A DNA stretch of 39,082 nt from a virus. The notes beneath the pieces are model-generated. The model had not been told where the DNA came from. It saw nothing but the letters and a program-made list of their open reading frames with translations, and made no database searches. This document shows, one piece after another, positions 1-39,082 of this stretch (its first letter is position 1; the number at the start of each line of letters is the position of its first letter). Made by a program: the position numbers and the translations under genes. Location: the IMG/VR virus record IMGVR_UViG_3300036444_000014, positions 1 to 39,082 of that record; one strand, 5' to 3'.

Positions 1-264
1 TCACGAATAATGCGCCGCCCCTGCATGCTGATAGGCACTCGACAGCAGGTCCTGTGCCTTCTGCACCAGCTCATACCAGTGAGGATCAAGAAGGACCTCG
101 CTGTGCGAGCCGAGCTCCCGCTCGATCAACTCCAGGATCAGGTGATTGACGTGCAGCGCTTCGTGATAACCGAAGCTCCCCGGCCCGAAACGGTCCTCAA
201 GCGTTTTCATCACCGTCGTCCCCGCCCATTCCCGCCGGCGCTCCGCCTCCAACTCGCTCTCCAT
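1..264 (-). CDS. Small hypothetical protein of the left flank
   Basis: An 87-residue soluble, acidic protein with no motif I recognise and no signal peptide or membrane segment. The second of two close ATGs (264) is chosen because AGGGG lies 8 nt before it, whereas the ATG at 270 has only 2 nt of spacing. The stop is the first three bases of the window, so the gene is complete. It lies just downstream of, and in the same direction as, the relaxase remnant and may have been part of the same mobilisation operon; that is inference. It is outside the prophage. Confidence 0.6.
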   Translation of the reverse strand: MESELEAERRREWAGTTVMKTLEDRFGPGSFGYHEALHVNHLILELIERELGSHSEVLLDPHWYELVQKAQDLLSSAYQHAGAAHYS

Positions 265-336
265 AGACATTTCCCCTGATAATGCGCCCGCGCAATTCAC
301 CATGCTCGGTAGCAGAGGACCAGTACCGTTCAGCAA

Positions 337-1041
337 TCAGCGCTCGCCCTCGAAATCATCATCGCGGCGGCGACGCTCCCGCCCGCGCTCTGAGGATCGG
401 GAAGCACGCGACACCGGCTTGTCCGGGATGCCGCCCGCGTCCCCGCTGCTCTCCCCGCACTCGTATCTTCAGCCGCCCGCGCAAATGTTGCCGTCAGATC
501 GACCGGCCGCCTGATCGACGTATCTGCGGCGAGGGCCTCTTCATGGGCGGCCCGCAGATCAACCTGTCTCAGTGGCTCCGCCCGTGTCTGGCGCTCCTCC
601 GGCGTGCGCAGCGAATCCTGATAGCGGTTCTTTGCCTTTCGCACCGACGCGCCGCGCCCTTTGGGCTTCAGCTCAAATGACAGGGCCGGCATATGATCCG
701 CCCCCTCGCGCTGCGCCGTACGGTACGCGCGCATTCTCTTGCTCGAGCGCGCGCATCTCACGGGCATCGATTTTGTCGAGCGCTGAAATCTTCCGCGCTA
801 CCTCCGTCGCCTGCAACTCGTGCCGGCGCTGCAGGAGGTCGGCCTCGGTCCTTTGCGTATCTGCCAGTGCCGCCAGTTCCCCGCGAAACTCCCGGTAACG
901 CCGCAAGTCGCGCCTCCTGTGCAGCGCTGCGATGATCGCGCTCACGCCGGTCACGCGCCCGAGGAACGCCGCAAGACCCGCCGGCCTTGCCGCCTCCCGT
1001 TCCGCGCGCGTGCGCGGAAGATCGTCGCTGATGCGGACCAA
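337..1041 (-). pseudogene. Relaxase-type mobilisation protein, C-terminal remnant with frameshifts
   Basis: Three reading frames follow one another and together resemble the charged C-terminal region of rhizobial relaxases. Frame one (from a TTG at 1041) carries ISDDLPRTRAEREAARPAG and a helical Arg/Glu-rich stretch down to about 700. The next frame continues from about 712 with MPALSFELKPKGRG to about 460. A third frame ends with RRRRDDDFEGER and a TGA at 337. The first shift falls near a GGGGG run at about 700-712 and the second between about 430 and 470. The N-terminal catalytic relaxase domain is absent. The 5' end of the remnant stops where the recombinase remnant on the other strand begins (about 1030). 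A set of short real genes is less likely because the pieces join into one plausible protein. The family call rests on memory of relaxase tails. Confidence 0.55.
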
Positions 1042-1261
1042 TATCCTGTCAGGCGATACCGCCTTCCGCCGCGCTTACCTGCGCGCGGTTATCGACCGGG
1101 TTGAGGTGGACGACGCAGAAATCCGTATCCGTGGCCGCAGAACCGTCCTCGAACGCCTAGTGATGGGCGGCGGGGCTACTCCGGCGGGAGCGCCCAGTTT
1201 TGTTCGTGAATGGCGCACCGGGAAGGATTCGAACTCTTACGTTTGCAAAATTTTCGGTTAG
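1029..1261 (+). pseudogene. Large serine recombinase, C-terminal fragment
   Basis: Only about the last 75 codons remain. They include SGDTAFRRAYLRAVIDRVEV and GRRTVLERLVMGGGATPAG, followed by FVREWRTGKDSN, the typical end of large serine recombinases common in alphaproteobacteria. The catalytic N-terminal serine domain is missing, so the fragment cannot act. The frame stays open upstream of 1029, but that stretch is antisense to the relaxase remnant and does not look like recombinase. The final codons coincide with the tRNA 3' fragment at 1211-1234, as expected if this element once integrated at a tRNA gene. Confidence 0.75.
1211..1234 (-). other. 3' end of a tRNA gene (possible old attachment site)
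   Basis: On the minus strand this reads as a T-loop TTCGAAT, one T-stem strand, an acceptor strand CCGGTGC, discriminator G and CCA. The partner T-stem strand does not match upstream and the rest of the tRNA is absent, so this is a scar, not a gene. An acceptor 5' strand of GCACCGG with discriminator G suggests tRNA-Arg; that identity is inference. Confidence 0.6.
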
Positions 1262-1551
1262 CTTTCGAAAAGTCTTTAGGTTGCTCCGGCGATTAGCCGA
1301 ACGGCGGCTTATCCTTGAGAGCCAGTAAGCCAAGACCGCCTTTTGACTGATGGCGAAAGGAGCAAGCCAACATCTTCGGGCTAAACGTCTCAACGCTCGT
1401 CACAGGTAAGCGAGGCACTCTTCCGCTAACGGACATCGCGATGTCCCCCCAACTCCCGCTCGGTTGGACACCATTTGGTCACCACGCACGATTGGGCAAC
1501 CGCGCACTTTCAGCGCCGATTCATTTTCTCTAATTATATCGGTGGTTTAGG
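1262..1551. other. Non-coding flank between recombinase remnant and tRNA-Lys fragment
   Basis: No convincing gene, RNA or terminator is seen. Reading frames here are short and lack ribosome binding sites. It is flanked by two unrelated tRNA 3' fragments and probably is the residue of an earlier integration. Confidence 0.5.
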
Positions 1552-1596
1552 TGGTGAGCGCGCTGGGACTCGAACCCAGGACCTCCTGATTAAAAG
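1552..1596 (-). other. Prophage attachment site: 3' half of tRNA-Lys(TTT)
   Basis: Read on the minus strand, the 45 bases start at the anticodon loop CTTTTAA (anticodon TTT, lysine). They continue through the anticodon-stem strand TCAG, an intact T-arm CTGGG-TTCGAGT-CCCAG, acceptor strand CGCGCTC, discriminator A and CCA. The tRNA 5' half is missing and identity breaks off beyond 1596. This is the usual distal copy left when a tyrosine integrase recombines in the 3' end of a tRNA gene; the intact tRNA should lie just right of the integrase, outside the window. The stretch 1597-1744 shows no gene or clear terminator. Confidence 0.85.
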
Positions 1597-1744
1597 TGCG
1601 TAGAAAGGCGTTGATTTTACTCGGTTTGATCCAGGTGATCGTGCGAAATTGCGAGAAATCTCCGGGAAAGTCGGACGAATTAACCCAAGCAAATGCCGCC
1701 GTTAGGTTCCGGTAAATCACGCCGGCTCAAATGCTAAGACGAAT

Positions 1745-3208
1745 TCAGATAATCTTGACAGCTCCCCCAGCAGAGCCATCTCGCCACAACTTGCCGGCAT
1801 TGAGACCCGTCGAGCTTAGCGGTATGCCGGTCATCGCACCCGGACCACGCGACATAATGTATTGCGATGTCGCGTTGATCTGCTGTGGGCCAGTTTTAAA
1901 GTAATTGCCGATACCTACTGTCTCATTGCCGGTAACCTCGTAGACTCCGCTCGCTGCGCTCTCAAACCGGTTGTACATCAACGCGCCGCGTGAATAGGCC
2001 ATCAACAAATCGCAGCCATTATTGAAGAACTTGACCCCCTCGAACAGATTTCCGTCTTGATCGGCGACGCCTGGGGTGCCGTTCCAAACAGCGCCATAGG
2101 ACGGAAATCCACAGACCGACCCGCCGCGCGCCTGGATATTTCGCGCTACACCGGCGACCGAAAACCCAATGGTCGACGGATCAGGACTTGCGCCGCCACC
2201 GCACCAAATCCCAAAAATCTGGATGTCGTCGACCGGACTAGCTGCCGTGCCGATGATCCGCACGCCGAAGCCTCGATAGATTTGGTCGCACAACAGCCCA
2301 AAGAAACGTAAGGCCAACCCGGCCTCGATCAAAACCCCCGCTGTGGTTGCCGTGTCACTAGGTAGAATGCGAATTCCGTGAAAGTCCGTACCCTCCATCT
2401 GAAACGGCACAGGCGCCGAAGCGTTCCTGCTAATCTTCAATCCCATGCCGCCAAGAGCATAGAGGCCTCGGATCGTGCCATTCATTCCGTTATTATAGAA
2501 GTTGAGGGCCACCGGAACGTTCACGGTGCGAATATCCGTAAAGATCGGCATATCGCCGTCTATCCAGGCGATGCCATCTTGCGTCATCTTGACGATATCA
2601 AGCCGCGACAGTTTCACATCCAAATTGTCGTGTCCCTTCTCAACCCGGATCCCGGCTTGAGCCAGATTACTTCCGTCGCAATAGAAATTATCGACCTGAG
2701 CTGCACCCGAGGTGACGTTGAAAAACGATCGCATGGCGGCAGTTGCAGTCAGCGTTGCCCGCACTCCATCCGCTCCGGAGATTTTCACAATACCATTGAC
2801 CAGCTTTTCACTCGTAAACTTGAATGGACGAGAGATAAGCAACGCCTTGTTCTGCGCAATCGCTGTTGCAAGAGCCACCGTCAAAGCCGCATCATCATTC
2901 GCTGCAGCGCCACTACCGTCCGAATAGTCGTTAGCGATGACGTAACCTGGGCTTTTGTTTTTGTTAGCGGCATACCATTGCTCGGTCCGCAGGGGTGTCA
3001 TGGTCTCAGTGTTATTACTTCCTCCTTCAGCGCTTGCTCTGCCTGATAGGGGCCGCATATAACCCACAAGATCGACCGCTTCTTCGGGCTTTAAGGGCTT
3101 CTTCGTGGCCGGATCACCAGCACGCGCTTCGTCCCGGTTGGCGTAGTCGAGTGACCTACTAACGACTTTGCCATTTATCCCATTTATCCCCGGATAAATT
3201 ATGCCCAT
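1745..3208 (-). CDS. Tailspike-like beta-helix protein without T7-fibre anchor
   Basis: A 487-residue protein whose centre (about 95-460) has the short-turn, Gly/Asn/Asp-rich pattern of right-handed beta-helix, pectate-lyase-like tailspikes: KISGADGVRATLTAT, then DGSNLAQAGIRVEKGHDN and many similar coils. Such proteins bind, and often cleave, surface polysaccharide. It lacks the T7 tail-fibre N-terminal domain found in the other tailspike of this window, so it may attach through a partner or adaptor. The ATG follows the stop of the preceding gene by 2 nt, with AGGAG upstream. It is the last late gene before the attachment site and looks more AT-rich than its neighbours, which suggests recent acquisition. 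No catalytic residues can be assigned from sequence alone. Confidence 0.75.
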   Translation of the reverse strand: MGIIYPGINGINGKVVSRSLDYANRDEARAGDPATKKPLKPEEAVDLVGYMRPLSGRASAEGGSNNTETMTPLRTEQWYAANKNKSPGYVIANDYSDGSGAAANDDAALTVALATAIAQNKALLISRPFKFTSEKLVNGIVKISGADGVRATLTATAAMRSFFNVTSGAAQVDNFYCDGSNLAQAGIRVEKGHDNLDVKLSRLDIVKMTQDGIAWIDGDMPIFTDIRTVNVPVALNFYNNGMNGTIRGLYALGGMGLKISRNASAPVPFQMEGTDFHGIRILPSDTATTAGVLIEAGLALRFFGLLCDQIYRGFGVRIIGTAASPVDDIQIFGIWCGGGASPDPSTIGFSVAGVARNIQARGGSVCGFPSYGAVWNGTPGVADQDGNLFEGVKFFNNGCDLLMAYSRGALMYNRFESAASGVYEVTGNETVGIGNYFKTGPQQINATSQYIMSRGPGAMTGIPLSSTGLNAGKLWRDGSAGGAVKII

Positions 3209-3210
3209 GG

Positions 3211-3501
3211 CTACGTCATCTCCTGAATGATGACCGTTGCGCCGGTGGCCGACACGGCGTTGACTTCCTGGCTTGGAATTTCGCCATCCTCATAGACGAT
3301 GCCACCGCCCTGTCCGCCAAAGGCGACGGGCGGATCAAGCGGCCAACCGGCATTGACGACAGCCGGCACGCCGACGCCGAGATGTACGACACCAGTGCCC
3401 AGATTGATGATGCCGAGATATTTACGCGAGTTCTTCTTGCTGCTGATCTGCGTCGGCGTATTGGCCGCCAGCGTAATTGTTTTCTGGATCATCGATCCCA
3501 T
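3211..3501 (-). CDS. Small late protein of unknown function
   Basis: A 96-residue protein with a beta-rich, Gly/Val-rich pattern (LGTGVVHLGVGVPAVVNAG), no membrane segment and no signal peptide. GAGG stands 6 nt before the ATG at 3501. It lies between the lysis-type genes and the second tailspike and ends 2 nt before the tailspike start. A role in the virion, for example a small tail or decoration protein, is guessed from position and composition only. Confidence 0.65.
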   Translation of the reverse strand: MGSMIQKTITLAANTPTQISSKKNSRKYLGIINLGTGVVHLGVGVPAVVNAGWPLDPPVAFGGQGGGIVYEDGEIPSQEVNAVSATGATVIIQEMT

Positions 3502-3510
3502 GGGCGGCCT

Positions 3511-3888
3511 CTATCGTTGCAAGGTCTGCGGCGCGGCGGGCACGCGCGCGCGCAGGTCCGCCAGCATTTCACGAATGGTCACGAGCTGCTGTTCAACCCG
3601 CGAATTGGCCTGGCGGCCGTCGCGCGCCGCTTCCTTCAATTCCGTGATCTGATTGGCCTGCAGCAACTGCGAGGATTTGAGGGCTTCGAGCGCCTGCGCG
3701 TTGATCTTCTCGTTACCCTGCATCAATGTGATGGCCGTCTGCGCGTTGACGATATCGCGCTTGATATCGCCAGCCCACGACATGCCGGTGAGGATCATCG
3801 CGCCAGCCGACAGAAGGACGGAACATGCTTTGATCACGTCGCCCGGTCCTACCTGCATCACCCACGACTTGATGGCAGTGGTCTGCAT
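3511..3888 (-). CDS. Membrane protein with long coiled coil (holin- or inner-spanin-like)
   Basis: A 125-residue protein with one hydrophobic segment (about 18-38, VIKACSVLLSAGAMILTGMS) followed by a charged, heptad-like helix to about residue 115. The ATG at 3888 is chosen over the one at 3900 because GGAGG lies 5 nt upstream. One N-terminal membrane anchor plus a coiled coil is the shape of an inner-membrane spanin, and also of small lysis accessory proteins. It follows the lipoprotein gene in the lysis cassette by 1 nt. Since the gene at 4032-4361 also has a membrane-plus-coil design, I cannot say which one is the true spanin or holin. Confidence 0.7.
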   Translation of the reverse strand: MQTTAIKSWVMQVGPGDVIKACSVLLSAGAMILTGMSWAGDIKRDIVNAQTAITLMQGNEKINAQALEALKSSQLLQANQITELKEAARDGRQANSRVEQQLVTIREMLADLRARVPAAPQTLQR

Positions 3889-3889
3889 G

Positions 3890-4096
3890 TCACCCTCCAT
3901 CCTTGCCCCCAGGCGGCAGCCAGCCGCATTGCTTGGCCCCGAAACGATTGTGACTGAGCACCTGATCGGCCGTGCCGTCGGTCAGCGCGTCCTGCCGCGA
4001 GGGATTGATCGGCCGCCAGCCGGCGCAAGGGTCAGTTGCGCATCCATTCATCAAGCTGGCGCTTGCGATCAGCAGTGCTAAGGCGAGATATTTCAT
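3890..4096 (-). CDS. Small lipoprotein of the lysis cassette (outer-spanin candidate)
   Basis: A 68-residue protein that starts with a lipoprotein-type signal (MKYLALALLIASASLMNGC, Cys19 as the candidate lipidated residue; the lipobox is imperfect). It then has a conserved-looking block with LTDGTADQVLSHN and a CGW motif. Similar short lipoproteins are frequent in lysis regions of alphaproteobacterial phages. The ATG at 4096 has GAGG 6 nt upstream; a GTG at 4108 is less likely. Its start lies inside the 3' end of the two-membrane-segment gene (65 bp overlap), which resembles the Rz/Rz1 arrangement. An outer-spanin role is inferred from lipoprotein character and position. Confidence 0.7.
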   Translation of the reverse strand: MKYLALALLIASASLMNGCATDPCAGWRPINPSRQDALTDGTADQVLSHNRFGAKQCGWLPPGGKDGG

Positions 4097-4361
4097 CGTC
4101 GACCTCACGCCGCTTTTGCGCGGCTTTTTCCGCGCGCTCTCTTTGCCGGCTTCTTTCGCGGCGCGCGCCGCTGTTTCTGCCGATCAGATACGCGGCTACG
4201 ACTGACAACAAACCCAGGATCAGGGTTTGCAAGGGTAGCGGCAGCGCCCGCCAGATCGGCCACAGCATCGGCACCCACCACGGCGCCGACGCCGCCAGCG
4301 CCATCGCCGTCAGCCCCAGCCAGATCGTCCACGGCACCAGATCCACGATTGACCACAACAT
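4032..4361 (-). CDS. Two-membrane-segment protein with coiled-coil tail (holin/inner-spanin candidate)
   Basis: A 109-residue protein with hydrophobic segments at about 5-27 and 43-62, then a strongly charged helix (RRERSRQRERAEKAAQKRRE) and the end RKRQLDEWMRN. The ATG at 4361 is preceded by GGAGG with 7 nt spacing, which strongly supports translation. Its first 257 bp overlap the 3' end of the endolysin gene in another frame, and its last 65 bp overlap the lipoprotein gene. Two membrane spans favour a holin; the coiled-coil tail and nested lipoprotein favour an Rz-type spanin. Confidence 0.7.
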   Translation of the reverse strand: MLWSIVDLVPWTIWLGLTAMALAASAPWWVPMLWPIWRALPLPLQTLILGLLSVVAAYLIGRNSGARRERSRQRERAEKAAQKRREVDDEISRLSTADRKRQLDEWMRN

Positions 4362-5205
4362 CGGGAGCCCTCCGATTGATCTGCAAGCGGCCGCTCATGA
4401 TCAGATAGCCGAAGATGCAGCCAGCAATGAGTAGCAGGACGAAGACGGCCAGCGCATAGCCGTTGTTCACATCGCCGATGAACGGAATGCTGAACGTGCC
4501 GCCAAAGAAGGTCGTCACGATCGTCCACAGCGATTTGCTCTGCGATACCGGCACGTCGTCGGCTTCGGCCTCGCGCTTCGAAACATCGGCGGGGATCGTC
4601 GGCGTATGCTCCTTGTCGGCCGCCTTCAGAGCGTCAAGGAAGTTGCGGTAAAAGCCCGCGATGAGATGGGCCTTATCCGAACCGTTGACGATGGCGCGCG
4701 CGGCGACAGGATCATCGCGGCGCGAATTGAAGTAGTTCGACAGCTTCTTGCCGGTAAACCAGCCGTCACGCATGCCTTGCACGATGATCCGCGCCGAAAT
4801 GGCCGGATCAAGCGCCTTGTCGGGATTGTTCACCAGATCGACACCGATGATCATCCCGACTTTGAAGTAAAGGTCCTCATGCGTCAGTTGCGTGTCGCCG
4901 CGCCCGAATTTGCCCGTGCGCCAGTATGGCTTTGACACGCGACCAAGCTTGCCGGCTGCCCAGGCGCGATCCAGACGCGCGATCGTATCGGCGGTGCTGC
5001 GGCCGTTGGCCTCGCGCACCGGCTGCATCCTGCGGCCGGTCTCCCAATAAGCATCCGCCAGAATGTAAGCTCGGTGACGCAAATCGGTGACACCCCAGCG
5101 ATCACATTCCGCCAGGATACGCTTGATACCGTCGATCTGCTTTTGATAGAGCACCTCGCCGAACGGGGCGCGCCGCAGATAGGAAAAAAGAACCTCTTCG
5201 TTCAT
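4105..5205 (-). CDS. Endolysin, GH19/lysozyme-like, with C-terminal membrane segment
   Basis: A 366-residue protein. Residues about 10-195 match the phage muralytic family with a lysozyme-like fold. There is a helix with YWETG (likely catalytic Glu55), a GRGDTQLT segment at about 101-108, and the VNNPDKALDPAISARII and GWFTGKKLSNYF blocks. It should cleave peptidoglycan glycan strands. A hydrophobic segment at about 249-271 follows, and after that an Ala/Gly-rich then Lys/Arg-rich tail. The tail (about 85 residues) is encoded entirely within the overlap with the next gene and is probably not under normal selection, so an ancestral stop may lie near residue 285. The ATG at 5205 has GAGG 6 nt upstream; an ATG 18 nt earlier is less likely. 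Confidence 0.8.
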   Translation of the reverse strand: MNEEVLFSYLRRAPFGEVLYQKQIDGIKRILAECDRWGVTDLRHRAYILADAYWETGRRMQPVREANGRSTADTIARLDRAWAAGKLGRVSKPYWRTGKFGRGDTQLTHEDLYFKVGMIIGVDLVNNPDKALDPAISARIIVQGMRDGWFTGKKLSNYFNSRRDDPVAARAIVNGSDKAHLIAGFYRNFLDALKAADKEHTPTIPADVSKREAEADDVPVSQSKSLWTIVTTFFGGTFSIPFIGDVNNGYALAVFVLLLIAGCIFGYLIMSGRLQINRRAPDVVVNRGSGAVDDLAGADGDGAGGVGAVVGADAVADLAGAAATLANPDPGFVVSRSRVSDRQKQRRAPRKKPAKRARGKSRAKAA

Positions 5206-5242
5206 CGGTTGCCTCGTCCGCATTGCGTTTGACCATCCGCAC

Positions 5243-7798
5243 TCATGCCGCCGCCGCCATCTTCGCCTGCCACATGATGCCGAGGCCGGTCACACTCGCC
5301 ACATTGCTGTTGTCGCTGCTCTTCTTCACTCTGATGGTCAGGTTCGAACTATCCATCGAGATCGTTTGAGCTTCCCAATCGCTGCTGCCGAGGAAGCTGA
5401 CGAAGCCTGAGACCGGCGCGCCGCCAAGCCCGTGCGCGATCGTCGCCTGTCCGTTGGCGTCGGTGTTGATGGTCGCAAGTCCGCCGTTCGAGGTCCGATA
5501 GCCCCGGCAGTTCAAGATGCGGGCTGTGCCACCGCTGCCGTCGCTGATCTTGGCGGCACAGGCCGTGACATCCACATTGTCGAGCGTGACCTCACAGCCA
5601 AGACCGATCGAAACGCCAATGTCGGGATGATTGGGGCCGGCCCCGAAATTGACGCCGATATAGCCATTCGTCACGGTGCCTGAAGCGCCTGCGTCAAACT
5701 TGATGGCGGCCACGCCAGCCGTATTGGAGGCGTTCGTGTCGCCGATGGTGAAATCATCGATAATCGTGATGATCGCATTGCCGGCGACGGCAATCGCGGA
5801 CTTGTTGGAATAGGTCCACTGGCAGCCGATAAACCGGATGCTGGCGGTGCCATCCAGATACACATCTTGATTGCAAGGCGCGAACGACGAGAACCAGCAG
5901 CCCGTGAACACCATATCGACGGCATAGCCGATCGCCACGGCGCCCGTCTTGACGCTGTCGAAAAAGCAATTGGTGAACTTGCCCGACATGCTCTTGTCGG
6001 TGAACGACGAAGACAGGCCCGCGATATTAAGCGCGTAGAGACCGCCCGACACTTCTTCACCGAAGAACACCGCCGCGTGGCAACGCTGATGAAGCTTGAT
6101 GCCGCCGTCTTGATGGCCGTCGATGACCGACGTGAGGCTGGCCGTCGCGCCGCTCGTGGCTCCGTTGATCGCCACCGGATAGACTGAAGGTGTCGGCGAC
6201 GCGTCGAAAATGACTTTGTAATTGCCGTTTCCATCAGGATAGATGCGCCCCTGCGCGCCACCGGCAACGTTGATGACCTCATCATATTGAAAGGTTCCCG
6301 CGACGCCTGACAGGGTGGCCCAGGAACTGTTGGCCGCAATCACCCCGTTTGTACCTTGGCATTCGTTGCAGTTGGCAACGAGGATGCCGTTTTGGCGGCT
6401 GTCCTGTAGGAACACATTCGTGATCGTCGTCGCCAGGCTCTCCGTCGCGATCGGAATGTAGCAATTGCTCGCATAGACGAAGTTCGCGAAATTATATTCG
6501 CTATTGACAAAACTCACGCACCGGCCTGCGGTCGGCGCCGTGTAAGGCAGGCGCCGTTCGAACCCCACGTGTTCGATGCCGGAGCCTCGAATAGGCCCAG
6601 CGCCGCTGAATTCAAAGCCGCGCGTCTCCGTGCCCGAAAACATGATCCGGCTGGCCGTGCGTCCCAGGCCGATAATGTGTTGGCCGTTCGAGCAGGCGAT
6701 CGCCGCCGTGCCGTCAGACGTGAAATAGCCTCGGGGAATACGGCCGACACCGCCGGCCGCGAGCGACGAAACCCATTTCTGCAGGCCGGCACGAACATTG
6801 ATGTTTGCGTTGATGCCGTCGCCGGCAAACCATCCCGCCTGCGCCTCGTCCAGGCCAATGACGGAGCCAGATGCATCGCCCCCAAAGTAGAACCGTTGCT
6901 TTTTCGGCGCGTGGATCTCCGGCTGCTGCTGGCTGAAATCGACCGTCACGCCAGGAGCGACGATGAATTTCGTTTCCGACGAGAACCGCAGCGTCTTCGT
7001 CGGCGTGAAGTTGCTGCCGATGTAGTACGATCCGTTTTTCAGGCGCACGACTTCCTCGGCCACGGCCGCGAGCGCGGTCAGAGCCGGAACCGCGTTCATC
7101 GCACCATCGGCAACAACACTGCTGGCGAACGATGCCTGATATCCCGCGATCGAACCGGAGCCGTTGTCGTCCACCCAGATGCTGCCGGTGTAGTAGCGTT
7201 TGCGGTTCTCCGCCGTGTTGAAATACGAAACACCCGCCACCAAGGGGATGACAGGCACATGCGCGGCGGCATAGGCTTCGGCCGCCGCGTCGCTGGGAAA
7301 CGCCGGCAAAAGCAGGTTCACGATTTCATTGCGCGCCGCTTCCGTTTCCGCCGCGACGGCCTGCGCATCCGCCAGAATGGCGGCGACAGTCTCGGCAGAC
7401 AGAACCCGATCGTCGACGCTGTCGATATCGCGCCGCAATTCCTGCTGAACGGCGGCACTGGACGATAGCTCTGTTTCCAACGCCGCCGATTGCACGACGC
7501 CGTTATTGACCACGCCATAGCTGCGATACGGAACGCGGACGCCTTTCCGGCGCACCAAGGTGCCGGCGACCGGTGGCGTGTTGAACGTGACCGTGGCCGA
7601 ATTGGCGGCCAGGGTCACGGTGTAATCTGCCGGATAGTCCACCAGGGAGAAGTCGCTGGCGCCCGGCGGCCTCACGAAGACATAGACATCGCGAGGGTCG
7701 TAGAGGACGAATGGCACCGAGAAATCGAATTGCGTCCCGTCGGCGATCACGTCGTCGGCTTGGCGAACGCCGCGCGGAATGGGATAATTAAAGGCCAT
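5243..7798 (-). CDS. Tailspike with T7 tail-fibre N-terminal anchor and beta-helix
   Basis: An 851-residue protein. Residues about 1-150 match the T7 gp17 N-terminal domain that docks fibres to the tail (MAFNYPIPRGVRQADDVIADG, FSVPFVLYDPRDVYVFVR), followed by an Ala-rich helical neck (about 110-165). From about 240 to 760 comes a repetitive Gly/Asn/Asp-rich beta-helix typical of polysaccharide-degrading spikes. The last about 85 residues (GQATIAHGLGGAPVSGFVSF) look like a C-terminal trimerisation or fold-stabilising domain. It is the main receptor-binding protein of the virion. It lies between the ejection-protein genes and the endolysin. Ribosome binding is weak (AGG). Confidence 0.88.
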   Translation of the reverse strand: MAFNYPIPRGVRQADDVIADGTQFDFSVPFVLYDPRDVYVFVRPPGASDFSLVDYPADYTVTLAANSATVTFNTPPVAGTLVRRKGVRVPYRSYGVVNNGVVQSAALETELSSSAAVQQELRRDIDSVDDRVLSAETVAAILADAQAVAAETEAARNEIVNLLLPAFPSDAAAEAYAAAHVPVIPLVAGVSYFNTAENRKRYYTGSIWVDDNGSGSIAGYQASFASSVVADGAMNAVPALTALAAVAEEVVRLKNGSYYIGSNFTPTKTLRFSSETKFIVAPGVTVDFSQQQPEIHAPKKQRFYFGGDASGSVIGLDEAQAGWFAGDGINANINVRAGLQKWVSSLAAGGVGRIPRGYFTSDGTAAIACSNGQHIIGLGRTASRIMFSGTETRGFEFSGAGPIRGSGIEHVGFERRLPYTAPTAGRCVSFVNSEYNFANFVYASNCYIPIATESLATTITNVFLQDSRQNGILVANCNECQGTNGVIAANSSWATLSGVAGTFQYDEVINVAGGAQGRIYPDGNGNYKVIFDASPTPSVYPVAINGATSGATASLTSVIDGHQDGGIKLHQRCHAAVFFGEEVSGGLYALNIAGLSSSFTDKSMSGKFTNCFFDSVKTGAVAIGYAVDMVFTGCWFSSFAPCNQDVYLDGTASIRFIGCQWTYSNKSAIAVAGNAIITIIDDFTIGDTNASNTAGVAAIKFDAGASGTVTNGYIGVNFGAGPNHPDIGVSIGLGCEVTLDNVDVTACAAKISDGSGGTARILNCRGYRTSNGGLATINTDANGQATIAHGLGGAPVSGFVSFLGSSDWEAQTISMDSSNLTIRVKKSSDNSNVASVTGLGIMWQAKMAAAA

Positions 7799-7857
7799 GC
7801 TGCCTGCCGACGCGGTTGAAGTCAGCGGGCAGGATACGGGCGCCTAGGGGTGGTCAA

Positions 7858-8214
7858 ATGAGGGTTTGGCTTTTGATAGGGTTGATCGCGATACCGTCGG
7901 CGATCGACGCACAACCGGCGGATTGCACAGTTGAACGGCATCCTTTGGATACCCTGCTCGATAGCCACGAGACGGCGCTGCCGAAACGATATGTCCTGAA
8001 ATGCCCAGGACGCACGACCGGAGAATTTCGGGAGTATGGCGGCCGCAGGCAGTATCGCGGCACGCTGGACGGCGAACCGATCGAAGGCCGATCGGTCGGC
8101 CCCTACGGAAACAGTTTCGAATTTCGCCGCTCCCCGGATCCGATCGACGACATGATCGGCGGCCTGCGTTCTGGTCGCCGTGGTCGCTCGGCGCCCTTGG
8201 AGGACGACGACTAA
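7858..8214 (+). CDS. Secreted small protein on opposite strand (candidate moron)
   Basis: A 118-residue protein with a clear Sec signal peptide (MRVWLLIGLIAIPSAIDAQ). The mature part holds two cysteines about 30 residues apart and a Gly/Arg-rich middle, and ends with an acidic PLEDDD. AGGGGTGG lies just before the ATG at 7858; an in-frame ATG at 7816 would bury the signal peptide. It is the only gene facing right inside a 25-kb leftward operon. Its TAA overlaps the stop codon of the convergent ejection-protein gene by 2 nt. That layout is typical of lysogenic-conversion genes with their own promoter, but no good -35/-10 pair is visible. I do not recognise the family. Confidence 0.65.
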   Translation: MRVWLLIGLIAIPSAIDAQPADCTVERHPLDTLLDSHETALPKRYVLKCPGRTTGEFREYGGRRQYRGTLDGEPIEGRSVGPYGNSFEFRRSPDPIDDMIGGLRSGRRGRSAPLEDDD

Positions 8215-10712
8215 GGCGCGTCTGCCACTCCCGGGCCACGCTCCGGCGCGATCTCCCCCGGTCGCCACCAATAGCCCTGCCCGGTTTCGCGCCGCAGCGT
8301 CTGCTCGCGCTGGCGCAGCGCCTTGTGCCCATCCGGCCGCGCCATGTAATCGAGCTGGTCGAACAGCACGCGATCGAAGGCCGGCCCCAACATCCACATT
8401 TGTCCGCCCGGGGCGTTGTCGCGCAGGAATTTGACCGCAGGCGCGCCGACACTGTTCTTGCCCGTATAGGCCGATTTGATGGCGCTCTGGCCGATGCGCA
8501 GCACATCGCCGCCGGTTTGCACCAATGGCCCGGCGAAGGTTTCCGCGATCGAATGGCCGAACCGCGTCTGATCGGCGAACAGGAAATCGGAATAGATGCC
8601 GAGGCCGCCGCCGGTGGCGAGGCCCGCCAGCCAAAATTTCGGGTCCTTCGGGTCCATCACGTCCTTGCCGGCGACGATCTGTTTCGCCTGATAAGCGATG
8701 CCGCCGGTGACGGCGCCCGCGATCAGCATCGGCGCCACATAGGCCGCGCCGCGCGCGATGCGCGGCAGGCCGGTCGCCGGCCCCAGCTCATGCGCCAAGG
8801 CATTGCCCCATGTCAGCATGTAAGAGGCAGTGAAGCTCTTGAACATCGTGCCGGAGCGCACCAGTTCGCCGACGAAGGTTCCCTCGCGCGTGCCGGCGGA
8901 CATGATCGCCTTGCCGCGATGCGTCGAGGTCGGCACCGCCCGTTCCGTTTCCTGCAGGATCATTTCGGTATATTTCAGCGCCGCGTCGCGCGCCAACGGA
9001 TCGTCGGCCTGGGCGATGTCGCGGGCCAGCAGATAACGCGCCCCGCTCTCCGGCTCGTCGACCGCCGCTTTCTGCATCGCGCGCCAATGATCGGCGGAGA
9101 TGCCATAGCCTTCCATCGTGCCGCGCAGGCGCGCCGGCAAATCGGCAAAGGCCGTGCCATGATGATCCGCCGCATAGCCCATGAAGTCGAGCCCGAAGGC
9201 CGCCTTGCCGGCGCGGGTCCACGGCTCGAGCCCCGTCCAGTTCAACACCCGATCAGGCAGCCACCGCGTCCACTCCGGGCCGCCGACGCTGCCGGCAAAG
9301 CGCGCCTCCTGATGCATGACATGCATCGCCGCCTCGATATTAAGGCCGGCCCGCAGCGCATAGGCTTTGCCGTCCTGCGTCATGTTCTGGACGATCGACC
9401 GCGCCATATTGGCGACGGGCATCCCCGTGAGCATACGCGCTTGCACCTGCAAACGCGGGTCGTCGAAAAAGGCGGTGATAGCGGCTTTGTCGAGCCGCGC
9501 CGACACGATGATGTTGCGCATGCCCGCCAGCCCGTTTGCCAGCATGGAATTGACCGGGCCGGCCGAACCGCGGATTTGCCGCCACGTGTTATCAATCAGA
9601 TAGTCGGCGGCATTCTCGCGCACGAAAGCCGAGATGGCGGCCGCCGCGCCGTCCTTGCCCGAATACCATAGCGACGGCTTGCCGGTGATGGCCTTCGCCC
9701 GCTCCTGTTCGACCACCTGTTTCAACCAGGTAATCGTCGCCTCCGGGTTCGGCCCGAGGATCTGCATCGACGCCACGTCGCGCGCCATCGAGCGCAGATG
9801 CGATGTCATCACGGCGAAGGTGTCGCCGGCGCCGAAATCGCGGTTATAGGCGCGCCATTCGTCAGGCCCCTTGAAGACGAGAAAGCGATGATCCTGCCGG
9901 CGATTGGCGAGCGCACCCTGCCCGATGGGCTGGCGGCTCGCTTCCCGCGTCGACCAGCCATCCGTCACCACGCTTTCCCACACGTGATCCAGCACCTCAT
10001 CCAGCCGCTCGCGGCCGATGCCGGGCGCTTGCGTCAAGGGATCGCGCATCTTCGCCGTGTCGAGCATCGGCGCGATGGCACGTTTCCATTCCTCGCGGCC
10101 GGCCCGCAGCAAAGCGGAGGCGTCATGAATTTGCGGCAGGCCCCAACTTTCGAGCTTGGCGATATTGCCGCCGGCCTCGTTGAACATCTGCCGGAATTTT
10201 TCCGCCTGTTCGGAAAACGCCGCATGGAACGCCCGCGCCTGCTCGCTGGTCTCACGGCCGAAAGCCGCGTCGACCACACCATCGATCGCCGATCGCGCGC
10301 GATATTGCCCGGTCAGATAGGTGCGCCGCGTCTCATACAGCATCCGCTCCATGGTGGCCGTGCTGTCCGACATCAGCGCATGAAAGCGCCCGACAACGCT
10401 CGAATAGCCGGCATGGCCCCAATGTTCGAGCAGATTGACGACACCCGACAGAATGTCCGCCTGGCCACGACTGTTGCGGAAGGCTTTCAGGTCGGCGCCG
10501 ATCCGCTCGGCGCTCGCTTTCGCCAGGAGAGCCTGCCGCTGTTTCAGGGCGGCCTCGGCGCGCAATTCCGCTTCGAGCGCGGTCTTGGCCGCAGCAGTAT
10601 TGCCGGCGTTCTCGCGCGTCAATCGATCGAACCGCGCCAGAAAGCGGTCATGTTCGTTCTTGGTGATGCCGCCCACTTCCAGGGCCTCGGCCATACAATC
10701 GCGAAAGCTCAT
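8211..10712 (-). CDS. Large internal virion/ejection protein (T7 gp16 position)
   Basis: An 833-residue, mainly helical protein that starts with a charged helical region (about 1-70). It has several Ala/Gly-rich amphipathic stretches and a hydrophobic segment at about 655-675 (VAPMLIAGAVTGGIAYQAK). It is the third of three large genes between tail tubular protein B and the tailspike, the place of T7 gp14-gp15-gp16, whose products are ejected into the envelope to carry DNA into the cell. No lysozyme motif like that of T7 gp16 is seen. The ATG overlaps the stop of the preceding gene as ATGA; a GTG 9 nt upstream is less likely. Ejection function is inferred from position and composition. Confidence 0.7.
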   Translation of the reverse strand: MSFRDCMAEALEVGGITKNEHDRFLARFDRLTRENAGNTAAAKTALEAELRAEAALKQRQALLAKASAERIGADLKAFRNSRGQADILSGVVNLLEHWGHAGYSSVVGRFHALMSDSTATMERMLYETRRTYLTGQYRARSAIDGVVDAAFGRETSEQARAFHAAFSEQAEKFRQMFNEAGGNIAKLESWGLPQIHDASALLRAGREEWKRAIAPMLDTAKMRDPLTQAPGIGRERLDEVLDHVWESVVTDGWSTREASRQPIGQGALANRRQDHRFLVFKGPDEWRAYNRDFGAGDTFAVMTSHLRSMARDVASMQILGPNPEATITWLKQVVEQERAKAITGKPSLWYSGKDGAAAAISAFVRENAADYLIDNTWRQIRGSAGPVNSMLANGLAGMRNIIVSARLDKAAITAFFDDPRLQVQARMLTGMPVANMARSIVQNMTQDGKAYALRAGLNIEAAMHVMHQEARFAGSVGGPEWTRWLPDRVLNWTGLEPWTRAGKAAFGLDFMGYAADHHGTAFADLPARLRGTMEGYGISADHWRAMQKAAVDEPESGARYLLARDIAQADDPLARDAALKYTEMILQETERAVPTSTHRGKAIMSAGTREGTFVGELVRSGTMFKSFTASYMLTWGNALAHELGPATGLPRIARGAAYVAPMLIAGAVTGGIAYQAKQIVAGKDVMDPKDPKFWLAGLATGGGLGIYSDFLFADQTRFGHSIAETFAGPLVQTGGDVLRIGQSAIKSAYTGKNSVGAPAVKFLRDNAPGGQMWMLGPAFDRVLFDQLDYMARPDGHKALRQREQTLRRETGQGYWWRPGEIAPERGPGVADAP

Positions 10713-13198
10713 GCCGCACACACCTTGATGATGTCGGCCGAACGCGCCTCGCGCTCGCCGATCTGCACCGCGCCGTCGGCCGTCAACTTACCGGCCTGCC
10801 CCATGTCATCGACAAAAGGCGTCAATTCGAACATATCGCCGCCGCGCGACCCATCGCCCATCAATTCATGAACAGTCGGCGGCGCCTTCTCAACTTTGGC
10901 GGCTGGTGCAGTCCCCTCGCCGGCGGGCTTTTCCACGACCGGCTGCAATGCCTCGATCTGCGCTCGCGCTTCCGGCCCGGTCGGAACCTCCGGCGCCTGG
11001 CGCGGCGCATCGAGAAAGCGTGGGCGATCCAGCCCGACGATGCCCTCACGTTCGACCAGATCGGCGACCTGATCGACGAAACGCCGCGCCGGTCCCTGCA
11101 GGTCGCGCGGGTTTTGCTGCAAGGCGCGAGCGGCATCGTTCAAGGCATCGCTGATCGGGCCGGCGCGGCGCGCCAGCCGATCGATGATATCGCCGATCAA
11201 TCGAGCCTGGTCGGCCTTGCCCGCGTTCGCATCGATCAGGCGATTGCCGGCGCCTTCGATCCGCTGCGCTTCCTTCACCAGCAGGCCGAAAATGCGGGCG
11301 TCGTCGGTCAATAGCTTCTGGGCAGCACTCAGCGTCTTGATCCTCTCGCGCATCAAGGTGCGCGTCGTTTCCATCTGGCCGAACAGCGCCATCTGCGTTT
11401 CATGTGAAACGCCCGCCGACATGGCTTCGCCGATGACGATACGCGCCTCGGCTTCGTTCTGCGGCGCGAACTTGATCAGATCGTCCATCAAAGCCGCATG
11501 CATGGTCGGGTTCGGCGCCATCGTGCCGACGTGCTGCGCCCAATTGGGCGGCACGACGTTGTTCAGCACCATGCCCCAGGCGTCATCCGACAACATCGCC
11601 AGCCCGCGCGCCTGCCTGATTTTCGGATCGGTGACGGGCAAGGTGCCGTCCCACAGGTCCGGCCGCTCGCGCAAAATGCGCGCGGTGTCGATCGCATCGC
11701 CGCTGCCTTCCTGAATGTTCTTGCGGGCGGCGATGGCGCGCACGTCCTGCGGTGTCCACCCATCAGCCTCGCGGAAGCGGAAGGCGTCCAGCATGATGTC
11801 GGCGCCCGGGTCCTCCTGGCGTAGGCGACGCGCGAGGCCCAGGCGCTGATGGCCGTCGGCGATAACCAGATCGCCGCTGCCCCGCTCGAACACCATCGCC
11901 TTGCCGGAGGCGAGCGGGTCCCATCGTTCGATGAATTTCAGCCGATCGGTGACGCCAGCATGATCGCCGCCACCCTTGTATTGAAAGGCCGCGGCGTCTG
12001 TCCCGATCGTCAGCGGATCGAACCGGCCGGCGCCGACCGGCTTGCCGAGATAGGTCACGGGCGCCGACGGGTCGGCATCGTCGGCGAACAGGCTGAATTG
12101 TTCCTCGCGCGCCACGGGCGGTGGCTCCGGCGGCGGATTGTTCACCGGATCGTCGGCGAAGCGCACCGCCTCTCGGAACGCCTGGGCATGATCGGCCTCG
12201 GAAACGCCCGGCGGCGGCTTGCCCATGGCACGCCGATCCGACCGTTCGCTGGCGATGGCGGCGCGAAGGATATCCGCTTCCTCCGGCGGCAGGTGTTTGG
12301 CGATGGTGCTGGCGGACTCCAGATCGCCGCTGGCGGCCTTCTGCACCATTTCCGGGGTGACGGCACCCCTGCCGCGCATAGCCGCCCTGGCGCCCTCAAA
12401 ACCGCCGCCGAACGCCGCCCCGAACAGGAAGGCCATGCCCACGTCCTCGGCCGCCGGCAGGATGCCGTTTTCGCGGCCGCGATCGGCGCGCCATTGCTGC
12501 ACCGCCGGCTCGGAGAGGATTTGCAGACCGGCATTGACAGCGCCCTGGCGAAAGGCCCCTTCCACGACCTTGCCGAAGACGCTGACCGCCTTGGACTGCC
12601 CTCCGCCCGCCAGCAGCCCCACCAATTGGATCGGATCACGGAACGACCCGGCCATGCCGCCCGCCAGCTGCGCCACGAACGGCCCGGCGCTGCCCTTCGA
12701 GCCGGCATAGGCGCGGTCAGCGTCGTCGATCGCCTGCTGTGCCAGAAGCTTCGCCCGGGTGTTCACCGACGTGCCGCTGTCGGCAATTTGATGCTGGTCC
12801 TTCAGCGCCTGCATCTTTTCCTCGAACACGGCGAGGCGCAGTTGCGACAGCGCATAGCGGTCCTCGGCATTGGTCCCGTCGGGGTAATGCCCTTTGGTGT
12901 CGCGAAAACGCTGCCGCGCTTCCACGTCATAGCCGCCACTGAATGGATCTTCGAGTTCCTGGCCGGTGATGGTTTTCAAGGTGCGGATGTTATCCGACAC
13001 CACATCCGCCATCGCGGCCTCGCGCCCGTTGAAATTCTGGTCGTATTGAGCGCGGCGCCGCGCCGTCTGAAACACGTTGACGAGGCCGGGCGTGCCGCCT
13101 TCCTCATAGATTTTCGCCAGCACGTCGACACCGCCATCATCCTCGCTGGCAGCGGTCGACAGGATTGACGGTTCCTCGATCCCTTCAAGGATTGGCAT
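10709..13198 (-). CDS. Ejection-type protein with ParB-like domain
   Basis: An 829-residue protein. Residues about 190-280 are Gly/Ala-rich and hydrophobic (PFVAQLAGGMAGSFRDP, AFLFGAAFGGGFEGARAAM), as in ejection proteins. Residues about 390-510 contain a ParB/Srx-type domain: RFDPLTIGTDAAAFQYKGG, then VIADGHQRLGLARRL with the signature D448-G-H-Q-R452, then RAIAARKNIQEGSGD. ParB-like domains of the DdrB type occur in so-called polyvalent proteins that phages and plasmids send into the recipient with DNA. The C-terminal third is helical. The ATG at 13198 overlaps the preceding gene by 14 bp and its ribosome binding site is weak. The ParB call is from the motif; catalytic activity is unknown. 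Confidence 0.72.
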   Translation of the reverse strand: MPILEGIEEPSILSTAASEDDGGVDVLAKIYEEGGTPGLVNVFQTARRRAQYDQNFNGREAAMADVVSDNIRTLKTITGQELEDPFSGGYDVEARQRFRDTKGHYPDGTNAEDRYALSQLRLAVFEEKMQALKDQHQIADSGTSVNTRAKLLAQQAIDDADRAYAGSKGSAGPFVAQLAGGMAGSFRDPIQLVGLLAGGGQSKAVSVFGKVVEGAFRQGAVNAGLQILSEPAVQQWRADRGRENGILPAAEDVGMAFLFGAAFGGGFEGARAAMRGRGAVTPEMVQKAASGDLESASTIAKHLPPEEADILRAAIASERSDRRAMGKPPPGVSEADHAQAFREAVRFADDPVNNPPPEPPPVAREEQFSLFADDADPSAPVTYLGKPVGAGRFDPLTIGTDAAAFQYKGGGDHAGVTDRLKFIERWDPLASGKAMVFERGSGDLVIADGHQRLGLARRLRQEDPGADIMLDAFRFREADGWTPQDVRAIAARKNIQEGSGDAIDTARILRERPDLWDGTLPVTDPKIRQARGLAMLSDDAWGMVLNNVVPPNWAQHVGTMAPNPTMHAALMDDLIKFAPQNEAEARIVIGEAMSAGVSHETQMALFGQMETTRTLMRERIKTLSAAQKLLTDDARIFGLLVKEAQRIEGAGNRLIDANAGKADQARLIGDIIDRLARRAGPISDALNDAARALQQNPRDLQGPARRFVDQVADLVEREGIVGLDRPRFLDAPRQAPEVPTGPEARAQIEALQPVVEKPAGEGTAPAAKVEKAPPTVHELMGDGSRGGDMFELTPFVDDMGQAGKLTADGAVQIGEREARSADIIKVCAA

Positions 13199-15581
13199 TT
13201 TTGAGCGTTCCAAATGGGCTGGGTGCGGCCGCCGGTTTGTCATCCGCTTTCACTTCGGCCTTCGTCGGCGGCCGCGCCACAGGAGCGCTGTCCCGCCACG
13301 CGCCAGGCACGCGCTGGCGCAGGGTCTCCCCCATGGCTTCGATATCGAGCACGAACGTTTTGCCACCCGGCGCCATCACCCATTGCGGGTCCGGCCCTTT
13401 CGGATCGCCCAAGGCGACGCGATATTGACCATGACCGATGGACACCAGATTTCCCGTCCTGATCTGTTTGGCGCTGATCGGCTTGCCGTCGATCGTCGTC
13501 GGCGGGCTCGGAAGCTTTTTCAAATCGTCGTCGCGGATGGCATTGATCACCTGTGTGAAGCCGTCGGCACGGACGCCCGGTGGCAAGGCCACGCGCTGCG
13601 GGCGCCACCAATTGTTGACGGTGCCGTTTTTGAAATCGCCGACGCCGCCATATTGCACACCGTCGACATAGCTCGCGCCAGCCGCGATCTGCGCATCTCG
13701 CTTCAAGGCCGGGCCGCTATCGCCCGATAGATCGCCATTGTAATTCCGGCTCATGCCCTGCGCCTGCCACATGGCGACGGCGGCGGCGCGCGCCTGTTCG
13801 CCGAACTGCGGCATGGTGGCGAACGCCTCGCCATATTCGCTCTCGAACATCTTATCGGCGGTCGCTTTCTGCGGCGTGCGGTTCGGCTCGCGCAACATCC
13901 GCGTGGCCTTTTCGTCCGAATGCAGGCGCTTGCGCTCGGCATAATCGCGCAGGCCCTGCGGATCGGCGCCCAGCATGGCGAGCTTGCCGACATGGGCGAA
14001 GTCGGGCGCATCGCCGCCGATCTCTCGGAACACGCGGCCGGCATCAGGCCCCATCGCCTGCACGATATCGCCGGCCACCTCGATCATGCGCGGGCCGCCG
14101 GTCGCCGCGATGCTGCGGAATAGATCGCGCTCGCCCGGCAGCAGGAAATTGCCACGCTGGCCGTAATGATCCTCAGCAGTTTTCAACTCTGCGGCCCGCT
14201 GCACCAGGCCACCCCGGAACATGCCGCGATCGGCAACGGACAGCGAGACGAACTGACCGTTATCGCCGACGACACCCTCACGCGCTGCGCGAGACAGCAT
14301 GTTGTCCTTCAGGTCCGTGCGCAGGCGCTTTGCGTAATTCTCGGCCGATTGAACCATCAGCCGCTGATCGGCCGTTGCGCCGTCCTTCGCCGCTGCAGCC
14401 CGCAGACTGGCAACCTCCGCCTCGATCGCCTCCGGCCGCATGCCCTTGAAGCGCTGGAACATGGCTTGCGTGGTATCGAGCCGGTCGATCTGCGCCGTCA
14501 CCTCCGGGTCCGGCGAATTGCCATAGGTGTTGCGGATGCGCGCCGTTTCCTGTTGCGGCAGCGTGTCACCCTGTTCGAGCACCTTCTGCGCCGAATTGAC
14601 TTCACGCTTGGCGAGGTTGACATTGCGCGTCGCCTGTCGATCGCGCGTGCTGATGACGCTGCGCATCTGATCAAGCGTGTTCTCATAGGTCTTTTCATCC
14701 ATGCCACGCGTCGCTTTACGCGCGCCGCCCCAATCGGCTTCGAAGCTTTTGATATAAGCCGCCTGCTGTGCCGCTGGCAGCGTCTTGAAATTGGCGAGTG
14801 CCTGATTGCCAAGCGCCATCTGGCGCGTGTCATTTTTGATCTTGTCGCGCTGCACGGCCGTGATCGTGCCCGCGTTATAGGCACCATCGGCCGTGGCATC
14901 GATATCATCTTGGTTTTTCTGCAGCGCCTCGCCGCTGTCACCGGGCAGCGACGACAATCGAGCCTGCGAATTCTGCAACGACTGAATGCCCTGGATGAAC
15001 GACGCCCGGGCATTGTCAGCCTGCCGCTTTTCCATCTCGCCGCGCGCGTAACGCACATAGCCTTGGCGGATAGCCGAGAAACGATCCTCGAAATGCGCCT
15101 GCACCGCCGGAAACACATCGGCGGTTTTAGGATCACCGTCGACGCCACGCAGCATCGTGTTATAGAGCTTGTCCAAGCCGCCGTTGAGCCGATCGACAGT
15201 GCGTTCGCCCGGCGGCAGCTTTTCCCACTCCGCATAAACCGCCTCGGTGCCGTCGCGAATTTTCGCGTTAAGCCGGTTCTGATAGGTGGCCATGCCGGCG
15301 GCATCATAGGCTTTGCCGCGCGCCGTCCAGTCGTTCGTCGGGCGCCAGCCGTCCTCCAAGGCCGCCAAGGTGCCGGCCTCGCGCCCTTCGATCTTCGCCT
15401 GATCCTCGGCGATGGAAAAAAACCGATCGGAAATGCCGGCGAAGACACTGGCCGCCTTGTCGTCGGCAAGGCCGGCGCCGGTCGCCGATCGATAGTCCGT
15501 ATTGCCCGGTCGCGCCGCAGCCATATCGAAGGTCGGCAGGCTACCCTTAATGTCCGGGGATGATGCGCGATTGTTAGCCAT
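13185..15581 (-). CDS. Internal virion protein (T7 gp15 position)
   Basis: A 798-residue, mostly helical, charged protein rich in Ala, Gln, Arg and Asp with no membrane segment. The C-terminal part (about 655-770) is more beta-like (GVQYGGVGDFKNGTVNNWWR, ISAKQIRTGNLVSIGHGQYR). It is the second of the three large genes that follow the tail tubular genes, so it likely forms part of the internal core or ejectosome. The ATG at 15581 shares one base with the stop of the preceding gene (TGATG), indicating coupled translation. No enzymatic motif was seen. Confidence 0.68.
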   Translation of the reverse strand: MANNRASSPDIKGSLPTFDMAAARPGNTDYRSATGAGLADDKAASVFAGISDRFFSIAEDQAKIEGREAGTLAALEDGWRPTNDWTARGKAYDAAGMATYQNRLNAKIRDGTEAVYAEWEKLPPGERTVDRLNGGLDKLYNTMLRGVDGDPKTADVFPAVQAHFEDRFSAIRQGYVRYARGEMEKRQADNARASFIQGIQSLQNSQARLSSLPGDSGEALQKNQDDIDATADGAYNAGTITAVQRDKIKNDTRQMALGNQALANFKTLPAAQQAAYIKSFEADWGGARKATRGMDEKTYENTLDQMRSVISTRDRQATRNVNLAKREVNSAQKVLEQGDTLPQQETARIRNTYGNSPDPEVTAQIDRLDTTQAMFQRFKGMRPEAIEAEVASLRAAAAKDGATADQRLMVQSAENYAKRLRTDLKDNMLSRAAREGVVGDNGQFVSLSVADRGMFRGGLVQRAAELKTAEDHYGQRGNFLLPGERDLFRSIAATGGPRMIEVAGDIVQAMGPDAGRVFREIGGDAPDFAHVGKLAMLGADPQGLRDYAERKRLHSDEKATRMLREPNRTPQKATADKMFESEYGEAFATMPQFGEQARAAAVAMWQAQGMSRNYNGDLSGDSGPALKRDAQIAAGASYVDGVQYGGVGDFKNGTVNNWWRPQRVALPPGVRADGFTQVINAIRDDDLKKLPSPPTTIDGKPISAKQIRTGNLVSIGHGQYRVALGDPKGPDPQWVMAPGGKTFVLDIEAMGETLRQRVPGAWRDSAPVARPPTKAEVKADDKPAAAPSPFGTLKNANP

Positions 15582-16102
15582 CAACCAATACCCATCAGGC
15601 TAGAGATACCTTTGAACGCATAGCCGATGGCACCCAGCGTGCCGGCGGCCTGTTCTTCGCGGCTCTTCTGGATCGCAGCAAACGAGTTGATGATGTGACG
15701 ACGAGAGCGCATGGAGCCCGCCAGTTGCGCCACGTTGCCACTCGCCACTTCGCTCTGCGTCATCGATCGCCGCGTGTCGGCTGCGACGCCGGACCCGATG
15801 TCGACGCCCGACGCCGCATAGGCGCTGTCGCGCTGCGCCAACTGTCCCAGCAACTGCTGTTTGAGCCCAAGCTGTTGCTGCTCGGTATCCACCTTGACGA
15901 TCTCGGCCTGGTTCCATTCGTCAATGGCCTGGACGCGCGCCGCCTGTGCTTTGGCGCGCCCGGCCGCGATCGCCGATATGGCACTGATCGTCGACGCCGC
16001 CATACCAAGGCCGCCAGAAATGCGCGAACCGGAAAGGCCCATGCGCTTTCCGAAGCCGCTCACATCATCCATCATGCCGGACAACATATCGAGGTCTATC
16101 AT
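15581..16102 (-). CDS. Small internal virion protein (T7 gp14-like)
   Basis: A 173-residue protein. An Ala/Ile/Ser-rich helix (about 30-55, GMAASTISAISAIAAGRAKA) is followed by a long Gln-rich coil and a Gly/Ser block (AASGVDIGSGVAADTRR), then a final helix ending in Gly-rich residues. This layout, with an SGVDxGSG-type block, is typical of T7 gp14-like core proteins that form the outer-membrane channel on ejection. Start and preceding stop overlap as ATGA. It is the first of the three ejection genes. Confidence 0.7.
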   Translation of the reverse strand: MIDLDMLSGMMDDVSGFGKRMGLSGSRISGGLGMAASTISAISAIAAGRAKAQAARVQAIDEWNQAEIVKVDTEQQQLGLKQQLLGQLAQRDSAYAASGVDIGSGVAADTRRSMTQSEVASGNVAQLAGSMRSRRHIINSFAAIQKSREEQAAGTLGAIGYAFKGISSLMGIG

Positions 16103-18684
16103 AGGTCGATTTCCGGAATGATGGCGGTGACGGTGAGGCGGCCGGGACGCAATTGACTGATCGTCACCGTCCCGTCCGATTTCGGATCGAATTCATTGAA
16201 CTCGCTATCGAGCCCATCGACCAATATTTGTCCGGTGTAAGGCCGGTCCAACATCGGCACATCCGCCAACTGACCGAGCCGGACAAGCGGCACATCCTGC
16301 AATGGCCGGCCATTGGCGCTGATCGCCACCGACGTCGTGTCGACGACAAACAGGCGCACGCTATGCACGCGCGCCGGCCCCATCTTCACCGTGCCCGGCG
16401 CGATGTCGCGACGCGGCGGCAAGGTGATCACCAAGGGCGGCGACCACCGGCCGGCGGTGACATTCGTCGCCGGCACCGGCAAATCGACCGCGCCGCCACT
16501 GACGATGAACGGCCCGTAGATTTCCCGATCGGCCTCGATCCAGATTTCCTCGCCCTCGAAGTCCGCCAGCCCGGTGATGTGCCTTTGTGCCGGCGCGAAC
16601 ACCTGCGTTATGGCCTGGTCGAACAGCAGACCTTGCTCCATCCGTTCGACAAATTGCCGCGTCTGCCCGGCGACGGTGCGGCGGGCAATCCATGTCGTCT
16701 CCAATCGCCCATTGACGTTGACCGCTTCGAGCTGGCCGCGCGTCGTCATCCGCGCGAAAGCGATGATCTCCTGTTCCTGCAGCAAGGAGGCAATGACGCC
16801 CTGCCCGTCCTCTCGCACCATGAACAGCCTGTTGACATCCGTATCGCCGCGAAAGGTGCGAACCGACATATCGGTGATGTCGTCGATCAGCGATGATGCT
16901 GAAGTTGAAATAGGCTTCGAGAGATAATTCTGTTCGGACAGATCGAATTTGAAATCGAGCAGCGTGCCGCGCGCGCGGTGCATGTATTGGGACGAATTTC
17001 CAGACGCGACCGGGCGAACCAGATCGGAGGCGCCGTTGCGCGATGCCTCGACGATGACCGGCGTTTGCGTGCGCGCCAGCACGTTGCCTTGCAGCCAGTG
17101 TTCGGCCTCCGACGTGAAGAAGGTGAGCGCCCGCGTCTTGATGATATGCAGGATCGCCTCCGCGCCCTCCGTATCGATCGGAATAAGCATGGGCGCGGTG
17201 GCAGAACTCAACCGCGTGTCGAGCTGGTAGGGATCGCCCTCCTGTGAGGCCAGGACCGCGTTCGGCACACCTTTGAAGCCACCGAGCAACAAGCGCTGCT
17301 GGTAGAAAACGCCGCAGCGCGGCCAGCCGCGCGACGGCGACATGATCGGCTCCCCGCCGACGACACCCGCCACGGTGCGCGCGGCCGTCACGGCGGCATC
17401 GCCCTTGTTGATGCTCTTGCCGGCAACGGCCCATCCGTCCCCCTCATTGCCGGCGCCAGAGAAAGTAATTTTGTACCGCTTGAAATCAGCCGGGTCTTGA
17501 ACCACAACGAGGCCCGGACTGACGCCCGGCAGCGCCTCGATCGCTGCTTTGATCTTAGGCGCCAACACCGCAGATGCGCCGGTGACATAAGTTGGATCGA
17601 TTTGAATAGCGATCGTATCGCTGCCGTTGACCGTCAGAACGCAACTCGCGCCACCGGCCGGCATCGGGAACGACGGCGAAAGAGCAACATCGAAATTGAA
17701 GAATTGAATGGTCCACTCTGCCGGCGTCCCATTCGTATAGCTCGCGCCATAGTCGTAATCGGGAATGTTGCGCCAGATGACATCGCGCACGTTCCATTCC
17801 CATGCGGCGCCCTGATTGGAAATGATCTGCGGTGCCTGGTCGACGGAGAACAGAAGCATCGTATCGAGCTTCTGCGCGATGCCGACCCGGGCAATATGGT
17901 CGGGAACATAAGGCACAAAAATGCCGTCGATCCAGCCGGCTTGAACGATGACATCGACATTCAAGCCGGTCATCACGAAATCATAGCTCTCATCGATCGA
18001 TTTTTTAAACGATCGAATGCGAACCGGCCCAACGGTGTTTTGCTCCGCGAAGAAACGCATCATAGCGAAACGGAAAACCGTGTTCGGCAGGTTTGATGTC
18101 ACATAGACCCGGACGCCATAAATCCGCACATGCGATCCCGGCCGCAGCGGGAGCCGTCGCACGCGCAACGTGTCGTGGATCGCTTTATTGCCATAGATCT
18201 GCTGCCATCCCGCGTCTGTGAGAATATGCACCACGAGAGCGCCGAAAATGCCGGACGGCACCGGCGGCGCCTGCCATGTCGGCGGCGCTTGGCCGTCGAT
18301 ATTGGCGCCAAACGCGGAGATGTCGACGGCGCACACCGTGAGGTCAATATTGGTCAGCTCGAAAACGAGCGTGTCCGGCGCGCTGAAAGGGTTGGTGACG
18401 AGACTTGTCCCCGGATCGCCGTCAACGGCGTTCGCGGCTGTGCCGCCAGCCGGCGCCGACGCGGTAAACCCGGGGGATAGACTAAGCTCGATAAGGGGAC
18501 GCCGCACATAGGAAATCATCCGCGTACCGTCGCGCAGCGTAAAGCCGCCCTGCGGCAGGTTCACGACATTCTCGAAACGCTGCGCGCCCTTGTCGTAGAG
18601 CTTAAGATCGTTGTTCTGCCATAGCAATTCGTCGAGTTCGCCAGCGGTAAACCGGACCTGCGGGCGACCGGGGCGAGCGGTCAT
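16099..18684 (-). CDS. Tail tubular protein B / nozzle (T7 gp12-like)
   Basis: An 861-residue, beta-rich protein. It begins with RPQVRFTAGELDELLWQNND and GGFTLRDGTRMI, and near residue 450 has GWPRCGVFYQQRLLLGG, a signature of podovirus nozzle proteins. VDQAPQIISNQG and related blades fit the propeller-like body. It closes the tail and carries the fibres or spikes. It is preceded by the tail tubular A gene with an ATGA overlap and followed by the gp14-like gene with another. Length is close to the usual 750-900 residues. Confidence 0.85.
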   Translation of the reverse strand: MTARPGRPQVRFTAGELDELLWQNNDLKLYDKGAQRFENVVNLPQGGFTLRDGTRMISYVRRPLIELSLSPGFTASAPAGGTAANAVDGDPGTSLVTNPFSAPDTLVFELTNIDLTVCAVDISAFGANIDGQAPPTWQAPPVPSGIFGALVVHILTDAGWQQIYGNKAIHDTLRVRRLPLRPGSHVRIYGVRVYVTSNLPNTVFRFAMMRFFAEQNTVGPVRIRSFKKSIDESYDFVMTGLNVDVIVQAGWIDGIFVPYVPDHIARVGIAQKLDTMLLFSVDQAPQIISNQGAAWEWNVRDVIWRNIPDYDYGASYTNGTPAEWTIQFFNFDVALSPSFPMPAGGASCVLTVNGSDTIAIQIDPTYVTGASAVLAPKIKAAIEALPGVSPGLVVVQDPADFKRYKITFSGAGNEGDGWAVAGKSINKGDAAVTAARTVAGVVGGEPIMSPSRGWPRCGVFYQQRLLLGGFKGVPNAVLASQEGDPYQLDTRLSSATAPMLIPIDTEGAEAILHIIKTRALTFFTSEAEHWLQGNVLARTQTPVIVEASRNGASDLVRPVASGNSSQYMHRARGTLLDFKFDLSEQNYLSKPISTSASSLIDDITDMSVRTFRGDTDVNRLFMVREDGQGVIASLLQEQEIIAFARMTTRGQLEAVNVNGRLETTWIARRTVAGQTRQFVERMEQGLLFDQAITQVFAPAQRHITGLADFEGEEIWIEADREIYGPFIVSGGAVDLPVPATNVTAGRWSPPLVITLPPRRDIAPGTVKMGPARVHSVRLFVVDTTSVAISANGRPLQDVPLVRLGQLADVPMLDRPYTGQILVDGLDSEFNEFDPKSDGTVTISQLRPGRLTVTAIIPEIDL

Positions 18685-19313
18685 GATTGACCTCGCGCGT
18701 CAACCAGCGGATTGCTCATCGGGATGCGGATCGGCCCCGATGCGAAACTGTCGGCATTGATCGCCGCGCCCAGCATGCCGCCACGCCGCTTCTCGCTCGG
18801 CGTGCCGTAGGCATTAAGTTGCAGGCGATCATACTGACTTGCATTGCCCGAAATCGGCATGATCAGTTCGGCAGACAACGCGGCGACGATCGCCGAATGA
18901 AAATATGGCGGCCACTCATCGGGATTGACCATGAAGCGCCCGAGTGCCCAGAGCTTTTCATAATCCGCGTAGACCTTGCCGCCCTCGATCGCGAAATGCC
19001 GCAACGGCCGATCTGGATTTCGCGGGTCGGTTAGAAAGCGTTGCGGATTGCTGAGGCGCTCGGTAGGAAGCCCAAACGCACATCGCCAGCCATTGGCGAG
19101 CAGCCCGTCCTCTTCCAGGGGCTCATCGAGCCGTTCCAGCTTTTTCGTAAGCTTGGTAAAGCTCCAGGGATATTCCGAGAAGATGCCGGGAACGACCCGC
19201 ATGTAAACGGTCTTCACCTTGGCGACATTGGGCGCGTCGGCGACGAAGCTCGATATGGGCGTCGCGCCGAAAGCCATCAGCCCCTCGTTGGCAATATCGA
19301 CCTCGGTCGTCAT
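18681..19313 (-). CDS. Tail tubular protein A / adaptor (T7 gp11-like)
   Basis: A 210-residue protein with the gp11-type pattern: N-terminal DIANEGLMAFGATPISSF, then YPWSFTKLTKKLERL, then a RFMVNPDEWPPYF segment and a helical SAIVAALSAELIMPISG stretch. It forms the ring that joins portal to nozzle in short-tailed phages. Length is normal for the family (about 190-230). It lies just after two GC-rich hairpins, so its transcription may depend on read-through. Start codon ATG; end overlaps the nozzle start. Confidence 0.85.
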   Translation of the reverse strand: MTTEVDIANEGLMAFGATPISSFVADAPNVAKVKTVYMRVVPGIFSEYPWSFTKLTKKLERLDEPLEEDGLLANGWRCAFGLPTERLSNPQRFLTDPRNPDRPLRHFAIEGGKVYADYEKLWALGRFMVNPDEWPPYFHSAIVAALSAELIMPISGNASQYDRLQLNAYGTPSEKRRGGMLGAAINADSFASGPIRIPMSNPLVDARGQS

Positions 19314-19339
19314 GGGTCACCCGTCGCTGGATGTGGAAA

Positions 19340-19404
19340 GGCGCCCGGCGGGAGGGAGGGAACCGCCGGACGCCGCTCTAACGCGGGAGCCTGAAATCCC
19401 GCGT
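19340..19404 (-). terminator. Two tandem GC-rich hairpins between small virion protein and adaptor genes
   Basis: Seen on the leftward transcript: first an 8-bp perfect stem (19381-19388 with 19397-19404, 8-nt loop), then a 12-bp stem (19340-19351 with 19363-19374) holding one G-U pair and an 11-nt loop, followed by UUUCC. There is no long U run, so this is a weak or partial terminator or an RNA-processing site rather than a full stop. Confidence 0.5.
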
Positions 19405-19412
19405 CGAAGCTG

Positions 19413-19694
19413 TTAGCCGGCGGCCGTGGTCAGCAGCGCCACGGTGACGCCGCCTGCAGAGGAGGCCGTCACCTGATAGATTTTCGCTTTGAGCGTGCCG
19501 CCGATGCCCATCGACGCGATGATAATGTCGCCGGGCGCAAGTTCCTGCCAGGCAGCGTTGAAATAGCTCGCGCCTTCCACGGTGGCGGGCGTATCGTCGG
19601 TCAGGTAGCTGTTCTGGAAGCGAACGGAATTGGCACCATTGCCGATGCTGCCCATGCTCTGTTGACGACGCAGGTTGTTCTTGTTGAAGGCCAT
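19413..19694 (-). CDS. Small virion-type protein after the capsid gene
   Basis: A 93-residue protein with a charged N-terminus (MAFNKNNLRRQQSMGS) and a beta-rich body (GDIIIASMGIGGTLKAKIY, VTASSAGGVTVALLT). It is encoded alone between the capsid gene and the adaptor, with hairpins on both sides. Position and size suggest a head-decoration or head-completion protein, but no motif confirms this. An AGGAGAT-type site (minus strand) precedes its ATG. Confidence 0.65.
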   Translation of the reverse strand: MAFNKNNLRRQQSMGSIGNGANSVRFQNSYLTDDTPATVEGASYFNAAWQELAPGDIIIASMGIGGTLKAKIYQVTASSAGGVTVALLTTAAG

Positions 19695-19722
19695 TGCAAT
19701 CTCCTACTGGCCAATGCGTTGA

Positions 19723-19745
19723 CCCGGCGGCACCGTGCCGCCGGG
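19723..19745 (-). terminator. Hairpin directly after the capsid gene
   Basis: A perfect 10-bp stem CCCGGCGGCA/TGCCGCCGGG with a 3-nt loop begins about 9 nt after the capsid stop codon. It lacks a U run. It could protect the 3' end of capsid mRNA or cause partial termination. Confidence 0.45.
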
Positions 19746-19754
19746 CGAATTCGA

Positions 19755-20609
19755 TTAGTTGAGGGTGATCGCGCTGTTCGACGCGAAGCGGAACCGGATG
19801 ATGCCTTCCGGCAGCAAAACGGCCGACGCCTGGGAGATGCGGCTGTTCATGTACCAGCCGGAATAGAGGTTTTCCCAGGTGACATTCATCTTGACTTCGT
19901 AGCCGTCGAACATGCCGACAGAGCTGCGATGCCACAGGAAGAAGTCATATTGGTTCGCGGTCGGCACCGGCGAATAGCTGTCCGGCCAACGGAACCAATT
20001 GACGCCGTTCCACAGCACGTGCTGCGTGTTGGTGTTGTAGGGCAGCTGCGCGTTGTGACCGCGCCAGTCGGCGTTGTTCACCTGCTTATAGGAGGTGAAC
20101 TGCGCCCAAGCCTTCGATGGCAAGCCGCAATACCACTGATTGTCGAACGGCACTTCGGCGGACTGCAGCAACTGAATGCCGGTGAGCGCATCGATCAGCG
20201 TGAACGCGGTGGAACCGTCGCCCACGGTGGTGAGCGAGGCCGCATTCATGGCGTTGATCGGGATCAGATCGCAACGGCGACCCAGCGCCATGCCGGCGGT
20301 TTCCGAGATGACCGCCATTTCGTTGGCATTGATGCGCGCAAGGTCATCGTGCCAAACCCAATCGGCGGCTTGCCAGGACTGAAGCTGCGCCGAAATTTCG
20401 GAGCGGCTGGCGTTCATTTCGTGGCCACGGGCGCCGCGCTGCAGCGGCTTGGCCTCGGCGCGGCCGGCGATCTTCCATTTCACCGTATCCGCTTCGGCGC
20501 GAACCGGCGGCTGGAACATGCCGCGCAGAAGATGGCCCTTGTTCTGGAACTTATGAGTGACGGTGGGGAGCTGTTCGGTAACGAACCAGTTGATGGTTTC
20601 CTGGGACAT
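19755..20609 (-). CDS. Major capsid protein
   Basis: A 284-residue protein with many Trp and Tyr residues and the pattern of HK97-fold podovirus capsid proteins: ETINWFVTEQLPTVTHKFQNKG at the start, KPLQRGARGHEMNASRSE, a PINAMNAASLTTVGDG loop, and FDGYEVKMNVTWENLYSGW near the end. It lies after the scaffold gene, as expected. AGGAAG stands 5 nt before the ATG. The flanking hairpins (20721-20744 and 19723-19745) fit a separately tuned, highly expressed message. Family call from position and composition; no search done. Confidence 0.8.
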   Translation of the reverse strand: MSQETINWFVTEQLPTVTHKFQNKGHLLRGMFQPPVRAEADTVKWKIAGRAEAKPLQRGARGHEMNASRSEISAQLQSWQAADWVWHDDLARINANEMAVISETAGMALGRRCDLIPINAMNAASLTTVGDGSTAFTLIDALTGIQLLQSAEVPFDNQWYCGLPSKAWAQFTSYKQVNNADWRGHNAQLPYNTNTQHVLWNGVNWFRWPDSYSPVPTANQYDFFLWHRSSVGMFDGYEVKMNVTWENLYSGWYMNSRISQASAVLLPEGIIRFRFASNSAITLN

Positions 20610-20720
20610 GACGACTTCCTGAGAGAGAACGGGGAAAATCCGGTCTCGGTCGGAAGGCGTCGGGCTGGGCGGGTCGCGGCGTGCCGCAAGTGCGCTTGCC
20701 CCAACAGGTCCCTACGAGTT

Positions 20721-20744
20721 GGATGGCGCATGATCGCGCCATCC
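20721..20744 (-). other. Hairpin between scaffold and capsid genes
   Basis: A perfect 9-bp stem GGATGGCGC/GCGCCATCC with a 6-nt loop in the 139-bp gap before the capsid gene. No U run follows, so it may be an RNA-processing or leader structure. Confidence 0.4.
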
Positions 20745-20772
20745 GAAGGGGGTCAAATGAGACGCCCCGTGA

Positions 20773-21633
20773 TCAGGTCGGCAGGCCGTGCAAGGCCTTG
20801 CCCATGCGATACGTCTCTTCCTGGAAGGCCTTGTCGTAGGCCGCGTCATTGGGATCATTGCGCGGATCGTTGCGCCGCGCCTCCAAGACCTGCCTCGCGT
20901 CGCCCGCGGCCGCCGGTGCCACGCCGCCGGGCGTGAAGCCTTTCGATGTCGCGAACGCCTGCAGCGATTGCAGGGCCTTCATGCCGGCCGGCGTGTCGAG
21001 CAGTTCCTTCAGGGCCTCATCTTGCCCATCGCCGATGATCTTCTGATTTTTCAGACCGTCGACGAAGCTTTCGAGCCCCTGCATGACAGGCCGGATCGCT
21101 TCAAGCGTCTGCTTATCGTCCATGGCTTTCGCGGCGTCGCCCAAAAATTCACGGCGGGCCGCGCCGGCATCGAACGGCTTCTGCAGCGCGCCCTGATCGG
21201 CCAGCGTGTCATAGAGCCCACCGACGAATTCGCTGAACATTTTGGCCGGCACACCGGCTTTCAAAGCCGATGCCCGGGCCGCCGCATACACCGGGTCCTT
21301 GGCGAGATCGCTTACGAAGGGCGCAGCTTTCTCGCTGGGTTTATAGTCATAGCCCGCAACTTCCTTCGGCGCGGCGAAACGCTCGCCCATCTCGCGATTG
21401 GCATTACGTTGTTTGCCGAGTTCTTCGAAAACCTTCGTCGAGAAGTCGACCGGATTATCGGCCTTCAAGTGATCGGGCACACCATCCGGCATCGTCCAGG
21501 CCGGCGGATCAGCGGAAGTGGTGGACGACGGCGATCCCAACGGCCCGGAGTTATCGCCGCCGTCCGTTCCTGCCGCGCCCCCCTCGGGCGCGCGCAAGAA
21601 ACTCTCGAAGAAGAAAAACCTAAGTGCTCGCAT
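20773..21633 (-). CDS. Scaffolding / capsid assembly protein
   Basis: A 286-residue acidic, helical protein with a low-complexity Gly/Ser/Asp/Pro N-terminal part (about 15-50), a central region with VPDHLKADNPVDFSTKVFEELGKQ, and a charged C-terminus. This composition and the place between portal and capsid genes are typical of T7 gp9-like scaffolds. The ATG at 21633 is chosen because GGAG lies 7 nt upstream; it overlaps the preceding gene by 14 bp. It starts with an odd MRALRFFFF run, which could be a second functional element or mean the true start is downstream. Confidence 0.7.
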   Translation of the reverse strand: MRALRFFFFESFLRAPEGGAAGTDGGDNSGPLGSPSSTTSADPPAWTMPDGVPDHLKADNPVDFSTKVFEELGKQRNANREMGERFAAPKEVAGYDYKPSEKAAPFVSDLAKDPVYAAARASALKAGVPAKMFSEFVGGLYDTLADQGALQKPFDAGAARREFLGDAAKAMDDKQTLEAIRPVMQGLESFVDGLKNQKIIGDGQDEALKELLDTPAGMKALQSLQAFATSKGFTPGGVAPAAAGDARQVLEARRNDPRNDPNDAAYDKAFQEETYRMGKALHGLPT

Positions 21634-22000
21634 GTTTTTGCTCCGGGCTAGTCGAGGCCGGCGGTTTGCCACCCTCTGAAATCAATTTGCAGGCATAGGC
21701 GAACAGCGAGTTCTGCCCCTCGCGAAACGCGCCGACGACGGCGATCTGATCGGCAGGAATGCCAAGCTCGGTTGTGAAGGCGAAACGGCCGACCGTGACG
21801 GATTTGAGATGTTCAAGCACGAGGCGGAAGTCATCCGAGCTTTCGAATAACCGATGCGCGGCCATCGCCGCTTTCCGTCCCTCATCGCTCGCCGATGTGT
21901 CGGCCATCCGCTTTTGATCCGCCGGCAGCGGCGACACGGATTTGAAATCGGAACCCGTCAGTTCTTCGATCAGCGATTTCAACTGAGGATGAACGTTCAC
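21620..22000 (-). CDS. Bbp19-like small phage protein
   Basis: A 126-residue protein whose second half (RLFESSDDFRLVLEHLKS, then REGQNSLFAYACKLI) follows the pattern of Bbp19-like proteins found between portal and scaffold in podophages. The start is a GTG at 22000 that overlaps the portal stop as GTGA, with GGAG 8 nt upstream; no ATG fits. Function is unknown in this family. Length is slightly above the usual 90-120. Confidence 0.55.
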   Translation of the reverse strand: MNVHPQLKSLIEELTGSDFKSVSPLPADQKRMADTSASDEGRKAAMAAHRLFESSDDFRLVLEHLKSVTVGRFAFTTELGIPADQIAVVGAFREGQNSLFAYACKLISEGGKPPASTSPEQKHAST

Positions 22001-23628
22001 GCCGACATCTCCGCATTGGCTGGATCGCCGTTCGGCGCGGGCGGCGGCAAGGTCGATTGACGCTGCGCCTCCGCCGCCTGGGCGAGCGCCATCTGCACCA
22101 GCTCTTGAACCGTCTGATCGATTTCCTCGCGGGTGGACGGCCGCCGCACATGTTTGCTGGGGACGCCCATATCGGCCGCCATGTCCGCAAAAGTGGTATC
22201 CTCCGGCATCAGACGCTTGAGCTTGTCCGCGCCACCGAGCGACAGCACGATCTGCGCCCAATCGACGACACGCTTGACGCGCTGCATCTTGAACGCCTGC
22301 GCTAGCGGCGATGTCACTTCGATCTGCATCAACATGGGATGGCTGAAGCGCATCGGCAGCGCGCCCTTGCGCCACAGAATTTCCATCACGCGACGCACCA
22401 CCGGCTGCGCGCATTCATGGATCAGCCGCCCCGCCGCCCCGGCATTGTCGCGAGACAGACGCTTGATGCGCTCGACGATCTCCGCCGCCGATCGCGGCGA
22501 CTGCCCGTCCGGCGGCAATTGATCGTCGTTCATGCCGGCATGGATTTGCTGGCGCAGATCCTGCAGCACGATATGACCGATGTTGAAATTGCCCGGGATG
22601 TCGAGACGCGAGATGGACGGACCCAGCGCGCCGCCGTTGCGCGCGACCTTCCAGATTTCGCCGGGGCCGATGCGCGCATTGTCGGGATTGAACACGCCAT
22701 CGTCGACCTGGGTGAAGATGCCGCCCAAGGCGAGCGCCGCCGCCATCAGCGACGCCTCCAAGGTCTTGTTCAAGGTCTTAGCCGTCGGCAGTTGCAACAA
22801 GGTCGGGCCGAAACCGTAAGCCTGGTTCGGCATGCGGAAGTAGCGCGGCACCACCCACGGACACTCGAAGCTTTCCTCGGTGTGGAAGAATTTCGAGCAC
22901 TTCACCGTATAGGCGCGAAACTCCCAGATGCGCCGAGCCGAATTCCACACCACGTCCTGACATAGCTCGACTTCCGTGTCGGGATTGTTAGTCAACTGCA
23001 CCACGAAATCGGCATCGAACTGGCCGCGCGGCCAGTTGTCCTTGATGTTGCGATAGGTCCACTTGCGCCGGAACGTCAGCAGGGTGAAGCGGCCATAAGG
23101 GCCGCTATCGAGCGCCACTTCCTCGATCGCCGCCGTGATGAAGCGCACTGGCTCGTAGTCATCGCCGTCGATGATCATCATGAAGCCGGTGGAGATGTTG
23201 GCATCGCCCAACATCTCGAAATTTTGAGCGTCCCATTCGCCATTCAGGAAAATGGGCTGCATCTGATCGGTGACGGTTTCGAGCTGGTAGCGGGCTTCCT
23301 CGCGATCGATGTTGAAGCCTTCAACCGCCGGCCCCGGCTGCAGGCTGAAAAACATCTCGCCCGACGGAAACAAATCTTGCTGCAGCCGGCCGGTGGAGCG
23401 CACCCACGATTGCGCCAGGGTGTTGTCGAAGACGCGCAGGTTCTGCGTGCCCGGTGCGTCCTTGGTGTAATCGGTCGACTTCCGATAGGGCGCCACATAG
23501 TCGTAGCAGGAGCGCACCACATCGCGCCATTCGTTGCGATCGGTCCAGATTTTATCCGATCGCTTCTTGTGCGCGGTAAAGGCTTGCGAGGGACCCGGCG
23601 CCTGGGCCGGTGGTTTTTCGTCAGCCAT
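21997..23628 (-). CDS. Portal protein (T7 gp8-like head-tail connector)
   Basis: A 543-residue protein with T7-like portal features: WRDVVRSCYDYVAPYR near the start, DNTLAQSWVRSTGRLQQDLFP, LGDANISTGFMMIIDGDD, VPRYFRMPNQAYGFGPTLLQ, and LEVTSPLAQA-type block IEVTSPLAQAFKMQRVKR near residue 450. It forms the dodecameric ring through which DNA is packaged and leaves. Length is usual for the family (500-560). The ATG at 23628 has GGGG upstream; a TTG 33 nt earlier is the alternative. The end overlaps the next gene as GTGA. Confidence 0.9.
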   Translation of the reverse strand: MADEKPPAQAPGPSQAFTAHKKRSDKIWTDRNEWRDVVRSCYDYVAPYRKSTDYTKDAPGTQNLRVFDNTLAQSWVRSTGRLQQDLFPSGEMFFSLQPGPAVEGFNIDREEARYQLETVTDQMQPIFLNGEWDAQNFEMLGDANISTGFMMIIDGDDYEPVRFITAAIEEVALDSGPYGRFTLLTFRRKWTYRNIKDNWPRGQFDADFVVQLTNNPDTEVELCQDVVWNSARRIWEFRAYTVKCSKFFHTEESFECPWVVPRYFRMPNQAYGFGPTLLQLPTAKTLNKTLEASLMAAALALGGIFTQVDDGVFNPDNARIGPGEIWKVARNGGALGPSISRLDIPGNFNIGHIVLQDLRQQIHAGMNDDQLPPDGQSPRSAAEIVERIKRLSRDNAGAAGRLIHECAQPVVRRVMEILWRKGALPMRFSHPMLMQIEVTSPLAQAFKMQRVKRVVDWAQIVLSLGGADKLKRLMPEDTTFADMAADMGVPSKHVRRPSTREEIDQTVQELVQMALAQAAEAQRQSTLPPPAPNGDPANAEMSA

Positions 23629-23673
23629 GGGCGGCCCCGTGCGCCTGCACGCGCGTAGCAATCGTCATGCCAG

Positions 23674-23919
23674 TCAATCCGTCATTCCGAGTGCGGTCAG
23701 GTAGAGGTCAAGGATTTCGGCTTCCTCGCGACGCCGATCAGGATCGAGGCGACGCATCGCGACGATCCGCTTGATGATTTTCACGTCGAAGCCCGTGCCC
23801 TTGGCCTCGGCATAGATTTCCTTCTTGTCGTCGTTCATCGAGCGGATTTCTTCCTCAATCCGCTCGATGCGTTCGATGAAGGCGCGAAGATGCTGGCCGC
23901 TGATGACGCTCGCATCCAC
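23674..23919 (-). CDS. GapR-like DNA-binding protein (DUF2312)
   Basis: An 81-residue protein matching the GapR/DUF2312 family along its full length: LRAFIERIERIEEEIRSMND, KKEIYAEAKGTGFDVKIIKR and IVAMRRLDPDRRREEAEILD. GapR of Caulobacter is a nucleoid protein that clamps overtwisted, AT-rich DNA and assists topoisomerases. The start is a GTG at 23919 because GGGAGG lies 6 nt upstream; a TTG 6 nt earlier has no such spacing. It is placed in the late operon between the terminase group and the portal, so it would be made at the time of packaging. A role in DNA packing or late transcription is inference. Confidence 0.85.
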   Translation of the reverse strand: MDASVISGQHLRAFIERIERIEEEIRSMNDDKKEIYAEAKGTGFDVKIIKRIVAMRRLDPDRRREEAEILDLYLTALGMTD

Positions 23920-23921
23920 GA

Positions 23922-24146
23922 TCAACCTCCCAGCGTCGCGCCGGAGCTGTCGTCATAGGACAGCATGCGGCGGCCGCGTCGCGGCTTGTTGAGGTCCGCC
24001 GTCTCCATGTCCGTCTTGGCCTGCTCGCCGGCAACCTGGGCCATCATGCGGCCGGCATCCGATCGCTGTTCCAGCGTCTGCTGGATCATTTGGAGGCTGG
24101 CAGCCTTGTTTGATCCCCGGACAGCTCCTGCCATGGCAACACCCAT
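23922..24146 (-). CDS. Small late protein before the portal
   Basis: A 74-residue protein: an N-terminal helix, a Met/Gln-rich coil and the end PRRGRRMLSYDDSSGATLGG. Short proteins with a similar Arg-rich plus Gly-ending tail are common just upstream of portal genes in podophages; their role is unknown. The ATG at 24146 (or 24134) lies inside the 3' end of the GNAT-like gene, an overlap of about 60 bp in another frame, and no clear ribosome binding site decides between them. Its stop is followed after 2 nt by the GapR start. Confidence 0.6.
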   Translation of the reverse strand: MGVAMAGAVRGSNKAASLQMIQQTLEQRSDAGRMMAQVAGEQAKTDMETADLNKPRRGRRMLSYDDSSGATLGG

Positions 24147-24544
24147 TGTTCGGGCGCGCCCCCCATCGACCGAAAGCCGATCAGCCGCGCCATGCGCGCG
24201 CCCGACGGTGTAACCGTGAACGTGCGAATTTCGACCTGGGCATTTTGGCGGACGTTATCGAGGGTCCAATGAGCCAGCCGCAGCAATCCGGCCATGTGGC
24301 GACGCGCATCGTCGGCGAAGCAACACCACATCTCGTAGCGCGGCGGCTTGTCGAGTTCGTCGAGCGCACGCGGCAAGGGAAAGAGGCCCATGCAGGCCAA
24401 CGCCTCGCCGGCACCGTCCCGCGCCGTCCAGGCCGCGCCCTTCTGCTGTATCCGCGCGACCCTGATCGGATTGTCGCCGGTTTCATGGCTCCGTTCGAGC
24501 ATGGCCGCCAGCTCGAACAACCGCACGCCGCGTTCCACCCTCAC
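24086..24544 (-). CDS. GNAT-like protein (T7 gp13 analogue)
   Basis: A 152-residue protein with the layout of DUF2833/T7 gp13 proteins: a short N-terminal part, EALACMGLFPLPR, MWCCFADDARRHMAGLLRLA, a helix, EIRTFTVTPSGARMARLIGF and RSMGGAPEQWVL. The fold is related to GNAT acyltransferases, but in T7 gp13 is a virion-assembly factor and no acetyl-CoA loop is evident here. The start is a GTG overlapping the terminase stop as GTGA. The gene lies in the packaging cluster rather than with the internal proteins as in T7. Confidence 0.65.
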   Translation of the reverse strand: MRVERGVRLFELAAMLERSHETGDNPIRVARIQQKGAAWTARDGAGEALACMGLFPLPRALDELDKPPRYEMWCCFADDARRHMAGLLRLAHWTLDNVRQNAQVEIRTFTVTPSGARMARLIGFRSMGGAPEQWVLPWQELSGDQTRLPASK

Positions 24545-26049
24545 AGTTGAAACCCGCCCTGCAGGCGCGTGGACCCGGGCGGCCGGCGTGGCCCTCCCGC
24601 CCCTGCCGAGCCGCGCGCCGCCTGGTCGATGGCGCCGACACGACCGACGAGCGCCATGCAGATGTACTGCAAGGCATCGTGAGGGTTGGAATGCTCGTTC
24701 TTCTCCGGCCGCGGGTGTTCGGCATTGGCGACAGTGCCATCAGGATTTTTGCGGAAACGATACATGCTCGAAAAGCCGTCGATCAGCATCGGGCACCGCG
24801 TCGGCGACACCTGCAGGCCATAGACGCCGGGCGCCGCCGGATACATCAGAAGATTGCGGACGGTTTCGATGCGCGGCTTGATTTCGTTCGTATAGGCCGG
24901 CAGCAGCGGCACGGCATCGTAGCCCGGGCGCTGCAGCGCCTTGCGAATGATGTCGATGGCGGTCTGTTCGCCACCCTCCTTATCGGCGCCATAGTCGTTC
25001 GACGGATCGTAGCAGCCGAGCGATATCGGGTTCTCCGCATAGCGATCGACCAAGGCGGCTTTCAGCAGCTCGAGGAAGTGCGTCAGGCCGGTGCGGCCGC
25101 CATAGATTTCCTCGAGCACGCGGATCTGCAGGTTCGGCGCCCGTTGCACGATGACGACCGCCGGATGCAGACCAGAGATATCAAGGCCGATGGCGATCGA
25201 CGCGCCAGGGATCGGCTTGATCTCCTGCACCGCGATATGGTGCGAGATGTTGAATTCGGGATAGACCGGGAAGCCGGAGCGATCCCAGCCGACTTGTCCA
25301 TGCACGAAGCGATGCACATCCCATTCCGGCAACGATGCCGCCAGCGTCTGATAATAGGTCTTCGTGAGGTTTTTCGTGTTCTCGGCCTGCGGCGACAAGC
25401 CCGACGGCTGCAGATAGATTTTATGGCCCGGCTTCGGATTTTTGATGAAACGCTCGACGATCCAATGCGACGGTGAGCCCGGCGGATTGAGCGCGCCGAA
25501 CACGCACGGTTCGAGATCGATGCCGATGTCGTTGCGCGGTGGATAGCGCGTGGTGCGCTGAAGCATGAAGTTCAAGGCTTCTTCTTCGAGCAGATCGAAC
25601 TCATCACCGAGCGCGAACGTGCCTTCCCAGCCGCGCATCACGTCTTCGATGCGCTTGTCGCCCAGCGCCTGGAACTGCATCGTGATTTCCATCTTGCGGC
25701 CGCGCGGCGTCCGAAAGCGCACGATGTGGACTGCCGGCCGGTCTGCGCCGCCTTCCCAATGCGAACCGGGATAATCTTTGGGGAACCAGTTTGCCCAGCT
25801 TGCCAAGGTCGTTTTGTAGAGCGTACGATAATCGGTGCGCACTACAGCGCCCTTGGCCCGGATCACACCATCACGCATCGGCGGCAGCGAAGCCGCATAG
25901 CGCAGCGCCTTGAAGAACGAGGCGTTGGTTTTTCCGGAACCGACGGGGCCCATGATCAGGCATGCCGGGTGCGCGAAGTCGTGGATGTAAGCATTCGCGA
26001 CCGGGCCGGGTGGCACATAGTCGCTGATGCTGAATTGCGGTGTCTCCAA
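24541..26049 (-). CDS. terL: Terminase large subunit
   Basis: A 502-residue packaging motor. Walker A is GPVGSGKT at 34-41, Walker B is TFALGDEFD at 144-152 with the catalytic Glu next to Asp. The nuclease domain shows GLDISG (Asp290), CYDPSNDYG (Asp348) and NPHDALQY (Asp458), the RNase-H-like acidic triad. It cuts concatemeric DNA and pumps it through the portal. The only usable start upstream of Walker A is a TTG at 26049, with GAGGG 7 nt before it; the next in-frame ATG is too close to the P-loop. It is separated from the small subunit by 272 bp, an unusually long gap. Confidence 0.93.
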   Translation of the reverse strand: METPQFSISDYVPPGPVANAYIHDFAHPACLIMGPVGSGKTNASFFKALRYAASLPPMRDGVIRAKGAVVRTDYRTLYKTTLASWANWFPKDYPGSHWEGGADRPAVHIVRFRTPRGRKMEITMQFQALGDKRIEDVMRGWEGTFALGDEFDLLEEEALNFMLQRTTRYPPRNDIGIDLEPCVFGALNPPGSPSHWIVERFIKNPKPGHKIYLQPSGLSPQAENTKNLTKTYYQTLAASLPEWDVHRFVHGQVGWDRSGFPVYPEFNISHHIAVQEIKPIPGASIAIGLDISGLHPAVVIVQRAPNLQIRVLEEIYGGRTGLTHFLELLKAALVDRYAENPISLGCYDPSNDYGADKEGGEQTAIDIIRKALQRPGYDAVPLLPAYTNEIKPRIETVRNLLMYPAAPGVYGLQVSPTRCPMLIDGFSSMYRFRKNPDGTVANAEHPRPEKNEHSNPHDALQYICMALVGRVGAIDQAARGSAGAGGPRRPPGSTRLQGGFQL

Positions 26050-26321
26050 ACCCCAGCCCTCACGTTGCGGTGGCGCGATCCCCGCACCCCCGCCCTTGCG
26101 GACTTTGCAACCGTTTCGGTCCGGTCAAATCAGCACCCGTGCTGGCGTCAGCACGAATACCCCGGGAGGGGGGTCGAATTTTTCGTTTTGGAAATGGCTA
26201 AGCTATAGGTCGGGGAAAAATCGAGGGGGCATGGGGGGCTCGCCGCCCTATGCGGTCAGGCCGCCTGCGGCGGAGGCCCGGAGCGCCGGCCCACTGATCC
26301 GTGGTCAGAGGCACGGCCAAG
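26050..26321 (-). other. Intergenic region between terminase genes
   Basis: There are 272 bp without a supported gene. It holds overlapping inverted repeats CAGCAC-CC-GTGCTG-GCGT-CAGCAC at 26131-26154, a short GC hairpin near 26260-26280 and a G-rich stretch at 26160-26240. It could carry a promoter for the large subunit or a packaging signal. Neither is proven. Confidence 0.4.
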
Positions 26322-26909
26322 CTATTCGCCTTCGATATCAGGCGCTTGTCGCATTTCATCCGACGCCAGCCTATCCGACGCGGCGCGCGCGATGACGGTA
26401 AGTGTCTGTTTTTCCATCGCATCGATCATGTCGTCATCGATCGCGAGCGCGCCCTCGCGCCGCGTCGCCCGCAGGCTCTCGGCCGCCGCCTGCACGTCGC
26501 CGAACACGAGCACCGGCAAGCCGCTGCCATCGGTCTTGATCGCCGTCGGCATCTTGCTTTCCAGATATTCCAGCACCTTCTCGGCCACCTTGCGCCATTC
26601 GCTGAACGCTTCGAGCTTGTCGCATTCGAGCTGCCGCGCCAGGCCGTCGACGCCCATCGCCAGCACCTGCCCCATGGCGAGCAGCGGATGCGGCAGGCCC
26701 ATTTTCAGATAGGTGTCGCGCATCGCCGTGGTGCGCTTGTTCGGCACGCCCTTGCGCGATCGCCGGCCCATGGTCGACGGCATGATGCGGAACGGCGCCG
26801 ACGCCGCCAGTTGATCCTCATCGTCATCGAACGGCAGCACGTCCTGAGATTTTTCAGAACCCGCCTGTGCGCCCGCCGACACCCATAGATCGTCTTTTTC
26901 GCCCGTCAT
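26322..26909 (-). CDS. Terminase small subunit (candidate)
   Basis: A 195-residue acidic protein. After a disordered Asp/Glu-rich start comes GRRSRKGVPNKRTTAMRDTY, a basic AT-hook-like and helical motif typical of small DNA-recognition proteins upstream of large terminases, then helices with EWRKVAEKVLEYLESKMP and an acidic end. It is the first gene of the late operon. It should bind the packaging site. The ribosome binding site is weak (TAAGG at 12 nt). The call rests on position and the basic motif. Alternative: an unrelated DNA-binding protein. Confidence 0.6.
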   Translation of the reverse strand: MTGEKDDLWVSAGAQAGSEKSQDVLPFDDDEDQLAASAPFRIMPSTMGRRSRKGVPNKRTTAMRDTYLKMGLPHPLLAMGQVLAMGVDGLARQLECDKLEAFSEWRKVAEKVLEYLESKMPTAIKTDGSGLPVLVFGDVQAAAESLRATRREGALAIDDDMIDAMEKQTLTVIARAASDRLASDEMRQAPDIEGE

Positions 26910-26957
26910 TTCAGCACTTTGCCTTACTTTAACGTGCCGCGCGGCGCGGCGGAAAGC

Positions 26958-27215
26958 GAGACGGCTGTCTCACCCGTGTCTCACCCACTGTCACAGGACA
27001 AATCTCTGTTTCCATGAGGAATTGATGCTTTTGAGACAGTGAGACACTAAGACAGCCCTCACACACGCGTGCGCGCGCATATGCGTATACGCGCGCGCGT
27101 CACGCGCGCGAGGCGTCTGTCTCACTGTCTCAATGGCGCTTTTCATCGATCTTTCCGCTAGTTAGGCGAGACAGCCAGGGCTGTTTCAGTGTCTCGCTTG
27201 GTGGCTCACTGTCTC
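26958..27215. repeat. Array of ten TGTCTC-type octamers in both orientations
   Basis: GTCTC or GAGAC occurs ten times in 258 bp (at 26958, 26967, 26978, 27033, 27041, 27119, 27127, 27168, 27191 and 27211), where about 0.5 would be expected by chance. Most copies extend to TGTCTC(A/G)(C/A). Two copies lie 11 bp apart. Pairs form a perfect 16-bp inverted repeat (27031-27046 and 27118-27133, TGTCTCACTGTCTCAA) around a Z-DNA-prone core, and an 8-bp one (27166-27173 and 27190-27197). It looks like a multi-site protein-binding region: replication origin, late-promoter control or packaging site. Confidence 0.8.
27060..27110. other. Alternating purine-pyrimidine tract (Z-DNA-prone)
   Basis: Bases 27060-27100 alternate strictly (41 nt), and 27101-27110 continue after one break. 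The tract includes the palindrome GCGTATACGC (27084-27093) and long CG repeats. It sits centrally between the arms of the 16-bp inverted repeat. Confidence 0.8.
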
Positions 27216-27306
27216 ACCCCGAACCCTCCGGGGCGGAAATGCAGAACCGGCCGCCACGCTGGCACGGCTGGCACAGGGTCAAATGAGCGCCGCCATTAGA
27301 ATATTC

Positions 27307-27365
27307 CTGCCGGCCGGCCCGCGCCGTGCGCCGTAGGCCCTGGCAGGGCGCGGGCCGGCCGGCAG
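27307..27365. other. Very stable hairpin, 19-bp perfect stem
   Basis: Arms 27307-27325 and 27347-27365 (CTGCCGGCCGGCCCGCGCC and its complement) flank a 21-nt loop. No U run follows on either strand, so it is not a standard terminator. It lies between the octamer array and the small rightward gene. The rest of 26910-27465 shows no gene I can support. Confidence 0.7.
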
Positions 27366-27465
27366 TCCACATAAATCAACCCCAAGGGGCCGGGGTGCGG
27401 GCTGACTGCGCAGAGAGGTCGGGATAAAGATGCTGGCTCCGGTGGGGACCGGAAAGCGATGAGGT

Positions 27466-27762
27466 ATGGAGAAAATCGAGATCACCGCCACCGATCAGGC
27501 GGAGCGGACAGCGCAATGGCGCGATTACATGCTGGCGCTGATCGCGAGAATTGAGCGCAGGGCCTTCTCAGGCAAAACATGCATCCTGACGCCCGAGACG
27601 GCGCTGACGGCCACCAGAGGACTCAGGATCGCCGTTTATACCCCGACGCGGGAAGAGCTGGTGAACGCGGTGTTTTGCGGCTGCAAGCCGAAATGCGACA
27701 CGCCCTGCACTACATGCCTCGGCCGCGCCAACCAGGTGATCAATCTCTATCAGGAACGATAG
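27466..27762 (+). CDS. Small protein with cysteine cluster, isolated on plus strand
   Basis: A 98-residue protein with a helical first third and the cluster FCGCKPKCDTPCTTC (five Cys in 14 residues) near residue 70-84, which could bind zinc or another metal. GGAAAG lies 9 nt before the ATG. It stands alone: the leftward late operon begins on one side and the leftward early operon ends on the other, with a 13-bp convergent overlap of 3' ends (27750-27762). A regulatory or DNA-binding role is possible, but no family is recognised. Confidence 0.6.
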   Translation: MEKIEITATDQAERTAQWRDYMLALIARIERRAFSGKTCILTPETALTATRGLRIAVYTPTREELVNAVFCGCKPKCDTPCTTCLGRANQVINLYQER

Positions 27763-28053
27763 CCACGCTGCAGCGCCCGCCGCGAGACGAGCGGTGTCAC
27801 GCCGAAGGCCGCTTCCTCGGCGATGATGCCCTCAACTAGCGGCGTGCGCTGATCGGGCTTGGTGATGACGGTCGATCCTATGCGCGTCACGCCCCCCCGG
27901 AGAGGCGCGGCCGAGCTGCGCGGCCGACCAGTCAAGCACGCTGTAATTCAGCAGTTCGCGCAGCTCCGGCGGCAGAGTGTCGAAATGGCGCATTTCCTCG
28001 ATCGACGTGGCGTTGTCGCCCTCGCCGAACTGCGCGCCATTAGAGCCGGGCAT
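27750..28053 (-). pseudogene. Small FDxLPPELR protein, apparently frameshifted at a G7 run
   Basis: The first frame starts at an ATG (28053) with GGGGAG 8 nt upstream and reads MRHFDTLPPELRELLNYSVL, a pattern seen in small phage and host proteins. After DWSAAQLGRASPGG it meets seven G residues (minus strand, 27892-27898) and then degenerates. One G fewer would join it to VTRIGSTVITKPDQRTPLVE and IIAEEAAFGV in the next frame, ending at 27750, giving one protein of about 100 residues. It could be a true mutation, a sequence error in the homopolymer, or slippage. It is the last gene of the leftward early operon. Confidence 0.55.
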
Positions 28054-28070
28054 TCGTCCATCTCCCCGCG

Positions 28071-28388
28071 CTACAGACGCTTCGGGCGGCCGTAATCATC
28101 ATCCCCGGGCAGACGAATACCCTCTGCGCCATATTCGACAGCCTCTTCGATCGCGTCATCGAGCATCCGATGGACGACAGTGGTGCCGTCTTCCTCTTCG
28201 GCACGCAGCTGACGATAGATCGCTTCAGCAAATGCCCCCGCATCGACAATTTTAGGAAGCAACACACACCCCATCTTTTCGTCGAAACGCTCCAAAGCAG
28301 GCAAATGCTGAGCTGCATATTTAAGATCAGCTTTGTTCAACCTAATGCTAATTACCCCGCCTTTTGTTATTTTAACGGTGAGAGCCAT
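28071..28388 (-). CDS. Small early protein, unknown
   Basis: A 105-residue acidic protein: MALTVKITKGGVISIRLNKA at the start, a helical middle and the end GIRLPGDDDYGRPKRL. The ATG at 28388 has GGGAG 8 nt upstream and follows the preceding stop by 1 nt. No membrane segment and no known motif. It belongs to the leftward early operon, downstream of the helicase gene. A role in replication or regulation would be guesswork. Confidence 0.65.
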   Translation of the reverse strand: MALTVKITKGGVISIRLNKADLKYAAQHLPALERFDEKMGCVLLPKIVDAGAFAEAIYRQLRAEEEDGTTVVHRMLDDAIEEAVEYGAEGIRLPGDDDYGRPKRL

Positions 28389-28389
28389 C

Positions 28390-28575
28390 TCACTTTCTCC
28401 CCTGCATCCGACGCACCGCGTCATTGATGATCTTGCTGCGCTCGCGGTTGAGCGCAGCAAGGATTGCCTTCCGCTGCTCGATGATCTTCTCCATCGCCGC
28501 CAGCGAGGCCTGCTCGTCGACCGTCAGCCAATTGCGCCACGGCTGCGGCCGAGGCGGCACGTGCCAACCGTTCAT
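28390..28575 (-). CDS. Small basic helical protein
   Basis: A 61-residue protein: a Pro/Trp-rich start (MNGWHVPPRPQPWRNWLTVD) followed by a charged helix rich in Arg, Lys and Glu (IIEQRKAILAALNRERSK). The start at 28575 is chosen because it overlaps the stop of the membrane-protein gene as ATGA; longer starts would run through that gene in another frame. Unknown function. A DNA- or protein-binding adaptor is possible. Confidence 0.6.
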   Translation of the reverse strand: MNGWHVPPRPQPWRNWLTVDEQASLAAMEKIIEQRKAILAALNRERSKIINDAVRRMQGRK

Positions 28576-28748
28576 TGTGGCGCGATGCTTTTTCGCATCT
28601 CGCAATAACCGCCACTTTCCCATGACCAACGAAAAGCGCCGCCAGTCCGAGAGCAAATCTCATCTCTGGCCACGCTTAGATAGTTGAGGATCAAGACCCC
28701 TAAAACCATGATCAGAAACATCAGAACATGCTTGGTATTGTCCGCCAT
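28572..28748 (-). CDS. 58-residue single-span membrane protein
   Basis: A short gene encoding MADNTKHVLMFLIMVLGVLI and onward: one hydrophobic segment (about 8-25) and then a hydrophilic end with two Cys residues. GGAGG lies 5 nt before the ATG at 28748, the best ribosome binding site in this region, and starts right after the helicase stop. It ends with an ATGA overlap into the next gene. Early phage membrane peptides often interfere with host functions or exclude other phages; nothing more specific can be said. Confidence 0.65.
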   Translation of the reverse strand: MADNTKHVLMFLIMVLGVLILNYLSVARDEICSRTGGAFRWSWESGGYCEMRKSIAPQ

Positions 28749-28757
28749 ATTGACCTC

Positions 28758-30641
28758 CTACAGCTTCTCGAACGCATCGAGACGGATGAGCGCGCAGCGC
28801 AACTGCACGCCTGAAATGCGCACGCGGTTCAGCGCCGGATCGGTGCAGATCACGCTCGACGGCCCTTGCCGCAGCGCCGATTTCCACACCGATGCGCCGG
28901 GCACGCCGGCCCACTCGGTTTCTCGAAACAGCTTGAACAGCAGCGGGCTTTCGTTCGGCACCGCCAGCGCATAGCCCGGCCCGATCTCGCCCGGCACCAA
29001 GAGGCCAAGGCCAATCTGCTTCAGATCGGTGCGCACCTTCCGCAAATCCTCGGCATAGCTCTGCTCGCCCTGCTCTTTCAGCCAGTCGATCAGATCGCCG
29101 ACCGTGTGCTGGCGGCCGCCGCGCCACGCTTCCACCTGGCCGGTGAGGATGTGGATGACGCATTTGCGCCAATTGTCGCTGGCTTCCTCATATTCAAGCA
29201 TGGTGTTGGGCGCGAGCCATTCGCCCCAGCGATTGATATCGTCGACCATAGGCACGCCCAGCTCGTCGGCCTTTTGTGCGCCCAGCGCCAGGTCAGCGCA
29301 GGCCAGGAGCGTGCCGAGCGTGTCTTGCGCGCGGCCGTCGTGCCCAGCCTCACGCAACACGGTGCGATAGGCATCGAACGCGCTGTCAAAGCGCGGCCAT
29401 TCATCCATCAGCCGGCGCAGCAGCATCGGCCCCCAGGTGTCGGCATCGACCACCGGCGCTTTCTCGGCCGATTGTTCCACCGTGCGCCGATGCACGCGCA
29501 AGATCGCCATGCGGCTGACATCCTGCGGCTTCAAGGGCGGCGGATTGATCGACGAGAAGAAGAACGACGATTGCGCGCGAAACTGCGACGCCACATGATC
29601 CGATCCGCCGCGAAACCGCTGGCCGCCCGATGCCGCAAGCCGCGCCAGATGGATCACCGCCATGGCCTTGCGGTTGTCGACATCGGCCTCAAGCTCGTCG
29701 ACCGACACCGGCAGACTGTCCTGTTTCACCGTCTGGAAAATGCCGGCTTCCGTCGTGTCCTCGGCGCGCAGCAAAGCGCCACCCAAAATGCCTTTCACCA
29801 GATCCTGCAGCGTCGATTTGCCGACGGCCTTATCGCCGACCGCGAACACCGTCGGCCGCCATTTCAGCGCACCGCCCAGGATGGCGGAGGCGATCCAGCC
29901 GAGCATCAACACCGGATCGACCTCCGGCCGCGTCCAGTTCCACGAGCGCAGCAGTTTCAGGATATCGCCGGCCGGATTGATCTTGTCGCTCACCGGCTCT
30001 GACCATGGCGTCATGATCGCCGGCCGTGCCTGATAGAGCGTCGACGAGACGAAGCCCGTCGGTTGTTCCTCGAAATTGCCTTTGCGGTCGCGCTTATCGG
30101 TGCGCCACAGCGCATCGCCCGAATGCCAGATCAATTCGCCATTCTGGCCGCGCCACGCGCCACGCCCGCGCACGCGATCGACGGCGGAGAACAGGCCACG
30201 AATGGCCGCCTGGGTGTAGAAGGCGCGGCGCACCATTTCGGCGCGCCAGCCGTCGATACCGCCGCCCTTGGCGAAGCGCGGCCATGCCCAATAGAGATAA
30301 TCCTGATGCTGGCCGAACACGCTTTCGATCCAGCCCTGCCCGATCTTGCCGGGCTCGCCGGCCCGCAACTGCCCGAGCGCGTCGACCACATAGAGAATGT
30401 CGCCATCCATACCCAACGCCTGCACTGGGCAATCCGGCGGCATGCCATAGCGATCGGCTTTCCACTGGCCAGCCTCGACAGCAACACTTTGGCCATCGAT
30501 CGTGAACGTGCGCGGCGCGCCAATCGTCGTGACGACCGGCGCGCTGCGGGCGGCCTTCTTGCGGCGCGGTTCGGCGGCCGTAATGGCCGCGCGAACGCCC
30601 TCGATATCCGGCTCGAACGGCCGTTCTTGTCCCTGTGCCAC
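28758..30641 (-). CDS. Replicative helicase-type P-loop ATPase
   Basis: A 627-residue protein with Walker A GDKAVGKST at 269-277, a Walker B-like PVSVDELEAD at about 311-320, and FFFSSINPPPLKPQDVSRMA, which has the arginine/sensor layout of phage and plasmid replication ATPases. The N-terminal 200 residues hold no zinc finger and may bind DNA or the primase. It follows the TOPRIM primase gene two genes upstream, so the two likely start replication together. The start is a GTG at 30641 with a weak ribosome binding site. The exact superfamily (SF3-like or other) cannot be set by eye. Confidence 0.75.
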   Translation of the reverse strand: MAQGQERPFEPDIEGVRAAITAAEPRRKKAARSAPVVTTIGAPRTFTIDGQSVAVEAGQWKADRYGMPPDCPVQALGMDGDILYVVDALGQLRAGEPGKIGQGWIESVFGQHQDYLYWAWPRFAKGGGIDGWRAEMVRRAFYTQAAIRGLFSAVDRVRGRGAWRGQNGELIWHSGDALWRTDKRDRKGNFEEQPTGFVSSTLYQARPAIMTPWSEPVSDKINPAGDILKLLRSWNWTRPEVDPVLMLGWIASAILGGALKWRPTVFAVGDKAVGKSTLQDLVKGILGGALLRAEDTTEAGIFQTVKQDSLPVSVDELEADVDNRKAMAVIHLARLAASGGQRFRGGSDHVASQFRAQSSFFFSSINPPPLKPQDVSRMAILRVHRRTVEQSAEKAPVVDADTWGPMLLRRLMDEWPRFDSAFDAYRTVLREAGHDGRAQDTLGTLLACADLALGAQKADELGVPMVDDINRWGEWLAPNTMLEYEEASDNWRKCVIHILTGQVEAWRGGRQHTVGDLIDWLKEQGEQSYAEDLRKVRTDLKQIGLGLLVPGEIGPGYALAVPNESPLLFKLFRETEWAGVPGASVWKSALRQGPSSVICTDPALNRVRISGVQLRCALIRLDAFEKL

Positions 30642-30662
30642 GGTGTCGGATCGCGCTCGCTC

Positions 30663-30893
30663 TTATTTCCGGCGCGATGGCGTGGGCGTCTTCGGCGGCC
30701 GCTTGCCCGTTTTTTTCGGGATCACCTTTTCCGTCTGCACGGGTGCGGGCGTGCCGGTGATGAAAGGCGCTGGCGGCGGATCGACATCATCGCCGACCTG
30801 AATGTAAGGCGCGTCCTTCTTCGGGGCCGCCCCGTGGTTCTTGATATAGGGTTCCGGCATTTCGACATCGGCGCCAGTTTTGACGTTTGACAT
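30663..30893 (-). CDS. Small Pro/Lys-rich protein
   Basis: A 76-residue, probably disordered protein with repeated PYI motifs (PEPYIKNHG, APYIQVGDD) and a basic Pro-rich tail (KKTGKRPPKTPTPSRRK). GGAG lies 8 nt before the ATG at 30893; longer starts lack such a site. The basic tail suggests nucleic-acid contact. It sits between the helicase gene and an unknown gene in the replication cluster. Unknown function. Confidence 0.6.
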   Translation of the reverse strand: MSNVKTGADVEMPEPYIKNHGAAPKKDAPYIQVGDDVDPPPAPFITGTPAPVQTEKVIPKKTGKRPPKTPTPSRRK

Positions 30894-30961
30894 GACAGGT
30901 CTCCTGAAAGGGGAAATACGCAACGCGCGACGCAACCAATCGATCAGCGCGGGTGGCGCAT

Positions 30962-31723
30962 TCAGTCCTGCGGCTTGGAGACCATGGCGGAGCCCGTGAG
31001 CTTTTCGCCATCGACATCGGCCGAAACCGAGACCTGTTCATGCGGCGGCAAATGTGGCGCGGGGGACATCGGCCGTCTCCAGCTCATCGGCACGCCGCCG
31101 CTTTCCGACGGAAAGCCCATGCGTGAGGCATAGGCGGCGCGCTGATCAGGCGGCAGATCGGCGATTTCACCCGGCGATAACTGCTGGCGCATCGCGTCAA
31201 CCTCATCGGCGCTATAGGGCGGCGCGGCGGGCTCTGGCTCCTGCGGCTCCGGCGCTGTCGGCCGCGTGACGACAACCTGTTTGCTGGAAACAGCACGCGA
31301 CCGCCCCTTGCGGTTGAACGCATCGTCCTCATCGGCATAGAGGCGAGCGCCGACACCGTCGGATTGCTCGAAAATCGTATCGCGCAAGCTGACGCGCGGG
31401 CGCTTCGGCATGACAGTGTCATGATCCACCAGCGGCCGCGAAACGCTTTCGCGAGCCGCATTGATGAGCAGCCCGAATGCCAACCACCATCGCTGTTCAA
31501 GCGGCGAACAACGATACCATTGGAGCGGCTTGACCAGGCCAGCCATGGCAGCCCTCTGTCGGATCAAGTCCGGCGGCGAACTGGAAGCATCCCACACAAA
31601 TGCCGCCAGATCGGCGAAAAGGTCTTCGTCGCCTTTTTGCGAAACATCCGCTGGCAGCTCGCAAATCATATCCGCAAAGGATTGGGCCACGACGCCGAGG
31701 GTCTTAAAATCAGGCGCACTCAT
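30962..31723 (-). CDS. Unknown replication-cluster protein
   Basis: A 253-residue protein. The first about 110 residues are helical and compact (CELPADVSQKGDEDLFADL, PLQWYRCSPLEQRWWLAFG). The rest is Pro/Ser/Asp-rich and probably disordered, with a DQRAAYASRMGFP stretch. GGAG lies 6 nt before the ATG, which overlaps the primase stop as ATGA. It lies between primase and helicase genes and could be a loader or adaptor for them, by position only. No known motif. Confidence 0.6.
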   Translation of the reverse strand: MSAPDFKTLGVVAQSFADMICELPADVSQKGDEDLFADLAAFVWDASSSPPDLIRQRAAMAGLVKPLQWYRCSPLEQRWWLAFGLLINAARESVSRPLVDHDTVMPKRPRVSLRDTIFEQSDGVGARLYADEDDAFNRKGRSRAVSSKQVVVTRPTAPEPQEPEPAAPPYSADEVDAMRQQLSPGEIADLPPDQRAAYASRMGFPSESGGVPMSWRRPMSPAPHLPPHEQVSVSADVDGEKLTGSAMVSKPQD

Positions 31724-32838
31724 GCTTTTCTCCGCAGTTGATCGTTGAAATCCTTGCCGACCTTGGCGCTGGCGATGCCGATCGGCAGGCCGTGTTTTTC
31801 AATTTTTTCGATGGCGCGATCGAAGGAGGCCACCGCCTGCGGCTTGGCCCAATCGTTATCGCGGCCGATGATGTAGCTGTCGACGCAGGCGAGCTGCGGC
31901 AGGTTGCCGAGATTGCCCAGCGATCCCGCTGCCCAGCAGCGCAGATCGGGCCGCGCCAGGCCCGCCGTATAGGCATCCTCCGCGCCTTCACCGACGAACA
32001 GCGGCCCGCGTACGCCCTGTGCCGCAGCCTCTTCCGGCGTCAGCCCGCTTTCGCCGCGCGTCAGGCGCATCACGCCGCCTCTGATATCACCGATCATCAG
32101 GCGCGGTTTCACGTTCACGCCAATGCCGCTGCCATCGTTGAGCGGCATGCCTTCCAGATCGGCCTTGTCATCACCGCGCACGCTGATCCACGTGACATGC
32201 ACGCCACCGAATGCGCCGGCCGGATCGACCACTTTGATGACCATGGCCGGCCCGGAATGTTTCACGTGAAAATGCGCAGCCGCCGGATGGAAGCGCAGCG
32301 AATATTCCTTATGCGGGATAGCCGACAGATCGACGCCGCGATGCCACATGTAGCTTTCGACATAGGTGCGGGTCGGCGAAACGGCCTCCGTCCACAGATT
32401 GATGGCGAGCTGGCGCTTGAATTCGGCGATCCGCACCGCCTCTTTCTCGGCTTTAAGCTGCGCGGCTTTCGCGTGCTGCCGCATCTCCGCCAGCCGATCG
32501 CTCGACATGCGTTCGATGCCGAGCCAGTCTTTAGCCCACTGGATCGCCTCGATACGCTGTTCGCGCGTCGGCGGCATGCGACATTTGAAGCGCACATAGG
32601 CTATAAAGTCGATTGCGTCACCGCGACAGTCGACCTCCGCATATTCGACGAAACCGCCCGCTTTTGGACCGCTGATATAAACCGTGAACGAGCCCGGTTT
32701 GCGATCAGGCCGCGTCGGGTTCCTCGGCTTATAAAGCCCGCCGACCACATGGCCGCCGGGCGCCAAGGTGCGCGCCAACGATGCAGCGCGATCCTGTAGC
32801 ATGCTCTTGATGTCGGCGACGGGAACGCGATCGTTCAC
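31720..32838 (-). CDS. TOPRIM-type DNA primase
   Basis: A 372-residue protein. The N-terminal half has FVEYAEVDCRGDAIDFIAY, resembling the DNA-binding/core part of phage primases. Residues about 190-240 contain HFHVKHSGPAMVIKVV and VHVTWISVRGDDKA. The TOPRIM domain follows, with LFVGEGAEDAYTAGL (Glu284 and the GEG motif at 283-285) and GRDNDWAKPQA (Asp327, Asp329) as metal ligands. No N-terminal zinc finger is visible. The start is a GTG at 32838 overlapping the preceding stop as GTGA. It makes primers for the helicase-driven fork. Confidence 0.8.
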   Translation of the reverse strand: MNDRVPVADIKSMLQDRAASLARTLAPGGHVVGGLYKPRNPTRPDRKPGSFTVYISGPKAGGFVEYAEVDCRGDAIDFIAYVRFKCRMPPTREQRIEAIQWAKDWLGIERMSSDRLAEMRQHAKAAQLKAEKEAVRIAEFKRQLAINLWTEAVSPTRTYVESYMWHRGVDLSAIPHKEYSLRFHPAAAHFHVKHSGPAMVIKVVDPAGAFGGVHVTWISVRGDDKADLEGMPLNDGSGIGVNVKPRLMIGDIRGGVMRLTRGESGLTPEEAAAQGVRGPLFVGEGAEDAYTAGLARPDLRCWAAGSLGNLGNLPQLACVDSYIIGRDNDWAKPQAVASFDRAIEKIEKHGLPIGIASAKVGKDFNDQLRRKA

Positions 32839-33125
32839 GCGAGATGCACCGGCTTAGCGAACTTTTTCGAGAGTTTTTGCTCATAGCCGTCGACCTCTCG
32901 CTGCATGCCAGCAACCAAAGCCTCGACATATTCTTCCTCGGTAAAAATCCCTTTCGCGATCAAAAGCCCGGCTAACGCCCCCTGATCGGCCATCGCCGCA
33001 TTCACGCCGACGCGGAGATGCTTGGGCTCTCGATCGGACGTGTCAGGATCGAAGGCGACGCCCGTTTGCATGGCGTGCAGCAGGCGCAAATATTCCTCGC
33101 GCAGTTCTTTCACCCGGTCCAGCAT
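32835..33125 (-). CDS. Small helical early protein
   Basis: A 96-residue protein beginning MLDRVKELREEYLRLLHAM, a charged helix, then GVNAAMADQGALAGLLIAKG and IFTEEEYVEALVAGMQREVD. A similar layout occurs in small unknown proteins encoded beside phage primases. The ATG at 33125 comes 1 nt after the preceding stop. It overlaps the primase start by 4 bp. Function unknown; it might regulate the primase. Confidence 0.62.
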   Translation of the reverse strand: MLDRVKELREEYLRLLHAMQTGVAFDPDTSDREPKHLRVGVNAAMADQGALAGLLIAKGIFTEEEYVEALVAGMQREVDGYEQKLSKKFAKPVHLA

Positions 33126-33126
33126 G

Positions 33127-33402
33127 CTAGTTCTCCGTTGCAATGTTCTCCGCCGCCGCCCGCCCTTCCGGGCTCAAGATGATCTCGCCCTGCGCCTCGC
33201 CAAGATCGAGGAATTGCGCGCGGTTCAATTCCGCCACGGCCTCGCCGGCATGCAGCGGCGCGTCGTCGCCGCCATCGCTGCGCGTGTAGAGAAACACCTG
33301 CCGGCGCGTGCCGTCGGTCGCCCAACGCGGCTTGTTCGACAGGAAAATCGGGCCTTTCAGCATGTCGAGCAGCAGCGCCCGCGCTTCGCCGGAGAGCGTC
33401 AT
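33127..33402 (-). CDS. Small winged-helix-like early protein
   Basis: A 91-residue protein: SGEARALLLDMLKGPIFLSN, RRQVFLYTRSDGGDD, then AVAELNRAQFLDLG and IILSPEGRAAA. The order of helices and a closing LSPEGRAA turn resembles small winged-helix proteins, and a similar LT-x-x-GR end occurs in the gene at 36364-36699. GGGG stands 8 nt before the ATG at 33402, which overlaps the stop of the tiny membrane gene as ATGA. DNA binding is inferred, not shown. Confidence 0.6.
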   Translation of the reverse strand: MTLSGEARALLLDMLKGPIFLSNKPRWATDGTRRQVFLYTRSDGGDDAPLHAGEAVAELNRAQFLDLGEAQGEIILSPEGRAAAENIATEN

Positions 33403-33524
33403 GACAATATCCCCTTGATGAAATCCCACGTGCCGCCGATCAACATGGACAGCAGCGCCCAAACGACGCCCGACGCCGCGCAGGCGACGACAACGAACAG
33501 GGTGACAAGCCAGCCGTCGGTCAT
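33399..33524 (-). CDS. 41-residue membrane peptide
   Basis: A tiny gene encoding MTDGWLVTLFVVVACAASGV and onward, one long hydrophobic span (about 5-32), ending GGTWDFIKGILS. Both ends show ATGA overlaps, with the preceding membrane-protein gene and with the following gene, so it is translationally coupled within the operon. Unknown role in the envelope. Confidence 0.6.
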   Translation of the reverse strand: MTDGWLVTLFVVVACAASGVVWALLSMLIGGTWDFIKGILS

Positions 33525-33751
33525 GACGTCAGCCTGTCGTAGGCACTCAGCCACTCGGAAAGCGCCCAAAAGCAGAAGGTGGCGACGGCGACGAACAGTG
33601 CCAGGCCATAGAAGGCGAGGCCGGTAAGACCATTCGCCACCAACTCACGAAGCACAGCGCCACCCAATGCCAGGACAAGGCTGCCGTAAAACCCTGCCAC
33701 GATGAGCCAAAACGCGGCGACCACCGCGCGCGAGAAACGGAACATCTTCAT
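33521..33751 (-). CDS. Two-span membrane protein
   Basis: A 76-residue protein with hydrophobic segments at about 8-33 and 43-65 and a short charged start (MKMFRFSR). GGAGG stands 5 nt before the ATG at 33751. It overlaps its upstream regulator gene and downstream peptide gene by ATGA. It is an early membrane protein directly after the first regulator; exclusion or host-takeover roles are possible but unproven. Confidence 0.65.
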   Translation of the reverse strand: MKMFRFSRAVVAAFWLIVAGFYGSLVLALGGAVLRELVANGLTGLAFYGLALFVAVATFCFWALSEWLSAYDRLTS

Positions 33752-34278
33752 TCCACCCTCCCCGAAATCAGCCGCGAGACGCGTTCGACGAGCGCATCGA
33801 TCGCGGGATCGTCGCGCAGGTCTTCCACCCGCTTGAGGCATTCGCTGACGGCCTGTTTGGTCATGCCGGCGGCTTCGGCGACACGGCGCCCGGGCACGCC
33901 CAGCTCGACATGGGTGCAATAGACCGCCAGCGCGCGCACCCGCGCAGCCGCCAGCCATGCCGGGTCCGACACTTTCGAGAGCGACGGCTGCGAGGCCGCC
34001 ACCGCTTCCGGATCAAGCCCCTGCTCGCGCGCGATCAGGGCGAGGAAGCCGCGATAGGTGCCCACCAGCAGGGATTTAGGCGCCGCAGCCTGCCTATCCC
34101 CCTTCCGGGCGACTTTGATTGCATCTTGCAAACGCCAGAGCGTGGCTGGCCGGGGCCGCGCCCGACCCGTGGCAATGCGCCAATAGGTTGTGATCGGAAC
34201 GCCCGCAAACTTGCAAACGGCCCGCACAGACAGATTGTTAGCGACGCGCTCTTGGTCGATCGATTGAAAATTTAGCAA
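33748..34278 (-). CDS. Early regulator: XRE-like HTH plus DnaA-domain-IV-like part
   Basis: A 176-residue protein. Residues about 12-57 (NNLSVRAVCKFAGVPITTYW, RPRPATLWRLQDAIKV) form a Cro/XRE-like helix-turn-helix. Residues about 75-172 (LIAREQGLDPEAVAASQPSL, WLAAARVRALAVYCTHVELG, AEAAGMTKQAVSECLKRVED) follow the layout of DnaA domain IV, where helix pairs bind DnaA boxes. I choose a TTG at 34278 with AGGG 7 nt upstream, because ATGs further out lie inside the promoter and operator. It is the first gene of the leftward early operon, so it may be a Cro-like switch and/or a replication initiator. Both are inference. Confidence 0.7.
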   Translation of the reverse strand: MLNFQSIDQERVANNLSVRAVCKFAGVPITTYWRIATGRARPRPATLWRLQDAIKVARKGDRQAAAPKSLLVGTYRGFLALIAREQGLDPEAVAASQPSLSKVSDPAWLAAARVRALAVYCTHVELGVPGRRVAEAAGMTKQAVSECLKRVEDLRDDPAIDALVERVSRLISGRVE

Positions 34279-34312
34279 GGTACAACCCTGACGTGCCAAA
34301 TCACTTTGCAAC

Positions 34313-34341
34313 ATTGGACTTGCAATATTGCAATTCGTCAA
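34313..34341 (-). promoter_or_regulatory. Leftward early promoter with operator in spacer
   Basis: On the minus strand -35 is TTGACG (34341-34336), the spacer is 17 nt and -10 is TCCAAT (34318-34313). The 14-bp perfect palindrome TTGCAATATTGCAA (34320-34333) lies inside the spacer, so a bound repressor would block RNA polymerase. The same palindrome recurs at 35359-35372. Confidence 0.7.
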
Positions 34342-34376
34342 GGATGATGATGTTGCCGCCTTTCAAGCTGCGGTGC

Positions 34377-34385
34377 TTATCCACG
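34377..34385 (+). promoter_or_regulatory. DnaA-box-like site
   Basis: TTATCCACG matches 8 of 9 positions of the bacterial DnaA box. It lies just upstream of the repressor start and opposite the gene for the DnaA-like regulator. A single match can occur by chance. Confidence 0.35.
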
Positions 34386-34403
34386 GTGTGCATTGTGTTG
34401 CGT

Positions 34404-35021
34404 ATGATTGACACCCGGGATCAACAGCGCGCGTGGCTGAACGCGGTGCTGGCGAGGACTGGACTGAATGCGACCCAGCTCGCATCCAAGTCCGGCCTCG
34501 CCATTACGACGCTGACCCGCTTCCTAAACAATCCACAGCACAGTTCCGCCCTTTCGATGCGGACGATCTCCGCCATCGAGCGGGAAACCGGCATACGATA
34601 CGGCGAGAACGGTCCGCCGGCCGGGTTTCGAGAGACAGAAGCCGAGCCATTCACGCCCGGCGAGCAGGACCCAGTGGCCGCCGTTGTCGACCATTTACGG
34701 ACCATCGCGAACGGGATGGACCCCTGGGTGATGAAGTCGCGAGCCCTTGAAAGCGCAGGCATTCAGCCCGGCGACATCCTCTTAGTGAACCTCAATCGCC
34801 AACCGGCGGCAGGCGATATCGTTTGCGCCCAAGTCTATGATTGGACACGCGGAAAGGCCGAAACAGTCTTTCGCATTTGGGAGCCGCCCTATCTGGTCGC
34901 GGCGACCATGGAGCCGAAACTCCGCCGGCCCATGATCGTCGATAACGAGCACATCTTGATCAAGGGCGTGATGGAATTTTCCATGCGGCCAAGGCTCGGC
35001 CGAACCGCTGCCGCCGCATGA
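34404..35021 (+). CDS. CI-type repressor (HTH plus S24-like domain)
   Basis: A 205-residue protein. Residues about 8-45 (WLNAVLARTGLNATQLASKS, GLAITTLTRFLNN) are an XRE helix-turn-helix. Residues about 105-200 (ESAGIQPGDILLVNLNRQP, GDIVCAQVYD) are the beta domain of S24/LexA-like repressors, used for dimerisation. The place of the catalytic Ser in the usual SMEP block is Ala114 here (RALES), so self-cleavage looks unlikely. The ATG at 34404 starts the usual repressor N-terminus but has no ribosome binding site, fitting a leaderless message as for lambda cI. ATGs near 34344 behind AAGG would add 18-20 residues. It is divergent from the early regulator. Confidence 0.82.
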   Translation: MIDTRDQQRAWLNAVLARTGLNATQLASKSGLAITTLTRFLNNPQHSSALSMRTISAIERETGIRYGENGPPAGFRETEAEPFTPGEQDPVAAVVDHLRTIANGMDPWVMKSRALESAGIQPGDILLVNLNRQPAAGDIVCAQVYDWTRGKAETVFRIWEPPYLVAATMEPKLRRPMIVDNEHILIKGVMEFSMRPRLGRTAAAA

Positions 35022-35335
35022 TGGAGCGCTACCGGCGCTGGATCGAGGGCGCAATCCGTCTCACGGTCTTCATAGCCGTCGGCATCGGTTTCAATTACCT
35101 AGGGCTTGACCGATCGATAGCCTTTGGTTTGGGATCAATTTTCAAAGCTGTGATCCTACTTGCCCTGTTCGGCGCTCTCCTATGGGTCCTTTTTACCGAC
35201 TACTTCGACGAGTGGAGCTGGTCCCAAAAGCTGACCGCCATCATCGCGGCCGCCCTCGGCCTGTGGATATTAGCTTCTCCCATTATCAAACCGTACGATT
35301 TTGCACGTGGCTTAGAGCACGAAGAAACCGACTAG
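35018..35335 (+). CDS. Three-span membrane protein coupled to the repressor
   Basis: A 105-residue protein with hydrophobic segments at about 14-33, 38-60 and 70-88. It overlaps the repressor stop (ATGA), so both should be made in the lysogen. Prophage membrane proteins co-expressed with the repressor often exclude superinfecting phages; that role is inference here. No known motif is seen. The next operator and promoter begin about 10 bp after its end. Confidence 0.7.
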   Translation: MMERYRRWIEGAIRLTVFIAVGIGFNYLGLDRSIAFGLGSIFKAVILLALFGALLWVLFTDYFDEWSWSQKLTAIIAAALGLWILASPIIKPYDFARGLEHEETD

Positions 35336-35346
35336 CATTTTTGCTA

Positions 35347-35375
35347 TTGTCATTGGACTTGCAATATTGCAAATT
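35347..35375 (+). promoter_or_regulatory. Rightward early promoter candidate with second operator copy
   Basis: TTGTCA (35347-35352) can serve as -35, with CAAATT or GCAAAT as a weak -10 at 16-17 nt. The spacer contains the same 14-bp palindrome TTGCAATATTGCAA (35359-35372). A total of 22 bp (35351-35372) is identical to 34312-34333. Confidence 0.6.
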
Positions 35376-35378
35376 CTG

Positions 35379-35402
35379 CAAATCAGCACCGACGCTGATT
35401 TG
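35379..35402 (+). promoter_or_regulatory. Inverted repeat just before the ribosome binding site
   Basis: CAAATCAGC and GCTGATTTG form a perfect 9-bp inverted repeat with a 6-nt loop, ending right before GGAGG of the first rightward early gene. It may be an operator or an RNA hairpin affecting translation. Confidence 0.5.
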
Positions 35403-35413
35403 GAGGACGCAAT

Positions 35414-35857
35414 ATGCAGGACCCCAGCTCGCCAGCGGCGAACGACGACGCTCTCATTGGACAATGCACTAGTACACGCGCGGCGGAGGCCGACCCCGCC
35501 GCGCTGACACCCGAGGAAGCCCTTAAGGCGCTCGAGCAGCAAATCCTTGAAGATCTGAACCGCGACAAGGATCGGAACGATTTGCCCGGCGTCGCCGCGC
35601 GTTACGGCCTGCAGGTGCAAGTGCCGTTCGTCGAATGGATGACCAACGAAGTCCACGACCGCAACAGCACGCCGGCCGACGTGCTGAACACCGCCGTCAA
35701 TGGCCTCGTCTCGATGATCGACGCGCTGGCCTCGAAACATTCCGATCCGATTTACGCGCAACAGATGATCATCGGGCGCATCGGCCAGCTGACGAAGGCG
35801 CGCAACCGGCAGCGCATCGCCGTGGCGCGCAAGCACATCATCATGCCGGGGGCGTGA
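35414..35857 (+). CDS. First rightward early protein, unknown
   Basis: A 147-residue acidic, helical protein. It has a disordered start, then LTPEEALKALEQQILEDLNR and DLPGVAARYGLQVQVPFVEW, ending with a basic helix (KARNRQRIAVARKHI). GGAGG lies 7 nt before the ATG. It heads the operon controlled by the second operator, so it is expressed early after induction. No known motif; no membrane segment. Confidence 0.65.
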   Translation: MQDPSSPAANDDALIGQCTSTRAAEADPAALTPEEALKALEQQILEDLNRDKDRNDLPGVAARYGLQVQVPFVEWMTNEVHDRNSTPADVLNTAVNGLVSMIDALASKHSDPIYAQQMIIGRIGQLTKARNRQRIAVARKHIIMPGA

Positions 35858-35858
35858 C

Positions 35859-36155
35859 ATGGATCAGCAGCCCCCCGCCTGCCTCACGGCAGAAGAAACC
35901 GCGCGCGAGCTGCAACTGTCGCCGGATTATTTCCGGCGCAGGGTCGGCACGCTGATCAAGGAACACGGCTTCCCGCGCCAACTGCCGGGCCTCGGCCTGC
36001 GCTGGTCGCGTGCGCAAGTGTTGAGCTGGTGCGCCGGCCATGCCGAGAGCGATCGGCTTCCGATGCCGCCGCATTTTCCCGGCGCCGCCAATGTCACCCT
36101 GATCGAAGAAGCGCGCGGCCGCCTCGCCGATCGCTATGCGGGAGGCGGACGATGA
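35859..36155 (+). CDS. Excisionase/AlpA-like small HTH protein
   Basis: A 98-residue protein. Residues about 9-60 (LTAEETARELQLSPDYFRRR, FPRQLPGLGLRWSRAQVLSW) form a winged MerR-like helix-turn-helix as in excisionases and AlpA-type regulators. It starts 1 nt after the preceding stop. In the rightward early operon upstream of the integrase it is the best candidate for a recombination directionality factor, but a transcription regulator is equally possible. Confidence 0.68.
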   Translation: MDQQPPACLTAEETARELQLSPDYFRRRVGTLIKEHGFPRQLPGLGLRWSRAQVLSWCAGHAESDRLPMPPHFPGAANVTLIEEARGRLADRYAGGGR

Positions 36156-36367
36156 GCGTCGAGAAAATTAAACGCGGTGCGATCGGCACCTATCGGACCG
36201 ATGTTGGAACCGTCATCAGCGGCATCGTCCGCTCGATCCATCGCGACGACACGATCACTGTCGAAGCACGTTTCGAAATCGTCAAAGGCCAACGGAACGG
36301 TTGCTACATCGGCCATCGATATCGAATGCCGGTTTCCCGCTTCGCTATTCCGAAGGTTCCCCAATGA
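36152..36367 (+). CDS. Small basic early protein
   Basis: A 71-residue, beta-rich protein (GAIGTYRTDVGTVISGIVRS, TITVEARFEIVKGQRNG) with a basic character and a small barrel-like pattern. The ATG overlaps the preceding stop as ATGA, and the end overlaps the next gene in the same way. Unknown; nucleic-acid binding is possible. Confidence 0.6.
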   Translation: MSVEKIKRGAIGTYRTDVGTVISGIVRSIHRDDTITVEARFEIVKGQRNGCYIGHRYRMPVSRFAIPKVPQ

Positions 36368-36699
36368 GCACGAAACTCAAAGCCCTCGGCTATCGCCAAC
36401 CCGACGCCTTCGATTTCGATATCCTGCGCGTCGCCAAGGAGCATTGCCTGCGGCCGTTCAAGCGCGGCTGGGCCACGGCCTACAATGAACGCCACTTCCC
36501 CGCCGATCGCCTCAATGCGCTCGTGCGCATGGGCCTCGGCGCTTTCGATGCCGATGAGGTCGGACAGATTTTCATCGTCACCCATGAAGGCCGCGCCGCG
36601 TTGAAACAGGAAGCGCTCAATCAGCGCGCCCATGACGACACGATCACGCGGATGTTCGGCGACGAAGGCGTCACCGATTGGTTCAGGCAGTTCCTATGA
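36364..36699 (+). CDS. Small winged-helix-like early protein
   Basis: A 111-residue protein: FDFDILRVAKEHCLRPFKRG, AYNERHFPADRLNALVRMGL, VGQIFIVTHEGRAALKQE, and an acidic end. The helix-helix-strand order with a final T-x-E-GRAA turn resembles winged-helix proteins. ATGA overlaps stand at both ends. Function unknown. A layout similar to the leftward gene at 33127-33402 suggests related roles. Confidence 0.6.
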   Translation: MSTKLKALGYRQPDAFDFDILRVAKEHCLRPFKRGWATAYNERHFPADRLNALVRMGLGAFDADEVGQIFIVTHEGRAALKQEALNQRAHDDTITRMFGDEGVTDWFRQFL

Positions 36700-36986
36700 C
36701 CGCGCCCGCCTCGATCGACGACGAGCGCAAGACGCTGCAGGCGCTGCGCGATGCGATGGAGAAGGAAGGCCAGCGGCTCGATCGCGCCATCGTCAAACTC
36801 GCCAAGGGCATGTCGGTGATGACCGAGCTGCTCGAAGACATGCCCGACGGTGAAGCCGTCGCGCGCGTTAAATCCGCGCAAAGCCGCTGCGCCGATGCCG
36901 TCTGCGATGTGCTGCAGGCCGGTCAACACATGCGGTCGCACGTCAGCACGCATTTCATTTTTCTGGAATTTAAGGAGGGGTTTTGA
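36696..36986 (+). CDS. Small coiled-coil early protein
   Basis: A 96-residue, charged helical protein (DDERKTLQALRDAMEKEGQR, LDRAIVKLAKGMSVMTELLE) with two Cys in RVKSAQSRCADAVCDVL. The start overlaps the preceding stop as ATGA. No membrane segment. Unknown function. Confidence 0.6.
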   Translation: MTAPASIDDERKTLQALRDAMEKEGQRLDRAIVKLAKGMSVMTELLEDMPDGEAVARVKSAQSRCADAVCDVLQAGQHMRSHVSTHFIFLEFKEGF

Positions 36987-37375
36987 TGATCGTGAAAATA
37001 GACGTTTCAGCGGAAAAGCTCGCCGATCTGTTCACGAGCGCAATAGAAGGTGGCGACCCGGTGACCACCGCCGCCCGTGGCGGCTGGTGTGACGGAATAT
37101 ACTGGAAGCGGCGCAAGAGCAGCGGCGATATCTGGTACTGCGAACCCAGCAATTTTGCGAACGGATTCCTGATCGACATCGTTGAGGTCGATGACGAACG
37201 CACGGGCCACATAACAACCCATCGGATACATCAGGGCCACGTCGCCACCGGCCTTAAATTGATGGCGGAGAAATTTCCTCACCAGTTCGGCCAGATCATG
37301 CAGGACAACATCGACGCCCCTTGTGCCGATATCTTCCTGCAGTGCTGTCTTTTCGGCGCGGAGAAGTACGCATGA
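36986..37375 (+). CDS. Unknown early protein
   Basis: A 129-residue protein with ARGGWCDGIYWKRRKS, DIWYCEPSNFANGFLIDIVE and a Cys-rich end (CADIFLQCCLFGAEKYA). GGAGG lies 7 nt before the ATG, which shares one base with the previous stop (TGATG). Five or more Cys and several His residues could bind metal. It resembles small uncharacterised phage proteins of about 130 residues, but I cannot name the family. Confidence 0.62.
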   Translation: MIVKIDVSAEKLADLFTSAIEGGDPVTTAARGGWCDGIYWKRRKSSGDIWYCEPSNFANGFLIDIVEVDDERTGHITTHRIHQGHVATGLKLMAEKFPHQFGQIMQDNIDAPCADIFLQCCLFGAEKYA

Positions 37376-37698
37376 GCAGCAACCCCATGCAGAAGTACGC
37401 GCCCACGCTGCGCAGCGCCAGCCAGTCGCTTGACGACACCCTGCCGGTGAACCTCTCCCACATCATCGTCATCGGCGCCTATGATCAGAGCGACACGTTT
37501 CAATCGGCCTGTCATGGCAACGCCAGTCTCAGCGCGCTCTATGAATTCAGTCTGTCGATGCTGCGCAACGCCGCCAGCGCGGCCGAAAAGCATATGGCCG
37601 ACTGCACCTGCGGCGAAGCGCGGCTGATCCTGCGCGGCGCCCAAGCGGCCATTGCAGCCATGCAGCAAAGCGCCGACGCGCCCGAAGCCACCCAATAA
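37372..37698 (+). CDS. Unknown early protein, last before the integrase
   Basis: A 108-residue protein: LPVNLSHIIVIGAYDQSDTF, FSLSMLRNAASAAEKHMADC and EARLILRGAQAAIAAMQQS. Mostly helical in the second half. Start overlaps the preceding stop as ATGA. It ends the tightly coupled run of rightward genes; a hairpin follows before the integrase. Unknown function. Confidence 0.6.
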   Translation: MSSNPMQKYAPTLRSASQSLDDTLPVNLSHIIVIGAYDQSDTFQSACHGNASLSALYEFSLSMLRNAASAAEKHMADCTCGEARLILRGAQAAIAAMQQSADAPEATQ

Positions 37699-37709
37699 AA
37701 CGCCTGATC

Positions 37710-37760
37710 CGCCCGTGGCTTGCGCGCCTTATCAACGGGCGCGTTTGACAGCCACGGGCG
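37710..37760 (+). other. Nested inverted repeat before the integrase gene
   Basis: An outer 11-bp perfect pair (CGCCCGTGGCT at 37710-37720 and its complement at 37750-37760) encloses an inner 6-bp pair (CGCGCC/GGCGCG). It could be a weak terminator of the early operon or a cruciform near integration control. No U run follows. Confidence 0.5.
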
Positions 37761-37786
37761 ATCCAGCCCACCTATAGGGGTTCCCC

Positions 37787-39082
37787 ATGCCAGCGTCCTG
37801 CCCGGAGACCGCTGTGAAAATCGAGGTCCATATTCCCTATGTCGTCTGGCGTGACGGCCGGCCGCGCTTCGAGCCCGGCCCCGCCATGCGCGCGCTCGGC
37901 TTCAAGGGCGTCGACCTACGCCATGGCCCGCAAGATGCGCGCGGCCGCCTCACGGGCGCCTGGTTCACCCTCGACGAGTGCAAGGCGTTCGCCGAACGGC
38001 GCTTGAAGGAAGTCGACGACGCGCGCACCAGGGTTGCGCGCGGCAAATCGCCCAAGGCTATCGTCGCCAAGGCACAACGGCAGGCCCCGCTCTACTCCGT
38101 CGCCGATATGTTTGGCGAGTTGTGGACCGAACAGCGCTTCAATGTGCCACGCGATCAAGGCGGCCTCTCGCCGCGCACGATCAGCGACTATCAGGACAAC
38201 GCCAAAATTCTGCAGGCGTTCGACCCGGAGCTGTTCGCCAGCCCGGCGGAGGCGATCACGCCCGGCATCGTGCGCGGCCTGCATCAGGCCCTGTGGGAGG
38301 ATCGCGGGCTGACGATGGCCGGCCGCATCATCAGCGTGTTGTCGGTCGCCTATACCCATTCGATCAGCTTCGAGAAGCCGGCGCGGCGGCCGCTGCGCTT
38401 CAATCCCTGTCTCAAGCTCGATTTGCAGAAGCCCGCCCCGCGGCTGCGCGTCGCCCTGCCGAAGGAAGTCGCGGCGCTGATGCAGGCCGCCGACGAGATT
38501 GAGCCGGAAGTCGGCGACGCCTATATGCTCGGCCTCTACACGGCGCAGCGTCTGGGCGACGTGCTGCACCTTGCCGAACAGTGGATCGGCGAGAAAGAGG
38601 ACAAGCTGCGCTTTCTGCAGAGCAAGACCGGCGCCCGGGTGCGCGTGCGCGCCACGCCGCAATTGCGCGATCGGCTTATCCAGGCCAAGGCTCGGCGCGA
38701 GGCCACGCTGGTCCGCCTGCGGGCGCAATTGAAGCCCGGCCAGAACTATCTGCCGGAGCCAAAGACCATCGTCATAGATCCCCGCAACGGCGAGCCCTAC
38801 AGCATCCGCTGGTTCAACGACCGCCATCGCGCCGTCCGCGCCCGCGCGGCCGAAATTTGCCCGTCCGTGGCCGACTTCCTGTTTCTGGACTGGCGTGACA
38901 CCTCGATCACCCGCATGGCCCTGGCGGGCAGCACATTGGCCGAGATCGCCGGTGTCAGCGGCCACTCCCTGCAGTCGATCCACCAGATCATGAAACATTA
39001 TCTGGAAATCGGCGAAGCCCATGCCGACGCGGCGATCGACAAGCTGGTCGCCTGGATGGAGAGAGAGGGGATCGCGGTATGA
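37787..39082 (+). CDS. int: Tyrosine site-specific integrase
   Basis: A 431-residue integrase. Residues about 100-200 hold the core-binding helical domain. The catalytic part shows Arg255 (YTAQRLGDVLHL), Lys280 (LQSKTGARV), Arg370 in LDWRDTSITRMA (the usual His of HxxR is Leu, as in many alphaproteobacterial phage integrases with a DxRDT box), His393 (VSGHS) and nucleophile Tyr405 (KHYLEIG). It should integrate and, with an excisionase, excise the prophage at the tRNA-Lys 3' half seen at 1552-1596. The start is an ATG at 37787 behind AGGGG; a GTG at 37814 behind GGAG is a good alternative. The gene is complete and ends at the window edge. Confidence 0.92.
   Translation: MPASCPETAVKIEVHIPYVVWRDGRPRFEPGPAMRALGFKGVDLRHGPQDARGRLTGAWFTLDECKAFAERRLKEVDDARTRVARGKSPKAIVAKAQRQAPLYSVADMFGELWTEQRFNVPRDQGGLSPRTISDYQDNAKILQAFDPELFASPAEAITPGIVRGLHQALWEDRGLTMAGRIISVLSVAYTHSISFEKPARRPLRFNPCLKLDLQKPAPRLRVALPKEVAALMQAADEIEPEVGDAYMLGLYTAQRLGDVLHLAEQWIGEKEDKLRFLQSKTGARVRVRATPQLRDRLIQAKARREATLVRLRAQLKPGQNYLPEPKTIVIDPRNGEPYSIRWFNDRHRAVRARAAEICPSVADFLFLDWRDTSITRMALAGSTLAEIAGVSGHSLQSIHQIMKHYLEIGEAHADAAIDKLVAWMEREGIAV

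Follow-up and report, generated by a model that had tools for sequence, protein, structure and literature searches.

The DNA analyzed here, referred to as the window, comprises 39,082 bp and corresponds to positions 1–39,082 of the IMG/VR virus record IMGVR_UViG_3300036444_000014. An array of short repeats is located between its replication genes and the TerS-like and TerL genes. The TerS-like gene is without a family match of its own. The following features were assigned at this locus (coordinates of the window).

24541–26049, minus strand: TerL (large terminase)
26322–26909, minus strand: TerS (small-terminase-like), assigned by position and a G-x-x-x-G-x-x-N-K motif
26955–27217, no strand: whole iteron array, 263 bp, proposed replication origin
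26958–26994, no strand: left outer set with GAGACG 26958 (−), TGTCTC 26966 (+), TGTCTC 26977 (+) and the degenerate TGTCAC 26989 (+)
26995–27032, no strand: left AT-rich spacer (window sequence; family spacer AT 0.58 vs 0.36 genome AT)
27033–27046, minus strand: left inner tandem pair of TGTCTC, 8 bp apart
27047–27117, no strand: core with an alternating purine-pyrimidine run at 27060–27100 (41 bp)
27118–27131, plus strand: right inner tandem pair of TGTCTC, 8 bp apart
27132–27167, no strand: right spacer
27168–27215, no strand: right outer set with TGTCTC 27168 (−), 27190 (+) and 27210 (+) and the degenerate TGTTTC 27182 and TGGCTC 27202
28758–30641, minus strand: AAA+ primase/helicase, phrog_21086, proposed initiator
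about 28758–29216, minus strand: proposed C-terminal reading domain of the helicase (residues 476–627, wing tip at residue 613)
31720–32838, minus strand: Toprim/DUF7146 primase-like gene of the replication module

The pentamer GTCTC/GAGAC occurred ten times across 258 bp (26958–27215), as an earlier note on this DNA had stated. The best 258-bp cluster in 300 simulated genomes (first-order Markov sequences with the dinucleotide statistics of the window) usually contained about three pentamers (3–4) and once seven. Most pentamers belong, again as described in that note, to the octamer TGTCTC(A/G)(C/A). TGTCTCRM was found 12 times in the window, and nine of these copies lie inside the array; the shuffle mean for the whole window was 4.3. 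One-mismatch copies within the array (TGTCAC 26989, TGTTTC 27182 and TGGCTC 27202) brought the total to about 13. The 16-bp inverted repeat at 27031–27046 and 27118–27133 proved to be perfect, and both the direct pair 11 bp apart (26966/26977) and the inverted pairs outside were present as reported. The alternating purine-pyrimidine tract between them is real and the longest in the window (runner-up 15 bp), but the 51 bp originally given for it were an overstatement, the uninterrupted run being 41 bp (27060–27100). When compared with a telomere-resolution site of the N15 tos type, the array showed nested inverted repeats, and its centre is an imperfect palindrome only. Toward the helicase gene, at a distance of about 90 bp from the array, a separate GC-rich inverted repeat (27307–27365; 23 bp, 96% complementary, 13-bp loop) was observed, which may serve as a transcription terminator of the early operon.

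The element was found to be kept in related phages. The TerL relatives L005, L011 and L012 (55–59% identity) carry it in the same place and with the same hexamer; the 12 hexamers of L005 form an exact dyad, in which the start positions of every mirrored pair sum to 3480. Pattern scans added L014, L015, L017 and L021, with TerL identities to the window down to about 30%, and a half-array scan added L045. In a TerL profile search of viral contigs at least 599 stretches were matched and 80 loci were kept, among which at least about 50 relatives possess the same element directly upstream of terS. In most of the kept loci with enough flank a search restricted to GT-starting words revealed 9–16 copies of one hexamer per array, compared to about 0.5 expected. 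The mode was 12 copies, often as 6+/6−. The hexamer itself varies by lineage (GTCTCA, GTTCCA, GTTAGG, GTAGAC, GTTGCA, GTCCC, GTCGCA and others) and always starts with GT. This start is not merely an artefact of the restricted search, since an unbiased hexamer ranking gave the same GT-bearing words. A hexamer cluster was detected in 43 of the 50 array windows and in a single one of the 817 remaining windows from these loci. Arrays were also present in two human gut phage records, MT835534 and MT835930. In a sample of 385 alphaproteobacterial genomes the paired pattern was encountered in one, namely the one holding L011. Neither objection that the earlier note had named, an octamer equally frequent in host DNA or a region not kept in related prophages, was borne out. 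BLAST searches of phages and plasmids with the array as query yielded nothing useful, and the literature on TGTCTC in phage origins and on Z-DNA iteron origins contained nothing relevant that we could find. L011 and L012 (CAIZGR010000042.1 and CAIZGR010000675.1) are two phage-like contigs of one Rhizobiales MAG, with the same TGTCTC element and diverged proteins.

The geometry of the element is constant while the hexamer motif changes. Throughout the family two tandem inner sets surround the alternating core, and outer sets follow beyond AT-rich spacers; each array half consists of an outer set, an AT-rich spacer and an inner set. The inner tandem sites are about 8 bp apart across the family. 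The outer-to-inner distance, determined for the 38 arrays with clear inner sets, exhibited a peak at 41–46 bp and a secondary peak at 51–57 bp, which is one helical turn (about +11) more. The spacers contain 58% AT compared to 36% for the genome. In the core, the maximum length of alternating purine-pyrimidine runs had a median of 19 vs 6 in control windows (99th percentile of the controls 13). Judged from these sequences, a core predicted to be Z-DNA-prone is conserved across the array family.

In the window the start of TerS is about 50 bp from the array. The gap between array and terS amounts to about 20–100 bp in nearly all loci, and terS follows immediately downstream in essentially all of them. 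The helicase gene lies upstream of the array in most loci, at a distance between 35 bp and 3 kb (1.5 kb in the window), and the array stays at terS even where this gene is several kb off (L077, L106). Pac and cosB sites of the classical type are likewise found at terS. The observed arrangement speaks for a packaging recognition site of the pac or cosB type, bound by the adjoining TerS; the element resembles lambda cosB and phage pac sites in that these, too, are repeated terminase sites next to terS. Two proteins, TerS and the phrog_21086 AAA+ helicase, travel with the array and were considered as its possible readers, with TerL as control. The helicase was present in every record with an array whose contig was long enough, in two of them some 6–7 kb away. 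Its presence cannot separate TerS from the helicase as reader because the array-less TerL relatives on long contigs are without both.

TGTCTC units of the same geometry (41–46 bp) were also identified in unrelated phages (L026, L027, L028/L048, L029 and L031). At a blastp threshold of 1e-4 L026, L027, L028, L029 and L031 shared almost nothing with the clade of the window, and no protein common to all TGTCTC-bearing phages was found. A D5-like primase-helicase is encoded by L027, L028/L048 and L029; it was looked for in L026 and L031 and was not found. The arrays of L029 and L048 lie in the primase/helicase module, at least 3 kb from the terminase genes. Two groups of lower-GC contigs (L026, L030, L032–L036, L039, L040, L042–L044, L046 and L047; L031, L037 and L038) contain only one TGTCTC unit, an inner and an outer set 44 bp apart, immediately upstream of a phrog_51-type terS, a position which again favors a packaging site, and no D5-like helicase was found in either group. 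L036 and L047 have an extra site 11 bp further in, giving an inner distance of 33 vs 44 bp, one helical turn less. The isolates with an L031-like TerS (HTVC027P, HTVC023P and DSL-LC04) showed no TGTCTC array. The BcepC6B record (NC_005887.1; L072) has a different inverted repeat, ACGATAGGGACGATA ... TATCGTCCCTATCGT, within its first 98 positions, upstream of terS; this could be a comparable element built on a different motif. Matches to the strict pattern GAGACANNGAGACA..TGTCTCNNTGTCTC also included CCACAGAGACACAGAGACA dispersed repeats (L013, L016, L018, L020, L022, L023) and GGAGACAAGGAGACA runs (L024, L025), which are unrelated and were set aside. The viral contigs L013, L016, L018, L020, L022 and L023 carry a dispersed CCACAGAGACACAGAGACAC...TGTGG inverted repeat, likewise unrelated to the element.

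Covariation between hexamer and protein was analyzed for 448 pairs with TerL identities below 0.5, using pairwise Spearman and partial rank correlations with label permutation. Hexamer similarity followed helicase identity (Spearman 0.40; partial rank r 0.39 given TerS and TerL, p 0.001) and not TerS identity (Spearman 0.00; partial r −0.08, p 0.91), the permutation behind both p values leaving some phylogenetic structure in place. The partial r for TerL was 0.07. Within the helicase, the C-terminal part gave a partial r of 0.26 and the remainder 0.07. In 18 cases the nearest deep neighbour differed between helicase and TerS; here the motif of the helicase neighbour fitted better nine times and that of the TerS neighbour once. 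Parsimony required nearly equal numbers of motif changes on the TerS tree (22 steps), the TerL tree (21) and the helicase tree (20). Thus, the pairwise partial test separates the candidates, whereas parsimony and tree-based co-change tests do not.

One position of the helicase drew attention in this comparison. Residue 613 in the C-terminal wing (Q613 in the window) is Q in 8/8 GTCTC helicases covering the position, which fall on three separate branches of the helicase tree. Other motif classes have K with GTTCC, S with GTCCC and E with GTCGC; L119, with Q and GTCCCA, is an exception. This pattern is only suggestive and might reflect a residue that reads the base on the opposite strand (Q-A, K-G, E-C). 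In a co-change test on the helicase tree, with about 7 independent motif changes, residue 613 ranked 37 of about 3,480, and many columns of both helicase and TerL associate with motif position 5 via the deep clade split.

These results make a packaging site improbable. The motif tracks the helicase and not TerS, which cosB or pac repeats would be expected to follow; the arrays of L029 and L048 belong to the replication module and not to terS. Moreover, the most conserved segment of TerS, G-R-P-x-G-S-x-N-K, is identical across the motif classes. The structure prediction for TerS was poor (pLDDT 55).

The helicase model, based on 30 sequences, reached a pLDDT of 86.8. It predicts a C-terminal beta-hairpin with strands 606–609 and 612–620, in which residue 613 would be placed beside the turn. 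The best structural match of residues 63–623 was SCCmec Cch (5dgk; Z 16.1, rmsd 5.7, 429 residues), at a sequence identity of 11%. SaPI5 PriRep (7ola, Z 13.7) was matched as well, among many MCM-type AAA+ helicases. The origin of satellite P4 has iterons, its ori1 and crr are separate sites, and we know of no alternating core in either. The P4 alpha protein is a primase-helicase initiator with its own origin site (PMC6092414); the phage system is likened to alpha with ori and crr by description only. In SaPI Rep and Cch2 it is the C-terminal domain that binds short iterons, which are situated just downstream of the respective gene (PMC7581432). The iterons of Cch2 are AAGTG, and its site contains only three of them (PMC7581432), unlike the phage arrays; SCCmec, moreover, is a resistance cassette and not a phage. 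In PICI origins an AT-rich region lies between two iteron sets (PMC6092414).

We propose, at a probability of roughly 0.8, that the element is a phage replication origin for a self-loading initiator helicase. In support, hexamer similarity tracks the helicase, mainly its C-terminal domain, and neither TerS nor TerL, and residue 613 goes with the motif class. At least about 50 loci share the element with constant geometry and changing motif, and all array-bearing records on long enough contigs carry the helicase. The helicase model resembles Cch and PriRep, whose relatives bind iterons, and PICI origins share the layout of the array half. The position of the L029 and L048 arrays in the primase/helicase module points in the same direction. 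Several observations count against an origin: the array sits tighter to terS than to the helicase, the L026 and L031 groups have a TGTCTC unit at terS with no D5-like helicase found, the stricter co-change test does not single out residue 613, L119 is an exception at this residue, many helicase and TerL columns associate via the deep clade split, and the label permutation leaves some phylogenetic structure in place. The earlier note had expected an origin, a late-promoter activator array or a terminase site here; the origin is now favored among them, and the terminase site loses ground since the repeat tracks the helicase rather than TerS.

The origin might operate as follows. The TGTCTC hexamer would be the iteron bound by the C-terminal domain of the AAA+ helicase of the phage (28758–30641), whose subunits would occupy the sites. 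About six sites per half would suit one helicase hexamer each, the two being loaded in opposite directions, back to back. The AT-rich spacers would then melt, the alternating core could serve as a flexible or supercoil-absorbing hinge, and the primase would begin synthesis.

A control region, that is an operator or a late-promoter activator array, is a still poorer candidate than a packaging site; a regulator of the phage, for instance the DnaA-domain-IV-like HTH protein encoded at 33748–34341, would then bind the array. The array does lie where the early and late leftward operons meet, upstream of terS, and several such phages (window, L014, L015, L021) encode HTH regulators whose C-terminal part is DnaA-like. 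However, an operator would need far less than about 12 sites in a strict dyad, together with spacers rich in AT and an alternating core, the L029 array is found inside a run of primase-helicase genes, and the covariation points to the helicase. Binding by a host factor would account for the recurrence of TGTCTC units with this geometry in phages whose proteins show no detectable homology, but it is very unlikely, as related phages differ in their hexamer and these differences follow the phage helicase.

The proposed origin is closest to the Rep-ori replicons of PICIs and SaPIs (SaPIbov1, SaPI1, EcCICFT073; PMC6092414, PMC7581432). Both systems combine a primase with an AAA+ helicase, in the phages a proposed initiator, and have short lineage-specific iterons, which in SaPIs are read by the C-terminal domain of the helicase. 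Both also place two iteron sets around an AT-rich region, and the PICI origin lies downstream of rep, sometimes upstream of terS. Unlike these replicons, the phage element would consist of two such units back to back with a GC-rich alternating purine-pyrimidine core between them. It has about 12 sites, lies up to several kb from the helicase gene and occurs in whole phages with their own structural genes. The window represents a phage and not a PICI since it has TerL as well as portal-like and further structural genes, which it shares with related phages. The earlier claim that no described phage element has this layout is fair for the whole, but each half has the published layout of a PICI origin (PMC6092414). 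By analogy, each half would thus be of an already known kind. New, as far as we found, are the doubled form with its alternating core, the fact that whole phages carry it, and the hexamer turnover that can be seen across them. It is a tentative proposal, which we hold to be rather less than an even bet, that this is an undescribed class of phage origin with two hexamer-sized units (about 6+6) loading two helicase rings back to back, a core selected as a Z-DNA or supercoil switch, and an amino-acid-to-base code of the wing (Q, K, S, E with T, C, C, G) that gives each lineage a private origin.

The same layout is found with helicase-matched hexamers in about 50 phages, and therefore origin recognition becomes open to study across a natural series. 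Nature supplies dozens of repeat variants, each together with its helicase. This series allows direct tests of origin recognition and opening by a self-loading AAA+ helicase and of the drift of origin specificity between phages. In uncultivated phages the hexamer array would provide a simple handle for locating origins.

Further genes of these phages deserve mention. HTH regulators with a related C-terminal part are encoded in the window (33748–34341), in L015 (1114–1695), in L021 (12003–12491) and also in L014; by eye this part resembles DnaA domain IV. A GapR/DUF2312 homologue was detected above the cut-off of NCBIfam PRK13694 in the window (23674–23925, minus strand) and in L005 (1059–1304, plus strand). 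GapR is a nucleoid protein which binds over-twisted DNA, and the phage homologue may therefore help around the replicating phage. Finally, an integrase-like ORF at 37787–39082 suggests an integrating prophage.
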